In this document: one piece after another, positions 1-52,666 of the stretch
How the letters are laid out: every line of letters starts with the position of its first letter
How positions within the stretch are numbered: position 1 is the stretch's first letter
DNA from: Candidatus Gugararchaeum adminiculabundum
GTDB taxonomy: Archaea > Micrarchaeota > Micrarchaeia > Burarchaeales > Gugararchaeaceae
Direction of reading: 5' to 3'
Assembly: GCA_902384795.1 (NCBI GenBank)
Contig: CABMDC010000020.1
Coordinates: 1 to 52,666, forward strand
Length of the DNA: 52,666 nt
Notes under the pieces: generated by a model
What the model was told of the DNA's origin: nothing
The model's input: the letters and a program-made list of their open reading frames with translations, nothing else
Databases searched by the model: none
Program-made: the position numbers and the translations under genes

Positions 1-452
1 AAGGCATGCTCATAGGAAATGCCAGCAGCGGCATGGTTCTCATGCACGCAGAAGTGACCGAGAATCCCCATGTGGCAACTCGCCCATTCCGCGTAAACGC
101 GGGCGCGCTTTCGCTCTACATCCTCCTTGCCAATGGCAAAACCAAGTACCTGAGCGAGGTAAAGGCAGGGGACGAAGTTTTGATAGTCAGCAGAGCCGGT
201 AAAACCCGCAAAGCGATAGTTGTGCGCAACAAGATAGAATGGCGCCCAATGCTTCTCATTGAGGCCAAGTCCTCGGCAGGTACCGAAGTGAAAACCATTG
301 CCCAGGATGCGGAAACAATCCGCGTGGTCTGCCCCAAAGGGACCAAGAGCGTTGCGGAACTGAAGCCAGGCGACGAGATAGTCGTGCGCGCCACAGCGGC
401 CGAGGCAAGGCATTTCGGGATGAAAGTTGACGAGCGGATTATAGAGCAATAG
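1..452 (+). CDS. 3-dehydroquinate synthase II, C-terminal part (5' end outside window)
   Basis: This is the C-terminal ~150 residues of the archaeal-type 3-dehydroquinate synthase II (MJ1249 family). That enzyme makes 3-dehydroquinate from an aldolase-derived C7 precursor in the alternative archaeal entry to the shikimate pathway. The family signature is visible as GMLIGN, then ENPHVATRPFRVNAGA, and the K/E-rich barrel repeats SEVKAGDEV and AELKPGDEIVV. The reading frame is open to the first base, so the ATG at 6 is an internal Met. The gene ends in TAG with no obvious terminator. The next gene has its own TATA-like element (TTATATAC, about 510-517). Confidence 0.9.
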   Translation, partial: GMLIGNASSGMVLMHAEVTENPHVATRPFRVNAGALSLYILLANGKTKYLSEVKAGDEVLIVSRAGKTRKAIVVRNKIEWRPMLLIEAKSSAGTEVKTIAQDAETIRVVCPKGTKSVAELKPGDEIVVRATAAEARHFGMKVDERIIEQ

Positions 453-538
453 GCTCACAGCCATCCCTCCCGGCCGCCCAGCATGTTCGTCGCAGCCCAA
501 AGCCAACTATTATATACGACCTAATTCCCTAATGTGAA

Positions 539-1135
539 TTGGTGCTGCGTGTGAAAAAAAATGCAAAAAAGGCGCCAGGCAAAAACCTTCCAAAAATATT
601 ATTGGCCAAAAAGAAGTCAAAGCCTATTCCTAAGACTAAAACAATGGAGATAGCCTATGGCCAGCCTACAGAATACGCCACAGAGCACATCATCACGCCG
701 GACCGCGAGCCTTTTGGCAAGAAATATTCGCTCCCGGAAATTGTGCGCGATGATCTCGGTAACACTTCCTGGGAAACAATCCTCGCCCTGGCGAACCATT
801 TCTCCTTTGACCACCGCGGAAAGGGCGACGAGATCCGCAAGCTCTCGCGCGAAATCCACATGACAAAAATGATCCTGCTCACAAAAATATCTCACCTGAA
901 GGAAAGGGGGGAATTCGATGCGAGGCTTTTTTCGGACCTGGTCCGCTTGCTTGAGCGGTGCGAGGAAATGTCCGAACTGTACAATGTGGACCTGAACGAG
1001 TTCATGACATTTGTTTATTTGTTGGTTGAAAAAATGAAGCGCGAGCGGCTCCTGATTTACAAGTCAAAGCAACGGGCGACATGCGCAACAGGGGATTTCG
1101 CGCCAAACATCCAGGCCGAAAAGCGGTTTCATTAA
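539..1135 (+). CDS. Hypothetical protein with lysine-rich N-terminus
   Basis: I do not recognise this 198-residue protein. The first ~40 residues are very basic (runs of K with P and A), which suggests nucleic-acid or ribosome contact. Residues ~60-170 look alpha-helical (LREIHMTKMILLTKISHLKERG, then LFSDLVRLLERCEEMSELY). The start is uncertain: TTG 539, GTG 542 and GTG 551 are in frame. The TATA-like TTATATAC lies about 25 nt before 539, which favours a nearly leaderless start at 539-551. It is followed at once by phosphoglucose isomerase and may be co-transcribed with it. Confidence 0.6.
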   Translation: MVLRVKKNAKKAPGKNLPKILLAKKKSKPIPKTKTMEIAYGQPTEYATEHIITPDREPFGKKYSLPEIVRDDLGNTSWETILALANHFSFDHRGKGDEIRKLSREIHMTKMILLTKISHLKERGEFDARLFSDLVRLLERCEEMSELYNVDLNEFMTFVYLLVEKMKRERLLIYKSKQRATCATGDFAPNIQAEKRFH

Positions 1136-1157
1136 TCAGTAATCAGGAATCAAGATC

Positions 1158-1895
1158 ATGAAAATATTAGGCGACCCAGTTGAAGTGGAGTATAATTCCG
1201 GAACCCTTACTGTCAGCGGCAGGCAGATGAAGTCCAACATCCGGCTCTTCAAAGACCTCGCGCCGGTCGCGCTGGACAAGAAAGCGCTCGAGGAGATGGG
1301 CGCGCAGAAAGAAACCCCCGCCTACTACATGTTCCGCAACCTCGCTGAAACAGGAAGCAAGCAAATCCAATTCGATATCACCGTAATCCCGCACGCCCGC
1401 ATTGGCACGGAATTTGTGAAAACGCTCGGCCACTATCACCCCGAGGCAAAGAAAGGCCTCTCGTTTTGCGAAGTATACGAAGTGCTCCAGGGAAGGGCGC
1501 ATTTCCTTCTTCAGGAACGGAAAGGCAAAAGCAATTCAACACCGGTTTCGCGCGTTCTTCTGGTGCGCGCGACCGCAGGCGATAAAATCCCCATTCCCCC
1601 GAATTTCGGCCATGTTTCCATAAACCCGGGAAGCGAGCCGCTCATACTGGCGAATTTGGTCTACACCGATTTCGAATCCAATTACAAGGATTACGTTTCA
1701 GCCGGGGGCGCTGCCTATTTCGAAACCATAGACGGAAGCCACCAGAAAAACCCCTTCTTCAAATCTCTCCCGCCAATCCAGGTAGGCGGGTTGGAGCTTC
1801 TTCCCAAAAAAATCACAAGCAAAAAGAACATCCTCTCATTGTGCAGGGAAAACCCCGGGCAGTTCGATTTCCTAATTGACCCGGCCAAATTCTAG
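1158..1895 (+). CDS. Cupin-type glucose-6-phosphate isomerase (archaeal cPGI)
   Basis: This enzyme interconverts glucose-6-phosphate and fructose-6-phosphate in the cytoplasm. The cupin metal site is visible: H92 and H94 in GHYHP, E105 in CEVYEVLQG, and H152 in FGHVSINPG. These correspond to the His-His-Glu-His ligands of the Pyrococcus enzyme. At 245 residues it is longer than the ~190-residue Pyrococcus type, with extra N-terminal and C-terminal segments; the last ~45 residues (FFKSLPPIQVGGLELL onward) lie outside the core barrel. The ATG 1158 start follows the upstream gene by 22 nt, so a shared transcript is likely. Confidence 0.9.
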   Translation: MKILGDPVEVEYNSGTLTVSGRQMKSNIRLFKDLAPVALDKKALEEMGAQKETPAYYMFRNLAETGSKQIQFDITVIPHARIGTEFVKTLGHYHPEAKKGLSFCEVYEVLQGRAHFLLQERKGKSNSTPVSRVLLVRATAGDKIPIPPNFGHVSINPGSEPLILANLVYTDFESNYKDYVSAGGAAYFETIDGSHQKNPFFKSLPPIQVGGLELLPKKITSKKNILSLCRENPGQFDFLIDPAKF

Positions 1896-1937
1896 CGAAT
1901 TAAAAAACTTTTTAAACAACCGCTGTGCTATTCAGCT

Positions 1938-3950
1938 ATGCTAAAATTAAGGCACGCATTTTTCACTTTTCTGATTCTTTCAACTCTCTTCGCTTCCTAT
2001 TTGGCAGCAACCTGCGCCTCAAATTCAGACTGCGAGTATGGCCAGGTATGTTCCGGCGGCGCCTGCGTTTCCGGAGGCTCCAGGGCGTGCAAATCCTACT
2101 GCACCGGCAACGTAGACTACCAAACAGCCTATTACACTTCAACCGGCAAATGCACAATTGCTACAAAATACGACTGCCCCTATGGCTGCAATGCAGCGGG
2201 CACAACCTGCAAAATGTCCCCTGATGAGGACTCAACCGTACCGAATACCAACACCAATACAAATCCCCCTGCCTCGCACACCTGCGCAACCAATGAAGAC
2301 TGCGGCTCTCCAACCTGCGAAGTGGTCACTGCAAACGGCGAAACCTACGCCAGAATAAACAATCCTTTTTGCATGAACGGAGTTTGCGGCACCCGCTCTC
2401 TCCCCTGCTCCACTGACCGCTGCGCCAGCGCGACAGAATGCGCCGAAGAAACCAATGGGGACAAGTGCGCAGGCGTCACCTGCCAGCAGCAATTATGCTC
2501 CGGGAATACGCGCTACTACAACGGGCAGTGCAGCCCTGACACGGGCGAGTGCGTATACAACAGCTTCGAATGCCCGCTGGGATGCGACACCTCGACAGGC
2601 TACTGCATCCAGGAAGAAAAAATCACGCTCACCGGCCTCACAATCCAGCCAGGCAAATCCTCACTAATTCTAAACGGCCGCGACGCAGTGCTCATAACCG
2701 GCACAGCAACCGGGATGGACAGCGCAGGAAACACAGTTCCCTACCAGGGAGACGTTCGATTCGATGGAAGCGGCGAGGCATCCAACTACCGGCTCTTCGG
2801 GCCTTCTGCGGTGCACGTTTCAGTTGACAGTTTTGCCACTGTGAAAGACGGCAAGTTCAGCTTCTATGTTTCTTCAGATGACAAAATAAGCCAGAAAGTT
2901 GACCTGACCAGCGCCAAAATTATCGTAACTTCCGAGGATTTCAGCGATGTGAAAACAGAAATCGCGCTAATCTCGCCAGCTCCGGTCATCAAAGTTTTCA
3001 AGCTAAAAAGCAAGCCCAGCGTGTGGCAGGATTCCTACGGAGTTTTCGAAGTGCAGGTCGTCGACCCTGACAGCAACATCAAGAAATACACCGTGAAATC
3101 CGAAGAGGGCGCGCTCCGCCTCTATGGCGTTGACTGGGAGGATGAGAAACAGATTTCCTATGATTCGAATTCCCCGACTTTCCAGTTCGGCTGGAAGGCG
3201 CCAAAGCTCACCCAGGAGCTGAAATTGGATTACACAAAAAAGATTTACAACCGCATCAAAACGGCTGTCACTCAAATCGGGACAAAGCTCCTGAAAGACA
3301 CCGTGGACAAGAAACTGAAGCAGCGCGCCCTTCAAACGGGCGGCAAATCCGGAGTGCGCTGGACCCCGAACACCGATGAGATGCAGGAATTCGTGGAAGC
3401 AGCGGTCGACGGGCAGGTGCTCAACACCTCCAATGCAGTTGCAAAATTCGTAGTCTCCAGGCACAGAATAAGCAGGACCGCTTACAAGAACACCAATGCG
3501 TTCATCAGCTCAGTTTATGACAGGGGCGAAGCGTTTGTGGAACTTTACAAAGTGCAGGAAGAGGCGGTTGCCGAGGTCGCCAACCAGGCGCAGGAAATGG
3601 GAGCGGCATCCACCGAGGACGCGAGCTTTTTCGAGTACGCCGCGCGCGTGGGAATAATCGGCATCCAGGGCTATCAAATGTATGACGGGGTAATGACTGC
3701 CTCCGGAAAAATCGCAGGAGAAGAGAGCGATGAAAGCCTGATGGGCACTGTGAAAGATTCCGCAAAAGAGCTCACCATCGGAGTGATGCAGGACTCGCTC
3801 GTTTTTGTCGCAGACAATTACAAGGCAGCGCGCGCAAAGATGATCTCGCTTCCATTCATCATCAAATTGGAAGTAACCGATGAAGACGGTTACACCGCAA
3901 CAAAAGGAGTATTGGTCGAGGTTGAAGGCTATGAAACTGTCATCAGTTAA
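1938..3950 (+). CDS. Secreted cysteine-rich protein with Ig-like domains
   Basis: A 670-residue exported protein of unknown function. Residues 1-24 form a signal peptide (basic KLRH, then a hydrophobic stretch ending SYLAA). Residues ~25-230 are cysteine-rich, with Dickkopf-like units such as CASNSDCEYGQVC and CATNEDCG. Residues ~232-340 and ~350-430 look like beta-sandwich (Ig-like) domains. Residues ~440-610 are helical. The last ~50 residues return to a beta pattern (FIIKLEVTDEDGY). No membrane anchor is visible at the C-terminus. A TATA-like CTTTTTAAAC at 1908-1917 precedes ATG 1938. The gene overlaps its downstream neighbour by 20 nt, and both carry the same C-x4-SDC type motif, so a shared surface structure is plausible. 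Confidence 0.75.
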   Translation: MLKLRHAFFTFLILSTLFASYLAATCASNSDCEYGQVCSGGACVSGGSRACKSYCTGNVDYQTAYYTSTGKCTIATKYDCPYGCNAAGTTCKMSPDEDSTVPNTNTNTNPPASHTCATNEDCGSPTCEVVTANGETYARINNPFCMNGVCGTRSLPCSTDRCASATECAEETNGDKCAGVTCQQQLCSGNTRYYNGQCSPDTGECVYNSFECPLGCDTSTGYCIQEEKITLTGLTIQPGKSSLILNGRDAVLITGTATGMDSAGNTVPYQGDVRFDGSGEASNYRLFGPSAVHVSVDSFATVKDGKFSFYVSSDDKISQKVDLTSAKIIVTSEDFSDVKTEIALISPAPVIKVFKLKSKPSVWQDSYGVFEVQVVDPDSNIKKYTVKSEEGALRLYGVDWEDEKQISYDSNSPTFQFGWKAPKLTQELKLDYTKKIYNRIKTAVTQIGTKLLKDTVDKKLKQRALQTGGKSGVRWTPNTDEMQEFVEAAVDGQVLNTSNAVAKFVVSRHRISRTAYKNTNAFISSVYDRGEAFVELYKVQEEAVAEVANQAQEMGAASTEDASFFEYAARVGIIGIQGYQMYDGVMTASGKIAGEESDESLMGTVKDSAKELTIGVMQDSLVFVADNYKAARAKMISLPFIIKLEVTDEDGYTATKGVLVEVEGYETVIS

Positions 3951-4650
3951 TTTCAGCAAACTGTTCATGCTGCTGCTCGTGCTGGGCTCGCTTACTTTTG
4001 CAGAAAGCGAGATGATGAAGGCGCTAAACGACTATTACAAATATTCCAAAGATGAGAACATTGATGCCTACTACGGAGTGCAGGATTTGAGCGATCTATC
4101 CCCGAACGCGCAGCAGCTCAGGAAAGAAGCCACCCAGATACTTTGGGAAAGATTCGATACAGTTTCCTACCTGCTCGTAAACGCCACCGAATATTCCAAG
4201 GATGATTTCGGATTAATCGAATACCACATTGCGGCGAGAATACGCGGACCTGATGAAAGCGGCAATCAAAAGGAATTCGCCTATGAAGACGATTTCGTTG
4301 CAATAATGCACAACGTGGACGGCCAGTGGAAAGTCAACCAGATACAGCAGCTCGGAGTATTCTATGCCAACATGGAAAATTTCTATCTGGATTCGCAGAC
4401 AGACGCCATGGACGAGATAAACGAAAAAGCAATTGAGAAAATAGACGCCCAGCCGCCTTCAGACGAAATGCCCGTGCCTCTAGTAACCGATGAATGCTCC
4501 GTTGATTCAGATTGCGGCACTGGAATGGCCTGCGTTGCAGGAACCTGTCAATCCCAGCCAGCTCCCTCCCCTTCCCCCTTCGGCTCATGCCCCATTTCCC
4601 TGGCGCTCCTGCTCATCTTGGGTTCAGCATTAACAATCAGCAAAATCTAA
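3931..4650 (+). CDS. Exported protein with cysteine motif and C-terminal hydrophobic tail
   Basis: A 239-residue protein of unknown function. I chose ATG 3931 because MKLSSVNFSKLFMLLLVLGSL is a clean signal peptide; the reading frame is open upstream, but those codons are not signal-like. Residues ~25-170 form a mixed globular domain (NTF2-like at best; not certain). Next comes a C-x5-DC-x5-C-x4-C unit (DECSVDSDCGTGMACVAGTC), a Pro/Ser linker, and a final hydrophobic helix (SCPISLALLLILGSALTI) ending in SKI. This gives a linker, helix and lysine layout like a membrane anchor or sorting signal. It overlaps the preceding secreted protein by 20 nt, implying translational coupling. Confidence 0.75.
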   Translation: MKLSSVNFSKLFMLLLVLGSLTFAESEMMKALNDYYKYSKDENIDAYYGVQDLSDLSPNAQQLRKEATQILWERFDTVSYLLVNATEYSKDDFGLIEYHIAARIRGPDESGNQKEFAYEDDFVAIMHNVDGQWKVNQIQQLGVFYANMENFYLDSQTDAMDEINEKAIEKIDAQPPSDEMPVPLVTDECSVDSDCGTGMACVAGTCQSQPAPSPSPFGSCPISLALLLILGSALTISKI

Positions 4651-4708
4651 CTAGTCTTCACTTTACTTTTTTCGTTTTGCTTTATTTTCACTTTATTCTT
4701 CCGCTGTT
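4651..4708. terminator. T-rich convergent terminator region
   Basis: The 58 bases between the convergent genes are strongly pyrimidine-rich on the + strand, with repeated runs of 4-6 T (CTTTACTTTTTTCGTTTTGC and onward). Oligo-T runs without a hairpin are the usual archaeal terminator, so this would stop the rightward transcript. On the opposite strand it is A-rich, so termination of the leftward gene is less clear. Confidence 0.55.
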
Positions 4709-6079
4709 TTACTTTCTAGCCGCAGGCCCCGCACCCGCGCCAACAACACTCGCCAATTTTTTAGTCTCCCCTTCGGGGTCAGCATAATACCTTTCGCAGA
4801 ATTCGGAAATTTCCTCCATTGTCCTGGCCCCTGACTTGTGCAGCATCCTCAGCACTTTCGTTCTCCTTTCATACTCGTCCATCAATTTCATGGGGTTTAT
4901 GCCGGCGGCCTCGGCCAGCTTATCCCTGAACATGACGCTCGCATGGTGCAGCGCGGCCTTGGAATTTTTCGGGTCATAGACATACAAATCAGACAAAAGC
5001 ACCTTCCCGTCCATTCCACCTGTCTCGCTCACATGGGACAGCACTCTCTTCCCGTTACTCAGCAATTTCACAACCAGGAAAACATCAATCAGCGGAATTA
5101 TGTCGCGGGGCACATCCATGGGCTTGTTCTCAAGGCGGGTAATCATTTCGCGCGGAGTGCTCGCATGCAATGTTCCCATGCAGATTTTCCCAATATTCAT
5201 GGCAGTAAGCAAATCCTTTGCCTCCTCGCCGCGCACTTCGCCCACAATAATCCTGTCCGGCCTCATCCTAAGCGAATTTTTCACCAGCTCCTTCATCCCC
5301 AATTCCTCGCTAGTTTCCAGCCGCGCGCAATTCCCGCGCAGCTCGGTATTCAGTTCCATTGTATCCTCGACCGCAACAATCCTCTCCTTTGGCGGGAAGA
5401 ACGAGAACAGCGCGTTCAGCAAAGTGGTTTTGCCTGCTCCAGGCATTCCGCCAATCAGCATGTTCGCCGGCTTTGCCCCCAGCCCCTCGGTGTAAATCCA
5501 CAGCAGAGCCGCTAAATCATAATCCAGGGTCCCATTGTCAATCAAATCAATAACCGACATCGGCCTGGTTTTGAATTTCCTAATCGTGATGTGCCTGCCC
5601 ATGGGCGAGGGGGTAATGTTCACCCGCTCCCCGGTTGGCAGCCTGAAATCCTTCACCCCATTGTCAAACTTCTTGCCGGAAATCACGCACAATTTCCAGG
5701 CCAGCAAATCAAGCTCCTTGGCAGAGGAAATCGCATAGTCTGTTTTTTCCATCCCTTTCCCTGCAATATAAATATAGATCGGCCTGGTCCCGTTGATAAT
5801 CACATCCTCGATTTCCGCATCCCCCAACAGCCCGCCAAGCTCGCTCACCCCGAGAATATCGCCGGCAATTTTTCTCCCCTGCGCCTCGCTCACTTCAAAA
5901 AGTTCCCCGATCGCGCGCTCAACAATTTTTCTTTTTTCCTTCTCATTCTGGTTCAGTTCAAGCTTCCCTTCCAGCTCCCTGAGCAGCTTCCCCTCCTGTT
6001 CAAAGCTCAAAAGCCGGTAGCCCGCATACTCCTCAATTTCATCCAGCGGATTTTTTTGTTGTGTCTTTTGGCTGGCCAT
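4709..6079 (-). CDS. Type II/IV secretion (TadA/VirB11-like) ATPase
   Basis: A hexameric ATPase of the GspE/TadA/FlaI superfamily that powers assembly or secretion of pilus-type filaments from the cytoplasmic face. It has 456 residues. An N-terminal helical region is followed by the N-domain signature IEDVIINGTRPIYIY (~90-104), Walker A GMPGAGKTT (211-219), the Asp box VAVEDTMEL (~235-243), Walker B RIIVGEVRGEEA (~276-287) and the His box GTLHAS (302-307). I chose ATG 6079; the frame is open upstream to 6178 but crosses the divergent promoter. No TadB/TadC membrane platform or prepilin gene lies next to it, so its partners must be elsewhere. Confidence 0.88.
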   Translation of the reverse strand: MASQKTQQKNPLDEIEEYAGYRLLSFEQEGKLLRELEGKLELNQNEKEKRKIVERAIGELFEVSEAQGRKIAGDILGVSELGGLLGDAEIEDVIINGTRPIYIYIAGKGMEKTDYAISSAKELDLLAWKLCVISGKKFDNGVKDFRLPTGERVNITPSPMGRHITIRKFKTRPMSVIDLIDNGTLDYDLAALLWIYTEGLGAKPANMLIGGMPGAGKTTLLNALFSFFPPKERIVAVEDTMELNTELRGNCARLETSEELGMKELVKNSLRMRPDRIIVGEVRGEEAKDLLTAMNIGKICMGTLHASTPREMITRLENKPMDVPRDIIPLIDVFLVVKLLSNGKRVLSHVSETGGMDGKVLLSDLYVYDPKNSKAALHHASVMFRDKLAEAAGINPMKLMDEYERRTKVLRMLHKSGARTMEEISEFCERYYADPEGETKKLASVVGAGAGPAARK

Positions 6080-6132
6080 GTTAAAACATTGCCCAGCGGG
6101 ATTATAAATATGTTTCCAGCCCTCTCTACTGC
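6080..6132. promoter_or_regulatory. Divergent promoter region
   Basis: A 53-bp gap separates two divergent start codons (ATG 6079 leftward, ATG 6133 rightward). It contains the AT-rich ATTATAAATATG at about 6100-6111, which can serve as a TATA box in either direction. That gives a short or leaderless transcript for both genes. Confidence 0.5.
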
Positions 6133-6708
6133 ATGCAACAGGAACAGGAAGAAGCACCGCAGGAACCAAAGGAATCAAAATTAGTCCATTACTCAGCGCT
6201 CGCCGCAGTAATCCTCATCAGTATTCTCATCTACTACTGCTCCTCCAATATAGAGTCATTCAAAACTTGGGGCTATGCCGGCGCATTTCTCCTTCCTCTT
6301 CTGGCAAACGCGACTATTTTCCTGCCAGCGCCAGGCTGGCTTTTCGTGGTCGCCATGAGCTCCTCGCTCAACATCTGGCTGCTTGCATTTGTCGCTGGCA
6401 TTGGCGGCGGGATTGGCGAAATCACCGGCTATCTGGCAGGCTTTGGGGGAGAAAGGTTCCTGCAGAAAAAGGAAGGCAAGAAGTACGCCCAGGTAAAGGG
6501 TTTCATGCAAAAATACGGCTTCTTCGCGCTTCTCGCGCTGGCAGCAGCACCTATAGGCATCTTTGACCTCGCCGGAGTAATAGCCGGCGCCACCCGCTAC
6601 AAGCTCTGGAAATTCCTCCTCGCTTCAATCCTGGGCAACATGCTGAAATTCTTCATCATAGCCTACCTGAGCGTTCATCTCCCCGGCATGATTCATTCCC
6701 TGCTCTAA
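6133..6708 (+). CDS. VTT-domain (DedA/YqaA-like) integral membrane protein
   Basis: A 191-residue membrane protein of the VTT/SNARE-associated family, whose members act in lipid flipping or membrane homeostasis. A hydrophilic N-terminus (MQQEQEEAPQEPKE) precedes a first helix at ~22-40. The core has the re-entrant signature FLPAPGW (~58), GIGGGIGEITGYLAGFGG (~95-112), a cytoplasmic KKEGKKYAQVKGFMQKYG loop (~117-134), then ALAAAPIGIFDLAGVIAGATR (~140-160) and a last helix. The G-x3-G and P-x-G-x-x-D-x-x-G spacing matches the YqaA-like subgroup. It reads away from the secretion ATPase from a shared promoter region. Confidence 0.82.
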   Translation: MQQEQEEAPQEPKESKLVHYSALAAVILISILIYYCSSNIESFKTWGYAGAFLLPLLANATIFLPAPGWLFVVAMSSSLNIWLLAFVAGIGGGIGEITGYLAGFGGERFLQKKEGKKYAQVKGFMQKYGFFALLALAAAPIGIFDLAGVIAGATRYKLWKFLLASILGNMLKFFIIAYLSVHLPGMIHSLL

Positions 6709-6765
6709 CTACACGAAAGCACCCAAACCAACACATTTATATCCCTAGCATGAGCAATATAATAC

Positions 6766-7293
6766 ATGCATTTTGCTGCACGTCTTGTAAGGTATAGGCT
6801 AAGCGATGGCATTGACGGTAGTAGTGCTTCCCCGGTTTTCTCCGGTTTGGGTTCCCTAAAAGAAGACCTCCAAAGAAAGACCATGGTCGACTTCTGGGTT
6901 CAAAAGGGCTGGTTCCACGTGGTGCCAGAAGCGATAGCGGAAAGGAACAAAGGCAGGCCCGGCTTTTACGAGCATGATGGAAAAACAATAAAACTCACGG
7001 CCGGGAGTTGGACCAAGAGGGACACCCGCGTTGAGGCAATCAAATTCTTTGTCAAAGAAATTCTGGACGGGGATATCAGCAAAGCAACCTACCGAGCTTT
7101 CGACTCCAACCATCTAGCTAACAACCTCCTGCAGAAATACTACTTCAATTCCCATGTTCTTGCCCTGCTTGACGCAGGCATTATCCCGCGGGAAGAAGCA
7201 ATACTCCACCTTAAGCCAGAGGGGTTATGGAGAAATTTGACGCGCAAAACAAACAGCTCTTTTAAGCTTTCCAGGCAAAATCAGTTCCCATGA
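6766..7293 (+). CDS. Hypothetical protein coupled to alaS
   Basis: An unrecognised 175-residue protein. It has an apparently globular fold with several aromatic-rich stretches (FWVQKGWFHVVPEAI) and a basic C-terminus. ATG 6766 lies about 25 nt after a TATA box (CATTTATATCC, 6734-6744), which implies a leaderless transcript. Its TGA stop overlaps the alaS ATG as ATGA (7290-7293), so the two are translationally coupled. A role related to tRNA charging is only guilt by association. Confidence 0.6.
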   Translation: MHFAARLVRYRLSDGIDGSSASPVFSGLGSLKEDLQRKTMVDFWVQKGWFHVVPEAIAERNKGRPGFYEHDGKTIKLTAGSWTKRDTRVEAIKFFVKEILDGDISKATYRAFDSNHLANNLLQKYYFNSHVLALLDAGIIPREEAILHLKPEGLWRNLTRKTNSSFKLSRQNQFP

Positions 7294-9086
7294 ACCACAA
7301 AGAGATCGCGCAAAAATTCCTTGATTTTTTCAAATCCAAGGGGCACACCATAATTCCCTCAGCTTCGCTCATACCCGAGAACGACCCCACGGTCCTATTT
7401 ACCACAGCCGGCATGCATCCACTAGTTCCATTCCTATTGGGCCAGCCGCACCCTGGGGGCAAGAGGCTCGTTGACAACCAGAAATCACTGCGGACCGATG
7501 ACATTGAGGAAGTGGGCGATGCGGTTCACCACACTTTCTTTTTCATGCTAGGCAACTGGTCGCTTGGCGACTATTTCAAAAAAGAAGCAATTGAATGGAG
7601 CCATGAGTTTCTCACAGACAAAAAATGGCTCGGGCTTGACAAAAAGAGAATCGCGGTTTCCTGCTTTGCAGGAGATAAGGATGCGCCCAAGGATGAGGAA
7701 GCCGCTAGCGTATGGCGAAAGCTCGGAATTCCCGAATCCCGCATCGCATTCCTCCCAAAGAAGGACAACTGGTGGGGCCCGGCAGGGGCAACCGGCCCGT
7801 GCGGCCCTGACACCGAGATGTTCTACTGGTCTCCAAACACGCCTGCTCCTGAAAAATTCGATTCCAAGGACAAGCGCTGGGTTGAAATCTGGAACGATGT
7901 TTTCATGCAGTACAGCAAGAACCAGGACGCCACTTTCACTCCCCTCAAGCAAAAAAATGTTGACACTGGAATGGGGCTTGAGCGCGCGTGCGCAGTGCTC
8001 CAGGGATTTGATGACAATTATAAGACCGAATTATTTGCGCCGATTATCGCTAAACTCGAACATCTCTCAAACAAAAAATACGGTTCAAGTCCAGCAGTCA
8101 CTCTCTCAATGCGCATAATCGCAGACCATGTGCGCGCCTCAGTTTTTGTTCTCGCTGAGAATAAAGTCACTCCTTCCAATGTTGAGCAGGGCTATGTCCT
8201 GCGCAGGCTCCTCCGGAGAAGCGTGAGGCATCTGCGAGAATTAGGTATAAACATCAGTGTTGAAGCTGGCGGAGTAAGTGTGCAAAAAGGTTGCATGAAA
8301 GGGCTAGCTGAAATTGTAATCGACATCTACCGTAATGAGTGTCCAGAGCTTGAGAAAAATAGAGGATTCATAATTAACGAGATCAATTCAGAGCAATTTA
8401 AATTTATGCAGACCATTGAGCACGGGATTGCCAAATTCGAGCAAATTCTCTCTGAGAAAAAAGCCATCAGCGCCACTGACGCCTTTTTGCTTTACCAGTC
8501 ATTCGGTTTCCCATTGGAAATGACCGCAGAGCTCGCAAAAGAGCGCGGCATCACAGTGGACAAACAAGAGTTCGAAAAGGAATTCGAAAAGCACCAGGAG
8601 CTTTCACGCAAGGGCGCTGAGCAGAAATTCAAGAGCGGCCTGGCGGATCACTCTGAAAAGACAATCAAGCTGCACACGGCCACTCACCTGCTGCACGCAG
8701 CCCTTCGCAAAATCGTTGGGCCGAATGCAACCCAAAAGGGAAGCAACATCACACCCGAAAGGCTAAGATTCGATTTCAACAGCCCCGAGAAGCTGACCCC
8801 TGAGCAACTGAAGCAGGTTGAAGCACTCGTAAATGAAGTAATCTCCCAGGGAATCGAAGTCCAGCGCGAGGAAATGACCATGGACCAGGCGAAAAAGGCA
8901 GGCGCGCTCGGCCTGTTCGAAAGCAAGTACGGCGAGAAAGTTTCAGTCTACACCATTGGCACTTTTTCCAAAGAGATTTGCACCGGCCCGCACGTGAAAA
9001 ACACGCGCGAAATCGGCAAATTTAGGATTCAAAAGGAAGAATCCATCGCCGCAGGGGTCAGAAGGATTAAGGCGGTTATTGAGTGA
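7290..9086 (+). CDS. alaS: Alanyl-tRNA synthetase, short bacterial-type
   Basis: Attaches alanine to tRNA-Ala. It has 598 residues: a class II catalytic core (FLDFFKSKGHTIIPSASLIP, FTTAGMHPLVPF, NWWGPAGATGPCGPDTEMFYW), a helical tRNA-recognition region, and the editing domain with zinc ligands HTATH (near residue 460) and CTGPH (near residue 567). The protein stops after the editing domain, so the C-Ala/DHHA1 region found in ~870-residue enzymes is absent. The N-terminus lacks the zinc-bearing extension of archaeal AlaRS and instead matches the short enzymes of candidate-phyla bacteria. This suggests transfer (inference). The cognate tRNA-Ala(GGC), with its G3:U70 identity pair, is at 25600-25671. 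Confidence 0.95.
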   Translation: MNHKEIAQKFLDFFKSKGHTIIPSASLIPENDPTVLFTTAGMHPLVPFLLGQPHPGGKRLVDNQKSLRTDDIEEVGDAVHHTFFFMLGNWSLGDYFKKEAIEWSHEFLTDKKWLGLDKKRIAVSCFAGDKDAPKDEEAASVWRKLGIPESRIAFLPKKDNWWGPAGATGPCGPDTEMFYWSPNTPAPEKFDSKDKRWVEIWNDVFMQYSKNQDATFTPLKQKNVDTGMGLERACAVLQGFDDNYKTELFAPIIAKLEHLSNKKYGSSPAVTLSMRIIADHVRASVFVLAENKVTPSNVEQGYVLRRLLRRSVRHLRELGINISVEAGGVSVQKGCMKGLAEIVIDIYRNECPELEKNRGFIINEINSEQFKFMQTIEHGIAKFEQILSEKKAISATDAFLLYQSFGFPLEMTAELAKERGITVDKQEFEKEFEKHQELSRKGAEQKFKSGLADHSEKTIKLHTATHLLHAALRKIVGPNATQKGSNITPERLRFDFNSPEKLTPEQLKQVEALVNEVISQGIEVQREEMTMDQAKKAGALGLFESKYGEKVSVYTIGTFSKEICTGPHVKNTREIGKFRIQKEESIAAGVRRIKAVIE

Positions 9087-9099
9087 AAATAAAAATTCA

Positions 9100-9462
9100 T
9101 CAATTTATGCCCTTGCTTGCAAAAATTCGGTTATCCACTTTCCTTCCCACTAATTTTATCCCATCTAAAAATGCGCTGACAGCTTCAACATCCAATTCGC
9201 CCTGCGGAGTCACCAGCCCATTTTCCTTAATGAACTTAAACCCTTTTTCATAATTATAACTTAGTTGGCCCCCTTCCTTGCGAGGTGTGCAAAACCCTTC
9301 AAACTTTTCCGGAATCCGGCCAAACCTACTCCTTGCCATGTCTATAAGCTTCCTGGTCAGCTCGCTCATTTCCATATCCGTAACCTTGACTTTCAATTGG
9401 GCTGTCTCTCTTTTCTGCGCCTGTGCAGGATCAGGTGCCGATTTTTTGTTAATGGTTTTCAT
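9100..9462 (-). CDS. Small hypothetical protein
   Basis: A 120-residue protein I do not recognise. The N-terminal ~25 residues are basic and low-complexity. The rest contains a likely helix (MSELTRKLIDMARSRFGRIP) and a C-terminal DVEAVSAFLDGIKLVGRKVDN segment. It starts at ATG 9462 behind a TATA-like CATTTAAAGG on the minus strand at about 9487-9496. It converges on alaS, with 13 nt between the stop codons. Confidence 0.6.
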   Translation of the reverse strand: MKTINKKSAPDPAQAQKRETAQLKVKVTDMEMSELTRKLIDMARSRFGRIPEKFEGFCTPRKEGGQLSYNYEKGFKFIKENGLVTPQGELDVEAVSAFLDGIKLVGRKVDNRIFASKGIN

Positions 9463-9567
9463 GTATTGCTTTTCTCAGAAAAACCCTTTAAATGTTGTTA
9501 TTAATGTTTCTTCGTTAATCCAACGCAACGCTACCAATTTAAATGGTATTTTCCCTAATCCTTACCT
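9463..9567. promoter_or_regulatory. Divergent promoter region of the 9462 gene and the nucleotidylyltransferase
   Basis: This intergenic region holds a minus-strand TATA-like element near 9490 and a plus-strand AATTTAAATGG at about 9536-9546. The latter is ~25 nt before ATG 9568, consistent with a leaderless mRNA for the rightward gene. No other structure was seen. Confidence 0.5.
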
Positions 9568-10824
9568 ATGTCCATAAAGAAAGCCATAGTCTTGGCAGCA
9601 GGCGAGGGAAAGCGCCTTCGCCCCCTGACATATACCCGGCCCAAGTGCATGATCCAATTGGCAGGCAAGCCCATCCTCCAGCACGTGCTGGAATCGCTCC
9701 AGGTGGCAGGAGTTTCCGAAGCCAGCGTTGTAATCAAATACATGAAGGAAACAATCACCGAGCATTTCAAGCAGCATCCCATCGAAGGGCTAAAATTAAA
9801 CTTCATCGAACAAGGCGAAAAATACGGCACAGCTGCCGCATTCTTGGAAGGAGAAAAATTCATTGATGACACATTCATTGGAATCGCAGGCGATGTAATC
9901 ACCGAAGCTAGTGCAATCAGGCGCCTGATTGATGCGCACGAATCAGCCCAGGGCGCTGAAATGACCGCAGCTCTCAAGCGCGTCACAGACCCCCAGAATT
10001 ATGGTGTTGTTTCGCTCGATTCCAAGGGGTTCATTTCCAAATTCACCGAGAAGCCCAAATCCCCGGTCGGCGATTTGGCAAACACCAGCATCTATGTCTT
10101 TGAGCCGAAGATTTTCTCAAAAATGAAAGCAGCGAAGAAAAGCCCGCGTGGCGAGTTTGAAATGACCGACGTCATCCAGTCCTCCAAAGTAAAGGGAGTA
10201 GTGATAGACGAGTACTGGCTGGACATGGGGCTTCCCTGGCAGCTATTTGATGCCAATGATTTCCTGCTCTCAAAAATGAAAGCCAAGGTTGGCGATATTG
10301 ACGATTCTAAAATAATGGGCAAAGTGATTATGGAGAAAAACGCGCGCATCTTCGATTCCTACATCGAGGGCCCGCTCTACGTTGGCGAGAACTCAATAAT
10401 CGGCCCGCATGCGTACATTCGCGGAATCACCTCCATTGGCAAGAACTGCTCCATCGGCGATTCAACAACCATAAAGAACAGCATAATTTTCGACAATGTG
10501 AATGCCAAGCACCTCACCTACATCGGCGATTCGGTAATTGGCAGCAACTGCAATTTCGGCGCAGGCACGCAAATTGCCAATTATAGATTCGATGCAGGTT
10601 CAATCAAAGCAACAGTGAACGAGGTAATCGTCGACACCAAGCGCAACAAGCTCGGCACCATCATTGGTGACAATACTAAAACCGGAGTTCTTTCAAGCAT
10701 CATGCCTGGCAAAACAATAGGTGATGACTGCTGGATAGGCGCCAATGTGATGATTGAGCAGGATGTGCCGAGAAAAACCCGCGTATTCCTAAAACAAGAT
10801 TTGACTTTTGAAAAACGAGAATAG
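9568..10824 (+). CDS. GlmU-like bifunctional sugar-1-phosphate nucleotidylyltransferase/acyltransferase
   Basis: Makes an NDP-sugar (UDP-GlcNAc or dTDP-glucose type) for glycan synthesis. The 418-residue protein has an N-terminal nucleotidyltransferase domain with the signature LAAGEGKRLRPLTYTRPKCM (8-27), a catalytic Asp in GIAGDVI (~108-114), and the EYWLDMGLPW segment (~214). From ~residue 235 it is a left-handed beta-helix of hexapeptide repeats (ARIFDSYIEGPLYVGENSIIGP, then GAGTQIANYRFD). This resembles the Sulfolobus ST0452-type archaeal enzymes. The exact sugar cannot be read from the sequence. Confidence 0.88.
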   Translation: MSIKKAIVLAAGEGKRLRPLTYTRPKCMIQLAGKPILQHVLESLQVAGVSEASVVIKYMKETITEHFKQHPIEGLKLNFIEQGEKYGTAAAFLEGEKFIDDTFIGIAGDVITEASAIRRLIDAHESAQGAEMTAALKRVTDPQNYGVVSLDSKGFISKFTEKPKSPVGDLANTSIYVFEPKIFSKMKAAKKSPRGEFEMTDVIQSSKVKGVVIDEYWLDMGLPWQLFDANDFLLSKMKAKVGDIDDSKIMGKVIMEKNARIFDSYIEGPLYVGENSIIGPHAYIRGITSIGKNCSIGDSTTIKNSIIFDNVNAKHLTYIGDSVIGSNCNFGAGTQIANYRFDAGSIKATVNEVIVDTKRNKLGTIIGDNTKTGVLSSIMPGKTIGDDCWIGANVMIEQDVPRKTRVFLKQDLTFEKRE

Positions 10825-10839
10825 ACCGCGAGTGATTGA

Positions 10840-11754
10840 TTGCCCTATTTGATAGTTGGCGTAGACCCTGGAACCACCTCTGCTTTCGCCGCAGTGGACC
10901 TGAATGGAAAATTAATCGCATCCCACAGCATACGCGATGGCGGCATTGAAAAATTAATCGAATCAATCCGCAAAACCGGCTCGGTTTGCATCATCGCCTC
11001 GGACAAGAAAGTTTCTCCAGACTCGGTTGCCAAAATTTCAGCCTCATTCAATTCCCAGCTTTATCTTCCCGCTTATGACCTCACGGGCCAGGAAAAACTA
11101 GCGCTAACCAAAGGAATCAAATTCAATTCCCAGCATGAATTAGACGCGGCCGCCTCGGCCTTCAAGGCCTACCGCTTTTACGAGAATAAGTTGCGCCATG
11201 TTAACAGCGTTTGGCGTGAATTGGCAGAGCTGAAGGAAAAGCCCAAAATTTCTTTGGATGAAATCAAGCATTTGGTTCTCACTGGTTACAGGCTCAGCGA
11301 TGTTCTTTTGCTAGAAGAAATCAAGGAGCAGGGCAAAAAAGCAGTTGCAGCTCCAGCTTCCAAATCCGCTCCCACTGCCTTTGCTTCATCCGCCAAAGCG
11401 CGGGAATACGCGGCAGAATTCGAGCGCAACCTTTTCGCAATCGCAGAACTAAAGAAACAGGTTTCCCGTTTATCAACTGAAAACCAGCTTTTACTGGAGA
11501 AAATCAAGTCCCATGAAAAGGGCATCTCCCACAAGCTGGAGCGCGATTCCGAGGTCCGCAGGCTCAATTCCAAAATCGGAAGGCTGGAGGAATACATCTC
11601 GCTCCTGAAGCGCGCCCTGTTCGGGAAAAAGCACGCGACCGAGCAAAAGCAGTCCGAGCGCGCCAAGCAGATCGAGTTAAAGTTAAAAAAGGTTGGAGTG
11701 CAAAATGAAGACGAGCTAGAAGACCTAGTTTCCGATTATCGGAGCAGGAACTAA
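10840..11754 (+). CDS. COG2433-type protein (RuvC/YqgF RNase H fold plus coiled coil), shortened
   Basis: An archaeal protein of unknown biochemical role, in the group annotated as possible nucleases of the RNase H fold. The N-terminal motif LIVGVDPGTTSAFAAVDLNG (~4-23) is the RNase H-like strand with its acidic residue. The second block DKKVSPDSVAKISASFNS and the LDAAASAFKAYRF helix (~107) fit the family. Residues ~185-275 form a coiled coil. At 304 residues it is about half the usual family length, because the C-terminal region is missing. The start is TTG 10840 (TTG 10849 is also possible). A GAGTGATT ribosome binding site lies just upstream. Confidence 0.72.
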   Translation: MPYLIVGVDPGTTSAFAAVDLNGKLIASHSIRDGGIEKLIESIRKTGSVCIIASDKKVSPDSVAKISASFNSQLYLPAYDLTGQEKLALTKGIKFNSQHELDAAASAFKAYRFYENKLRHVNSVWRELAELKEKPKISLDEIKHLVLTGYRLSDVLLLEEIKEQGKKAVAAPASKSAPTAFASSAKAREYAAEFERNLFAIAELKKQVSRLSTENQLLLEKIKSHEKGISHKLERDSEVRRLNSKIGRLEEYISLLKRALFGKKHATEQKQSERAKQIELKLKKVGVQNEDELEDLVSDYRSRN

Positions 11755-11760
11755 ACAAAA

Positions 11761-11822
11761 TCAGCCTCTTTCTTCTTTAAAAAGAAGAAAGACCCCGAAT
11801 GGAGAAAGAAGAAAAACGAAAA
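11761..11822 (+). repeat. Triple-arm repeat element, copy A (alba leader)
   Basis: After CAGCC (11762-11766) comes arm 1 TCTTTCTTCTTT (11767-11778), a 2-nt gap, then arm 2 AAAGAAGAAAGA (11781-11792), the perfect reverse complement of arm 1. A 10-nt box CCCCGAATGG follows (11793-11802). Arm 3 AGAAAGAAGAAA (11803-11814) is the exact mirror (reverse, not complement) of arm 2. ACGAAAAA closes the element. The same plan with different arms occurs at 51629-51690. Here it lies between the stop of the COG2433 gene and the alba ribosome binding site, so it forms part of the alba leader. Its role is unknown. Confidence 0.8.
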
Positions 11823-11861
11823 AATCAAGATAAAATAAAACAAAAAACAGAGGTGCTTTCA

Positions 11862-12212
11862 ATGGAAGAAGAATCTGAGATTGCAGAAATAAACGCAGAA
11901 GCAACGGCCCTGGCCGAAAAACCCCAAAGGACGGCGCGCGACCCGAACGACAACACAATATACGTCGGGAAAAAGAGCGCCATGAGCTATGTGCTCGCGG
12001 TTGTAACCCAGTTCAACAACGGGGCAAAGGAAGTTTCCATCAAGGCGAGGGGCAAGGTGATTTCCCGCGCAGTTGACGTGGCCGAGATAGTGAAAAGCCG
12101 GTTCATCGCAGACCTCAAGATAAAGGCGATCAACATCTCCACCGAGGAACTGTTGAGCGAGGACGGCAGCATGAACAAGGTTTCGGCAATGGAAATCGTG
12201 CTGTTAAGGTAA
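11862..12212 (+). CDS. albA: DNA/RNA-binding protein Alba
   Basis: A small abundant chromatin protein that binds and bridges DNA and RNA as a dimer. Residues ~28-116 carry the Alba fold: [21 protein letters not shown] (the lysine pair contacts nucleic acid), [21 protein letters not shown], and the final AMEIVLLR strand. The N-terminal ~25 residues are acidic. I chose ATG 11862 because GAGGTG sits 6 nt upstream. An in-frame ATG at 11799 would add 21 very charged residues encoded by the repeat element, and lacks a ribosome binding site. T-rich DNA follows the stop. Confidence 0.92.
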
Positions 12213-12247
12213 TTTCTTTCATTTTTTATTTTTGTTTTTATGTTCTT
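12213..12247 (+). terminator. T-rich terminator after alba
   Basis: TTTCTTTCATTTTTTATTTT and a further TTTTTATG-type run directly follow the alba stop. This oligo-T array is typical of archaeal termination. The AspRS ribosome binding site (AAGGAGTGA) begins right after it, so some read-through into aspS is possible. Confidence 0.5.
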
Positions 12248-12261
12248 AAGGAGTGATTTTT

Positions 12262-13563
12262 ATGATGCGGACACATTATGCGGCAGAAGTGACACCGGCC
12301 CTTGACGGCAAAGAGGTAACCGTGGCTGGCTGGGTCCACGAGACCCGCGACCTGGGCAAAATCCGCTTCATTCTTTTGCGCGACCGCACAGGCAAGGTGC
12401 AGGTGATCGGCAAAAAAGGCATAGTCGATGACTCGCTTCTCGCACTAATGAGCCAAGTAAAGGAAACAGTCCTGCAGATTAAGGGGAAAGTTAAAGCATC
12501 CCCGCAGGCGCCTGGCGGCATAGAGCTAATCCCCTCAAGCGTCACAATTCTAAATGAAGTTTCAGGCTTGATTCCGTTTGAAGTCACTGAAAAGGCGGCA
12601 GAGCCGGAAATTGATGTAAGATTGGACTTCAGATACGTTGACCTCAGAAGGCCGAAGCCGGCTGCAATTTTCAAAATCAAGAGCGAGATAATCACATCTT
12701 TCCGTGAATATTTAGTGCGGCAGCACGGATTCGTTGAGCTCACTCCAACGAGCATAGTCGCGGCTGCAACCGAAGGCGGCTCCAACCTATTCCCAATTGT
12801 CTATTTCGACAAAACAGCATACCTCGCCCAGTCTCCGCAGCTTTACAAGCAGCTTGCAGTGATTGGCGGGTTTGACAGGACAATGATGACCACTCCTGCC
12901 TTCCGCGCAGAGAAGCACAACACCACCTCGCACCTGAACGAAGTGCTTCAGATGGATATCGAAATGGGGTTCGCAGACCACCATGATGTGATGAAAATCC
13001 TCGGAGACGTCGCAATCCACGTCCTCTCGCAGGTGAAAAAGAACTGCAAGCCGGAGCTGGAAACGCTCGGAGTAGATCTGCATGTTCCGGACAAGGTTCC
13101 AATGCACACCTATTCCTCTTTAGTCGACCTCCTGAACAAGAACGGGGTAAAATTCGAATGGGGCGATGATTTCTCGCGCGAAACAGAAGGAGAAATCCAC
13201 AAGCTCCTGAAAGAAACCCTGTACTTCATCCACGAATGGCCCACGGCTATTCGTGCATTCTATTCAATGCCCAAGGAAGGCAATGAGAAAATCTGCAATG
13301 CCTTTGACCTGATGTACAATGGAACGGAAATTTCCAGCGGAGCGCAACGAATTCACAAGCCTGATTTGCTGATAAAAGCAATCCAGGACCGCGGCATGGA
13401 TCCTGCTAACTTTGAGTTCTACATAAACGCATTCAGAACTGGGGCTCCTCCGCACGCAGGCTGGTCAGTTGGATTGGAAAGAATTGCCATGAAGGCATGC
13501 GGAATCCAGAATATCCGCGAATGCGCGCTGTTCCCAAGGGACAGGACAAGGGTAACACCTTAG
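12262..13563 (+). CDS. aspS: Aspartyl-tRNA synthetase, archaeal type
   Basis: Charges tRNA-Asp with aspartate. It has 433 residues. The N-terminal OB-fold (TVAGWVHETRDLGKIRFILLRDRTGKVQV) binds the anticodon. The class II core shows motif 2 (MMTTPAFRAEKHNTTSHLNEVLQMDIE) and motif 3 (GWSVGLERIAMKACGIQNIRECALFPRDRTRVTP). It lacks the bacterial GAD insertion, as expected for the archaeal/eukaryotic type. ATG 12262 follows AAGGAGTGA. Because GatCAB is encoded at 38590-41669, this enzyme may be non-discriminating and also charge tRNA-Asn; that is inference, and an AsnRS elsewhere would weaken it. Confidence 0.93.
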   Translation: MMRTHYAAEVTPALDGKEVTVAGWVHETRDLGKIRFILLRDRTGKVQVIGKKGIVDDSLLALMSQVKETVLQIKGKVKASPQAPGGIELIPSSVTILNEVSGLIPFEVTEKAAEPEIDVRLDFRYVDLRRPKPAAIFKIKSEIITSFREYLVRQHGFVELTPTSIVAAATEGGSNLFPIVYFDKTAYLAQSPQLYKQLAVIGGFDRTMMTTPAFRAEKHNTTSHLNEVLQMDIEMGFADHHDVMKILGDVAIHVLSQVKKNCKPELETLGVDLHVPDKVPMHTYSSLVDLLNKNGVKFEWGDDFSRETEGEIHKLLKETLYFIHEWPTAIRAFYSMPKEGNEKICNAFDLMYNGTEISSGAQRIHKPDLLIKAIQDRGMDPANFEFYINAFRTGAPPHAGWSVGLERIAMKACGIQNIRECALFPRDRTRVTP

Positions 13564-13597
13564 TTGCCTACAGAATTAGTCTCCCAATGTATCCTTT

Positions 13598-14323
13598 TCA
13601 GGGACTGCTCTCAAACAGCATTTCTTTACCTTCTTTCTTCAGTACAAAGTCTATTGTCTTCAGAATAAAAAATTTAGCTTCAGTCATCATTTTTAGATGT
13701 TCTTCACTGCCGAATGCTTTGTGTATCCCATGGCGATGTGCCCCATGAAAGTCTCTAAGTGTGCGCATATCCGCTCTATTCGTGTTAGTGGAGAGATAAA
13801 AATTATCCCACCCTTCCTCCCCTAATTCGCCATAATTTTTAGTTACTAATCTAGCGCAAGTTTCAACTGCGCGATAGAACAATAGAGGGCATTCTTCCCT
13901 ATCAATCAATGCGGTGTTGAAATCCCGAACTGCCCATCTAAGTTCATGATTCAGTCCGATGATTTTAGAAACCTCATTACAAAATTTTTGCAAATTGATG
14001 TTTTTATCCACAAGAGACGGTGCCTTATCGGGGTGTGCCATCCTAATCTGATCATCACTTTTCTTGCAATAATCAAGACTGTACGTTAATCCTAACCCTT
14101 CTTTAAGGATATAACTCAAAATTACAGTATCAATAATATGGTGTGTTATTCTAAATATATCATCATCTCTACGATTTTCTTCTTCTAAGCAATCAAAGAT
14201 TTCTACAAGTATATGGCTACAAGCTATCCTACAAGTGAAACTTCCTTCAACGCTTAAATCAGGAAATTTAAACGTACTTTTTGGCATGTAACAAAAAAAC
14301 TCAGGTGCTTTTCCATTTGACAA
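13598..14323 (-). CDS. AT-rich orphan with HEPN-like C-terminal motif
   Basis: A 241-residue protein I cannot assign. Composition and codon use are visibly more AT-rich than in neighbouring genes, suggesting recent acquisition. The C-terminal region has RTLRDFHGAHRHGIHKAFG followed by a helix, close to the R-x4-6-H layout of HEPN ribonuclease-like domains. The N-terminal part contains several His/Cys residues without a clear zinc motif. It converges on aspS (34 nt between stops) and follows malic enzyme on the minus strand by 34 nt. It could be a defence-type or regulatory gene; confidence in the HEPN link is low. Confidence 0.55.
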   Translation of the reverse strand: MSNGKAPEFFCYMPKSTFKFPDLSVEGSFTCRIACSHILVEIFDCLEEENRRDDDIFRITHHIIDTVILSYILKEGLGLTYSLDYCKKSDDQIRMAHPDKAPSLVDKNINLQKFCNEVSKIIGLNHELRWAVRDFNTALIDREECPLLFYRAVETCARLVTKNYGELGEEGWDNFYLSTNTNRADMRTLRDFHGAHRHGIHKAFGSEEHLKMMTEAKFFILKTIDFVLKKEGKEMLFESSP

Positions 14324-14357
14324 CTTTAAAGTCCCTGAAACGATTACTACTATGAAA

Positions 14358-15590
14358 TCACCCTTGTTTTTCTATTATCTTGCTAGCGTACTCTTCCTCT
14401 TCTTTAGCGCTCTTCCTAATTCTAGCAACCCCGCTTTTCACAGCAGCCTCGGCAACAGCGCCTGCCACCCTTGGCCCTACCTTCTTGCTCCAGGCATCGG
14501 GCATCACTTTTCCCCTGCTGATTTCCTCATCGCTCACAAGCGAAGCAATGGCAAGCGAAGCGGCAACTTTCATCTCCTCATTAATTCTCTTGGCGCGCAC
14601 ATCCAATGCCCCTCTGAAAATTCCAGGGAAACCTAGCACATTATTCACCTGATTCGGGTAATCGCTCCTCGCAGTCCCGACAATCACAGCCCCTGCTTCA
14701 AGCGCATCCTTTGGCAAAATCTCTGGCTCAGGATTATTCAAAGGAAACAGAATCGCCTTGTTCGCCATTGATTTCACCATCTCTTTAGTGACAATATTCG
14801 GCTTGGCAGCGCTCACCAGAATGTCCGCTCCCCTGAGCACTTCAGCCAGCCCGCCGCTCTTTTCCCCTTCCTTTCCGCTCATTTCAGCCAATTCCCTCTT
14901 GTAATCCGGCAAATCCTTTCTGGCAAAATTAATCACTCCCTTGGAATCCATGCAAACCATTTTGGAAAACCCATAGGAATGCAGCAATCTCGCAATCGCG
15001 CTTCCAGCAGCTCCGGCCCCGTTCACCACAACTCTAACTTCATTTTTCTTCTTCCCGACAAATTTCAGCGAATTAATCAGCCCTGCAAGAACAACGACCG
15101 CAGTCCCGTGCTGGTCATCATGGAAAACAGGAATTTCCAGCGCTTCCTTCAGTCTTCTCTCAACAGCAAAGCACTTCGGGCTTTCAATATCCTCAAGATT
15201 AATCCCACCAAAAGCAGGCTCAATCCTTTTCACAGTTTCAACAATCGCATCCTCATCCTTGCAATTCAAAGGCAATGGAAACGCATCCACTCCCCCAAAA
15301 GCCTTGAACAAAAGCGCCTTTCCTTCCATCACCGGAAGGCTCCCGAGCGGCCCGATATCCCCGAGCCCAAGCACCCTTGTCCCGTCGCTCACAACTGCCA
15401 CTGAATTCCATTTTAGAGTGTAATCATAAACCGCATCCTTTCTTGCAACAATTTCCTTGCAGACATCCGCCACTCCCGGAGTATAGGCAAGCGTCAAATC
15501 CTGCTGGCTTTTGGCGCTGGTTTTCACTCGGATTTCAATCTTCCCTTTTTTCTCAGAATGGTACTTCAGCGCGTCTTCTTTCAATCCCAT
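14358..15590 (-). CDS. Malic enzyme (malate dehydrogenase, decarboxylating)
   Basis: Converts malate to pyruvate and CO2 with reduction of NAD(P). The 410-residue protein has the family blocks LAYTPGVADVCKEI (~34-47), the SVAVVSDGTRVLGLGDIGPLGSLPVMEGK segment, and EDIESPKCFAVERRL. The metal/substrate block is IPVFHDDQHGTAVVVLAGL. The Rossmann loop is VVNGAGAAGSAIARLL, and the C-terminal block is PLNNPEPEILP with ARSDYPNQVNNVLGFPGIFRGALD. Its length fits the short prokaryotic type without a phosphotransacetylase-like tail. It starts at ATG 15590 and is divergent from hicB. Confidence 0.93.
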   Translation of the reverse strand: MGLKEDALKYHSEKKGKIEIRVKTSAKSQQDLTLAYTPGVADVCKEIVARKDAVYDYTLKWNSVAVVSDGTRVLGLGDIGPLGSLPVMEGKALLFKAFGGVDAFPLPLNCKDEDAIVETVKRIEPAFGGINLEDIESPKCFAVERRLKEALEIPVFHDDQHGTAVVVLAGLINSLKFVGKKKNEVRVVVNGAGAAGSAIARLLHSYGFSKMVCMDSKGVINFARKDLPDYKRELAEMSGKEGEKSGGLAEVLRGADILVSAAKPNIVTKEMVKSMANKAILFPLNNPEPEILPKDALEAGAVIVGTARSDYPNQVNNVLGFPGIFRGALDVRAKRINEEMKVAASLAIASLVSDEEISRGKVMPDAWSKKVGPRVAGAVAEAAVKSGVARIRKSAKEEEEYASKIIEKQG

Positions 15591-15666
15591 AAAGATAGAA
15601 TTCGCAGGAAAACAATAAAAAGAAAGACTTATTAATCGGGAAAACAGAACAATTGCGGGTGAACTA

Positions 15667-15882
15667 ATGGTTAAAGACTTACGGCTCTCCGCAGTAATTT
15701 GGAAAGAGGAGCATGGCTATACTGCCCTCTGCCCACAGCTTGATGTTGCAAGCCAGGGAAAAACCAAAGCTGAGGCTGGAAAAAATCTCAAGGAAGCAGT
15801 CGAGCTTTACCTGGACGAAAAGCGAAAAATAAAGCGCCTGTTCCCAGCGACCTTTACCAATTTTAGCGTACGTTTATCCTAA
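15667..15882 (+). CDS. hicB: HicB-like antitoxin
   Basis: A 71-residue protein of the HicB fold. SAVIWKEEHGYTALCPQLDVASQGKTKAEAGKNLKEAVELYL is the typical degraded RNase H-like strand-helix pattern of antitoxins that cap HicA. The C-terminal DNA-binding domain of longer HicB proteins is absent. GGGTGAACTA precedes ATG 15667, and a TATA-like CTTATTAATC lies near 15628-15637. It is followed 11 nt later by hicA. The antitoxin-first order is the less common arrangement. Confidence 0.82.
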   Translation: MVKDLRLSAVIWKEEHGYTALCPQLDVASQGKTKAEAGKNLKEAVELYLDEKRKIKRLFPATFTNFSVRLS

Positions 15883-15893
15883 TCGGTGCTTTT

Positions 15894-16121
15894 TTGGCTA
15901 AACTTCCGCGTGTTTCTCCAAAGGAAGCGGTTTCCTTCTTGTCCTCTTACGGTTTTCAGTCTGTCCGGCAGAAAGGATCCCATCTGATCATGAAAAATAA
16001 CTATGGCAGAACAGTCGTCATTCCTCTCCACCCAAAAGACCTGAACACCGGGGTCCTGCTTTCAATCCTAAGGCAGAGCGGCTTGTACCGGGAAGACCTA
16101 ATCGAATATTTCAAACAATAA
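15894..16121 (+). CDS. hicA: HicA toxin (mRNA interferase)
   Basis: A 75-residue dsRBD-fold protein of the HicA/YcfA family, which cleaves mRNA when freed from HicB. The first block LPRVSPKEAVSFLSSYGFQ and the catalytic-histidine block QKGSHLIMKN are intact, as is the final LNTGVLLSILRQSGLYREDLIEYF. The toxin therefore appears functional. The likely start is TTG 15894, with GGTGC upstream. It forms a two-gene toxin-antitoxin pair with hicB, placed between malic enzyme and an uncharacterised cluster. Confidence 0.85.
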   Translation: MAKLPRVSPKEAVSFLSSYGFQSVRQKGSHLIMKNNYGRTVVIPLHPKDLNTGVLLSILRQSGLYREDLIEYFKQ

Positions 16122-16185
16122 AAACGGCACCCTAACATTTTTAAGTTCCCGAATGCAAATAATCATCAAAGGCCGAGGGATTCCT

Positions 16186-16449
16186 ATGGAAATTGACATC
16201 GAAACAGCCAAGAAATTGATTGAAAGGGAGCAATGCGCTAAAGAGATGGAATCCCATGTAAAAAAATTCAAGGAATATTCCAGGAAATCCAAGAGCTCCG
16301 CAGGCACAAAAGCCAGGACAGACTGGTCGCAGCTCGCCCAGGGCGAGGCGAAGAAATTCCGGGCCGAATTCTCCAGGTACGGCGAGCTTTCAAAATATTT
16401 CTCAGGCCTAAAATTCGGAATCAGCAAAAAGGGGGCGCGGGGCAAATGA
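16186..16449 (+). CDS. Small hypothetical protein, paralogue of the next gene
   Basis: An 87-residue, very charged, helical protein of unknown function. I chose ATG 16186 because GAGGGATT lies just upstream; an ATG at 16153 is also in frame. Its second half (SKSSAGTKARTDWSQLAQGE, then AKKFRAEF) aligns with SKSQPGTKNRAEWIKLAVES-GKKA in the following gene, so the two are paralogues. Its stop overlaps the next start as ATGA (16446-16449). It is the first gene of a four-gene unit reaching 20611. Confidence 0.65.
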   Translation: MEIDIETAKKLIEREQCAKEMESHVKKFKEYSRKSKSSAGTKARTDWSQLAQGEAKKFRAEFSRYGELSKYFSGLKFGISKKGARGK

Positions 16450-16703
16450 AAAAAAAGCCAGGGCTTGGAAAATTAAAGCCTTCCCTCTCCCCTGGCGCGG
16501 CCTCCAAGGAAATGCTGCTTTTGGGGATAGCCGCATCCAATGCGCGCTACGACTATGCTTCATGCCTCGAAAAAGCTTCCAAGTCCCAGCCAGGCACCAA
16601 AAACCGGGCCGAATGGATAAAACTGGCAGTGGAAAGCGGAAAGAAAGCGGTTTCAAGCCTAAATAAAATGTCCGATTTGGCGGACAAGCTAACGAGGGGA
16701 TAA
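16446..16703 (+). CDS. Small hypothetical protein, paralogue of the previous gene
   Basis: An 85-residue helical protein of unknown function. A basic, Pro-rich N-terminus (MKKKPGLGKLKPSLSPG) leads into helix-forming segments with the motif SKSQPGTKNRAEWIKLA shared with the preceding gene. It may represent a single hairpin of the kind repeated in the downstream helical-repeat protein, but I cannot show this. It is coupled upstream by a 4-nt overlap, with only 4 nt to the next ATG, so co-translation of the unit is likely. Confidence 0.65.
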   Translation: MKKKPGLGKLKPSLSPGAASKEMLLLGIAASNARYDYASCLEKASKSQPGTKNRAEWIKLAVESGKKAVSSLNKMSDLADKLTRG

Positions 16704-16707
16704 GACC

Positions 16708-18708
16708 ATGTCCAAAATCAGCCAAACCTCAGATCAAGCAGATATGATATTAAAAACAAGCCCAAGAACTCTCCACATTCTGGGATGGCAGGACTGGAAA
16801 GCATTCATAAAAAACAGGGATTTTGACATCTCCTTCGCCGGTTTGGTCCAGCTTGCAAAAAACCACCCCGACTGGGCGGTCATAAATCTTTCAGAGCATC
16901 TGGAAAGGGCAAACAATGCCAAGACCCAGCAGGAAAGAAAGCGCGAACTTTCCTATGTGAAGCACTTCATAGAATCCATGTCAGCCGAACTCAATAATCC
17001 GGATTTTCTCCAGAATTTCACCCCCGGCGAGATAAAGCAGGTGCAGGGCATATGGGCGGCATTCGCCCCGGATGTGAAGGGGGTGAAGATCACAAAGGAA
17101 AATGCGCCTGATTTTTTAAATACTGCCAAAAAATCCAATTTTGGAATAGAAAAACAGTTCAAGGAGCTCTTTGCCGGCCAAAGTGAAGCAGCCATGGAAA
17201 GGGAAGCATACGAATACGGGTTCTTGGACATGCTGAAAACCTCCGTTGAGCTGGGTATTTTCGACCTGGATTTTAAGGGAGATTTCCGAGATCTGACAAA
17301 AATCCTTTTCCATGGCAAGGAATCACAGACCTATTCCTATGGATATATGGTGGGAACAGACCTGCACGTCTACAAATTCGTGTGCGATAATCCGCAATTC
17401 ATAAAAACCGGCACAGGCGAAGGCAACATCATTTTGATGGACGATGCGGGGAACACGCTCATGATGAAATGCTCCGAAGCAAGGAAAATCGGCCTGCTGG
17501 CTTCAATCTCCTCAGGAAAAACCAATGGCAAGCCCATGTACCTGCCTTCTCCAGGAGGCGTAACCCAAGCCACCATGCCGTCTCACTACCAAATCTACTC
17601 AAAGACAAAGGCAGAGAAGTTTCAGAAACTAGATCGCCTAATAACTATCCAGACCAGAATATCTGATTTCTGGCGCTTTTTCGAGTCAGAACGGACAGGA
17701 AGGAAATTCGACGACATCGAGGCGCCAAAGGAGTACAGTTCAATCAAAACCTGGCTCGGATCAAAATCCGGCGCCCTGTTCTCAGGATTGAAAACACCCC
17801 TGCCAGGCAATGCCACTTCCGAGCTGATGTCCCCTGACCTGCTTGACAGCCGTAAGCGCGATTATGGGAGCAACTATGTCGGAATCAGCTTGGAAGGCGC
17901 CAGGGCAATGAACCAGCAAGTCGCAGAGGACGCCGCCTATGCCTGGGGCAACAGCGCAGAGATATTCGGCACAAAGTCAGTTCCGGATTATTTCAAGGGT
18001 TTCCCGGACCTTAGCTGGTGGAAAAAATTCGGGGTGAGCACAAAAGATTTCGTGGTCGAGCTCGTCCCTTTTACCACTTCCATTGGAATGCTGATTAATG
18101 AGAAATATACGAGCGTGATAAGTTATGCTTACGGCGAGGCCGCTTCTGGCTACAGCGCAAAAGAAGACCGAAACCAGACCATTGCGGCGGCTGCCTATGC
18201 GGGCTTGGATTTCGTCGTATTCTTTGGCGGGCCAGTGGCAAAAGGCATAATGAAACCAGGGGAAAAGGCTCTGGTCATGGCAAGCCGCGAATTAGTCGAT
18301 ACTTCCCTGGAAGGCTTGATGCGCAGCGGAAGGCAGTTTGATCTAAATGCGATCTCAGCGCTGTTGAAAAGTTCAGGGAAGGAGTTTACCATTGACGAGA
18401 TAAGCAAGATGTCAGAGAGGCAAATACTTCAGGAGATAGGCCCAAAGACATTCGGCAAATTCCTCGCCCCCGTCTTCCTGCAATCCGGTGATGATTTGTC
18501 GCAATTGAGCTTGCGCAGGCAGATAGCACATTCGGAATTTTTGATGCGCGACGCGGAACGCCAGTTCGGCTTCAAGCTTACCCCGCTGGACCAGTTCAGG
18601 ATGCTGAAGGCAATGCGCGGGTCAAGAATCATCCGCGTTGAGTTCATCCCGAACGAAGTTGGGAGCGAAGCCGCGGATATTCCGGCCAAGGCAGTTCGAT
18701 ACCGTTAA
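16708..18708 (+). CDS. Large protein of unknown function (666 residues)
   Basis: I do not recognise this protein. It has no signal peptide. Residues ~1-160 are helical. Residues ~200-330 contain beta-rich segments around FDLDFKGDFRDLTKILFHGK and EGNIILMDDAGNTLMM. A moderately hydrophobic stretch at ~505-520 (AAAYAGLDFVVFFGGPVAKG) might contact membrane. The C-terminal ~140 residues are helical (RRQIAHSEFLMRDAERQFGFKLTPLDQFRMLKAM). It sits in an operon behind two small paralogues. Its last 71 nt overlap the open frame of the next gene, raising the possibility of one interrupted reading frame. Confidence 0.65.
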   Translation: MSKISQTSDQADMILKTSPRTLHILGWQDWKAFIKNRDFDISFAGLVQLAKNHPDWAVINLSEHLERANNAKTQQERKRELSYVKHFIESMSAELNNPDFLQNFTPGEIKQVQGIWAAFAPDVKGVKITKENAPDFLNTAKKSNFGIEKQFKELFAGQSEAAMEREAYEYGFLDMLKTSVELGIFDLDFKGDFRDLTKILFHGKESQTYSYGYMVGTDLHVYKFVCDNPQFIKTGTGEGNIILMDDAGNTLMMKCSEARKIGLLASISSGKTNGKPMYLPSPGGVTQATMPSHYQIYSKTKAEKFQKLDRLITIQTRISDFWRFFESERTGRKFDDIEAPKEYSSIKTWLGSKSGALFSGLKTPLPGNATSELMSPDLLDSRKRDYGSNYVGISLEGARAMNQQVAEDAAYAWGNSAEIFGTKSVPDYFKGFPDLSWWKKFGVSTKDFVVELVPFTTSIGMLINEKYTSVISYAYGEAASGYSAKEDRNQTIAAAAYAGLDFVVFFGGPVAKGIMKPGEKALVMASRELVDTSLEGLMRSGRQFDLNAISALLKSSGKEFTIDEISKMSERQILQEIGPKTFGKFLAPVFLQSGDDLSQLSLRRQIAHSEFLMRDAERQFGFKLTPLDQFRMLKAMRGSRIIRVEFIPNEVGSEAADIPAKAVRYR

Positions 18709-18751
18709 ATATCGAAATTTGCAGAATTTTAACAGAGCATGGGATTCGGAG

Positions 18752-20611
18752 ATGAAGCGAATGGGTGTAACAGAACTTGCTGTAAGAAAAGGAGAAGGCC
18801 TTTTGCCCGAATTATTGGAATTCGGCATCAAGGCGTCTGTAGATCGCGGCACAGGAAGATTCATCATTTCCGAAGGGGCGAACAAGCTGCTAAAGCTTCC
18901 TGCAGCAGAGGCGCAGCGCTTGGTAGCCGCCAATGCTTTAACTGCAGGAGAAATCGACATTCTTTTTCCAAAGGACGTAGCCCAAAAGCTGAAGCCATTC
19001 GCCAGCCCGCCAGGGGCAGGGACTGATCTTGCAGGTTTCAACAAAATAACGGAAGAGTTCGGCGGAGAAGAAGAATCAAGTCGGGACAAATTAGAGCGAT
19101 TAGGGCCTGAATTAGAAAGCAAATATGGCATAAAAGAAAACAAGGAAGGAGTATTTATGCTTGTAGACCTGCACGATGGCCAGGGCAAGGAGTACATCAC
19201 GTTGCATGGCAGAGCCGCGTACATCCTGAATGGTTTTGATTTTAAGGGAATAACCCCGCAAGAGTTGGCAGAGATACATGAATACATGCGTTTGGCTGTG
19301 GACACTGGAGTCTCGCAAAGCCGCAATCGTGGGAAGCTTATTGATGGCGTGCTTGAAATAGTTGATTCAAGCGCCCCGGCAGTCGCGGCCAAATTATACC
19401 GGCAGCAGGGGGAAATCGAGAAAGCGCTGCCTTTCGAAGAAAAGGCCAAAAAGAAGCGTTTAGCGCAGGTCGCGACCAAGAAGGAGGACATCATTAATTT
19501 GGCGAATACCAAATCCCGTGAAGCATCCGGCCTGGAACGGAAAGCGGACGAATATGCGTTTCCAATCAAAACCTCAGTGAAAGAATTCTCGAAAGCCAGG
19601 GAAAATTATGCAGAGGCGCATAAGAAATACACCGAAGCCGCCAACCTTATGGAACAAGCAGGAGATAAAGCCGGGGCAAGAAGCTACAGGAAATCCGCAG
19701 ACCAGACCTCCCCCGAAGCCCTTAACAAAAAATTGATTGCGCGGGCAGATAATTTGGAAGAATTAGGGGACCGCGGATCTAAGGAAGGAGGTAGTGGACG
19801 ACATAAAGATGCAGGAAAAAACTACGACGAAGCGTATGAATTTGCGCGCGAAGCGGGAGCGCATGACCGGGCCATCACACTGCTGAAAAAGGCTGCAGAA
19901 GCCTATGTCGGCGCAGGCGAATTAGACCTAGCTTGTAACAGATTCATCTCCCTGGCGATTGAAGCTGAAACAGCAGGGGATAGTGCCAAAGCAGCAAAAC
20001 TTTATAGCAGAGCAGCGGATCTATACACATCGAGTTATTCCCGATTCGTAGAGGACACGACTTTAGCGCCCCCAGGGCTCCATAAGCTGTGGGAAGAATA
20101 TTACTCCTATGGCAGTAACCTCCGTAGAAGGAACAGAGCCGGGGCTCCAGTGGCAGAGTTAGTCGGGTATCAGAAAGACATGCAGGGAATACAAAAAGAC
20201 ATTGAAAAACTCAAGGCTAATTACCCGGAATTTTACAAGGTTCCCATAGAGGAGAGAACCCAACGGCTTGCATATCTTGCCCGAGCGCTTGAGGCGTACA
20301 GCAATGCTGCTGAGCAGTACACTGCTGCAAAACAGATGGACAGTGCACGGTATGCTGCAAAAAAGGCAGCCGAAATCTGCGATTTAATTAATTTGACAAT
20401 ACCCACTGGCGGCATAAGCGACGGCGACGCCAAATCCATAGCGGCTAAGTTCAAATTCTTATATAAAAGAGAAGGTATACCGGTAGGAGATTGGCTGCCC
20501 CTTCACACACGCTTGGAAAACGTTCCCCAAGGGCAAAAACCTTCCCTTTCACTGCTCCAGATCATTTCTGATTATTCCCAGAAAATGAGGGAAATAGCAA
20601 CGCCGCCCTGA
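18752..20611 (+). CDS. Helical-repeat (TPR-like) protein of unknown function
   Basis: The protein is 619 residues from ATG 18752; the frame is open back to TTG 18638. ATG 18761, with GGAGATGA upstream, is another candidate start. Residues ~250-460 (counted from ATG 18752) are helical hairpins of TPR character: FSKARENYAEAHKKYTEAAN, DKAGARSYRKSA, HKDAGKNYDEAYEFAREAG, RAITLLKKAAEAYVGAGE and AKAAKLYSRAADLY. Near the C-terminus comes LARALEAYSNAAEQYTAAKQ. Such repeats usually mediate protein assembly. It is last in the 16186-20611 unit. The codons between 18709 and 18752 also read as plausible protein, so a frameshift joining it to the previous gene cannot be excluded. Confidence 0.65.
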   Translation: MKRMGVTELAVRKGEGLLPELLEFGIKASVDRGTGRFIISEGANKLLKLPAAEAQRLVAANALTAGEIDILFPKDVAQKLKPFASPPGAGTDLAGFNKITEEFGGEEESSRDKLERLGPELESKYGIKENKEGVFMLVDLHDGQGKEYITLHGRAAYILNGFDFKGITPQELAEIHEYMRLAVDTGVSQSRNRGKLIDGVLEIVDSSAPAVAAKLYRQQGEIEKALPFEEKAKKKRLAQVATKKEDIINLANTKSREASGLERKADEYAFPIKTSVKEFSKARENYAEAHKKYTEAANLMEQAGDKAGARSYRKSADQTSPEALNKKLIARADNLEELGDRGSKEGGSGRHKDAGKNYDEAYEFAREAGAHDRAITLLKKAAEAYVGAGELDLACNRFISLAIEAETAGDSAKAAKLYSRAADLYTSSYSRFVEDTTLAPPGLHKLWEEYYSYGSNLRRRNRAGAPVAELVGYQKDMQGIQKDIEKLKANYPEFYKVPIEERTQRLAYLARALEAYSNAAEQYTAAKQMDSARYAAKKAAEICDLINLTIPTGGISDGDAKSIAAKFKFLYKREGIPVGDWLPLHTRLENVPQGQKPSLSLLQIISDYSQKMREIATPP

Positions 20612-20663
20612 TCAAAGGCTTCCTGCTCAGCCGAAAATCTCCTTGCTTTTGTCAGTTTTCATT

Positions 20664-21233
20664 TCATTCCCTGACAAAACCAATGCGCTTGTTCTCAGCC
20701 GTTTTCTTGATGAAATATTCAAGGCTTTTTCGCAGCTGCTCCCTGCTCCACTCCCCGCGGTCCTTGATATAAGCAATACGAATTCGTTTGTAGCTTTCAG
20801 GAAGCTTTTGGAAATTCGCCCATGCTTTTTCATTTTTCTTAATTGCCGCAAGAATGTATTTCGGCATATGAAATTTCTCATGGTCGTCGTCCACCTTAAA
20901 TACATGGGCAACAGCAGCCAAGCCAGCTTTAGTCATTTTCTTTTTGGCAATCAGCTTCAGTATTCTCTCCTTGTTCAGCTGTGAAAGCTGGCTGGTGTTC
21001 CTTCTTGGCGTGAATCTCTGGGCGAATCTTTCATCATCCATTGATTTGGCAATGCTGTCAATCCAGCCAAAGCACAGCGCCCCGTCCACCGCATCATTGT
21101 ACGAAATTCTCGGTTTCCCCGACGACTTCTTATAATAGATGAGCCAGACCTCTTTTTCCCTGGCATGATTTTTCAAAAGCCAGGCTCGCCATGCCTTGTA
21201 ATTAGTCACATAAAGGGTTTTTCCGAGTTTCAT
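20664..21233 (-). CDS. YdeI/OmpD-associated family protein
   Basis: The protein has 189 residues. The N-terminal block is LYVTNYKAWRAWLLKNHAREKEVWLIYYKKSSGKP, followed by ISYNDAVDGALCFGWIDSIAKSMDD and then RFTPRRNTSQLSQLNKER. These define the YdeI-like family, whose biochemical function is not established. It is common in bacteria and often horizontally spread. The C-terminal part (RGEWSREQLRKSLEYFIKKTAENKRIG) is the usual helical tail. It is third in a leftward set behind the nitroreductase and DUF192 genes and converges on the helical-repeat gene. Confidence 0.82.
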   Translation of the reverse strand: MKLGKTLYVTNYKAWRAWLLKNHAREKEVWLIYYKKSSGKPRISYNDAVDGALCFGWIDSIAKSMDDERFAQRFTPRRNTSQLSQLNKERILKLIAKKKMTKAGLAAVAHVFKVDDDHEKFHMPKYILAAIKKNEKAWANFQKLPESYKRIRIAYIKDRGEWSREQLRKSLEYFIKKTAENKRIGFVRE

Positions 21234-21264
21234 AAATTCACGTTTTCCAGTTTCAGCAAGTCAA

Positions 21265-21690
21265 TCAGCTTCCGAATATCTCCCTGCTCTTGTTTGCATT
21301 CACTTCCAGCACATAGCGGTAGGGCTTGCCCGGATAATATATCTGGCACGGGTCCATTTCACACACAGGCAAATTCTGGTAAATTTTCACGGGCCTATAG
21401 TTCTCATCCAGAAACGCAATGTCAATTCTCATTCTCATTCCCCTCATCCAATAACCATCCTGCACATCCTGGTTGTAAACAAAAAGCATTCCGCAATTAT
21501 CGCACAATTCCGTTCTTCCCATGAGCCCCTGTTCCAGCATTGTCGGCTTATCCGCAATTTCCACCAGGATTTTCGTGCCATTAAAATCGCGCAGCTCCTT
21601 TCCCCCGCTCATCTCACTCTGTGAATTAGTTGAAGCACAGCCAAAGATGAAAATCAATGCTAGAAAAATAGCAACAGCAGCAGCTTTCAT
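21265..21690 (-). CDS. DUF192 lipoprotein
   Basis: A 141-residue exported protein of the DUF192 family. Residues 1-18 are a signal sequence ending in a lipobox-like IFGCAS, so Cys18 may be lipidated. The core has the family motifs EIADKPTMLEQGLMGRTEL, GMLFVY, YWMRGMRMRIDIAFLDEN and YVLEVNAN. The function of the family is unknown. ATG 21690 lies one base after the nitroreductase stop codon (21692), so the two are co-translated. Confidence 0.87.
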   Translation of the reverse strand: MKAAAVAIFLALIFIFGCASTNSQSEMSGGKELRDFNGTKILVEIADKPTMLEQGLMGRTELCDNCGMLFVYNQDVQDGYWMRGMRMRIDIAFLDENYRPVKIYQNLPVCEMDPCQIYYPGKPYRYVLEVNANKSREIFGS

Positions 21691-21691
21691 C

Positions 21692-22210
21692 CTAAACCTC
21701 TCTCACAAGCTCGTGCAATTCCTTTCTCTCTTTTTCCTCCGGATTTTGATTCGCATAGCCCAGCGGAATCACCGCAACAATCATCTCCCATTCCTTTGCC
21801 TTGATTATTTTAGCCACCTGCGCCGGGTCAAACGCGCCAATCCAGCAGGTCGCGAGCCCCAAGTCCGTTGCAGCCAGCTGCGCATAGGCGGTCGCAATGG
21901 TGGCATCCTGAACGCAGTAGAACTCCTCTCCCCTTCTCCCGTATTTCTTCCCGCCCTGCCTTTTATCCGCAACGAAAACAAGCACAATGGGCGCCTGAGC
22001 CACCTGGTCCTGTTCATGGCAGGCAATCGCAAGTTCCTCCCTTTTCGCTTTCTCCCTAACGACATAAATCAAATAGGATTGCAAATTGCCGGCAGAAGGC
22101 GCCAGGTTCACGGTTTCCAGGAGTTTCTGCAGCTTCTTCTCCTCAACCTCTTTCTTTGGATCAAATTCCCTGCATGCGAACCTTCCTTCAACTACCTCGG
22201 AAAACTCCAT
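21692..22210 (-). CDS. Nitroreductase-family FMN oxidoreductase
   Basis: A 172-residue flavin-dependent NAD(P)H oxidoreductase of the nitroreductase fold; its physiological substrate is unknown. Visible motifs are the N-terminal RFACREFDPKKEVEEKKLQKLLE, the FMN-binding NLAPSAGNLQSYLIYVV, the central DATIATAYAQLAATDLGLATCWIGAF, and the C-terminal AVIPLGYANQNPEEKERK. It is the first gene of a leftward set and is divergent from panD. Confidence 0.9.
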   Translation of the reverse strand: MEFSEVVEGRFACREFDPKKEVEEKKLQKLLETVNLAPSAGNLQSYLIYVVREKAKREELAIACHEQDQVAQAPIVLVFVADKRQGGKKYGRRGEEFYCVQDATIATAYAQLAATDLGLATCWIGAFDPAQVAKIIKAKEWEMIVAVIPLGYANQNPEEKERKELHELVREV

Positions 22211-22272
22211 AACGACCCCCCGTTTTTCTGTTAGGGCGTTTCCCTTTATTAGTCTTGCCAGCGTATCCTTCC

Positions 22273-22635
22273 ATGCTGATGAATATGCTGCGCTCGCTCC
22301 TCAAATCCAAAATCCACCGCGCCACAGTCACCGGTGGGGACGTGAATTACATCGGGAGCATCACCATTGACAAAAAGCTCATGGACCTGGTCGACCTCTG
22401 GTCCGGGGAAGAGGTGCTGGTTGTGGACAACACCAATGGCGAACGATTAGTCACCTACGCCATTGAGGGCGAGGAAAATTCAGGGGTAATTTTCATGAAC
22501 GGAGCGGCAGCGCACAAAATAAAGAAAGGCGACAGCATCACCATCATCGCGTTCGCCCAGAGTGAAACAAGAATCAAGTCAAAAGTGATCCTGGTGGGCA
22601 AGGACAACAAGTTCGTGAATTTCCTGGGAGAATGA
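22273..22635 (+). CDS. panD: Aspartate 1-decarboxylase (PanD, pyruvoyl type)
   Basis: Makes beta-alanine from aspartate for pantothenate and CoA. The self-cleavage site is visible in VNYIGSITID: cleavage between Gly and Ser would yield the pyruvoyl group. The block MLRSLLKSKIHRATVTGGD matches bacterial PanD, as do EEVLVVDNTNGERLVTYAIEGEENSGVIFMNGAAAHKIKKGD and VILVGKDNKFV. Met starts at 22273, 22279 and 22285 are all possible. Most archaea use an unrelated PLP-dependent decarboxylase for this step, so this is probably a transferred gene. It is followed by sfsA after 4 nt. Confidence 0.92.
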   Translation: MLMNMLRSLLKSKIHRATVTGGDVNYIGSITIDKKLMDLVDLWSGEEVLVVDNTNGERLVTYAIEGEENSGVIFMNGAAAHKIKKGDSITIIAFAQSETRIKSKVILVGKDNKFVNFLGE

Positions 22636-22639
22636 TTTC

Positions 22640-23383
22640 GTGGCAGCCTCTTTTTACAAATTCAAGCGCCCCCTAACCGAAGGGCTGGTAAAATCCCGGC
22701 CAAACCGCTTCATCATGCTGGTTGAAATCCAAGGGAAGCTGGTGAAATGCCACTGCCCTTCCACCGGGCAAATTGGCAGCATAACTTTCCAAAACATCCC
22801 CTGCCTGCTTTCCAAGAGCGGCAACCCCGAACGAAAAACCGCCTATACCGTTGAGGCAATTTCTCTCGATTCCCCAAAAAAGAAAAGCAAAAGCTGGATA
22901 GGCATAAACCAGACGGATGCGAACCGCTACATGGAATTTTTCATCAAAAGCGGCCAGCTCCCACGCATGGTTGGCAAGGTGGAAAAATTCCAGCGCGAAG
23001 TGAAGCTTGGAAAATCGCGCATCGATTTCCTGGTGAATGGCAGGGATTTCATTGAAGCCAAAACCCTGGTAATGACAATTCCCTGCGAAGGACATCCCAA
23101 TTACAAAAAGCGCACTTCAAAATTCCTGAGCTTTGGCCGCCTAATCAAGCACTACAAAGAAATTGCCAACAGCATAGGCAATGGCTCGCGCGCCATCTTT
23201 CTTCTATGTTTTCTTTACAATTCGGTTTCATTCGTCCCTCCGCAGACTGACAATCACACAATCAAAATCAAGCGCGCGGCACGGAAAGCGATTGCCAAGG
23301 GAGTGGAAAACTGGCAGTTGAATCTGAAAGTGAGCAAAGAAGGAGTAAAATTGCTCGATTACTTTAGGCTAAATCTATTCTAG
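22640..23383 (+). CDS. sfsA: SfsA-family nuclease-like protein
   Basis: The 247-residue SfsA family combines an OB-fold with a PD-(D/E)xK-type nuclease core; its biological role is unsettled. Residues ~27-60 show the N-terminal RFIMLVEIQGKLVKCHCPSTGQ block. The putative nuclease motif is SRIDFLVNGRDFIEAKTLVM, with the D...ExK spacing. The C-terminal part RAIFLLCFLYNSVSFVPPQ and the following lysine-rich helix are typical. GTG 22640 follows panD closely (RBS GGGAGAATGAT overlapping the panD end). It converges on the HTH-array gene with 3 nt between stops. Confidence 0.88.
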   Translation: MAASFYKFKRPLTEGLVKSRPNRFIMLVEIQGKLVKCHCPSTGQIGSITFQNIPCLLSKSGNPERKTAYTVEAISLDSPKKKSKSWIGINQTDANRYMEFFIKSGQLPRMVGKVEKFQREVKLGKSRIDFLVNGRDFIEAKTLVMTIPCEGHPNYKKRTSKFLSFGRLIKHYKEIANSIGNGSRAIFLLCFLYNSVSFVPPQTDNHTIKIKRAARKAIAKGVENWQLNLKVSKEGVKLLDYFRLNLF

Positions 23384-23386
23384 GTT

Positions 23387-25102
23387 TTAGCGTTTAATTC
23401 TGCTATCCTTTACATCTATTCCAGTCTTCCCCCTAGGCTGGACCATTTTCACTCCTGCCACTTCCCCGGGCGGGACAAATTTAGCCTCATTTCGCGCACT
23501 TCTCAACACTCCCATTTTTCCATCATCAAGCAAGGGCAGCTCGTTTTCTTTTTTGCCCCACGTCTTCCCCCCATACCCCAATCCCTGCGCTTTCTCCTTA
23601 ACCCCGGGATTTTTCTCAAACATCTTTGCTATCCGGTTCCTCATGGTAAGCTCGGTCTGATCCGGCTGTCCAGTTAATTCTGCAAGTTTCCCAAGTGTTA
23701 CCCTTCCCTGCGTTTCCACATCCCATTTTTCCAGAATTTCCTCAACATGCTGCTTGAGCGTCTTTACTCCGCTTTTTTCCTTAAACAGTTTTTTTAGTTT
23801 ACTTCTATGCTCCAAGTTTTGCTTAATTATCTCCGCGCCCAGCCCTGTCGGTCCCTCCAGCGCTTCAGGAGTTGCCGGCCCCTGCGTTTCCACATCCCAC
23901 TTCCCCAGGGCTTTCGCAATCAGCTTTTCCTCAAATTTCGAATCCCCATACCCGAACTTTTCAGCTTTTTTCTTAAGTTGAGGTTTTTCCTCGAACAATT
24001 TGCGGACTGTCACATTGCTTCTGCCCGCTTTTTTAGCAAGCCTTCTCAGGGTAATCCTTCCCAGTTTCAAATCCCAGTTCTCTATTGCTTCCTTGACTGC
24101 CGAATAAGTGTTGCCCTTTAGTTTTTCCATTGGGGCGTATCCCTTCTCCTTAGCGAGTTTTTTCAGTTTTTTGTCCTTCTCGATTATCTTCAGAATTACC
24201 GTGCTGGACACGCCAATCTTTTCTGCCAGCCTTTTGATTTTCAGATCCCCCTGTTTCTCCCTGTCCCATTCTTCCAATGCTTTTGTGATTTTCCTCCTGT
24301 TCTTCCAGCTCTGAACCCCATACCCGCCATTTTCCTTGGCCAGTTTCCTCAGAGCTGGGTTTTCCCTGAATACATCCGCAATTGTGGAATTGCTCAGCCC
24401 TGTTTTTCTGATCAGCTTCTTCAGCGTCATCTGCCCCTGCTTCTCCACGTCCCACTCCTTTACTATTTTTGCGAGCTTTTCCCTCTTTTTCCATGCAGGT
24501 TTTCCGTATCCCTTCTTATCCGCCAGTTTTTTCAGCCCTGGATTTTTCTTGAATATTCTGCACATTGCCGAAGAGTTTAACCCTGTTTTCCGCCTAAGCT
24601 TTCTCGGCGACATCCGCCCCTGCTTCTCCACATCCCACTCCGTTACATGTTTTTCAAGTCTTTTCCTGCTTTTCCACCCTCTATCCCCGTACCCTTTCTT
24701 TTTTGCCATGCGCATGATTCCCGGTCTTTCGCTAAGCCTTTTCTTGATCAAGCCAGGGTATGCCTTGGTTTTCCCAATCAGCTTATTCAGCGTAATCTGC
24801 CCCTGCTTCTCCACATCCCATTCCCTTACTATTTTTCCAAGCTTTTTCGCCCTGCCCCTGCGCAGATTTCCATAGCCCTTATTCTCGGCTTTTCTCCTCA
24901 GCCCCGGTTTTTCCTTGAATTTCTTTTTGATTGTCGACGGGCTCATATTTGCCTTTTTTGCCAATTTTTTCAGCGTTATTAATCCCTGCCCCTTCACCTT
25001 CCATTCGTCTATAGTCTCCCTAAGCCGACGCTCCGCTGCTTCCCTCTTTCTCATAGTTGCCCAAGAAGTTCTCTTTTTTCTCCTCACTGGTTCATTCGTC
25101 AC
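23387..25102 (-). CDS. Tandem helix-turn-helix-repeat (HTH-array) protein
   Basis: A 571-residue, strongly basic protein with eight ~55-residue repeats at about residues 23-78, 85-139, 146-200, 207-262, 269-322, 333-386, 392-445 and 451-511. Each repeat opens with a helix and W-D-V-E-x-Q-G; the Trp positions are 34, 95, 156, 217, 279, 343, 402 and 460. Next comes a TLxKL...TGLSxSTI segment that reads as a helix-turn-helix, then NPxLxKLAxxKGYG. Such repeats suggest multivalent DNA binding; I know of no family with this arrangement. The ~60-residue C-terminal tail is non-repetitive. The start is GTG 25102, with GGTGGGGGAG upstream. The promoter box at 25129-25160 is shared with the GAF gene at 32024. 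Confidence 0.8.
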   Translation of the reverse strand: MTNEPVRRKKRTSWATMRKREAAERRLRETIDEWKVKGQGLITLKKLAKKANMSPSTIKKKFKEKPGLRRKAENKGYGNLRRGRAKKLGKIVREWDVEKQGQITLNKLIGKTKAYPGLIKKRLSERPGIMRMAKKKGYGDRGWKSRKRLEKHVTEWDVEKQGRMSPRKLRRKTGLNSSAMCRIFKKNPGLKKLADKKGYGKPAWKKREKLAKIVKEWDVEKQGQMTLKKLIRKTGLSNSTIADVFRENPALRKLAKENGGYGVQSWKNRRKITKALEEWDREKQGDLKIKRLAEKIGVSSTVILKIIEKDKKLKKLAKEKGYAPMEKLKGNTYSAVKEAIENWDLKLGRITLRRLAKKAGRSNVTVRKLFEEKPQLKKKAEKFGYGDSKFEEKLIAKALGKWDVETQGPATPEALEGPTGLGAEIIKQNLEHRSKLKKLFKEKSGVKTLKQHVEEILEKWDVETQGRVTLGKLAELTGQPDQTELTMRNRIAKMFEKNPGVKEKAQGLGYGGKTWGKKENELPLLDDGKMGVLRSARNEAKFVPPGEVAGVKMVQPRGKTGIDVKDSRIKR

Positions 25103-25128
25103 GTTTCTACTCCCCCACCCATGTAAAT

Positions 25129-25160
25129 CGTTATAGTTTATGTATATTAATGATTATAAA
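25129..25160 (-). promoter_or_regulatory. Promoter box shared with the GAF/kinase-like gene (copy 1)
   Basis: On the + strand this begins CGTTATAGTTTATGTA (25129-25144), has T at 25145, continues ATTAATG (25146-25152) and ends with TATAAA (25155-25160). Counting the three mismatches, 29 of 32 positions match the box at 32088-32119. On the minus strand the TTTATA end can act as TATA box, with transcription starting near the CATAAACTATAACG end about 27 nt before GTG 25102. Confidence 0.75.
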
Positions 25161-25191
25161 CCGTTCTTTCAGCCAAACTAAAGAAGAAGGA

Positions 25192-25208
25192 TGCTCCGTC
25201 CGCGGAGC
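25192..25208 (-). repeat. Copy of the tRNA-Glu 3' end in a small hairpin
   Basis: Eleven bases (25192-25202) repeat the 3' terminus of tRNA-Glu (25344-25354; CGGACGGAGCA on the minus strand). They are preceded on the minus strand by GCTCCG, the start of the same acceptor stem, so the 17 nt fold as a mini-helix. It may be a decayed tRNA fragment or an old recombination site. No integrase is nearby. Confidence 0.45.
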
Positions 25209-25263
25209 CAACTTGGTTTTCCAATCCAGGCCCCGAACCCCTCAAAACACAAAGAAGCACCAG

Positions 25264-25314
25264 TTAGCTGCGGATAACTGCTCCCGCGGCAAGCGCGCTC
25301 GCAGTTATCCTAAC
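25264..25314. other. Strong stem-loop downstream of tRNA-Glu
   Basis: GGATAACTGC (25272-25281) pairs perfectly with GCAGTTATCC (25301-25310) around a GC-rich 19-nt loop. GTTA (25263-25266) and TAAC (25311-25314) can extend the stem past a 5-nt bulge. It lies on the 3' side of the tRNA-Glu transcript and could be a processing or stability element, or a small RNA. No known RNA family was recognised. Confidence 0.5.
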
Positions 25315-25343
25315 CAATCTCCGAGATAATAAAAAAGAAATAG

Positions 25344-25458
25344 TGCTCCGTCCGGGATTTGAACCCGGGTCGCCGCCTATCACTGGACGGATCCGCTTTT
25401 TGTAAAGGGTCGCCGCCTTGAGAGGGCGATATCCTTGACCGAGCTAGACGAACGGAGC
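25344..25458 (-). tRNA. tRNA-Glu(CTC) with a 40-nt intron
   Basis: The acceptor stem pairs GCTCCGT with ACGGAGC, and an A lies at the discriminator position. The T arm is GGGTTCAAATCCC, and the anticodon loop CTCTCAA gives anticodon CTC. The mature tRNA is 75 nt. The gene has 40 extra nt, most simply an intron after position 37 (minus-strand bases 25418-25379). The intron begins with a copy of the exon sequence AGGCGGCGACCC, so the exact boundary is ambiguous from sequence. A relaxed bulge-helix-bulge can be drawn at the canonical site with 3 of 4 central pairs. The sequence ends without an encoded CCA. Confidence 0.9.
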
Positions 25459-25504
25459 GTTGTGTTTTTTCCGCCCTAATCGGGGCGGCAAAACCTTTCT
25501 TTTG

Positions 25505-25590
25505 GATTCGACCAGCCTTTTCTTTGGAAAGAAAAGGACCCGATTTTTGCCAAAGCAAAAATGGGCGCATTTGTGCCGCTGCACAAATCG
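25505..25590 (+). repeat. Triple-arm repeat element, divergent copy C (between tRNAs)
   Basis: CAGCC (25513-25517) leads into a perfect hairpin, CCTTTTCTTT (25516-25525) with AAAGAAAAGG (25528-25537). ACCCGA follows, then a second hairpin ATTTTTGC-CAAA-GCAAAAAT and TGGGC. A third hairpin follows at ~25569-25589 (ATTTGTGC with GCACAAAT). Compared with copies A and B, the order CAGCC, arm pair, ACCC(C)GA, ATGG is kept. A hairpin is inserted in the box and the third mirror arm is lost. It lies in the spacer between tRNA-Ala and tRNA-Glu. Confidence 0.55.
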
Positions 25591-25599
25591 CGTGGGCAA

Positions 25600-25671
25600 T
25601 GGACTCGGCGGGAATCGAACCCGCAGTCTCCTGCATGCCATGCAGGCGCGATACCGTTTCGCTACGAGCCC
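25600..25671 (-). tRNA. tRNA-Ala(GGC)
   Basis: A 72-nt intron-less tRNA. Acceptor stem GGGCTCG pairs with CGAGTCC and contains the G3:U70 pair that marks alanine tRNAs. The anticodon loop ATGGCAT, flanked by CCTGC/GCAGG, gives GGC. The T arm is GCGGGTTCGATTCCCGC. CCA is not encoded. A CCGCC-TTTTT-AGGCGG hairpin (25675-25690) lies just before its 5' end. It is upstream of tRNA-Glu on the same strand and probably co-transcribed with it. Confidence 0.95.
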
Positions 25672-25800
25672 CTCCGCCTTTTTAGGCGGAAGTGAGTCGT
25701 CCCTATCCCACCGGTTATTCACAAGGCAAGCGAGCAAACTTGTTTTGCGAGTCTTACCTTGCATAGGAATGCGTGTTTCAGTTTATATCCTGAAACTCAT
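25672..25800 (-). ncRNA. Candidate structured leader or small RNA ahead of tRNA-Ala
   Basis: No protein gene is visible here. On the minus strand a TATA-like GATATAAAC (about 25780-25790) sits in the loop of the palindrome GTTTCAG/CTGAAAC. About 25 nt downstream begins an imperfect 40-nt stem-loop (25721-25760; CAAGG with CCTTG outside, GCAAAC with GTTTTGC inside, a small internal loop between). A 6-bp hairpin next to the tRNA follows. The transcript would reach tRNA-Ala after ~85 nt. No C/D boxes and no clear ACA motif were found, so the class is unknown. Confidence 0.35.
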
Positions 25801-25830
25801 AAGAGCGACTCCGGAAACCATTGTACGCTC

Positions 25831-26058
25831 TTATTCGGAGGGCGAAATGAAAATTACGCTGTCTCCCCTGAGGAGCATGGTCCCGACTTTCCTCTTAACC
25901 TCGCCGTTCTCGAGAATCTCCGTGTTCTCAAGCACGATGTTCATGTGAACATCATAGCTGGTCATTTTTCCCCTAATCTCCCTGCCTCCTTTCATCCCGA
26001 TCAACACCATGTTGTCCAGGCTTCCATTTAGCACATCGAACGGTCTTTTCTCTGTCAA
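25831..26058 (-). CDS. Sm-like RNA-binding protein (LSm)
   Basis: A 75-residue archaeal LSm protein that forms rings binding U-rich RNA. The Sm1 motif RPFDVLNGSLDNMVLIGMKGGREIRGKMTSYDVHMNIVLENTEIL and the Sm2 motif GTMLLRGDSVIFI are complete. I chose the TTG start at 26058 because GGAGGGAGA precedes it by ~6 nt and the family starts with a short segment before RPFDVL; the upstream open frame would add eight unlikely residues. It is the last gene of the leftward TatD, NYN and LSm set. Confidence 0.93.
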   Translation of the reverse strand: MTEKRPFDVLNGSLDNMVLIGMKGGREIRGKMTSYDVHMNIVLENTEILENGEVKRKVGTMLLRGDSVIFISPSE

Positions 26059-26127
26059 AAAAATCTCCCTCCAAAAAATCAAAATCTTCCTTATATTTTT
26101 ACTCGCGTCCCCTTTTTAATGATATAC

Positions 26128-26610
26128 TCAGAGGTTGTCCGCCATAATTATGTGGTCAGCGGTATTCTTCAGGGCCACGGAAAAGCCCGGGTCAGCGCCT
26201 ATAACAATAGTCTCCTTCCCCAGCTCCTTTGCCTTGACCAGCACCGGCCTATAGTCGATATCCCGGGTCATGAGCGCAATCACATGGATGCTTGGGTTGT
26301 ACACCTGCTGCATGGCTTCCACAGCCATGGTCACATCCACATCTCCTGTTGTAATCACCGGCTCATACCCCTGATTTGTCATCGCCTCAATCAGCTTATC
26401 GCTCGCATACTGATCCAAATAGATTTTGCACACCTTGATTATGCCATACTGCTCCAGGCTCTTTTTCACGCGCGAAAGGTCAAGGTTCATCTCTTTCCTG
26501 ATGATGTTCGGCCCGTCCACTAGAAGCGCGATATTTTTCTCAGGTGTTTTCTTCTTTTTCACCATTCCGCTTAGTTTCTCAAACATTCCAATCCCTGTCT
26601 CGTTTTTCAT
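26128..26610 (-). CDS. NYN-domain (PIN-like) putative ribonuclease
   Basis: A 160-residue protein with a NYN domain, a PIN-like metal-dependent nuclease fold. The acidic residues are visible in ALLVDGPNII, in GDVDVTMAVEAMQQVY and in MTRDIDYRPVLVKAKELGKETIVIG. This matches a family widespread in archaea. The start is uncertain: ATG 26610 or ATG 26619, both just after the TatD stop at 26622. Its neighbours, LSm and a TatD-type nuclease, fit a role in RNA turnover. Confidence 0.85.
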   Translation of the reverse strand: MKNETGIGMFEKLSGMVKKKKTPEKNIALLVDGPNIIRKEMNLDLSRVKKSLEQYGIIKVCKIYLDQYASDKLIEAMTNQGYEPVITTGDVDVTMAVEAMQQVYNPSIHVIALMTRDIDYRPVLVKAKELGKETIVIGADPGFSVALKNTADHIIMADNL

Positions 26611-26621
26611 TATCCTCATCC

Positions 26622-27335
26622 CTATTCCATTGCAAAAAATCTTTTCGCATTCGCGCACGTTTCCCCAATCACTTCCTCCCTTGAAATTCCGAGCGCGCCC
26701 GCGATAATTTCAACCGAAGCCATGGTGTCCTGGGGCACCTTCCCTATCCCCGGAGCATCGCTTTCCACTACCAAATATTTTAGCCCGACCCTCTTAATTA
26801 CCTTTACTTTTTCCTTGCTCTTAAATGGTGAAATGGAAATCAAATATCCCAGGGAAACCGCTTTCGCGGCAGTCTCCTCGTCCCCAGTATAACAATGGAG
26901 CATCGCTTTTTTCACTCCAAATTTCTCCAGCGCTCTCACGCACTCTCCTTCATCATCTCTCCCATGGATAACAATTGGCAAATCAGATTTCAATGCCAGC
27001 TGAATCTGCTTCCCATAAATTTTCCTCTGGTTCTCCTGTTCCTCCGGCTTCCTCGCCCAGTGGTAATCCAGCCCGATTTCCCCAATTGCGTCAATTTTGC
27101 CCTTTTCGGCATTTTCACGCACAAATGCGATTTCCTTGGCGAATTCCCCGCCTTTCATCGCCTCCTGGGGCGCGATTCCAATGCACACCGCCACATTCGC
27201 TTTTCCCTCGGCAATCGCCACATTTTTCACATTGGCCGCGTGCGTGTGCCCGCTGGTGCAGTAGAGCATATCTTTGCTCACTATCCGCTCCGGATTCGCA
27301 AAACTTTCGAGATGGCAATGGGCGTCAAAAAGCAT
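26622..27335 (-). CDS. TatD-family metal-dependent hydrolase/DNase
   Basis: A 237-residue TIM-barrel metallohydrolase. Metal-binding motifs are in order: DAHCHLE (4-10), the Glu of IGEIGLDYHW, IVIHGRD, LHCYTG and VVESDAP. TatD enzymes have exonuclease or endonuclease activity in DNA repair and RNA quality control; the natural substrate here is not known. A TATA box (minus-strand TATTTAAATA near 27340-27350) lies very close to ATG 27335, suggesting a leaderless mRNA. It is the first gene of the leftward set and divergent from aIF5A. Confidence 0.9.
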   Translation of the reverse strand: MLFDAHCHLESFANPERIVSKDMLYCTSGHTHAANVKNVAIAEGKANVAVCIGIAPQEAMKGGEFAKEIAFVRENAEKGKIDAIGEIGLDYHWARKPEEQENQRKIYGKQIQLALKSDLPIVIHGRDDEGECVRALEKFGVKKAMLHCYTGDEETAAKAVSLGYLISISPFKSKEKVKVIKRVGLKYLVVESDAPGIGKVPQDTMASVEIIAGALGISREEVIGETCANAKRFFAME

Positions 27336-27404
27336 ACAAGCTATTTAAATATTTGGCTAATATAAAGATACCCTAATTTCAACTTCTATTTAGGTGATTT
27401 TGAC

Positions 27405-27815
27405 ATGAGCGAAGGGGAAAAAACATTTGCATCAGCCAAGGAGGCCAAGGTCGGGAAGTACATCCTGATAGAGGACATCCCCTGCCGCGTTGTGAACATT
27501 GAGTCCAGCGCGCCGGGAAAGCACGGGGCGGCGAAGATGAGGATCACGGGCATCGGCATCTTTGACGGCCAGAAGAAAATCCTGCTCAAGCCCAGCGATG
27601 GGGACATCGAGGTTCCGATGATCATCCGCAAGAACGCGCAGATCACTTCCATTTCCGGCAACTCGGTCCAGCTCATGGACGGAGAAACCTACGAGGTTTT
27701 CGAGCTCACGCTCCCGGAGGAATTCGCCGCAGACGCCGAGGTCGGCCGCGAAGTGGAAATCATCGAGGCCATGGGCAAGAAATCGATCCAGCGTGTGATC
27801 AAGTCTTCCGGCTAA
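27405..27815 (+). CDS. Translation factor aIF5A
   Basis: A 136-residue elongation/initiation factor 5A that helps ribosomes through difficult peptide bonds. The hypusination loop is visible in SSAPGKHGAAKMRI, with the modified Lys in PGKHG. The N-terminal SH3-like barrel and the C-terminal OB domain (EVPMIIRKNAQITSISGNSVQLMDGETYEVFELTLPEE) are both present. AGGTGATTTTGAC precedes ATG 27405, a strong archaeal ribosome binding site. S24e and S27ae genes follow, an information-processing cluster. Confidence 0.96.
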   Translation: MSEGEKTFASAKEAKVGKYILIEDIPCRVVNIESSAPGKHGAAKMRITGIGIFDGQKKILLKPSDGDIEVPMIIRKNAQITSISGNSVQLMDGETYEVFELTLPEEFAADAEVGREVEIIEAMGKKSIQRVIKSSG

Positions 27816-27863
27816 GCCGGGCGTGCATTTCGATTTTATGTGTGAAATTTTTTGGTGATGAAT

Positions 27864-28187
27864 ATGGATATTGAAATAAAGAACGAGAAAGAGAACAAGG
27901 CGCTTGAAAGAAAAGAGGTCACTTTTCTGGTGAAATACGACAAGGCGACCCCCTCGCGCGACGAGGTGCGGGCGGCCCTTGCCCCGAAAGTAAGGTCCAA
28001 GCAGGAACTCATAGTAATTGATTTCATGTACCCGAGCTATGGCACACGGAGCGCGAACGGAAGCGCCAAGGTATACGCCAACGAGGCCGCAATGAAAATC
28101 GAGCCGGCCTACAAGCACGCGCGCGGAAAGCCCAAGCCCAAGGAGGGAGAGGCGGCACCGGCGGCAAAGAAAAAAGAGAAAAAGTAA
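27864..28187 (+). CDS. Ribosomal protein S24e
   Basis: A 107-residue small-subunit protein. MDIEIKNEKENKALERKEVTFLV and the block TPSRDEVRAALAPKV match S24e, as do ELIVIDFMYPSYGTRSANGSAKVYANEAAM and the lysine-rich tail. I chose ATG 27864 because GGTGAT (27854-27859) lies upstream at a short spacing; ATG 27858 overlaps that site. A basic PKPKEGEAAPAAKKKEKK tail follows the folded domain. Confidence 0.94.
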   Translation: MDIEIKNEKENKALERKEVTFLVKYDKATPSRDEVRAALAPKVRSKQELIVIDFMYPSYGTRSANGSAKVYANEAAMKIEPAYKHARGKPKPKEGEAAPAAKKKEKK

Positions 28188-28264
28188 ATTAAAAAGGAAA
28201 AGAGGAGAAAAAGTAAAAAACAGCAAACGATGAAAACAAACAAAATTAACGATGTGTGATTTTT

Positions 28265-28429
28265 ATGGCAGATGAAAAAAAGGACAAAGCACCGGCAAAG
28301 AAAAAGAAAGCAATCAAGGCCTACAAGCCAGGCAAGCGCTCATGCCCCAAGTGCGGCACAGGAGTTTTCCTGGCTGAGCACGCTGACCGCCGCTCATGCG
28401 GAAAGTGTGGTTACTTTGAGAAAAAATAA
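28265..28429 (+). CDS. Ribosomal protein S27ae
   Basis: A 54-residue zinc-ribbon protein of the small subunit. The sequence begins [20 protein letters not shown] and the zinc ligands lie in CPKCG and CGKCG, 18 residues apart. The last residues are YFEKK. A GTGTGAT ribosome binding site precedes ATG 28265. In archaea S24e and S27ae are normally adjacent, as here. A frame-shifted open frame across this gene is not real; the downstream CPBP gene starts near its 3' end. Confidence 0.95.
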
Positions 28430-29099
28430 TCTCTCTTTTTTTATTGTTTCATTTCTGTTTTTTAGCGCGATTCTCCTAATTTTCTCAAGCATGCTTTTGC
28501 TCATGTTCAGGGTCCCCCTCAATCTCTACCTGCTTGCCCCGCTTCTAAACGGTTCGCTCTCATCCGCAATGGTCACATTCCCGCTTTACTATATAATGCG
28601 CGAAGACATTTCGGCAAAAGAGGCATTCTCCAGGCTCGGGCTTGAATACAGGGGCATCGGCCCGCTGGTAAAGGAAATAATCTACGGAGTTCTCCTGCTC
28701 TTCTGCATGTTCATCCTTCTCATGATAATCGGGGCATTGGCAATGAAATTCGGCTTCCTTGACCAGGACAAAGTCCAGGAAAAAGTTTCAGCGCTTCCGT
28801 TCTACATGGTCGTTTTTGCAATCATTGTCGCCCCGTTCACCGAGGAAGTCTTCTTCAGGGGTTTTCTTCTCAACCGCAAATTCCTTCCACCCATCGGCCT
28901 GCTGATTTTCTCCTCGGTCATCTTTGGCATCTCCCATCTCTCCTATGGCTCGGTTTACGAAATAGCCGCCGCCCTAACCATGGGGTTCGCCCTGGGAATT
29001 GCCGCCCTGTACCGGAAATCAATAATCCCCTCCATCACGGCCCATTTGATTTTCAACCTGATTTCCATGATAGCAATGCGTTCAGTCGGTGCCGGTTGA
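28416..29099 (+). CDS. CPBP-family intramembrane metalloprotease
   Basis: A membrane protein of the Rce1/CAAX-like (ABI) family with about six helices. The catalytic motif [14 protein letters not shown] carries the EE-x3-R pair, and the second motif [11 protein letters not shown] carries the metal-binding His. I chose TTG 28416 because it starts [20 protein letters not shown], a proper first membrane helix; it overlaps S27ae by 14 nt. ATG 28491 would remove that helix. The substrate is unknown. Kae1 follows 19 nt downstream. Confidence 0.82.
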
Positions 29100-29118
29100 A
29101 TTAGCACAAGTTGATTCT

Positions 29119-30093
29119 ATGATCTGTCTCGGAATTGAATCCACTGCTCACACGCTCGGAATCGGCATTTGCAAAAACGGCGAAATCCTCGCCAATGCGC
29201 GCTCCATGTACAAATCCGCCAAGCCCGGCGAAGGAATAATCCCAAGAAAAGCGGCAGAGCATCATTCTGAAATCTTTCCCACTCTTTACAAGCAGGCGCT
29301 AGCGCAGGCAAAGTTAACCCCTGACAAAATCGGCCTCTATGCTTTTTCCGAAGGCCCAGGCATCGGCGCCTGTTTGCGCACCGCCTGCGCAGCGGCAAAA
29401 TACCTTTCCGCAAAGCACAGGAAGCCAATCATCGGCGTAAACCACTGCCACTCTCACATTGAAATTGCAAAGAAATTCACAGGCTTCAAGGACCCGCTCA
29501 CTTTGTACGTAAGCGGAGGCAACACGCAGATTTTAGTTGAAGAGAAAAAATCCTTCCATGTTCTAGGTGAAACCTTGGACATCGGAGTCGGCAATCTGTT
29601 CGATTCATTTGCGCGTGAGCTGGGTCTGCAATTCGCCCACGGCTCTGCCATCGAGCAGCTCGCCCTCAAGGGAAAATACACCGAGCTTCCCTACACAGTA
29701 AAAGGAATGAATCTGGCATTCTCAGGTCTATTCACCGCAGTTTCCAAAAAAATTCCAAGCACTTCAAAAGAAGACCTCTGCTACTCGCTTCAAGAAACCG
29801 TTTACGCCATGCTCTGCGAAGCAAGCGAACGCGCCCTCACTCTCACTGGCAAGCGCGAAGTAATGGTTTGCGGAGGGGTCGCGCAGAACAAGCGGCTCCA
29901 GCAGATGATGGGTGAGATGGCAAAGGAGCACGGCGCAAAATTCGGGGTTGCGCCCAATGAGTTCAATGCGGACAACGGCGCAATGATCGCCTACACCGGT
30001 GAAATCCTATTTTCTCGCGGAATAAGAAGCAAACTAAAAGACTGCAGGCCAAGGCAGAAATACAGGAGCGACGAGGTTAGGCTGCGGCTTTAG
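29119..30093 (+). CDS. kae1: Kae1, tRNA N6-threonylcarbamoyladenosine synthase subunit
   Basis: The catalytic ASKHA-fold subunit of KEOPS, which adds threonylcarbamoyl to A37 of ANN-decoding tRNAs. Motifs present are MICLGIESTAHTLGIGI, the metal-binding VNHCHSHIEIA, LYVSGGNTQIL, GETLDIGVGNLFDSFAR, VCGGVAQNKRL and the final FNADNGAMIAYTG. I chose ATG 29119 because the protein starts with the fold; the open frame continues ten codons upstream without support. The 324-residue length means Bud32 is not fused, unlike in some archaea. Confidence 0.95.
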   Translation: MICLGIESTAHTLGIGICKNGEILANARSMYKSAKPGEGIIPRKAAEHHSEIFPTLYKQALAQAKLTPDKIGLYAFSEGPGIGACLRTACAAAKYLSAKHRKPIIGVNHCHSHIEIAKKFTGFKDPLTLYVSGGNTQILVEEKKSFHVLGETLDIGVGNLFDSFARELGLQFAHGSAIEQLALKGKYTELPYTVKGMNLAFSGLFTAVSKKIPSTSKEDLCYSLQETVYAMLCEASERALTLTGKREVMVCGGVAQNKRLQQMMGEMAKEHGAKFGVAPNEFNADNGAMIAYTGEILFSRGIRSKLKDCRPRQKYRSDEVRLRL

Positions 30094-32024
30094 GCCATTG
30101 CCGCGGCCGGCTTTTCAGTGTATGGCAGTTCTATCACTAACTTAAGGGTTCCGTTCTGGGAAAACTCATAGGCCATGCCGCCCATGCTATCCGCATACCT
30201 TTTCAACGCTGTCAATTCAAAAGTCGGGTAAATCTTTTCGTTCGGGTCTTTTTTCTCTGTGCTAAAGCATAGCTGGAACGATTCGCGCAAGTCCACGAAG
30301 CTCACTGTTATTGTTCTTAATTCTCTTTCCCGTTGTTCTTCCGGATTAAAGCTTAGGTCATTTAGCACAAGTGTTGCAATGGTTATGAGTCCCCGTATCT
30401 CTTCGGGGCCATAGTACTCATTGCCATTTCCTTCAATACGTATCTTGTCTTTCATCATCAAATACTCTGCCACCTTCTCAATCATCGCCGGGATTTCCTC
30501 TATTTTGGTAAATTTGGTCGTTTTATCGCTCACTGTCAAAGCGCTAGTCACATAGTCCATTGAACTTGTTGCCATCAAAACATCGCGCACCCTGCTGTCT
30601 ATCTCTCCCAGCAGGATTTCCCTGGCTCCCTGGTCATTCTCCTCCCTAAGCTTGCCAGTATTTCTCAATATTTTCATGGCCGCACCTTTGACTACCATGC
30701 TGAAATTGTTAATCATCTCATCCTGCACTCCACACCAAAGACTCTCATTTGTCTCTTTTTCCCAGTGATTTTCCATGCGGGAACCAAGATTAGTTGCAAT
30801 AATCTCCAGCGGCAGGGTATCCTCGTCTATGATATCCCTGGCGTCTGGGTAGTCAATGCTTGCGCTTATGACTCCGTATACTTTCCCACTTGGTCCAATG
30901 ATGGGTATTTCGGCAAGCTTGTAAACGCCGGCTTCTGCGATATCTTTTGGGAGATCTTCAATGCCATTGCGCGTGATTGTTTTCCCAGATTCAAGCGCCC
31001 TCCAGCTCGGCCTTTCCATGTTTTCTTCAGTAAACCGCAATTTTCTTCCAACCGGGAATGGGGCGTATCTTCCTGTGTTTGCTATAAGTTCCTGCACTGC
31101 CTCGCCTGTCTCCTCATCCGTAACGCGCAAGTGAACGCGCACGCTTGAAAATCTCGTGCATTCAAAAGCCCCTTTTGCGGCTTTTTCGCAGGCCCCTTTC
31201 TTATCCTGCGTTTGTGCAACTTCGCTTGAAACTTCCTGCGCCCTCATTAGCCTGTAGGTGGAAATGGCCCTGACAAGGTTTGCTGTTGCGGGAATCAATT
31301 GCTTGTGTATCTCATCTATTGTCACTTCCTTTTTGCTCGTGGGATTGTCAACCACCAGAAGGCCGATCACTTCGCCCTTTTCAATCAGTGCAACAATCGC
31401 TGCCCCTGGCTCTAGTTTCCCGTTATTTTCCAAGAATCCCCCTAGCTCAGGAATCCTATTTAGAAATTCGGCTTCAGTCTGGCCAAGTTGTTCGTAATGC
31501 TTTGTTTTGAAAATGCCTGACAGGATTATGGCTCCGGTTCTTTCGTCCGATTGATTGTTCGCCAATTTGTAGTCTTCAGGCATTTCTGTGAATATCGGTA
31601 TTGTTATCCTCCGGAATTCCGGCTCAATCAGACCGGCAAGATTTATGTTATAATCTCTCATCTCCCCCAGGCTGTCCTCCACACCTCGGATTTCTACCAT
31701 GTTCTTGGCCCTGAGATGGGGAGGAGTTGCAATGGCAAACGGGCACCTCAATTGCGATCCCCCTGTATCCGGATTTATCTCCTTAAGGAACACCAGCACC
31801 CTGTTCATCTCTCCGAATCCATTGGCAGTAATGCCCGTGAGAATTTCATAAGCAGTTTTCTTCAGGTTCATGGCCGCCGGCGTTTCCACGTCCATCTGGG
31901 CCGCAAGTCTGTTATAGAATGAAAGTGTTGTCCCGTTTATGGTCTCTTTAGATTTACGGCCTCGCCTAGCGGTTCTGGTAGGACATAGTTGTATCATCCG
32001 GCCGCCCGAATCCATTCGCATCAT
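30090..32024 (-). CDS. GAF-domain sensor with degenerate histidine-kinase-like C-terminus
   Basis: A 644-residue soluble protein. Two GAF-like regions lie at ~60-260 (GAAIVALIEKGEVIGLLVVDNPTSKK) and ~275-420 (LAEIPIIGPSGKVYGVISASID). A helical segment and a domain resembling a histidine-kinase ATPase follow: an N-box-like LVLNDLSFNPEEQ (~560) and a final ALKRYADSMGGMAYEFSQNG with LVIELPY. No clear phosphoacceptor His or glycine-rich G boxes are seen, so it may bind without phosphorylating. ATG 32024; the upstream region carries the same 32-nt box as the HTH-array gene. Its last 4 nt overlap the kae1 end tail to tail. Confidence 0.65.
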   Translation of the reverse strand: MMRMDSGGRMIQLCPTRTARRGRKSKETINGTTLSFYNRLAAQMDVETPAAMNLKKTAYEILTGITANGFGEMNRVLVFLKEINPDTGGSQLRCPFAIATPPHLRAKNMVEIRGVEDSLGEMRDYNINLAGLIEPEFRRITIPIFTEMPEDYKLANNQSDERTGAIILSGIFKTKHYEQLGQTEAEFLNRIPELGGFLENNGKLEPGAAIVALIEKGEVIGLLVVDNPTSKKEVTIDEIHKQLIPATANLVRAISTYRLMRAQEVSSEVAQTQDKKGACEKAAKGAFECTRFSSVRVHLRVTDEETGEAVQELIANTGRYAPFPVGRKLRFTEENMERPSWRALESGKTITRNGIEDLPKDIAEAGVYKLAEIPIIGPSGKVYGVISASIDYPDARDIIDEDTLPLEIIATNLGSRMENHWEKETNESLWCGVQDEMINNFSMVVKGAAMKILRNTGKLREENDQGAREILLGEIDSRVRDVLMATSSMDYVTSALTVSDKTTKFTKIEEIPAMIEKVAEYLMMKDKIRIEGNGNEYYGPEEIRGLITIATLVLNDLSFNPEEQRERELRTITVSFVDLRESFQLCFSTEKKDPNEKIYPTFELTALKRYADSMGGMAYEFSQNGTLKLVIELPYTEKPAAAMA

Positions 32025-32040
32025 TAATCACTGTCCCGAG

Positions 32041-32065
32041 TATATATAGTTTATGATTTGTTTCC
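32041..32065 (-). promoter_or_regulatory. Partial second copy of the shared promoter box
   Basis: TATATATAGTTTATGATTTG (32041-32060) repeats the TATAGTTTATG core of the box at 32088. It is only ~17 nt before ATG 32024. It may be a second operator half, or a TATA box for a leaderless transcript. Confidence 0.45.
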
Positions 32066-32087
32066 GTTTCTTTTCCGATTCCAAATA

Positions 32088-32119
32088 CGTTATAGTTTAT
32101 GTAAATTAATGCATATAAA
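32088..32119 (-). promoter_or_regulatory. Promoter box shared with the HTH-array gene (copy 2)
   Basis: On the + strand this begins CGTTATAGTTTATGTA, has A at 32104, continues ATTAATG and, after two differing bases, ends TATAAA. It matches 25129-25160 at 29 of 32 positions. On the minus strand it provides a TATA-like TTTATATG and would start transcription ~64 nt before ATG 32024. Its close match at two distant genes suggests a common regulator. Confidence 0.75.
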
Positions 32120-32170
32120 GCTTCTTGCCCGGCAACCGCCCCTCCGCCAGCGCCCTTCGCTCCGCCGCCC

Positions 32171-32228
32171 TAAATTTATTTATACCCCCTAGGTTTCAAC
32201 CTATTGCAATATTCCGAGTTTTAGGGGG
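32171..32228 (+). promoter_or_regulatory. nadX promoter and structured leader
   Basis: A TATA box (AATTTATTTATA, near 32173-32184) precedes a leader in which CCCCCTA (32185-32191) can pair with TAGGGGG (32222-32228). A small inner hairpin AGGTT-TC-AACCT (32191-32202) lies between. The paired GGGGG is the only ribosome-binding-like sequence before nadX, so folding would hide it. If transcription starts ~25 nt after the TATA box, the left arm may lie outside the RNA; this is the main doubt. Confidence 0.4.
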
Positions 32229-32236
32229 CGTATCTT

Positions 32237-32977
32237 ACGAAGATTGGATTGATTGGAATCGGGGCAATAGGGTCATTCCTGGCCAAGAACCTGGGCAAGG
32301 AGCTAATCTGGATCTATGACGCTGACAAAAAGCACGCGCAGCAGAAGGTCAAGGAGCTGAAATTGAAGTGCGAAGTGGTCGACGAGCCGCGCACAGACGT
32401 AGATTTAGTGGTCGAGGCAGCTTCCCAGTCCGCGGTCCCCTCTCTGGTCAAAATCCTGGAAAAAACCAGCATTATGATTATGAGCGTGGGCGCGCTGGGC
32501 GACGATGCCCTGCTCGAGCGTCTCATGTCAACCGCGAAAAAGCACGGCACCAAAATCTACATACCCAGCGGCGCAATCGGCGGGCTTGACGCAATAAAAA
32601 GCGTGCGCGACCACCTGGATGACATAACTCTTGAGACAATCAAGAATCCGTCTTCGCTTGGAAGAACGGACACCAAGCGGACGATAATTTTCGAGGGAAG
32701 CGCGCGCAAGGCGGTGGAGGTATTCCCGCAGAATGTGAACGTGGCAATGACCCTTTCGCTCTGTGGATTAGGGCCTGACAAAACGCGCGTGGTAATAATC
32801 TCCGATCCCTCTGTCCACAGGAACAGGCACATCATCAAGGCGCGCGGGGACATGGGCGAATTCGAATTCACGGTTAAAAATGTCCCGAGCCCAGACAACC
32901 CTAAAACAAGCGCGCTCGCGGCTCTTTCCGCTTTGCGCGTGATAAAGGAAAGGGATGCGGTTTTGAGAATTGGCTAA
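32237..32977 (+). CDS. nadX: L-aspartate dehydrogenase
   Basis: Oxidises aspartate to iminoaspartate for NAD synthesis. The protein has the N-terminal Rossmann loop LIGIGAIGSFLAKNLG. Further family blocks are VDLVVEAASQSAVPSL, IMSVGALGD, YIPSGAIGGLDAIK, FPQNVNVAMTLSLCGLGPDKTRV and the His-containing DPSVHRNRHIIKARG. The first in-frame standard start (TTG 32249) would cut strand beta-1. The natural family start MKIGLIG corresponds to ACG 32237, a non-standard codon, preceded by GGGGGC. Stop codons block any start further upstream. Either ACG is used or ATG was miscalled. Confidence 0.9.
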   Translation, partial: TKIGLIGIGAIGSFLAKNLGKELIWIYDADKKHAQQKVKELKLKCEVVDEPRTDVDLVVEAASQSAVPSLVKILEKTSIMIMSVGALGDDALLERLMSTAKKHGTKIYIPSGAIGGLDAIKSVRDHLDDITLETIKNPSSLGRTDTKRTIIFEGSARKAVEVFPQNVNVAMTLSLCGLGPDKTRVVIISDPSVHRNRHIIKARGDMGEFEFTVKNVPSPDNPKTSALAALSALRVIKERDAVLRIG

Positions 32978-33963
32978 TTGATGTCCAGTCTCTCTTTTTT
33001 TTCCACAGTAATGAGTGTTAGTCCGCTTTTTTCAAGCAGTTGCCAGCTCCATTCATTTCGGACGATATGTTCCTGCCCAATCTTCAAAACCCCTTCATTA
33101 AATTCCTCTCTTGCTATGCGATGTACCATCCCAACTTCCCTAATCTCATGCATCCAACCAAGCATCATGGAGAGCATCAAAGCAAGGTTCATCACATCGC
33201 CTTTTCTGGTCAATTCCATCAGCTCAGTCCACGCCACTTGTTTTCCCATGAGCTCAACATCCGCTTCAGCTTTATCCTTAAAAAATTGAGTTGCAGGCGC
33301 CAAAATACTCTGCGCAAGCGCATCCAGTTTCTCCTGCCGGATGGCTTTCAGATTCTCGTTTACCAATCTCCTCACTAACGGGGTCATTCCCTCCAATCCG
33401 TTATTCGCTACTTCCCACATAACATCGGCCACTTGCCCTCCGGTGGTCAAACCCATACACTCCGCCATGCTCGCAATATAATTAAAACATATTAGCGAAG
33501 TTTCTATCGCTTCCCGGTTTTCATACTGGGCAAATTTTCTTCTGAAATCATAGGGCGGCCTATGGTCCCCTTCAACATCCATCAAAGCCGCCTGTGGAAG
33601 TGCCGTTGTAACTTTTTCTAAGAACTCCTTTACTCCCGCCCTGCCCCGGTTTTTCGAGCCATTTGCCCAGATCAACGCATTATAAAGAGCAGCCGCCCTT
33701 GCAAAACCAGCCCTTGCAGCAAGCTCATGAAACTCCCCATTCTCTATGCCCACTGCTGTGACGCCCAGCTCTTCCGTAACTTTTTTTTCTTCGCCCTCTG
33801 TCAGCCCTTCCAAAAAAAGCTTTACCTTAAAAAAAGCTGCGTTTGGCAGTGATGCCTGCGCCGTTTTCAGGCCTTTGGCAAATGCAGTTGCTTCGCTGTC
33901 TCGTCCTTCCAAATGGACCTCATGGAATATGTAGAGTTTCTTCTGCTGCGGTTGAACGTTCAT
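32974..33963 (-). CDS. Hypothetical protein (329 residues)
   Basis: I do not recognise this soluble, mainly helical protein. Residues ~1-130 may be an alpha/beta domain (KKLYIFHEVHLEGRDSEATAF and FFKVKLFLEGLTEGEEKKV). Residues ~150-300 are helical (REAIETSLICFNYIASMAECMGL and LTRKGDVMNLALMLSMMLGWMHEIREVG). A histidine/glutamate pair is present in GMVHRIAREEF, but no metal motif is clear. Its stop overlaps the nadX stop by 4 nt, tail to tail. Confidence 0.6.
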   Translation of the reverse strand: MNVQPQQKKLYIFHEVHLEGRDSEATAFAKGLKTAQASLPNAAFFKVKLFLEGLTEGEEKKVTEELGVTAVGIENGEFHELAARAGFARAAALYNALIWANGSKNRGRAGVKEFLEKVTTALPQAALMDVEGDHRPPYDFRRKFAQYENREAIETSLICFNYIASMAECMGLTTGGQVADVMWEVANNGLEGMTPLVRRLVNENLKAIRQEKLDALAQSILAPATQFFKDKAEADVELMGKQVAWTELMELTRKGDVMNLALMLSMMLGWMHEIREVGMVHRIAREEFNEGVLKIGQEHIVRNEWSWQLLEKSGLTLITVEKKERLDIN

Positions 33964-34023
33964 TGCTATTCTTTGCTCAAAAGAAGCTTTTATTTGTTGC
34001 CATTAGTGTTATTTTATCTATAA

Positions 34024-34497
34024 TCACACCAGTTCTCCCAGCGGCTTCATTTCCAATTTTTTAATCTCCTTCAAAGTTTTTTTCAAATATTCCTCAATCT
34101 CTTCCTGCTTCACTCCGCGCCTAATCAGTTCACTCTTGATTTTGCTTTCAGTCTCATGGCTCGCATCCTTTTTCCCCTTTTCATTCTCCTCAAAAATTTT
34201 CTCCCAGTCAATTCCCCTGCTCGCTTCCAAAATCGCAGGATTAACGCTCACCAATTCCTTTTTCATCAAGAATGCGATTGCCGGGAATCCAAGAAACCCC
34301 TTGAAAAGCGCCTCATCATCATTGGAATCAATCCTTCCTTTTCCAATCTCCTTTTCTCCGTTCCATTTCACGGAATATTCGTAATCCCCAATAGCACTTT
34401 TCACTTTCGCGGAATTCCCGCGCACGTTCACCCTGTTCTCAGCCAGGCTAGCAATTGCCTCAAGGATTTTGGCTTTGGGTGGAGGAAGCCATGAAAT
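34024..34497 (-). CDS. Hypothetical protein, probably starting at ATT
   Basis: A ~157-residue protein of unknown function. The first standard start in frame is GTG 34431 (135 residues), but coding-like sequence continues upstream as ISWLPPPKAKILEAIASLAE. An ATT codon at 34497 lies 6 nt after an AGGGTGA ribosome binding site and is followed by this extension. A TGA stop lies just above. The C-terminal ~60 residues are a charged helix (KIKSELIRRGVKQEEIEEYL). The start is inferred; the GTG-only model is the safer minimum. Confidence 0.6.
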   Translation of the reverse strand: MSWLPPPKAKILEAIASLAENRVNVRGNSAKVKSAIGDYEYSVKWNGEKEIGKGRIDSNDDEALFKGFLGFPAIAFLMKKELVSVNPAILEASRGIDWEKIFEENEKGKKDASHETESKIKSELIRRGVKQEEIEEYLKKTLKEIKKLEMKPLGELV

Positions 34498-34546
34498 AGT
34501 TAGTCACCCTCATCTCAAATAGCACTACACTCTACTAATCCACTGA

Positions 34547-34804
34547 CTAAAGATACTCCTTCAGCCTTCTTTTCTTCTCAGCAAGCCTGCTCAGCCTTTC
34601 CTCGATATCCTGCTCTTCAATGGTTCCGAGCGGCCCTCTGTCGGCTCCGGCCAACAGCAAACTGTCTTCCATTATGGACTTGTTCAGTTCCTGGGCTATG
34701 AGCTGCTCTCCGGTAGCCATGTGGCTGCCGTGGACATCGGCCACTTTTTTGCCTTTCTTCGCCTTGGCCGGCTTTTTTGCCGGTTTTTTCGCTTTTTTAG
34801 CCAT
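34547..34804 (-). CDS. Small lysine-rich protein
   Basis: An 85-residue protein with an N-terminal AKK/PAK-rich tail (MAKKAKKPAKKPAKAKKGKK), like histone-tail or ribosome-associated extensions. A ~60-residue helical part with EEQDIEERLSRLAEKKRRLKEYL follows. I chose ATG 34804 because an upstream in-frame ATG (34813) would add only MRC. It shares the intergenic promoter region with the PIN gene on the other strand. Function unknown. Confidence 0.6.
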   Translation of the reverse strand: MAKKAKKPAKKPAKAKKGKKVADVHGSHMATGEQLIAQELNKSIMEDSLLLAGADRGPLGTIEEQDIEERLSRLAEKKRRLKEYL

Positions 34805-34887
34805 ACATCTCAACTGTTTTCGTTTTCAGACTGAACCTTTTTATAAGTTTATATTTCTCTCGGTCCCTAATATCTCCCACGATATAC
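34805..34887. promoter_or_regulatory. Divergent promoter region of the lysine-rich and PIN genes
   Basis: The 83-bp gap contains CTTTTTATAAG and GTTTATATTTC (about 34838-34858). These can serve as TATA boxes for the leftward and rightward genes. No other structure was seen. Confidence 0.5.
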
Positions 34888-35304
34888 ATGAAACAGCTCC
34901 TATTAGACACAAATTTCCTCCTGCTTCCGGGACAATTCCGGGTGGATTTGTTCGGAGGCATAGCCAAGCTCATGGACGAGCCGTTCGAGCTCATTGTACC
35001 CGAGGGCGCAATCAAGGAGCTCAAGATAATCGCTTCCACTGCCAAGGCCGGCAAGCCGGCGGCAAAGCTCGCGCTCCAGTTCGTAGCGGATATGGAGAAG
35101 AAGGGACAGCTCAAAATCGTGCCCATTGAAAGGGAAAAGGGCGAAAAAGGCGCGGTGAAATCAGTCGATGACTGGATCGTTGCTTACACCAAATACAATC
35201 CGTGCATCGTATGCACCAATGACAAAGGGTTAAAAAATCGTTTGAAGGAAAACAAGGTAAAGACGATTATTCTAAGGGAAAGATCGTATCTGGGGTTCGG
35301 CTAA
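34888..35304 (+). CDS. PIN-domain protein (Fcf1/Utp23-like archaeal group)
   Basis: A 138-residue PIN-domain nuclease-like protein. LLLDTNFLLLPGQFRVDLF carries the first catalytic Asp and the extended loop typical of the COG1412 group, related to eukaryotic rRNA-processing Fcf1/Utp23. The second acidic residues lie in EGAIKEL and in SVDDWIVAY, and the last in CTNDKGLKNRLK. It is therefore more likely to act in rRNA processing than as a VapC toxin, and no antitoxin gene precedes it. The pyrophosphatase follows 31 nt later. Confidence 0.87.
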   Translation: MKQLLLDTNFLLLPGQFRVDLFGGIAKLMDEPFELIVPEGAIKELKIIASTAKAGKPAAKLALQFVADMEKKGQLKIVPIEREKGEKGAVKSVDDWIVAYTKYNPCIVCTNDKGLKNRLKENKVKTIILRERSYLGFG

Positions 35305-35335
35305 AGCCAAAACCTCTTTTTGTGTGGTGAATTAT

Positions 35336-37450
35336 ATGGCAATAGATTTGCAGACATTGATGCTTGTGGCGCCAATCGCAGGGGCAATCTCCCTGATACT
35401 CGCAGCGGTTTTCGCGCGCTCGATTTCCGGCCAGAGCGCTGGCAATGAAAAGATGCGCAGCATTTCGTCAGCGATTCACGAGGGTGCAATGGCCTACCTG
35501 AACAGGCAAAATAAAACCATCGCCATGTTCGCAATCGTGATTCTCGCCATTTTCCTAATCATAGGCGCAACCGTTGACAAGAGCTGGTTCGGCATCGGGA
35601 TTTCATTCGTAGTGGGCGCGGTTTTCAGCGCTCTCGCCGGCTTCATAGGAATGAAAGTCACCACCAGTTCCAATTCAAGGACAGCAGAGGCGGCACGCAA
35701 AGGGCTTAACGCGGCTCTCATGGTTTCATTCCGCGCAGGAATGGTCATGGGGCTCGCAGTGGTCGGGCTCGCGCTCCTCGGAGTTTCATCGCTCATCTAC
35801 TTGTTTGATTACACCATCAAATCCGGCATGTTCGCATCAGCAGACAGCACCACAACAATTCTCCAGCTTCTTACAGGAATGGGATTCGGAGCGAGTTTGG
35901 TTGCAATGTTCGCCAGGGTTGGCGGAGGAATTTACACCAAGGGCGCTGACGTGGGCGCAGACCTGGTCGGCAAAGTCGAGGCCGGAATTCCTGAAGACGA
36001 CCCAAGAAACCCGGCAGTAATCGCTGACAACGTTGGCGACAACGTTGGCGACTGCGCAGGCATGGGTGCAGACTTGTTCGAATCCTACATAGTCACAATA
36101 ATCGGAGCAATGATTCTGGGAAATATAGTCTATGGGCTTCCAGGCGTCATCCTCCCGCTAGTGATTGGCGGAGCGGCAGTATTCGCGGCATTAATCGGCT
36201 CGCTGTTCGTCCGCACAAAAGAGAACGGCGATGCGCTGGTTGCGCTAAATAACGGAATAATTGCCACAGCATTAATCTCTGCTGTAATTTTCTATTTCGT
36301 AACCCAGCAGATAATTCCGGACACAGCAAAATCAATGGGCATCTTTCTGGCATCATTGGTCGGCTTGGCAGTAGCCATCCTAATCGTCTACGTGACTGAT
36401 TATTTCACATCCACCAAGCACAGGCCGGTCCGCTCGATCGCAGAGGCGGCGCAAACAGGCGCAGGCACAAACGTGATTCAGGGGCTTGCGGTTGGATTGG
36501 AATCCACCGCGCCAATCGCAATAATTATCGTAATTGGAATTCTCGCAGCCTTCTATTCTGCTGGAATTTACGGAATTGCGATTGCGGCCATGGCCCTGCT
36601 ATCACTCACTGTAATCATAGTGGCAGTGGACACATTCGGCCCGGTGAGCGACAATGCCGGAGGAATTGCTGAAATGAGCGGCCTTCCACCAGAAGTGCGA
36701 AAAATCACTGACAAGCTGGATGCGGTTGGCAACACCACCAAAGCAACAACAAAGGGATTTGCAATCTGCTCCGCAGGCCTCGCGGCACTCGCCCTTCTGT
36801 TGGCATTTGCACAGGAAGTGAACACCCAGGCGGTATTGCAGGGAGTTGCCGGCTTGCCAACAATCGGCGGCACCATTGTCATCAACATTTTAGACCCGAA
36901 AATCCTCGCAGGCATGCTGATCGGCGGTGCTCTCCCGTTCTTCTTCAGCGCATTCACCATGCGCGCAGTGGGAAACGCAGCCAAGGGAATTGTTGAGGAA
37001 GTACGGAGACAATTCAAGGAAAAGAAGGGAATAATGGCTGGCACTGAAAAGCCGGATTACGCGAAGTGCGTTGACATCTGCGCAAGTGCAGGCATCAGGG
37101 AACTAATAGTGCCCGGAATCATAGTAGTGGTTCTTCCGCTATTGGTCGGCTTTGTTTTGGGAGTTGGCGCGCTCGGCGGCTTCCTTGCAGGCGCTTTAAT
37201 CACCGCCCAGTTCATGGCAATTTTCATGAGCAACTCAGGCGGCGCGTGGGACAATGCCAAGAAATACATCGAAGTCGGCAACCTCGGAGGCAAGGGAAGT
37301 GTTGCGCACAAGGCAGCAGTAGTTGGCGACACCGTGGGCGATCCATTGAAGGACACCTCCGGACCAGCGCTCAACCCAATGATCAAAATCCTGAACACGA
37401 TTTCGATTTTGTTCGTTGCCCTGATAGTGAAATTCGCCCTGAAAATTTAG
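35336..37450 (+). CDS. hppA: Membrane-bound proton-translocating pyrophosphatase
   Basis: Couples pyrophosphate hydrolysis to cation export. It has 704 residues with about 16 membrane helices. The substrate-site blocks are VGADLVGKVEAGIPEDDPRN, IADNVGDNVGDCAGMGADLF, VDTFGPVSDNAGGIAEMSGL and the C-terminal GDTVGDPLKDTSGPALNPMI. The determinant GNTTKATTKGFAI carries Lys where K+-dependent enzymes have Ala, predicting a K+-independent H+ pump. I chose ATG 35336 because GTGGTGAATT precedes it. T-rich DNA follows the stop. Confidence 0.95.
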   Translation: MAIDLQTLMLVAPIAGAISLILAAVFARSISGQSAGNEKMRSISSAIHEGAMAYLNRQNKTIAMFAIVILAIFLIIGATVDKSWFGIGISFVVGAVFSALAGFIGMKVTTSSNSRTAEAARKGLNAALMVSFRAGMVMGLAVVGLALLGVSSLIYLFDYTIKSGMFASADSTTTILQLLTGMGFGASLVAMFARVGGGIYTKGADVGADLVGKVEAGIPEDDPRNPAVIADNVGDNVGDCAGMGADLFESYIVTIIGAMILGNIVYGLPGVILPLVIGGAAVFAALIGSLFVRTKENGDALVALNNGIIATALISAVIFYFVTQQIIPDTAKSMGIFLASLVGLAVAILIVYVTDYFTSTKHRPVRSIAEAAQTGAGTNVIQGLAVGLESTAPIAIIIVIGILAAFYSAGIYGIAIAAMALLSLTVIIVAVDTFGPVSDNAGGIAEMSGLPPEVRKITDKLDAVGNTTKATTKGFAICSAGLAALALLLAFAQEVNTQAVLQGVAGLPTIGGTIVINILDPKILAGMLIGGALPFFFSAFTMRAVGNAAKGIVEEVRRQFKEKKGIMAGTEKPDYAKCVDICASAGIRELIVPGIIVVVLPLLVGFVLGVGALGGFLAGALITAQFMAIFMSNSGGAWDNAKKYIEVGNLGGKGSVAHKAAVVGDTVGDPLKDTSGPALNPMIKILNTISILFVALIVKFALKI

Positions 37451-37461
37451 GTTAGGGCGGA

Positions 37462-37482
37462 TTTTTCCTTTTTTCTTTCTTT
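37462..37482 (+). terminator. T-rich terminator after hppA
   Basis: A pyrimidine run with several T4-T6 blocks (TTTTTCCTTTTTTC at ~37462-37475 and TTTC repeats) follows the hppA stop by ~11 nt. It lies just before the operator repeats of the next gene. Confidence 0.55.
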
Positions 37483-37484
37483 CC

Positions 37485-37546
37485 ATCGTTCTTTAAATCG
37501 AACGATAATTCTTTATATCGAACGATAGTTTTATATATCGAACGCT
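37485..37546 (+). promoter_or_regulatory. Three 20-bp operator repeats before the MNT-HEPN module
   Basis: TCGAACG recurs at exactly 20-bp spacing: GAACGAT at 37500 and 37520, and GAACGCT at 37540, each preceded by a TTTA(A/T)ATC-like segment. The first is also the right half of the palindrome ATCGTTC (37485-37491) / GAACGAT (37500-37506). The last repeat contains TTTATATATC, the likely TATA box, 13 nt before the ATG at 37559. The winged-helix domain of the downstream protein is the obvious candidate binder. Confidence 0.7.
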
Positions 37547-37558
37547 CCTAACACAATC

Positions 37559-38113
37559 ATGAACCTATTCTCCGAGACAATCCGGTGGAACCTGCTTTCC
37601 TTTCTTTTCAAAAAACCAGAAGCGGAGTTCTATGTCAACGAGCTGGCAAGAGCCATGAATGCAAGTGCAAGCTCTGTTTCCATAACCTGCAGAGAGCTGA
37701 GCGAGAATGGCATTCTCAATAAATCAAAGAAAGGAAATTCCTTATTTTACTCCCTAAACAATTCAAACCCCTTAACCAAACTGGAGAAATCCGCATGGTT
37801 TCTTGCCCAGTTGCTTCCTTTAAGCAAGGCATGGGAGAACGAGGAATTCCAGTCCGTAGCCCTTTATGGTTCCTATGCTTCAGGCGAATTCATCTCAAAA
37901 AGCGATATTGACTTCATAATAATCACAAATGTGCCGGATTCAAAAGTGAGTGAATCATTCAGGCTGTTGAAAAGCAAATTACGCGCTGAAGTCAACATTA
38001 CGGTATTTTCAGTTTCATCCTGGAGAAAAATGGCAAAGGAAGGGGACCGATTTTATATCGAAGTAATCTCCAATCATATACCCCTATATGGCAGTTCACT
38101 GGTGATAGGTTGA
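37559..38113 (+). CDS. HTH-nucleotidyltransferase (MNT) protein
   Basis: The protein has 184 residues: an N-terminal winged helix (FYVNELARAMNASASSVSITCRELSENGIL, ~25-54) and a MNT-type nucleotidyltransferase domain with GSYASGEFISKSDIDFIII (~104-122), containing the GS and D-x-D catalytic residues. In MNT-HEPN pairs the nucleotidyltransferase modifies and silences the HEPN toxin. The HTH fusion suggests autoregulation through the repeats just upstream. Its stop overlaps the HEPN start as TTGA. Confidence 0.85.
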   Translation: MNLFSETIRWNLLSFLFKKPEAEFYVNELARAMNASASSVSITCRELSENGILNKSKKGNSLFYSLNNSNPLTKLEKSAWFLAQLLPLSKAWENEEFQSVALYGSYASGEFISKSDIDFIIITNVPDSKVSESFRLLKSKLRAEVNITVFSVSSWRKMAKEGDRFYIEVISNHIPLYGSSLVIG

Positions 38114-38529
38114 GCATTGACAAATTGTTCGCAGAAGGTTTCCTGAAGAAAGTCCAGCCTTCAGCAGAGCGCTCAAAGAAATCCCTGGCCATTTCAGAAA
38201 AATACCTGCTGGAAGCAAAAGAGACTGCCAAAATAAATGCGCCTCATGCTTCCATCCTGGGCGCGTACAACTGCGTCTTTCACGCGGCAAGGGCTATCCT
38301 GTTCAAGGACGGAGTTGCCGAAAGAAGCCATTTTGCCATTGCCGATTACTTACAGGAAAAGCACAAGGATTTTGGCGCGGATTATATCGCTTCGTTTGAC
38401 CATTACCGCAAGCTCCGGCACTCAGTTGCCTATGGGCTTGACACAGTGGTAGGCGAAAACGATGCAAAAGAAGCCGTAAAATTCGCAGAAGATTTCCTTA
38501 AAAAGGTAAAGGCGTATCTCAAGCAATAG
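38110..38529 (+). CDS. HEPN-domain protein (putative toxin of the MNT-HEPN pair)
   Basis: A 139-residue four-helix HEPN protein. AGAYNCVFHAARAILF-type residues (YNCVFHAARAILFKDG) and YRKLRHSVAYG are the family landmarks. The usual R-x4-6-H motif is seen only in altered form (RKLRHSVAY), so activity is uncertain; the Tyr could be the modified residue known from related pairs. The TTG start at 38110 overlaps the MNT stop, with GGTGATAG just upstream. It ends before the gatC promoter. Confidence 0.82.
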   Translation: MSIDKLFAEGFLKKVQPSAERSKKSLAISEKYLLEAKETAKINAPHASILGAYNCVFHAARAILFKDGVAERSHFAIADYLQEKHKDFGADYIASFDHYRKLRHSVAYGLDTVVGENDAKEAVKFAEDFLKKVKAYLKQ

Positions 38530-38589
38530 CGCCACTTTCTCCTTTTCGTTTATATGTTTTTCTTGAGAATCCCTACCTATGGCGATATT

Positions 38590-38862
38590 ATGGTTCATGA
38601 ACGAATGAAACGAGCAGCAGAAATATCCAGATTACAACTAAGTGTTGAAGAATTTAAACAGTTCGAAGAAGAATTTGCTCAACTTTTTGGATATTTTATT
38701 GAAGTGCAGAGTGTTAAGAATTCACTAAAACAAGACGAAAAAATCCGCACCAATGAGCTGCGCGAAGACATCCCGGTTCAGAAGAATTACGCTGACAAGC
38801 TAGTGGAAAAATTCACCAAAAAAGACGGTAGATACCTAGTGGCCCCGAAAAGCTTAGACTGA
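38590..38862 (+). CDS. gatC: Aspartyl/glutamyl-tRNA amidotransferase subunit C
   Basis: The small subunit that clamps GatA to GatB. It has 90 residues. The blocks ISRLQLSVEEFKQFEEEFAQLFGYFIEVQSV and REDIPVQKN are typical. I chose ATG 38590; the in-frame ATG at 38554 lies on the TATA box (CGTTTATATG, ~38547-38556). gatA follows after 12 nt. Confidence 0.88.
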   Translation: MVHERMKRAAEISRLQLSVEEFKQFEEEFAQLFGYFIEVQSVKNSLKQDEKIRTNELREDIPVQKNYADKLVEKFTKKDGRYLVAPKSLD

Positions 38863-38874
38863 GCGTGAAACTAA

Positions 38875-40284
38875 ATGGCAACAGGATTCACAAAAAACAG
38901 GCTGGAGAAAATCCTTTCAGGTTCCTTGAGCGCCAGCGAAAATGTGGAGCAGCATTTGTCTGCCATTGACAAGAATGAAAAAAACATCAGGGCATTCATT
39001 GACATTTTCGCAGACGATGCAAGAAAGAAAGCCAAGGAAATAGACGCGAAAATTAAGGGCAGAACGAAAGTTGGAAAGCTCGCAGGCCTGACAATTGCAG
39101 TCAAGAGCAACATTTGCATCAGCGGCAAGAGAGCCACCTGTGCCAGCAAAGTTCTGGAAAATTACGTCGCTCCCTATAACGCTACAGTAATCGAACGCAT
39201 CCTGGCAGAAGACGCAATCATCATTGGCGCAGCCAACATGGATGAATTCGCAGCAGGAAGCGACTGCACCAACAGCGCTTTTTACCCGACCCATAATCCA
39301 CTCGACCACGAGCGCGTTCCAGGCGGTTCAAGCGGAGGAAGCGCAGCAGCTGTTTCCGCAGGCTTTGCAGACCTCGCGCTCGGAAGCGACACAGGCGGTT
39401 CCATCAGATGCCCGGCCTCTTTCTGCGGCATAGTGGGGATGAAATCCACTTACGGCACAGTCTCCCGTTACGGATTAATTGACATGGGAATGAGCCTGGA
39501 CCAGATCGGTCCGTTTGCCTGTGATTCTTCAGGCGCAAATTTGCTTCTCTCGGCAATTTCTGGCAAGGACAAATTCGACCAATCCACTTACGCTTCTGCA
39601 GAAGCAGGCTCAGGCGCTCACGCGGACATTTCAAAATTCACCATTGGAATTCCAAAGGAATTTTTCGCAGGAGCAGACCCTGAAGTTGCAAAAGCAGTGA
39701 AAGATTCAATTAAAAAACTGGAAGCAAAAGGGGCAAAAGTAAAGGAAATTTCTCTTCCGGCTGTGAAATACGCAGTTCCAATCTACTATCTGACAATGTG
39801 CGCGGAGTTCTCCAGCGCAATGCAGAAATACGACGGGCTAAGATACGGCTTCCCGGCAAACGTAAACCAGAATTTGGTGCTCGCAGTGAGCGAAGCGCGC
39901 GAAAAAAGCTTTGGCAAGGAAGTCAAGCGCAGAGTTCTCCTTGGCACTTATATCACAATGAAGGAGCAGGTTGATGCCTGGTACACAAAAGCAATTGATG
40001 CGCGCAAAGCGCTTTCCCATGAGTTTGATTCAGCTTTCAAGCAATGCGACGTTCTAATTGGCCCAACCATGCCGACTCTCCCCTGGAAAATCGGGGAAAA
40101 ATCCAATGACCCGCTTCAAATGTACCTGAGCGACATTTTGACCGTAAGCGCGAACTTAGCTCAAATTCCAGCCGCTTCCATCCCCTGCGGAATGAGCGGC
40201 AAATTATCCATTGGATTGCAGATTCACGCTAACAAATTGCAGGAAGCAAAAATATTCGCAATAATGAAAGCGCTTGAGGAATAA
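38875..40284 (+). CDS. gatA: Aspartyl/glutamyl-tRNA amidotransferase subunit A
   Basis: The amidase-signature subunit that releases ammonia from glutamine. It has 469 residues. The catalytic triad is seen as Lys in GLTIAVKSNI, cis-Ser in VPGGSSGGSAAAV and the nucleophilic Ser in LGSDTGGSIRCPASF. The remaining blocks (VGMKSTYGTVSRYGLIDMGMSLDQIGPFA) are intact. It stands between gatC and gatB as in bacterial operons; in archaea GatCAB is normally used to make Asn-tRNA. Confidence 0.96.
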   Translation: MATGFTKNRLEKILSGSLSASENVEQHLSAIDKNEKNIRAFIDIFADDARKKAKEIDAKIKGRTKVGKLAGLTIAVKSNICISGKRATCASKVLENYVAPYNATVIERILAEDAIIIGAANMDEFAAGSDCTNSAFYPTHNPLDHERVPGGSSGGSAAAVSAGFADLALGSDTGGSIRCPASFCGIVGMKSTYGTVSRYGLIDMGMSLDQIGPFACDSSGANLLLSAISGKDKFDQSTYASAEAGSGAHADISKFTIGIPKEFFAGADPEVAKAVKDSIKKLEAKGAKVKEISLPAVKYAVPIYYLTMCAEFSSAMQKYDGLRYGFPANVNQNLVLAVSEAREKSFGKEVKRRVLLGTYITMKEQVDAWYTKAIDARKALSHEFDSAFKQCDVLIGPTMPTLPWKIGEKSNDPLQMYLSDILTVSANLAQIPAASIPCGMSGKLSIGLQIHANKLQEAKIFAIMKALEE

Positions 40285-40286
40285 TT

Positions 40287-41669
40287 ATGGCAGAAGATTA
40301 CGCGGGAGTAATAATCGGATTGGAAATCCACCTTCAGCTGGCTACCAAAGCGAAGCTGTTCTGCGAATGCCCCAGTGATTACCGGAACGCCGAAATCAAC
40401 ACCCAAATCTGCCCAATCTGCACAAGCCAGCCAGGCTCCAAGCCCATGAGCCTGAACAAAACTGCGGTGAAGAATTTACTAAAATTAGTAATCGCGCTCA
40501 ATGGAAAACTGGACCCAGGCGCGCCAATCGCAGTCCAAAGAAAGCACTATTTCTACCCCGATCTTCCAAGCAATTACCAGAGAACAAGCAAGCCGATTGC
40601 AGTGAAAGGAAAGCTGGGAAAGATCGGAATTTGGGAATTGCACATAGAAGAAGACCCAGGAAGATATGATCTGAAAACTGGAAAAGTGGATTACAACCGA
40701 AGCGGAGTTCCCCTGGTAGAAACAGTCACAGCCCCGGATTTCCGCTCTCCAGAAGAAGCCCGTGAATTCCTGGATGAATTACAGGCAATCACCAATTATT
40801 TAGGAAATATCCGCAGTGAGCCAGGCTCAATGAAAGTTGATGCCAACATTTCTTTCAAAGGAGGAAAAAGGGTTGAAGTGAAAAACATCAACTCCTTCAA
40901 GGGAGTCTATACCGCCCTAAAATACGAAATCGTGCGCCAGAAAAACATGTTTGCCAGCGGAATCGCGGTTGAGCAGGAAACGCGCCACTACGATGAGGGG
41001 CAAGGCGTCACCACTGGCATGCGCAAAAAGGAAACAGCAGAGGATTACCGCTACATTCCAGACCCGGACGAGCTTCCGCTTGTGATTACAAAAGAATTGA
41101 TTGAAGAGGCAAAGAAGGAAATGCCCGAGCTTCCGCGGGCAAAAGTTGAGCGGTTTGTGAAAAGCTACAAGATTAGAGAAGACTCGGCCTGGGTTGTTTG
41201 CGGGGAACTGGAGCTCGCCAATCTGTTTGAAAAACTGGCAAAGGAAATCGACCCGCAAAAACTGGCTTTCTGGATTTCCGGCCCGCTAAAGAAACAGCTG
41301 AACTACAGAACATTATTTTTCAAGGAATCAGGCTTGCGCGAATCCGACATCAAAACTCTCTCGTCAAAATTCATTGCAGGTGAAATCACTGACAAGGTGA
41401 TGGAGCAAAAACTGATCGAAATGCTCAATGCTCAAGCAAGCGGGAAGCATTTCGAGCTTAAATTGGAGGAAGTCATTAAAATCAGCGATTCCGTCGAATT
41501 GGAAAAAATCGTCAAGCAAGCAATCGCTTCCAATCCAAAAGTAGTCGAGGATTTCAAAGCTGGAAATGACAAGTCCCTCAACTTCCTTGCAGGCCAAATA
41601 ATGAAGCAAACCAAGGGAAGGGCCGATGCCCAGGCAGTAATGCAGCTAATAAGGAAGCTTGTTCAATAG
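40287..41669 (+). CDS. gatB: Aspartyl/glutamyl-tRNA amidotransferase subunit B
   Basis: Binds misacylated tRNA, activates the side chain and accepts ammonia from GatA. It has 460 residues. IGLEIHLQLATKAKLFCECP, the zinc-type CPICTSQPGSKP, HYFYPDLPSNYQ, VDYNRSGVPLVETV and DYRYIPDPDELP are all present. The C-terminal YqeY-like helical tail (LAGQIMKQTKGRADAQAVMQLIRKLV) is complete. The start lies 2 nt after the gatA stop. Confidence 0.96.
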   Translation: MAEDYAGVIIGLEIHLQLATKAKLFCECPSDYRNAEINTQICPICTSQPGSKPMSLNKTAVKNLLKLVIALNGKLDPGAPIAVQRKHYFYPDLPSNYQRTSKPIAVKGKLGKIGIWELHIEEDPGRYDLKTGKVDYNRSGVPLVETVTAPDFRSPEEAREFLDELQAITNYLGNIRSEPGSMKVDANISFKGGKRVEVKNINSFKGVYTALKYEIVRQKNMFASGIAVEQETRHYDEGQGVTTGMRKKETAEDYRYIPDPDELPLVITKELIEEAKKEMPELPRAKVERFVKSYKIREDSAWVVCGELELANLFEKLAKEIDPQKLAFWISGPLKKQLNYRTLFFKESGLRESDIKTLSSKFIAGEITDKVMEQKLIEMLNAQASGKHFELKLEEVIKISDSVELEKIVKQAIASNPKVVEDFKAGNDKSLNFLAGQIMKQTKGRADAQAVMQLIRKLVQ

Positions 41670-41682
41670 TTAGTTGGTTTCT

Positions 41683-42237
41683 ATGCAAGACAGACGCGAA
41701 CTAATCAAAACTTTGTATCTTCTTCAGCTGCAGCACAATGGAATCGAGGCCCACGAATTCGACCACCTTGAGGATGTCGATGTTTCGCTTTTGGAAAAGC
41801 ACAACTCAAAATATTTCCTGAAACGGGATGCAAGAAAAATGATAAAAGTCGCACTAACCGGCGGGGTTTTTGACATTCTCCACTACGGGCACCTGTACAC
41901 ACTCCAGAAAGCCAAGGCATTGGCAGATGTTCTGGTTGTGGTAGTTGCGCGCGATGAAACCATAGCCCTGCGGAAAAACCGGAAAGCGATCCATTCCCTG
42001 GAGCACAGGCGAAGATTGGTTGACTCTCTCAAGCCGGTGGACATCGCGCTTGCAGGCTATCCCGGCGGCTCCTTCAAGGAAATGCTTGACATGGTCCAGC
42101 CTGATTTTGTGGTTTTTGGCTATGATCAGAAGCCCCCGGAAGGGCTGAAGGGCAATTTCAAGGTGATTCAGCTAAAGGAGAGTGTGGATGGACAGGAGCT
42201 GAAGACTTCCGAGATAATCCGGCAGCTCGAACTCTAA
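41683..42237 (+). CDS. RibL-like FAD synthetase / cytidylyltransferase-family protein
   Basis: A 184-residue nucleotidyltransferase of the archaeal RibL type, which adenylates FMN to FAD. The signature VALTGGVFDILHYGHLYTL has the HxGH-like HYGH motif, and VVFGYDQKPPEGL and the final LKTSEIIRQLEL fit. About 50 extra residues at the N-terminus (LIKTLYLLQLQHNGIEAHEF) form a helical extension not needed for catalysis. The cytidylyltransferase superfamily includes CTP-using members, so the substrate is not certain. Confidence 0.78.
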   Translation: MQDRRELIKTLYLLQLQHNGIEAHEFDHLEDVDVSLLEKHNSKYFLKRDARKMIKVALTGGVFDILHYGHLYTLQKAKALADVLVVVVARDETIALRKNRKAIHSLEHRRRLVDSLKPVDIALAGYPGGSFKEMLDMVQPDFVVFGYDQKPPEGLKGNFKVIQLKESVDGQELKTSEIIRQLEL

Positions 42238-42304
42238 TTCTAATTTCAATACCCGACCATTAAGGAACACATTATTTATAAAGGATGAACGTGTAATTAT
42301 TCGC

Positions 42305-42871
42305 ATGGTCCAGAAGAACGAAGGCGGCACCACAAGGAATGGCAATCTAATTCAGCAAGTTCTGTCTTCTCCCGCAGTCAACACCTCCTTAACTTCTAAA
42401 GGCAAGGAAAAAACCGGCAAATCTGCAAATAAGCAATCCAAACCCCCGAAAAAAACAAAAGAAAAAAAGGATCGCAAGCCGTTTTTTCCCGATCTTTCAA
42501 AGACATTCCCCTTTTCTCTCTTTCACAAGCACAGACCCAGCCAAAACATCATCCAAGAGCAACCGGTTGAAACCGAGATACTCATACCGTTTCCTGTGCC
42601 AGGCAAAAAGTATCCATACCTAATCAAAGTTGAGCATTATGGAACGCCAAAAGAGCGGCTAATCGAAGTTTTCGGCATCCATCTTCCGCAGATACCAGGA
42701 AAAGCATTCCCCCCTGCTGCGCAGTTCACTACTCAGGAGTCCAAGACAGGCAAGACCATTCCTGTCAAGCACTATTTCTATCCGATTACCGAGGAAATTC
42801 GCAGGGAAGTGGCTCGCGCATTTCTGAACCGCCGCCACTTTGACGCAAGCAGTGTTCCTTCTGCTCCATAG
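42305..42871 (+). CDS. Hypothetical basic protein followed by an in-frame amber stop
   Basis: The protein has 188 residues up to TAG (42869-42871). The N-terminal ~65 residues are low-complexity and lysine-rich. Residues ~95-180 look folded (EILIPFPVPGKKYPYLIKVEHYG and VKHYFYPITEEIRREVARAFLNRRHFD). After the TAG the same frame stays open for 55 more codons to TAA at 43037-43039, encoding a Pro/Ala-rich tail (LDRLENQSVTPAPAAPLIAA). A TATA box (TTATTTATAAAG, ~42268-42279) precedes it. The amber codon may be a recent mutation, a sequencing error or a read-through site. Confidence 0.6.
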   Translation: MVQKNEGGTTRNGNLIQQVLSSPAVNTSLTSKGKEKTGKSANKQSKPPKKTKEKKDRKPFFPDLSKTFPFSLFHKHRPSQNIIQEQPVETEILIPFPVPGKKYPYLIKVEHYGTPKERLIEVFGIHLPQIPGKAFPPAAQFTTQESKTGKTIPVKHYFYPITEEIRREVARAFLNRRHFDASSVPSAP

Positions 42872-43092
42872 CCCAATGATTTAGTATCGGGGTCCCGCGA
42901 TCTAGGATCTGCCGGCAAGCCCTCCACCGGTCCAGAGCCCGTAGACCGTCTTGACCGTCTTGAAAATCAATCAGTCACCCCGGCACCCGCTGCCCCGCTA
43001 ATTGCAGCGCCGTTCGAAGAAGACATAACCAACAAATAACTTCTTAGACACGTTTGAATACTTTTTAAAACTTTAACCACCTAATGTAAACC

Positions 43093-43557
43093 ATGCTTGT
43101 AGCACACAAAATCCTGGGGCCCATGCGTCCCACTGTAGAACGCAAAGTCGAATGCCAAATCCTAGCCCATGTTCTTCCAGACCCGCGGGTTAATCTGATG
43201 CGCATGGGTGGAATCCTATATTTAGGGCGCTTTTCCAGGGACGGCTTTCTGACTGCGCCCCTGGGCAAGGTTGTGAAAACCTATGCCAAAAATTATGACG
43301 AGTCGCCCGGGCGTTACAAGGTTTTCGCGCATTTCGCGGATTTCACCCTGCCAATCGGCCGCACCAATTCGGTCCTGAGGCGGGAAAACGACTCAGTGTA
43401 CAACGCTGGCAACGAAATCCACATCCTCGAGCCGGTTTCCGCGAAAACCGAAAGGAAGCTGATGCGCAAGTTCGGGGCCAACACTCTTCCGTCGCATATT
43501 GCGGACTTTTTCTTTGAGCAATTGACCCAGTTCCAGCTGGCTCTTTCCCAGCGCTAA
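43093..43557 (+). CDS. Hypothetical protein upstream of the ATP synthase operon
   Basis: An unrecognised 154-residue soluble protein, probably alpha/beta with a helical C-terminus (LPSHIADFFFEQLTQFQLAL). Segments such as MRMGGILYLGRFSRDGFLTAPLG and PIGRTNSVLRREND look beta-rich. A TATA-like CTTTTTAAAAC lies ~25 nt before ATG 43093, implying a leaderless mRNA. A separate promoter follows before atpH, so it is probably not part of the ATP synthase operon. Confidence 0.6.
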   Translation: MLVAHKILGPMRPTVERKVECQILAHVLPDPRVNLMRMGGILYLGRFSRDGFLTAPLGKVVKTYAKNYDESPGRYKVFAHFADFTLPIGRTNSVLRRENDSVYNAGNEIHILEPVSAKTERKLMRKFGANTLPSHIADFFFEQLTQFQLALSQR

Positions 43558-43565
43558 TCCACCCT

Positions 43566-43669
43566 AACCGCACATATAAAAACTTTTTCCAACAAAGTGA
43601 TGTACAATTATTCGTTTATTTTTCCGCTATTTTTAAGCGGGAAACAAAGTGTGGGGGAAATTACTTTGT
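43566..43669 (+). promoter_or_regulatory. ATP synthase operon promoter and folded leader
   Basis: A TATA box (CACATATAAAAAC, ~43571-43583) implies a start near 43603. The leader contains a hairpin TTTCCGCT (43621-43628) / AGCGGGAAA (43636-43644). It is followed by ACAAAGT (43644-43650), which can pair with ACTTTGT (43663-43669). The latter contains the atpH TTG start, with the GGGGG ribosome binding site in the loop. The two hairpins compete at their border, a layout that could tune translation. Confidence 0.5.
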
Positions 43670-44010
43670 CAGGACACAACGAACACCAAAAGTTAGATGA
43701 TTCCGAATTTTTGCAGAGTATCGACTCTCTCAGGAAATCCGAGCAGGAGTCAAAAGACGTCATTTCTCAAGCTGAAAAGGATGCCGAGCTCAAGCGCAAG
43801 CGCGCCAGCGAAAGGGCAGCCGAACTCATAGACAAGGCAAAGATTGAGGCGCGAGACCTCAAAGACGATCTGCTTAGGGAAGCACGCGACAGGATGAAGA
43901 AGGATGAGGACAAGATCCTGAATTCCGCTGAAAAGGATGCGGATTCGGTCCGCTCAACCAAAATCCCGGCGCGCCTCCCCTCGACTATCGCTGAAAAACT
44001 TCTCGAGTGA
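43666..44010 (+). CDS. atpH: A/V-type ATP synthase subunit H (peripheral-stalk coiled coil)
   Basis: A 114-residue coiled-coil subunit that pairs with E in the peripheral stalk. Almost the whole chain is heptad-like (KSEQESKDVISQAEKDAELK, RASERAAELIDKAKIEARDL and REARDRMKKDEDKILNSAEK). I chose TTG 43666 (MSGHNEHQKLDD) because GTGGGGGA precedes it; earlier in-frame codons encode hydrophobic sequence unlike the family. It is the first gene of the operon, placed directly before subunit I. Confidence 0.82.
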   Translation: MSGHNEHQKLDDSEFLQSIDSLRKSEQESKDVISQAEKDAELKRKRASERAAELIDKAKIEARDLKDDLLREARDRMKKDEDKILNSAEKDADSVRSTKIPARLPSTIAEKLLE

Positions 44011-44017
44011 GTTTCCA

Positions 44018-45967
44018 ATGTTCACTCCAACCGAAATGTGCAAAGTTAGAGTTATTGCAATGCGCGATGATGCCGCGCAAGTAATCAAATCACTGCACGA
44101 ATGGGGCATAATGCACGTGGAAGACTGCTCTGCTTCTGACATTTCCCATGGAAAGCCCCTCGAATCCTACGAATCTATTTCCGAACAGCTTGTAAGGATT
44201 AGGGGAATCGAGGCAAGCCTGACTCAGCAGAAAAATGTGCGCACCATAAAAGCGCTCCCGCTCCCTCAGCTTTTGCAGGAATGCAAAAAAATCGACTGCG
44301 ACAAGCGGATTGCGGAGCTCCAGGCAAAAACCGAGGAAATCAACAGGAGAAAGCACGACATCTCGGAAAAGCTCAAGCTCGCCGAGACCCTTTCAGGTTT
44401 TTCCATTGATTTTTCCCAGCTCACTGCCTCCAGCTCGCGCGTGAAATTCCTGCTCGGATCCGTTCCCGAAGGCAAAATCATCGCCCTAAGGGAAAAACTC
44501 TCCCCGCTTGGCGCGGAATTCCTGGTGAAAACTCACGCAGGCAAAACAATCGCGCTCATTGCAGTCGAATCAACAGCGGACATTTCCGAAGCCCTCAACA
44601 TCTCCGGCTTTTCAGAAATTGAAATGCCCAAATTCGAGGGAAAGCCAAGGGGAGTTGCAGACAAGCTCAAGCGCGAGGATGCTGCCCAGGGAGTTGAGCT
44701 CAAGGAAATCAAGCGCGAACTCGGCAAAATATCCGAAAAATACTACGAGCGCGTTGCGCAATTGCGCGAAATGCTCGAGATCGAGGAGCAAAGGGCGGAA
44801 ATTTCCGCAAAATTCGGCGCCACCGACTCCCTCTATATAGTGGAGGGCTGGGTCGACTCAAGGAAGCTGGAAAAGTTCACAGACTATTTCAATCGGCTTC
44901 TCACAGGAAGCGTGCTGGTGAAAAAAATCCCCTATCAAGAGGGAACCGCGCCCACTTTGTTCCAGAATCCAAAAGCAGTCCTTCCTTTCCAATCACTCAT
45001 CGCATTCCTTACAACCCCGAAAAGCAATGAAATCGACCCGACCATGGTCTATTACCTCATGTTCCCAATCCTCTACGGAATGATGCTCGGCGACGTGGGC
45101 TATGGATTAATTTCCATGGTCATTGCATGGCTAATAATAAAGAAAATGCCGGGCCTGCTCGCAGACATCGGAAAAATCTGGATGTTCGCGGCAATCCCGA
45201 CCATAATTTTCGGAGTCATCTACGATGAATATTTGGGATTCACCCACTCACACCTATTGGAAGCGGCTCAGAATATGCACCTAATTAATTTAGAGTCCAT
45301 GCACCTTTCGCTTCCGCTCTACCACGGGCTTCACCGAATGACCGATGTGAACTCGGTTCTCCTAATCATACTGTTCACGGGCATGGCCTACCTGGCAATC
45401 GGATTCTTCCTCGGGTTCCTGGCAAACTGGAAACACAACAAGGCGCACGCATTTGCAAAGCTCGCGTGGATCGGCATCGAGGTTGCAGGAGTCCTTTTGG
45501 TCGGCGGATTTCTTTTCAACGGGTTCCCCAGCGCATGGATGCCCTACGCGGGAGCGCTCGGATTAATCTCATTCATCTACATGGCAAAAGTCGAGGGCAT
45601 CATTGGCATCATTGAGCTTCCAGGTTTCGCAGGCAACATTCTCTCCTTTGCAAGGATGCTGGCAGTCGGCATTGCCAGCGTAGCAGTCGCGGAAGGGGTC
45701 ATAAACAAAATGCTCGTTCCAGATCCTGCACTTCTCGCAAAAGGCGACATCGGCTCAATTCTCATTTTCATTTTGGTAACTCTCGGTTTCATAATCACCC
45801 ATCTTTTCAACACCGTGCTCGGCATGTTCGAATCCATTGTCCAGGGCTCAAGGTTGAATTACGTGGAAGTGTTTTCCAAATTTTATAAGGGAGGGGGCAG
45901 GTTTTTCACGCCCTTCTCGGTTTCAAGGACTTATACTAGCAACCACCTGAAAGAGGGTGGCAGCTGA
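44018..45967 (+). CDS. atpI: A/V-type ATP synthase subunit I (a)
   Basis: The membrane stator subunit that forms the ion half-channels with the c-ring. It has 649 residues: a cytoplasmic N-half (~1-320) with coiled coil and CT/CE domains, and a membrane half with about seven helices. MFPILYGMMLGDVGYGLISMV starts the membrane part, and GFAGNILSFARMLAVGIASVAVA carries the essential Arg. HLFNTVLGMFESIVQGSRLNYVEVFSKFYKGGGR ends it. ATG 44018 follows the atpH stop by 7 nt. Confidence 0.95.
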   Translation: MFTPTEMCKVRVIAMRDDAAQVIKSLHEWGIMHVEDCSASDISHGKPLESYESISEQLVRIRGIEASLTQQKNVRTIKALPLPQLLQECKKIDCDKRIAELQAKTEEINRRKHDISEKLKLAETLSGFSIDFSQLTASSSRVKFLLGSVPEGKIIALREKLSPLGAEFLVKTHAGKTIALIAVESTADISEALNISGFSEIEMPKFEGKPRGVADKLKREDAAQGVELKEIKRELGKISEKYYERVAQLREMLEIEEQRAEISAKFGATDSLYIVEGWVDSRKLEKFTDYFNRLLTGSVLVKKIPYQEGTAPTLFQNPKAVLPFQSLIAFLTTPKSNEIDPTMVYYLMFPILYGMMLGDVGYGLISMVIAWLIIKKMPGLLADIGKIWMFAAIPTIIFGVIYDEYLGFTHSHLLEAAQNMHLINLESMHLSLPLYHGLHRMTDVNSVLLIILFTGMAYLAIGFFLGFLANWKHNKAHAFAKLAWIGIEVAGVLLVGGFLFNGFPSAWMPYAGALGLISFIYMAKVEGIIGIIELPGFAGNILSFARMLAVGIASVAVAEGVINKMLVPDPALLAKGDIGSILIFILVTLGFIITHLFNTVLGMFESIVQGSRLNYVEVFSKFYKGGGRFFTPFSVSRTYTSNHLKEGGS

Positions 45968-46041
45968 GAATAGAAAAGAAAATAAGAAAGAAAAAAAATA
46001 AAAAAAAGAAAAATTTGAGATAAAAAATTGAGGTGAAATGA

Positions 46042-46269
46042 ATGGCAGATGTAGGAACTGGATTAATCGCCCTGTCAAGCGCTTTTGCGATGATAGGTGG
46101 CGCAATGGGAACAGCCTGGGCGCAGGTCGGAATCGGAAGCGCTGCAATGGGCGTATTGGCGGAAAAGCCAGAGGCAGGAGGACAGCTGTTGCTGTTCATC
46201 GTATTGCCCGAGACCATTGTCATTTTGGGATTCGTTATCAGCTTCTTCCTGCTCGGAAAGGTTGCATAA
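46042..46269 (+). CDS. atpK: A/V-type ATP synthase subunit K (c, proteolipid)
   Basis: The c-ring subunit: 75 residues, two membrane helices (TGLIALSSAFAMIGGAMGTAW and LLLFIVLPETIVILGFVISFF). The ion-binding Glu is in LPET of helix 2, and EKPEAGG is the polar loop. This is the simple 8-kDa form, not a duplicated one. Whether it carries H+ or Na+ cannot be decided by eye. An A-rich leader and GAGGTGAAATGA precede ATG 46042. Confidence 0.95.
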   Translation: MADVGTGLIALSSAFAMIGGAMGTAWAQVGIGSAAMGVLAEKPEAGGQLLLFIVLPETIVILGFVISFFLLGKVA

Positions 46270-46298
46270 ATAGGTTGCAATTTTTCCGGCAGTTCTAT

Positions 46299-46317
46299 CC
46301 CGCCCCTCGAGGGCGGG
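46299..46317 (+). other. Intercistronic GC hairpin between atpK and atpE
   Basis: CCCGCCC (46299-46305) and GGGCGGG (46311-46317) form a perfect 7-bp stem with loop CTCGA. The stem is followed at once by GGTGATTTGAATG, so it touches the atpE ribosome binding site. It may protect the 3' end of atpK RNA or reduce atpE translation, helping the high c-subunit ratio (inference). Confidence 0.6.
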
Positions 46318-46327
46318 GGTGATTTGA

Positions 46328-46903
46328 ATGGGGCTTAATGAATTAACCAGAGACATTCTGGACAAGGCGCAGGAAGAGGCCAAGCGCTTAGGCGCTGCGG
46401 CCGACTCGAAGGTAGCCGAGGCGCTTTTCCACGCCGAGGACGAGAAAAGAAAACTTCTCGCGCAGGCAAAGGCCGAGGTAAGCACCATGGCCGAGTCTGA
46501 GAAAGGCGAAAGGATTGCGGCAGCGCGCCTGAACGCGAAAAAACTGATCAGCGAGGCACAGGAGGAAGTCGTTGCCAAGGTGATTGGCCAGGTTCAGGAC
46601 GAGCTCGAGTCCATGCGCAAGAAAAAACAGTACCAGGATTTCCTGGCAAAGGCGATCAAAAGCGCGCTCAAGGAAATTCCAGGCGACGCAATCGTCCAGG
46701 TGAACAAGGACGACCTGGCGGCAGTGAAAGGCATCCGCGGCATAACCGTTGGAGCGCCCATCGACTGCGCAGGCGGCGCAATAGTCTCTTCCAAGGACGG
46801 GACAGTGCGCGTAAACGCGACTTTCGAATCCCTGATCGAGGAGAAAAAGGACGAGATAAGGAGACAGGTTTTCAAGGAGCTATTCGGGGGCAAGAATAAA
46901 TGA
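46328..46903 (+). CDS. atpE: A/V-type ATP synthase subunit E
   Basis: A peripheral-stalk subunit of 191 residues. The N-terminal ~95 residues are coiled coil (ILDKAQEEAKRLGAAADSKV and KLISEAQEEVVAKVIGQVQDEL). The C-terminal globular head has VNKDDLAAVKGIRGITVGAP, GGAIVSSKDGTVRVNATFES and LIEEKKDEIRRQVFKELFG, as in the family. GGTGATTT precedes ATG 46328. It overlaps atpC by 4 nt (ATGA). Confidence 0.94.
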   Translation: MGLNELTRDILDKAQEEAKRLGAAADSKVAEALFHAEDEKRKLLAQAKAEVSTMAESEKGERIAAARLNAKKLISEAQEEVVAKVIGQVQDELESMRKKKQYQDFLAKAIKSALKEIPGDAIVQVNKDDLAAVKGIRGITVGAPIDCAGGAIVSSKDGTVRVNATFESLIEEKKDEIRRQVFKELFGGKNK

Positions 46904-48003
46904 GCATTATTTCAGCAATCTCATCCAAGATTCCGGCGCGGCTAAAGAGCCCGCTGCGAAGCCAGACGCTCATTTATGCCTACTCCAATGCGCGCGTAAA
47001 GGCAATGCGCACAAACCTTCTCAAGCCCTCGATGGTTGAGGAAATGGTTTCGCTTGATTCCATCACCAGCATAGCCGGCCTTTTGGAGCGCACAACCTAC
47101 CGCGAGGATTTGACTCACTTCTCGCTCCGCTATTCCGGGGCAGATCTGGTTGAGCTCGCGCTCGGGAGGAATTATGGACGAATGGCTCAGAAGCTTTTCA
47201 AGTTCACTCCAACGGATGGCAAGAGCACCTTGAAGGCGATTCTCGGCCGCTGGGACGCATACAACCTCAAGACAATTCTCCTGGCAATTTCAGTGGGCAA
47301 AAAAACAGAGGAAGTAGAACCATACTTAGTTCCAGCCGGAGAATTAGGCGAATATGATTTGAAGGAGCTGAGCGAGTGCGCGAATTTGGAAGAGTTTGCA
47401 AAGAAGCTCCGCAGAACCTCCTATGGGCAAATTTTCTCCCAGCTTTTGAAAAAACACAGCGATGAGGCAAGGCAGAATGATTTCACCGGCCTGCTTGCAG
47501 GGATTGATTCGCACTATTACAATTCCGTTCTCCAGCAGGTTTCAGCAACGGATTCCGAGGGCGCATTCATTCTCTCGCTCATAAACACGGAAGTCGACGG
47601 AAAGAATCTTTCAACAATTCTGCGCGCAAAAAAGAACAAGCTCACAGCGCAGGTGGTTTCCAAGCTAATGATCCAAGGCGGGACTCTCACAGAGCAGACT
47701 CTCAAGAAACTGATCGAGGCAGAAACAGTAGAAGGGGCGGTCAAACTGCTCAAGTCAAAATACGACCTTGCCTCGGCGCTTGAGCAATACCTAAAAGACG
47801 GCGCTCTCTCGCACTTTGAAATTGAATTTGAAAGGACCATTGCGCGCAAGGGAGTTTCAACCCTGCGCAGAAGCCAGCTTTCGGTTGGCGCAATCGTGGG
47901 CTTTCTTTACTTGAAGGAGCAGGAAGTCGGCAATATCAGGAGAATAGTCAGGCTCAAGGATTTCAATTTGCCCCCTGAGGAAATCAAGAAAGAATTAGTC
48001 TAA
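46900..48003 (+). CDS. atpC: A/V-type ATP synthase subunit C
   Basis: The central-stalk adaptor between the c-ring and rotor shaft. It has 367 residues, all helical, in three repeated units. The typical blocks are YAYSNARVKAMRTNLL, LLERTTYREDL, GRWDAYNLKTILLAISVGK, YYNSVLQQVSATDSEGAFI and the C-terminal LSVGAIVGFLYLKEQEVGNIRRIVRLKDFNLP. It overlaps atpE by 4 nt and precedes atpF by 9 nt. Confidence 0.94.
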   Translation: MSIISAISSKIPARLKSPLRSQTLIYAYSNARVKAMRTNLLKPSMVEEMVSLDSITSIAGLLERTTYREDLTHFSLRYSGADLVELALGRNYGRMAQKLFKFTPTDGKSTLKAILGRWDAYNLKTILLAISVGKKTEEVEPYLVPAGELGEYDLKELSECANLEEFAKKLRRTSYGQIFSQLLKKHSDEARQNDFTGLLAGIDSHYYNSVLQQVSATDSEGAFILSLINTEVDGKNLSTILRAKKNKLTAQVVSKLMIQGGTLTEQTLKKLIEAETVEGAVKLLKSKYDLASALEQYLKDGALSHFEIEFERTIARKGVSTLRRSQLSVGAIVGFLYLKEQEVGNIRRIVRLKDFNLPPEEIKKELV

Positions 48004-48012
48004 GGTGCAAAA

Positions 48013-48375
48013 ATGGAAGATGAAAAATTGGTTGAAGGGAAAAATTTCAAGGATGCCATCCTGGTGCTAGGGGACGATGCACTAGTTACGGGTTTCCGGC
48101 TCGCAGGCCTTACCAATTCCATTAAGGTTGACAATGCCAAGCAGGCCGAGGAAAAATTGAACGCAATCCTCACAGACTCAAAATTCGGAATCATAGTTCT
48201 CAACGAGAAAATGCTGAATGAAATGGACTGGAGGCTGCGCAAGAAAATCGACAACCTTGCAAAGCCGGTCATAGTCCCTGTGCCTGACAAGACAGGCGCA
48301 AGCACCGAGGGGGAATCATTGCAAAAGCTCGTGAAGCGCGCAATCGGCATTGACCTATTGGCGAAGAAAAAATAA
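48013..48375 (+). CDS. atpF: A/V-type ATP synthase subunit F
   Basis: A rotor subunit of 120 residues with a CheY-like alpha/beta domain. [32 protein letters not shown] and [12 protein letters not shown] match the family, and a C-terminal helix ([14 protein letters not shown]) reaches the shaft. About ten extra residues precede the fold ([12 protein letters not shown]). It lies between C and A in the standard order. Confidence 0.92.
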
Positions 48376-48400
48376 TCATGATTATTTGGAGGTAGTTGTT

Positions 48401-50155
48401 ATGGCAGGAGTTTTGACAAAAATTGCAGGGCCCGTGGTCCAGGCATCTGGAATGCGCGGAGCAAAAATGTACGACCTGGTTAAGGCTGGGGATGAGGAGC
48501 TCATGGGAGAAATCATCCGCCTTGAAGGCGATACGGCAACAATTCAGATTTACGAAGACACAGGAGGCCTGCAGCCAGGCGGCGCAGTGGTAAACACCGG
48601 CATGCCGCTTTCAGTAGAGCTCGGCCCAGGCATCTTGACCTCCATTTACGACGGAATTCAGCGCCCCCTCCAAGTAATCGCTGAAAAATCCAAAAGCAGC
48701 TTCATCAAGCGCGGAATAGTCGCACTGCCACTCGACCACTCCAAAAAATGGGATTTTGTTCCAACAAAGAAGAAAGGAGACAAAGTCACCAAAGGTGAAA
48801 TCATCGGAACAGTGCAGGAGACAGAAGTCATTGAGCACAGAATCATGACCACTGTTGCAGGAGAAATAGTTGACATCAAGAAAGGCAAGTTCACTGTTGA
48901 CGAAACAATTGCCAAGGTGAAATCCGGCAAGGACACAAAAGACGTGTCAATGCTTCAGAAATGGTTTGTGCGAAAGCCAAGGACATACTCTGAGAAATTT
49001 GACCCGGTTATTCCTCTCGTTACGGGACAAAGAATTGTGGACACATTTTTCCCCATTGCAAAGGGAGGAACAGCCTGCATTCCGGGCCCGTTCGGCTCAG
49101 GCAAAACCGTCACCCAGCAGCAATTCGCCAAATGGAGTGACACGCAAATCGTGGTTTACATCGGATGCGGAGAGCGAGGAAACGAAATGACTGAAGTGCT
49201 TTCCGAGTTCCCGAAATTGGAAGACCCCAAGACCAAGAAACCGCTGATGATGAGAACGGTTCTCATTGCAAACACTTCCAACATGCCGGTCGCGGCCCGT
49301 GAGGCATCGGTTTACACAGGCATTACAATTGCCGAATATTACCGGGACATGGGATATGATGTGGCATTGATGGCCGACTCGACTTCACGTTGGGCAGAGG
49401 CAATGCGTGAAATCGGAGGAAGGCTGGAAGAAATGCCTGGCGAAGAAGGCTATCCCGCTTACCTGGGCAGAAGGCTTGCAGAATTCTACGAAAGGGCAGG
49501 GAGAGTTTCCTGCCTTGGAAATGAGAAGGACAAGCGCACTGGCTCAGTAACCATTATTGGCGCAGTTTCTCCTCCAGGAGGAGACACCTCTGAGCCGGTT
49601 TCGCAGAACACGCTCCGTGTGACAAAAGTCTTTTTGGCATTGGACGCGAGCTTGGCACAAAGAAGGCACTTCCCATCCATTCATTGGCTCGGAAGCTACT
49701 CGCTTTACCAGTCCAATTTGGAAAACTGGTACTCAGAGAACATTTCAGCCGAATGGGACAAGCAGCGCGAACTTGCAATGAGCCTGCTTCAAAAGGAAGC
49801 TGAATTGCAGGAAATCGTGCAACTAGTCGGGCCAGACGCTCTCCCTGAAAAAGAGCAGGCAATTTTAAATTCAACAAAAATGATCAGGGAGGACTTTTTG
49901 CAGCAGTCGGCTTACCATGAAGTTGACACCTACTCAAGCATGCAAAAGCAGTACACAATGCTGAAGACGATTTTGCGCTACCACGAGCGCTCCCTTTCGG
50001 CAATTGATGCGGGAATCCAGCTCAAGAACATCCTCAATCTTACGGTAAAGACAAGGATTGCAAGGATGAAGGAAATTCCTGAGGCAGAGCTCAAGAAGAT
50101 TGAAGAAATCGGCCACGAACTCGAATCACAATTCGATTCGTTGCTCGTAAAATAA
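48401..50155 (+). CDS. atpA: A/V-type ATP synthase catalytic subunit A
   Basis: The catalytic subunit, 584 residues. An N-terminal barrel ([20 protein letters not shown]) is followed by the non-homologous bulge region, then Walker [18 protein letters not shown] (~residue 230) and the [13 protein letters not shown] block. Walker B is [19 protein letters not shown], and [24 protein letters not shown] is also present. ATG 48401 follows GGAGGTAGTT. No intein interrupts the P-loop region, unlike in some archaeal A subunits. Confidence 0.97.
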
Positions 50156-50166
50156 GGGTGATGATG

Positions 50167-51573
50167 ATGGCAGTAAAAGAATACCAGACAGTTACAAAGG
50201 TTGCAGGCCCGCTCGTTTTTGTGAGCGGAGTGAGCAACATCGGCTACAACGAACTAGTGGAAGTCACATTGCCCAATGGCGAAAAGAAAAAAGGGCAGGT
50301 TCTTGAAACTTCCAAGGGGCTCGCAGTTGTCCAGCTCTTCGGAGCAACAACCGGCTTGAATGTAAACGAAACCCGCGTTCGCTTCCTTGGGGAAACAATG
50401 CACCTTCCAGTCAGCGATGACATGCTGGGACGCGTGTTTGACGGTTCAGGCAATCCGCGCGACAAGGGCTCTTCCATAGTTGCTGAAGACAGGTTAGACA
50501 TTGCAGGCGCGCCCATCAACCCATGGTCACGTGCAGAGCCCCGCGACTTTATCCAGACAGGCATTTCCACAATCGACGGAATGAACACGCTCGTGAGAGG
50601 GCAGAAATTGCCTATCTTCTCCGGCTCAGGTTTGCCACATAATAAATTAGCAGTGCAGATTGCGCGTCAGGCAAAAGTAAAAGACCAGGGCGAGGATTTC
50701 GCAGTGGTGTTCGCCGCTTGCGGCATTACCCACGAAGAAGCAGGCTTCTTTATGCGCGACTTTGAGAAAACAGGCGCACTTGAAAGAGCCGTGTTATTCC
50801 TGAACTTGGCAGACGACCCTTCAGTTGAGAGAATTATCACCCCGCGTCTCGCGCTGACAACAGCCGAGTATTTGGCGTACGAAAAAGACATGCACGTGCT
50901 AGTGATTATCACAGACATGACCAACTATTGCGAAGCCCTGCGTGAAATCGCAGCCGCTCGTGAAGAAGTTCCAGGAAGGCGTGGTTACCCGGGTTACATG
51001 TATACTGACCTGAGCACCATTTACGAAAGAGCCGGATGCATCAAGGGAAAGAAAGGAACAGTGACGCAATTGTCCATTCTTTCAATGCCTGGTGATGATA
51101 TCACTCACCCAATTCCTGACTTGACCGGCTATATTACAGAAGGACAGATTGTGCTCGGAAGAGACCTTCACAGGAAAGGAATTTTCCCGCCAGTCGACGT
51201 TCTCCCCTGCTTGTCAAGATTGATGAATGCAGGAATCGGTGACAAGCGAACCCGTGAAGATCACCGCGGAATCGCTGACCAGCTTTACGCCGGTTACGCA
51301 ACAGGCCGTGATTTGCGCAGCTTGAGCGCAGTGGTCGGCGAAGAGGCGCTTTCAGAAACAGACAGGAAATTCCTGAAATTCGCAGATGTGTTTGAAAACA
51401 GGTTCATCAGGCAGGGACCGTACGAGGACCGCTCCATTGAGCAGACATTGGAACTCGGATGGGAATTGCTTGCAGGATTGCCTGAGGCTGAATTGAAGAA
51501 AGTGAAGGTCGCGCACATTGAGAAATACGGAAAGAAATACCGTGAGAAAGCGCAAGAAGAAAAGAAAGAATAG
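50167..51573 (+). CDS. atpB: A/V-type ATP synthase subunit B
   Basis: The non-catalytic nucleotide-binding subunit, 468 residues. [20 protein letters not shown] begins the barrel. The P-loop is degenerate ([20 protein letters not shown]), as always in B subunits. [43 protein letters not shown] and the C-terminal helical domain follow. I chose ATG 50167 behind GGGTGATGATG; the ATGs at 50158-50164 are also in frame. Confidence 0.97.
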
Positions 51574-51612
51574 ATTCAGCAAGGTTGAAATGAAAATTCA
51601 AAGGTGAAATGA

Positions 51613-51702
51613 TTGGCAGAAGTACCATCAGCCTCTCTTTTCTTTGCGAAAGAAAAGAGACCCCGAATGGAGAGAAAAGAAAACGAAAAAGATGAAAAAT
51701 AG
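51613..51702 (+). CDS. Upstream ORF in the atpD leader
   Basis: The duplicated start makes a 29-codon frame: TTG 51613 with AAAGGTGAAA upstream, beginning MAEVPSASLFFAKEKRPRM and ending in TAG at 51700-51702. The first five codons equal those of atpD; the rest is encoded by the repeat element. Translation would end ~10 nt before the real atpD ribosome binding site, so it could affect reinitiation on atpD. Expression is not shown. Confidence 0.45.
   Translation: MAEVPSASLFFAKEKRPRMERKENEKDEK
51629..51690 (+). repeat. Triple-arm repeat element, copy B (atpD leader)
   Basis: ATCAGCC is followed by arm 1 TCTCTTTTCTTT (51634-51645), loop GCG, and arm 2 AAAGAAAAGAGA (51649-51660), the perfect reverse complement. 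The constant box CCCCGAATGG (51661-51670) follows, identical to copy A. Arm 3 AGAGAAAAGAAA (51671-51682) is the exact mirror of arm 2, and then ACGAAAAA. Two arm positions differ from copy A, and both changes are matched in arms 2 and 3. It is a purine mirror repeat able in principle to form a triplex. Confidence 0.8.
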
Positions 51703-51721
51703 AAATTAAAGGTGAAAAATT

Positions 51722-52372
51722 TTGGCAGAAGTACCACCAACCCGCAAGGAACTCATGAACATAAAGAACCGCATAAAGCTTGCGAAAAAGGGGCACAAGC
51801 TCCTTAAGCAGAAGCGGGACGCTTTGATTCTTGAGTTCTTCAAAATCCTTGAAAAGGCCAAGGACCTACGGGGAGAGCTGAACGGGCTTATGGCTTCTGC
51901 CTACATCTCCATGAGCAAGGCGCAGGCGCACCACTCCACTTTTGAACTGGAAAACGTTTCCCTTTCAGTCAAAAAATCCACCGGCGTTAACGTTGAGACC
52001 CGCAACATCATGGGCGTGAACATTCCCATCATCGAGGGAACGGAAGTTTCCAAGCCCCTGACAGAAAGAGGCTATTCGATTCTTGGAACCAGCGCGAAAA
52101 TTGACGAAGTGGCGGAGTCATTTGAAAAGGCGCTGGACATGGTCGTAAAGCTCGCTGAAACGGAGAATGCGCTCAAGCGCCTGATTAGGGAGATTGAGAA
52201 AACCAAACGACGTGTGAATGCGCTCGAATACGTCATGCTCCCGCGCCTTGACCGCCAGAAGAAGATGATCATGCTTAGGCTTGATGAAATGGAACGCGAC
52301 TCATTTGTAATGCTAAAGACAATTAAGAGAAAACTTAGCAAAAAAGGGCAAGAGGAAAGGGAAGGAGAATAA
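51722..52372 (+). CDS. atpD: A/V-type ATP synthase subunit D (central shaft)
   Basis: The long coiled-coil rotor shaft, 216 residues. The blocks PTRKELMNIKNRIKLAKKGHKLLKQKRDAL, a variable middle (EGTEVSKPLTERGYSILGTS), and RRVNALEYVMLPRLDRQKKMIMLRLDEMERDSF are diagnostic. The start is TTG 51722 with AAAGGTGAAAAATT upstream. It is last in the operon; an upstream duplicate of its start region lies ~110 nt before it. Confidence 0.95.
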   Translation: MAEVPPTRKELMNIKNRIKLAKKGHKLLKQKRDALILEFFKILEKAKDLRGELNGLMASAYISMSKAQAHHSTFELENVSLSVKKSTGVNVETRNIMGVNIPIIEGTEVSKPLTERGYSILGTSAKIDEVAESFEKALDMVVKLAETENALKRLIREIEKTKRRVNALEYVMLPRLDRQKKMIMLRLDEMERDSFVMLKTIKRKLSKKGQEEREGE

Positions 52373-52491
52373 GGTTTCTACCTCTCCCATAAAATTTCAA
52401 TATCATTCTTATTCAAGACAGATAAATCGTATATGAATCCTTGCCAGCCAGCAACCGAACAAATTAAATACTCCTCCCGAGTGAGCATTGC

Positions 52492-52666
52492 ATGCGCGCG
52501 CCAAAAATTTCCATTCTCTTTACACTCCTTATCCCCGCACTGCTTTTACTGCCCATGGCTAGCGCCGATGTCGCAATGCCCACATGGAAATGGAGCGAGT
52601 ACACAGGGACGAGCACCTGGAGCGTGACCGTAACCGAGGATGACAGCGACTGCGAACAAGGAATAA
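52492..52666 (+). CDS. N-terminus of an exported protein (3' end outside window)
   Basis: Only 58 codons are in the window. A signal peptide is clear: MRAPKISILFTLLIPALLLL ending PMASA, with predicted cleavage before DVAMPTWKW. The mature start is acidic and Trp-rich and contains one Cys. A TATA-like AAATTAAATA (52461-52470) lies ~22 nt upstream, implying a leaderless mRNA. Function unknown. Confidence 0.7.
   Translation, partial: MRAPKISILFTLLIPALLLLPMASADVAMPTWKWSEYTGTSTWSVTVTEDDSDCEQGI

Follow-up and report, generated by a model that had tools for sequence, protein, structure and literature searches.

Based on our analysis, two copies (A and B) of a short repeat in the 52,666-nt window (the whole stretch of DNA analysed here, contig 20 of a 1.47 Mb genome in 26 contigs) would belong to a dispersed and apparently mobile repeat of the class II (Y-R-R') intrastrand triplex type, in which the folded single strand is what is selected or spread, a reading to which we assign a probability of about 0.6. 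The evidence for it consists of three-way co-variation among the arms, restriction of the third arm to homopurine hairpins that start with the pyrimidine arm, copy number, flanking duplications and a sense orientation relative to the upstream gene. The initial annotation had described A and B as an inverted-plus-mirror element with covarying arms, and this observation is confirmed.

Copy A reads CAGCC-TCTTTCTTCTTT-AA-AAAGAAGAAAGA-CCCCGAATGG-AGAAAGAAGAAA and copy B reads CAGCC-TCTCTTTTCTTT-GCG-AAAGAAAAGAGA-CCCCGAATGG-AGAGAAAAGAAA (Table 1). As first described, arm 1 is matched in both copies by an exact reverse complement (arm 2), which arm 3 in turn mirrors exactly (12/12); two positions differ between A and B in each of the three arms, so that every arm difference is compensated twice. 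The exact architecture of copy A thus stands as annotated, with its start moved from 11761 to 11762. The stretch ACGAAAAA 3' of arm 3 had been counted among the constant parts, which the other copies contradict, as they read on with ACGGAAAA, ACTAAAAA, CCGTTGAA or GACGACTG. No further perfect inverted-plus-mirror triple of at least 9 nt was found on either strand of the window, and an Rfam scan of the window returned one tRNA and otherwise no known RNA family.

Table 1 Positions in the window of the repeat copies, their arms and boxes, the second family and the duplicated atpD start
Feature	Position	Strand	Context or remark
Copy A, whole element (CAGCC-arm1-loop-arm2-box-arm3)	11762..11814	+	between DUF460 gene (stop 11754) and alba
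Copy A, arm 1 (pyrimidine)	11767..11778	+	
Copy A, arm 2 (purine; reverse complement of arm 1)	11781..11792	+	
Copy A, box CCCCGAATGG	11793..11802	+	
Copy A, arm 3 (purine; mirror of arm 2)	11803..11814	+	
Second family, TTTTCTTT-CC-AAAGAAAA-GGCTGGTCGAATCC-AAAAGAAA	25496..25535	-	3' of tRNA-Ala; three-arm architecture as in A/B
Upstream copy of duplicated atpD start region (candidate target duplication)	51588..51627	+	local alignment score 44, 0/1000 shuffles
Copy B, whole element	51629..51682	+	between genes of A/V-type ATP synthase subunits B and D
Copy B, arm 1	51634..51645	+	
Copy B, arm 2	51649..51660	+	
Copy B, box CCCCGAATGG	51661..51670	+	
Copy B, arm 3 (mirror of arm 2)	51671..51682	+	
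Downstream copy of atpD-start duplication, with real atpD start	51697..51736	+	ATP-synt_D

We covered the genome with a sample of approximately 360 kb plus pattern searches, and found seven copies of the CAGCC-Y-loop-R-CCCCGAATGG-R' pattern (A, B and five more) together with an eighth, L021, which starts with CCGCC and carries the variant box CCTGGAAGGG. The initial annotation had named further copies that break the mirror rule or lack hairpin pairing as evidence against the element; in all eight copies both the pairing of arm 1 with arm 2 and the mirroring of arm 2 by arm 3 are exact, while arm 3 is a direct repeat in none. The arms measure 9-12 nt and come in seven distinct sequences, with four differing positions in each of the three arms between copies A and L003, and the whole element is approximately 52-54 nt long. 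When arm 3 is dealt out randomly among the copies, a mean of only 1.2 of 8 remain exact. The genome additionally contains two hairpin-less forms, in which TCAGCCCCGAATGG is followed by a purine tract (CAGCCCCGAATGG-R copies), as expected from deletion across the hairpin. Outside this genome, the broad pattern CAGCC-N-CCCCGAATGG gave only unrelated chance matches in the viral contig set, the genome contig set and 196 class relatives, the strict pattern with box CCCCGAATGG had no match among the viral contigs, and looser matching across 60 relatives produced weak, dispersed hits, each with two mismatches and none a full element; the CCCCGAATGG box family is therefore known from this genome only.

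We surveyed 1.84 Mb of stretches from the same genome and from relatives of the same order and class. Perfect homopurine/homopyrimidine hairpins of at least 9 bp were pyrimidine-first in 46 cases and purine-first in none. A mirror third arm (at most 1 mismatch) accompanied 26 of these hairpins when one strand was read and 13 when the opposite strand was read, hence up to 39 of the 46 if none is double-counted, compared with 2 per 46 when flanks were shuffled, which makes the arrangement commoner than in scrambled sequence. The survey stretches were mostly chosen blind to the third arm, with those from the own genome and from high-copy genomes placed around known hits, which may have raised the third-arm fraction somewhat. 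The choice of stretches has no obvious effect on the 46-to-0 orientation, nor on the contrast with mixed-sequence hairpins, which had a mirror third arm in only 2 of 162 cases (shuffled, 3).

A direct-repeat control pattern failed to discriminate because the GAAAG cores are nearly symmetric, and mirror and direct repeats were therefore compared on asymmetric arms in stretches that had not been picked by the mirror pattern. Exact mirrors numbered 27 and exact direct repeats 4 among these asymmetric hairpins (each hairpin being listed on both strands). In a set preselected for mirrors, which biases its figure of 38 exact among 55, all nine distinct exact-mirror types with unequally spaced Gs reverse the order of the gaps. 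As far as can be read from the sequence, these are the rules of a purine-motif triplex and not of a simple repeat, and the proposed purine-motif triplex geometry is supported: a third arm only with homopurine hairpins, a pyrimidine arm always first, and mirror rather than direct symmetry.

A class II intrastrand triplex is defined by a 5' pyrimidine, a purine and a 3' reverse-Hoogsteen purine domain in one strand (PMC4666352), and all eight copies have these domains. Stems of 9-12 nt and a first loop of 2-3 nt fit both the ITxF limits (stem 6-15, loops 1-6) and those of Hoyne et al., as cited (stem >7, loops 0-10 nt), while the 10-nt second loop fits the latter but exceeds the 1-6 nt of ITxF. 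Such repeats (BoxC/PIT/TMECO, ITxF) are known mainly from bacteria, with unsettled function and a link to genome instability (PMC4666352). Like our family, the PIT/ITxF class II motifs (Holder et al. 2015, PMC4666352) have the order Y-loop-R-loop-reverse-Hoogsteen R, with stems of 8-15, and are scattered between genes; class II is their most abundant class, and they are tied to deletions and rearrangements. Unlike them, the present family has a fixed 10-nt second loop (the box) and A/T-rich arms that vary under a three-way match, and the family and its relatives adjoin stop codons or lie in tRNA introns and trailers, whereas PMC4666352 covers bacterial families with no mention of tRNA. BoxC/TMECO of Escherichia coli and relatives is likewise a class II repeat that is scattered in several copies over each genome and has a consensus of its own; membership of our family in it is rejected, since that consensus is G/C-rich (CCCTCNCCC N3-6 GGGNGAGGG N3 GGGNGAGGG, with a 3-nt second loop) and shares no sequence with the family, whose arms hold 2-3 G per 9-12 nt.

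Analysis of gene context showed that all ten family copies (the eight with a hairpin and the two without) lie downstream of a gene on the same strand, with seven of them (five with hairpin, two without) beginning within approximately 10 nt after the stop codon. The next gene is convergent in three of the ten, leaving no downstream start codon to regulate at these sites. The suggestion of a role tied to the leaders of abundant proteins is thus not supported: the copies trail gene ends, alba and atpD mark just two among many such sites, and B owes its "leader" place to the duplication of 40 nt at the start of atpD. Together, sites after genes, sense orientation to the upstream gene and some convergent neighbours argue against a leader regulator and for survival at harmless sites. 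A terminator is also rejected, as the U-rich arm lies 5' of the hairpin and not 3', and as related PIT elements showed neither promoter nor terminator activity (PMC4666352).

The start of the downstream gene is repeated directly around three copies, over 24 nt at L001 (22/24 identical), approximately 40 nt at B and 72 nt at L003, each of which was reached by 0 of 1000 shuffles. Such flanking duplications are clear in 3 of 7 copies, with variable length, and clear in none of the rest; the duplication ends 1-3 nt 5' of CAGCC. The simplest reading is an insertion close to the beginning of a gene, where the duplication of a long target stretch re-created the start. The alternative raised in the initial annotation, a small mobile repeat, gains from the eight copies, the flanking duplications and the two hairpin-less derivatives, and the A/B family is apparently mobile. 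It does not appear to be a MITE, which needs terminal inverted repeats and a fixed short target duplication, nor a repeat of the IS200/IS605-REP type mobilized by a Y1 transposase, as genomes G026, G029, G033, G044, G001, G006 and G019 have many copies yet no Y1_Tnp; the own genome has one Y1_Tnp. Across the high-copy genomes, we saw neither a Y1 transposase nor a reverse transcriptase tracking the repeats. Approximately 1 kb 3' of copy L001, we also observed a hairpin CTTTTTTGC-ttgag-GCAAAAAAG followed by CCCCAGGGG and AAAAGGGAAAACGG (L286:12996, + strand), possibly a decayed relative or one with a different box.

Under the class II triplex reading, the sense strand would carry in order a pyrimidine arm, a purine arm and a purine Hoogsteen arm, and whenever that strand is single, i.e., during replication or repair or as the non-template strand of a transcribed gene, arms 1 and 2 would form a hairpin. 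The box CCCCGAATGG would then turn the chain, and arm 3 would lie antiparallel to arm 2 in the major groove, forming A.A-T and G.G-C triplets. A point against this fold is that A-rich purine-motif triplexes are weaker than G-rich ones. If selection or the spreading process sees the folded single strand, a change in one arm would be kept only together with two matching changes. New copies would arise by insertions that duplicate 24-72 nt of target and would last at harmless sites, such as after a stop codon, after a re-created gene start or in tRNA trailers, with related families in tRNA introns. That the triplex folds in cellular DNA, and that it is used in spreading, we infer from these patterns. 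Because purine-motif triple helices are reported to form in single-stranded DNA and not in RNA (PMC4666352), we favour folding at the DNA level, in the lagging or the non-template strand.

What speaks most for a role in RNA is the strong sense bias; we rank this role first among the rival readings while still considering it unlikely. Here, the sense transcript would use the hairpin and an A-rich third arm as an A-minor triplex, or as a processing or 3'-end stability signal, which agrees with ten of ten copies lying sense to the upstream gene, mostly directly 3' of its stop codon, with the sense orientation of 36 of 37 tRNA-spanning relatives, and with RNA hairpins predicted for both A and B. 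However, exact mirroring of G by G corresponds to the reverse-Hoogsteen rule of DNA, and an A-rich strand in the minor groove needs no mirrored G positions; RNA reportedly does not form purine-motif triplexes (PMC4666352), and the predicted hairpin stability of B is unremarkable (z -1.6). Pyrimidine triplexes do form in RNA, and the reverse strand has the exact parallel Y-Y-R geometry for a pyrimidine-motif triplex (U.A-U, C+.G-C) in antisense RNA or DNA, of which the class II pattern would be a shadow. As the copies are sense, the main transcript would not contain that Y-Y-R strand, which serves as its template, and C+ triplets require acid; we consider this reading improbable.

It is also improbable that the repeat acts as H-DNA, i.e., as a double-stranded mirror repeat that works on local supercoiling or as a nucleoid landmark, with arm 1 incidental. 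Arm 2, box and arm 3 by themselves do form a homopurine mirror repeat whose halves are 6-10 nt apart, but neither the exact inverted repeat with arm 1 nor the 46-to-0 predominance of pyrimidine-first hairpins is explained in this way, and many hairpin-less copies would be expected, whereas two were found, all others having an exact pyrimidine-first hairpin. Finally, the intergenic DNA of this genome is A- and G-rich, which speaks for chance similarity of purine-rich sequence; yet eight copies share the box or its variant and all eight are exact mirrors, against 2 per 46 in shuffled controls, and we regard chance as refuted by the eight-copy mirror rule, the random dealing of arm 3 and the hairpin survey.

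Our analysis also revealed related families with other boxes. One arm pattern matches 22 of 60 relatives, with up to approximately 30 matches per genome and near-zero counts for reversed-pattern controls, and a second matches 13 of 60; the boxes are clade-specific. Of 81 elements, 77 have a box with at least 3 nt complementary to the 5' flank, compared with 33.6 expected (maximum 52 in 2000 permutations), and at least 4 nt in 35 of 81 (8.4 expected), so the stem, as we read the sequence, often runs on below a C.C mismatch into the flank. The CCCCGAATGG family lacks this match of box and flank. Pairing between the flanks is present in the other families, and no BHB-like pairing was found around the CCCCGAATGG family (969 of 1000 permutations reach the observed value). 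Excision of the element restored a tRNA called by ARAGORN in 37 of 96 related elements (36 of the 37 sense) and, with shuffled downstream flanks, in 9 of 96, in a rough test that under-calls T-loop introns and counts a few tRNAs located entirely next to the element. The loci of A, B and the other box copies contain no tRNA, these copies being placed 3' of stop codons or within duplicated gene starts; an archaeal BHB (tRNA-type) intron, which would interrupt a tRNA or other spliced gene, is rejected for this family. Within the same genome, tRNA-Gly, tRNA-Ile and tRNA-His (L293, L482 and L484) appear to have introns with the Y-R-R' motif, and the second family, found behind tRNA-Pro, tRNA-Val and tRNA-Ala, has in the window arms too symmetric to separate mirror from direct repeat.

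The architecture is not confined to archaea: IMG/VR viral and prophage contigs (L486-L533) contain A/T-rich Y-R-R' triples, some nearly identical between contigs, whose box is complementary to the 5' flank in 22 of 30 cases (9.9 expected). These share the family's architecture but differ in boxes and hosts and lack the CCCCGAATGG form. In Thermoproteales, transposed tRNA introns are known (Fujishima et al. 2010, cited in PMC4090602), from which the A/B family differs by sitting mainly after protein genes; we found no report of the relatives' Y-R-R' motif for these introns in the accessible part of the literature. The tie between tRNA introns and intrastrand triplex motifs offers a lead on how archaeal introns multiply, a mechanism called unknown in a review (PMC4090602). 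Conceivably, though we would bet against it, a foldback purine triplex with a target-matched box is the transposition unit of a class of archaeal elements that spread as tRNA introns and post-gene repeats; insertion would need the third strand, and the box would recognize its target through base pairing with the 3-5 nt that directly precede the insertion point. If true, such a target-reading unit would give a mechanism for large-scale tRNA-intron gain in archaea.

In the open-access literature, we found no prior report of intrastrand triplexes with tRNA introns or in archaea. New here are an archaeal family with a 10-nt box and arms that vary under a strict three-way rule, its insertion footprints, and the association with tRNA introns. 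The relevance of intramolecular DNA triplexes in cells has so far rested largely on enrichment counts and oligonucleotide chemistry, and three arms that change together across copies and lineages are comparative evidence for joint recognition of three strands.

Several further arrangements were observed near these elements. At approximately 25380-25470 (- strand) of the window, 3' of the second-family element, lies a tRNA-like, intron-interrupted sequence with the anticodon loop CTCTCAA that the automatic scan left uncalled. A double-hairpin module, CGCGATT..AATGCGCCCATTTT..AAAATCG, whose stems vary between copies, occurs beside tRNA-Ala (25536-25597, - strand), in a tRNA-Gly intron and in the loop of a Y/R hairpin (L293, L294). 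It also fills the loop of a GGGGC/GCCCC hairpin (L276 at approximately 12340-12395), and the corresponding hairpin in L287 (approximately 10356) is without it; the module looks like a mobile element. Finally, at L355:4755-4850 in relative G006, one Y/R triple seemingly separates the box of another from its third arm, an arrangement that suggests nested insertion.

Follow-up and report, generated by a model that had tools for sequence, protein, structure and literature searches.

We were interested in a gene whose product appears to string together eight helix-turn-helix (HTH) units, far in excess of the usual one or two per chain; what would such an array bind, and to what use would it be put? 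The gene belongs to a Micrarchaeota genome and lies on the minus strand of the window, by which we mean the whole 52,666-nt stretch of DNA that was analysed. Its open reading frame, length and strand, as well as the eight tryptophan positions (34, 95, 156, 217, 279, 343, 402, 460), are exactly as described in a first-pass annotation of this DNA, and codon usage prefers the minus-strand frame at 23387-25102 over the other five. Judged by the composition of its translation, the 571-aa protein is strongly basic (pI 10.4, 27% K+R). The gene and its parts are as follows.

23387-25102, minus strand: whole gene, encoding the array of eight HTH units (571 aa) from a GTG start
24863-25039, minus strand: unit 1, residues 22-80; together with unit 5, the strongest single-unit HTH resemblance (HTH_7, HTH_38, TetR_N; all below cut-off)
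24680-24856, minus strand: unit 2, residues 83-141
24497-24673, minus strand: unit 3, residues 144-202; N-terminal member of the modelled pair
24311-24490, minus strand: unit 4, residues 205-264; C-terminal member of the modelled pair
24128-24304, minus strand: unit 5, residues 267-325; weak match to HTH_11 as a single unit
23939-24112, minus strand: unit 6, residues 331-388; WDxxxQG loop shorter by one residue
23762-23935, minus strand: unit 7, residues 390-447; the most diverged, lacking GYG, with helices 2 and 3 net negative
23564-23761, minus strand: unit 8, residues 448-513; 7-residue insertion near the turn
23390-23563, minus strand: C-terminal tail, residues 514-571 (58 residues); no predicted structure, pLDDT about 30-35

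A profile of the unit finds all eight copies, consecutive and of ~61 residues each, across residues 22 to 513 or 86% of the protein (70.9 to 96.2 bits each), in good agreement with the eight tandem repeats over ~85% of the chain proposed earlier. Because this profile was made from those eight units themselves and is hence not independent of them, independent support for the repeat comes from aligning the protein with itself, where the mean BLOSUM62 score at an offset of 61 is +0.39, compared to -0.28 for the best offset over 1000 shuffles. Pairwise identity among the units is 22-55%, their consensus being xxxxxLxKxxxEWDVEKQGxxTLxKLAxKTGxSxxTIxKxFEExPGLKKLAKxKGYG, with a single Trp per unit that is invariant across the array. 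The signature elements named in the first-pass annotation hold for most units only: the opening WDVExQG is exact in five of the eight but reads WKVKGQG in unit 1, WDREKQG in unit 5 and WDLKLG in unit 6, while six units keep the closing GYG, which is replaced by GYA in unit 5 and degenerate in unit 7.

The case for an HTH fold is best made from the array as a whole. Summed over the array, scores exceed the respective cut-offs for seven Pfam HTH families, namely HTH_24 (40.3 bits against a cut-off of 21.9), HTH_11 (35.5/25), MarR (32.7/24.6), HTH_3 (31.4/23) and HTH_26 (28.3/22) and, narrowly, HTH_AsnC-type and HTH_DeoR. A shuffled and a reversed version of the protein, one of each, produced no HTH match, and no known non-DNA-binding repeat family was among the matches of the profile search. 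Taken singly, units 1, 4 and 5 match Pfam HTH models weakly and below cut-off, and the other units give no match. Since single units match so weakly or not at all, the assignment rests on the array and on structural modelling.

An AlphaFold model of units 3 and 4, for which five other unit pairs served as alignment, indeed showed an HTH in each unit (pLDDT 83.4, pTM 0.48), made of helices 25-32 and 36-45 in the first and 86-93 and 97-106 in the second, each time separated by a turn. Within a unit, a long helix 1 reaching to the Trp is followed by a short helical turn, after which come helices 2 and 3, with a turn between them, and finally helix 4. As helix 1 precedes and ends at the Trp, which it carries, the structural unit would start ~12 residues N-terminal to that residue; the repeat proposed in the first-pass annotation is real, but its unit boundary was thus drawn one helix too late. 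A full-length model from the single sequence was poor (pLDDT 56.4) yet displayed a similar order of helices along the chain, and with a pTM of 0.48 for the pair, the spatial arrangement of the units is unsure.

Searching the PDB and viral libraries with Foldseek returned nothing significant (PDB E above 1). When the Foldseek matches were re-examined with VIA-align, nearly all rows were HTH DNA-binding proteins, with TetR N-terminal domains foremost. The best row for unit 1 had a Z of 6.1 (rmsd 3.2, 57 aligned residues) and that for the unit pair, the AraC/XylS DNA-binding domain 3mn2, which covers both units, a Z of 5.3 (rmsd 5.2, 100 aligned), all rows falling below the Z of 8 from which a single match is trusted. 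The list was pre-selected by Foldseek, and we place weight on its uniformity, not on any one row. Matches from a PDB sequence search, mainly stathmin and haemagglutinin helices, were read as composition and set aside. Taken together, the array-wide profiles with their negative controls, the pair model and the fold comparison support the HTH-like character claimed for the repeats, whose predicted fold is most like that of TetR-type HTHs, albeit with weak scores.

On the grounds of fold and charge, we consider it probable that the array protein is specific to its lineage and binds nucleic acid, most likely double-stranded DNA, in a multivalent manner. As part of this probable picture, short basic linkers would join the eight tandem homeodomain/TetR-like HTH units. 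The third helix of each unit would then be set into a DNA groove such that the array follows several turns of the DNA, and many weak contacts could sum to tight binding, either at one long site or on any stretch that suits. The most likely use would be regulation or local packaging of the organism's own chromosome. As a counterpoint, the charge by itself would fit RNA too.

Regulation and packaging correspond to two narrower forms of this explanation, and the properties of the helices bear on both. A net positive charge is found on helix 4 of every unit and on helix 2 of six. At exposed helix-3 positions, which were picked after viewing the alignment, mean entropy is 2.40 bits versus 1.65 for the average non-core position (permutation p 0.003). 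The recognition helices do vary, as noted in the first-pass annotation, but exposed helix-1 positions vary equally (mean entropy 2.45), which makes the variation a weak sign of modular specificity.

One form, a possible but doubtful one, is a nucleoid-associated, architectural protein that bridges or coats DNA with little sequence preference. Its strong basicity, the positive helix 4 throughout and a helix 3 that is not clearly more variable than helix 1 would all fit, although occurrence in one genome among about 300 of the phylum is odd for a basic packaging protein, and the TGLSxST-like turn retained in several units would be unneeded for packaging alone. The other form, which we entertain only tentatively, is a regulator or site marker with sequence specificity, each of whose units would read its own part of one long composite site. 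Here, the helix-3 residues that differ from unit to unit are as expected, and there is a precedent in the TnsD-like proteins of Tn7-type elements, which direct insertion and whose C-termini carry multiple HTHs (PMC10293859). Against it stand the equal variability of helix 1, the lack of a TniQ/TnsD domain in the array protein among 25 of 26 Pfam families at E up to 10, and the lack of any transposase recognised beside the gene, where SfsA, NYN, TPR/SNAP-like and OmdA neighbours were run against Pfam and the others judged by eye. Nor did the searches around the gene yield a candidate site: no tandem repeat was found that might serve as a target, and direct repeats mostly proved to be the gene's own units. 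Because exposed helix-1 positions vary as much as those of helix 3, the data leave sequence reading versus packaging undecided, and we regard the two as about equally likely, with RNA binding less likely than either.

Two further observations concern the wider window. Directly before an ORF at 37559, an A+T-rich unit of 20 bases containing ATCGAACG occurs in three near-copies at positions 37489-37544, an operator-like arrangement. In addition, two large adjoining ORFs occupy 16708-18708 and 18638-20611 on the plus strand, the second with SNAP/TPR-like stretches and the first without a clear family.

The surroundings of the gene are relevant to two other explanations. On the same strand upstream lie tRNA-Glu, with an intron, and tRNA-Ala, followed by LSm, NYN and TatD; downstream, SfsA is convergent. 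NYN and SfsA were named via Pfam, while LSm, TatD, aIF5A and S24e were named by eye from their sequences. The two features closest to the start of the array gene are the following.

25343-25458, minus strand: tRNA-Glu (CUC) with an intron of ~40 bases, found by ARAGORN with introns allowed and missed by its default run
25103-25342, minus strand: upstream region after tRNA-Glu, with A+T-rich TTTATAAT, resembling an archaeal TATA box, and, just 5' of the GTG, a G-rich stretch (both by eye)

The TATA-like stretch sits ~50-60 bases 5' of the GTG (again by eye), and the region is a candidate for the array gene's own promoter and ribosome-binding site.

With tRNA-Glu, tRNA-Ala, LSm and NYN as neighbours, a basic charge and a SelB winged-helix fragment among the weak fold matches, one might think of an array that grips structured RNA in the manner of the tandem winged helices of SelB. 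We consider this unlikely. DNA-binding HTHs overwhelm the fold matches, and the order aIF5A-TatD-NYN-LSm is kept in most of ten relatives, often followed by tRNA-Ala, with the array absent; since the TatD-NYN-LSm block occurs there without the array, the neighbourhood carries little weight. The array gene itself sits at the edge of this conserved block, between its tRNA end and SfsA, and such a position, coupled with absence from relatives, is what a recently acquired mobile or defence element inserted beside a tRNA gene would show. That origin, which the first-pass annotation had raised as an option, nonetheless strikes us as highly improbable: no mobile, recombinase, integrase or defence gene was recognised adjacent to it, PADLOC families appear only as weak HTH look-alikes, the base composition and codon usage of the gene match those of its neighbours, no match came from the phages, plasmids and viral contigs searched, and the genome carries paralogues on a different contig.

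These paralogues, elsewhere in a draft assembly (G000; 1.47 Mb, 26 contigs, 93% complete), conserve the array protein. On contig C22, the unit profile finds four clear and three doubtful units, hence up to 7, in a 478-aa protein (P0003), and two units in a 594-aa frame open to the contig end (P0002). Contig C2, too, carries a unit, placed at its left edge in a frame that the contig end truncates. The left end of C2 (L025 1-200) and the right end of C22 (L007 9368-9773) share 93% DNA identity along 142 bases and 83% along 183 bases; at both ends a linker EKPPKAEKP precedes a unit. Either the assembly broke within one array gene, which from these sequences seems most likely, or two strain versions exist; as the gene is cut by the contig ends, its unit counts are those visible on each side. 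Under either explanation, the 93% identity in DNA points to recent copies, and the units at these ends have probably been duplicated recently.

Beside the arrays on C22, a 1287-aa orphan protein (P0004, L007 2512-6375) has one HTH_17-like stretch just under cut-off. It shares a weakly similar stretch with another orphan, a 662-aa protein on contig C4 (L078 6070-8058).

Outside the genome, the unit profile was run on 295 genomes of the class and gave no further match beyond a generic one in G087. When 301 genomes of the phylum were searched with a profile of the unit pair, two matches came up, both marginal: an Lrp-like regulator in G233 and a protein of another genome (P0005). The G087 match is to an SMC-like gene with an apparent intein (L027 25-5025) and that in G233 to an AsnC/Lrp-like protein, both judged by eye; these, as well as a 156-aa HTH-like protein on contig C18, were dismissed as generic. 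The viral_contigs, phages, plasmids and genome_contigs collections yielded no close relatives; for viral and genome contigs the scans used short exact peptide patterns, which are blind to distant relatives. With the unit present in at least two other multi-copy genes of the genome and no relative in about 300 genomes of the phylum, the array looks lineage-specific. The first-pass annotation knew of no described family with this plan, and likewise no named one was found in Pfam, NCBIfam, PHROGs or PADLOC, nor did we find a paper on such arrays in Micrarchaeota.

The near-identical units of one paralogue present a natural case of DNA-binding array growth. Going further, arrays of a private HTH unit might grow by duplication, each unit reading a few bases, to address very long sites with several arrays per genome, a conjecture that we rate as decidedly unlikely. 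If the units do read sequence in order, archaea would have supplied a new modular scaffold for DNA reading; otherwise, the protein would be an unusual basic DNA organiser in a small-genome archaeal lineage.

How, then, does the array compare with known proteins? Several HTHs per chain are found in AraC proteins, SelB and Myb proteins. The eukaryotic Myb repeats are tandem three-helix HTH-like units with conserved tryptophans, but they have three Trp per unit versus the one invariant Trp of the array unit. AraC/XylS proteins also carry more than one HTH per chain but only two, and the array protein falls below cut-off for both HTH_AraC (21.2 bits/26.6) and HTH_18 (17.6/33.6).

Closest in fold is the TetR/AcrR family, whose N-terminal HTH supplies most rows in both fold comparisons. 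The array unit resembles TetR_N (PF00440) in its succession of helix 1, G, helix 2 (TLxxLAxxTG), helix 3, F..K..L and helix 4, although the array protein, at 20.2 bits, does not reach the Pfam cut-off of 24. It further differs in having no ligand or dimerisation domain, the remaining chain being further units and a tail with no predicted structure, and in placing eight units in one chain where a TetR subunit has one HTH.

A parallel in architecture is P0005 (L030 694-1947), encoded in another micrarchaeotal genome (G252) and with weak relatives in two other genomes of the class, which is likewise made up of tandem HTH units, ~seven in number. Its units are of a different HTH type, strongly HTH_7/HTH_38, lack the W...QG and GYG elements and match the present profile only marginally. 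TnsD-type target selectors of Tn7-like elements share the feature of several HTH domains per chain (PMC10293859), but the array protein has no TniQ/TnsD domain among the matches listed. Among the families tested, the array protein is a member of the broad HTH superfamily only.

Follow-up and report, generated by a model that had tools for sequence, protein, structure and literature searches.

Two 32-nt stretches upstream of an HTH-array gene and a GAF-like gene in the window—the whole 52,666-nt stretch of DNA analyzed here—are best read as two core promoters assembled from the same modules of their genome, an interpretation that we consider probable. Their similarity is largely that of ordinary promoters and does not prove that they share a dedicated regulator. 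The case shows how far core-promoter modules of a general kind can mimic a regulatory box.

Direct comparison of the two stretches on the minus strand bore out the identity at 29/32 positions, CGTTATAGTTTATGTA included, and the equal gene orientation reported in an earlier note on this DNA. Both boxes lie on the same strand, 7 kb apart, and precede minus-strand ORFs whose starts fall 58 and 95 nt downstream of TTTATA, which occupies offsets 0–5 of each box (Table 1). When gaps are allowed, the match grows a little at either end (AAGAA upstream, ATTT downstream). The local alignment score of the pair was 31, against a maximum of 18 among 500 shuffles. For two draws from the genome's own promoter profile, the per-pair P for at least 23/26 non-TATA matches was 1.5e-10; a column-shuffled promoter null reached at most 20/26 and mostly 16–17, compared with 23/26 for the actual pair. 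Chance does not account for the identity, even under the promoter-composition null.

The full box is confined to these two genes. A 32-mer search of the source genome (a 1.47-Mb assembly, 93% complete) with three variable positions and at most three mismatches returned two copies only (control, 0). The earlier note had named such a genome-wide search as a check; both copies stand at promoters, not as a random intergenic repeat. The 24-nt core at up to three mismatches was found in 0 of 300 other genomes of the class, none from the same family, and no exact match to this core turned up in GTDB contigs. A 15-mer from the box had 31 viral matches; for an exact match this short, some are expected in so large a collection.

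A mobile or repeat element with no relation to genes might also leave two direct copies 7 kb apart. Here, however, both copies sit in promoter register without any further repeat body, and searches of viral, plasmid, and phage sets with the proteins gave no matches. The genes between and around the boxes are ordinary chromosomal, housekeeping ones—SfsA, TatD, NYN, Rce1-like, TsaD, aspartate dehydrogenase, and H+-pyrophosphatase—and the closest relatives of TsaD are in Candidatus Micrarchaeota (60% identity). Given only two copies and such neighbors, we rejected this explanation as extremely improbable. Duplication of a promoter, with a segment of ~45 bp copied between the loci and flanks that later drifted, would account for the shared strand and orientation at this distance and for the slight gapped similarity past the box on either side. 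It is nonetheless improbable: no similarity extends beyond the AAGAA and ATTT edges, and the limits fall near TATA and the start site, as constraint would give.

The anatomy of the boxes is that of archaeal core promoters, whose standard parts are TATA, an A/T-rich −10 element, and an initiator (PMC5316973, PMC6640164, PMC8553660). The start site in P. furiosus is 23 bp downstream of the last A of TATA, and DNA melts from −11 to −2 (PMC6640164). We aligned 121 gene-upstream TATA boxes from a 477-kb sample of the source genome (about a third of it, taken as stretches, with the remainder searched by pattern). Counted from the first T of TATA, the start codons of leaderless genes peak at 28–30 nt, which places the transcription start near offset 28. 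Together with this ATG peak, the P. furiosus TATA-to-start rule (PMC6640164) predicts starts at A 25132 and A 32091, both preceded by T, and each box would therefore comprise one whole core promoter, opening with TATA and closing just beyond the start. The earlier note's view that conservation extends past TATA into the start area agrees with this assignment. TATA is sense-oriented upstream of the gene in both cases, CATAAACTATA occupies −10 to +1 of the predicted start as the A/T-rich element (PPE/initially melted region), and GAAAGAACGG and GGCAAGAAGC, just upstream of TATA where a BRE (RRAAA-like) would lie, are A/G-rich. The boxes resemble known archaeal promoters in the predicted TATA-to-start distance (~23–30 bp), in an A/T-rich melted region at about −11 to −2, in a Y/R start (T-A, offsets 27–28), and in the A/G-rich upstream stretch. 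They depart from them in that the −10 element, relative to predicted starts, is a defined CATAA locked at TATA+18, whereas the papers describe an A/T-rich element only.

Table 1. Positions of the boxes, predicted promoter elements, and associated genes (window coordinates unless a contig is given)
Feature	Position	Strand	Details
Box 1	25129-25160		+ strand letters CGTTATAGTTTATGTATATTAATGATTATAAA; gene-sense TTTATAATCATTAATATACATAAACTATAACG
Box 2	32088-32119		+ strand letters CGTTATAGTTTATGTAAATTAATGCATATAAA; gene-sense TTTATATGCATTAATTTACATAAACTATAACG
HTH-array gene core promoter	25129..25160	(-)	TATA 25160-25155; spacer CATTAATATA 25152-25143; CATAA 25142-25138
HTH-array gene predicted start	A 25132	(-)	leader ~30 nt to GTG at 25102
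HTH-array protein	23387..25102	(-)	571 aa; ~8 repeats of ~60 aa (W-D-x-E-x-Q-G ... GYG)
GAF-like gene core promoter	32088..32119	(-)	TATA 32119-32114; spacer CATTAATTTA 32111-32102; CATAA 32101-32097
GAF-like gene predicted start	A 32091	(-)	leader ~67 nt to ATG at 32024
GAF-like protein	30090..32024	(-)	644 aa; two GAF-like regions below Pfam cut-off
Exact 11-mer CATAAACTATA	32055-32045	(-)	overlaps TATATATAC at 32049-32041
HTH-repeat family locus L053 (contig 22)	7511-14772		
HTH-repeat family locus L112 (contig 2)	1-1600		

CATAA at TATA+18 is a general promoter element of this genome. Within the 477-kb sample it occurs at exactly this offset (−10) in 10 cases, whereas other offsets average 0.52 (P ~2e-10), and it is both the top 5-mer/offset combination and the most position-specific 5-mer. 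No sharp peak of CATAA at TATA+18 appeared in 225 kb of other genomes, mostly Micrarchaeota. This position-locked, genome-specific element is the only mildly new point of the analysis; if confirmed, an archaeal −10 element with a specific sequence would be moderately interesting. A promoter survey lists DPANN data as unavailable (PMC8553660), and our literature search turned up no studies of Micrarchaeota start sites. The arrangement TTTATA, 12 nt, CATAA at −10, and start at TATA+28 offers a concrete consensus for the promoters of an uncultured DPANN archaeon. One could go further and suppose that CATAA at TATA+18, extended as CATAAAYTATAAC, defines a promoter class in this Micrarchaeota lineage, perhaps one recognized by a particular TFB/TFE or by a factor specific to the lineage, within which the HTH-array and GAF-like genes form a private co-regulated pair; we think this quite unlikely.

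The other modules of the box recur elsewhere in the genome as well. Of the four genomic copies of CATAAACTATA, three lie at the HTH-array and GAF-like genes, and the fourth precedes an RNase R-like gene. Its degenerate form, YATAAAYTATA, occurs at nine sites, and 9/9 are sense-oriented just upstream of genes: the HTH-array gene, the GAF-like gene (twice), the RNase R-like gene, a wHTH gene, two membrane proteins, a 229-aa protein, and a multi-HTH gene on contig 22. The baseline for AT-rich 11-mers in such sense gene-upstream windows is only ~12%. The layout TTTATA-N2-CA-N2-AAT-N3-CATAA has nine matches at up to two mismatches (reversed control, 0). Four of these are perfect (both boxes, a wHTH/coiled-coil gene on contig 12, and an LspA-like gene on contig 21) and CATAAAYTATAAC lies upstream of five genes, with the box pair making up 2/4 and 2/5 of these module examples and the patterns derived partly from the box itself, after it was seen. 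The C21 promoter is 23/32 identical to the HTH box and likewise 23/32 to the GAF box. If TATA, CATAA, the spacer layout, and the CATAAAYTATAAC half are discounted, the pair has few positions of its own, and there may be a small real excess of similarity beyond the modules. Either a common regulator or duplication of the promoter would produce such an excess.

These recurrences outline how two core promoters could come to look alike. TBP and TFB would bind the TATA end of each box, and CATAA (−10) and CTATAAC would sit at the site of DNA melting and transcription start; the melting role and any promoter strength are our reading of a module register that is itself directly visible. Both promoters would combine module variants used elsewhere, namely the CA-N2-AAT spacer and the CATAAAYTATAAC melted region, and such a combination could yield 29/32 identity without a dedicated operator. 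Shared ancestry or weak co-regulation may contribute to the combination of both modules in exactly these two promoters. Two findings count against the module account: the pair identity exceeds the column-shuffled promoter null, so that module sharing is invoked after the fact, and neither gene occurs in any other genome of the class, the pattern expected of a private two-gene system.

The same two findings would fit a shared operator: a single regulator, either the HTH-array protein or a wHTH repressor, would bind between TATA and the start at both genes and control them jointly, probably as a repressor that blocks TBP/TFB or RNA polymerase. Also consistent with it are the restriction of the 32-mer to two copies, the additional 11-mer copy at the GAF-like gene, and the presence of TATAAATTATATATAC in the promoter of the contig 22 multi-HTH gene. 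In autoregulated archaeal regulators of the Lrp/MarR/MDR1 type, the operator overlaps TATA or the start site. The boxes are similar in their conserved TATA-to-start overlap and in that one of the genes encodes a probable DNA-binding protein, but differ in having no symmetrical operator beyond the core elements and in that half of the box stands at many unrelated promoters. That half, the −10/start segment YATAAAYTATA, mostly precedes unrelated genes and keeps core-promoter register there; the 11-mer family does not mark a coherent gene set, and the full 32-mer alone is confined to two genes. A palindromic operator was also rejected: the dyad (8–9/12 pairs) is composed of the TATA and CATAA elements, and several other promoters are equally symmetric. 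A search for its type, TTTAT-N4-ATTAAT-N4-ATAAA, gave nine sites (control, 1), several of them plain TATA...CATAA promoters. Moreover, the box is missing from a related HTH-array gene that runs across contigs 2/22. We therefore regard a shared operator as unlikely. The common specific regulator proposed in the earlier note is unsupported, and nothing found speaks positively for its suggestion that the HTH-array protein fills that role; the regulatory link it drew between the two genes is a possibility.

The HTH-array protein is plausibly DNA-binding. Its Pfam matches are HTH models, and the predicted structure of one repeat (pLDDT 88) is a helical HTH-like fold whose best structural matches are mostly HTH regulators, though nonsignificant. 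Searches with the repeat gave 15 matches in the source genome and 0 in the 300 other genomes of the class. They outline a gene family private to this genome, with members of 594 aa and 478 aa and a 1287-aa multi-HTH protein. The end of contig 22 and the beginning of contig 2 both lie inside near-identical repeats, so that the two HTH-repeat ends are probably one gene broken by assembly. The box is absent upstream of the HTH-array paralogues on contigs 22 and 2; the promoter of the contig 2 gene reads TTTTTAA...CATAAATT. Close to the HTH-array gene, inspection by eye suggests a tRNA-Glu (CTC) gene with an intron at 25345-25458 (-), which ARAGORN and Rfam did not report; the intron bears a second copy of GGCGGCGACCC.

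The GAF-like gene has further sequence of interest ~36 nt downstream of its box, where the earlier note had placed a partial third copy (32041-32060). An exact 11-mer is indeed present (32045-32055), but it lacks a TATA box at the matching distance, unlike most other copies, and overlaps a second TATA-like element (TATATATAC). Judged by spacing, positions 32041..32055 are possibly a second, proximal promoter that would give a leaderless mRNA from the ATG at 32024/32021. Of the description of this gene as sensor- or kinase-like, only two GAF matches below the Pfam cut-offs are left, and no kinase domain was detected. By eye, the C-terminal region resembles a degenerate histidine-kinase module. 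The protein had no match in NCBIfam or PDB and no detectable relatives in the class, and its single-sequence AlphaFold model (pLDDT 31) is unusable. With only subthreshold GAF matches and no relatives in the class, calling the protein a sensor is a guess.

Several observations concern neighboring or comparable loci. The aspartate dehydrogenase-like gene at 32237-32977 (+) has no ATG, GTG, or TTG between an in-frame TAG and the Rossmann motif. Shortly after AGGGGG, an ACG (ACGAAGATTGGATTG) stands at the expected start codon, either as a rare start codon or as a sequencing difference. On contig 1 (L093, ~52960), the promoter of an HTH regulator gene carries a perfect palindrome, TTAACTATAGTTAA, directly after CATAA, likely a candidate autoregulatory operator. 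Within the window, two tandem TATA-like promoter repeats (TTTAAATCGAACGATAATTC / TTTATATCGAACGATAGTTT) together with ATATATCGAAC occupy 37492-37540 (+), upstream of the gene at 37559.
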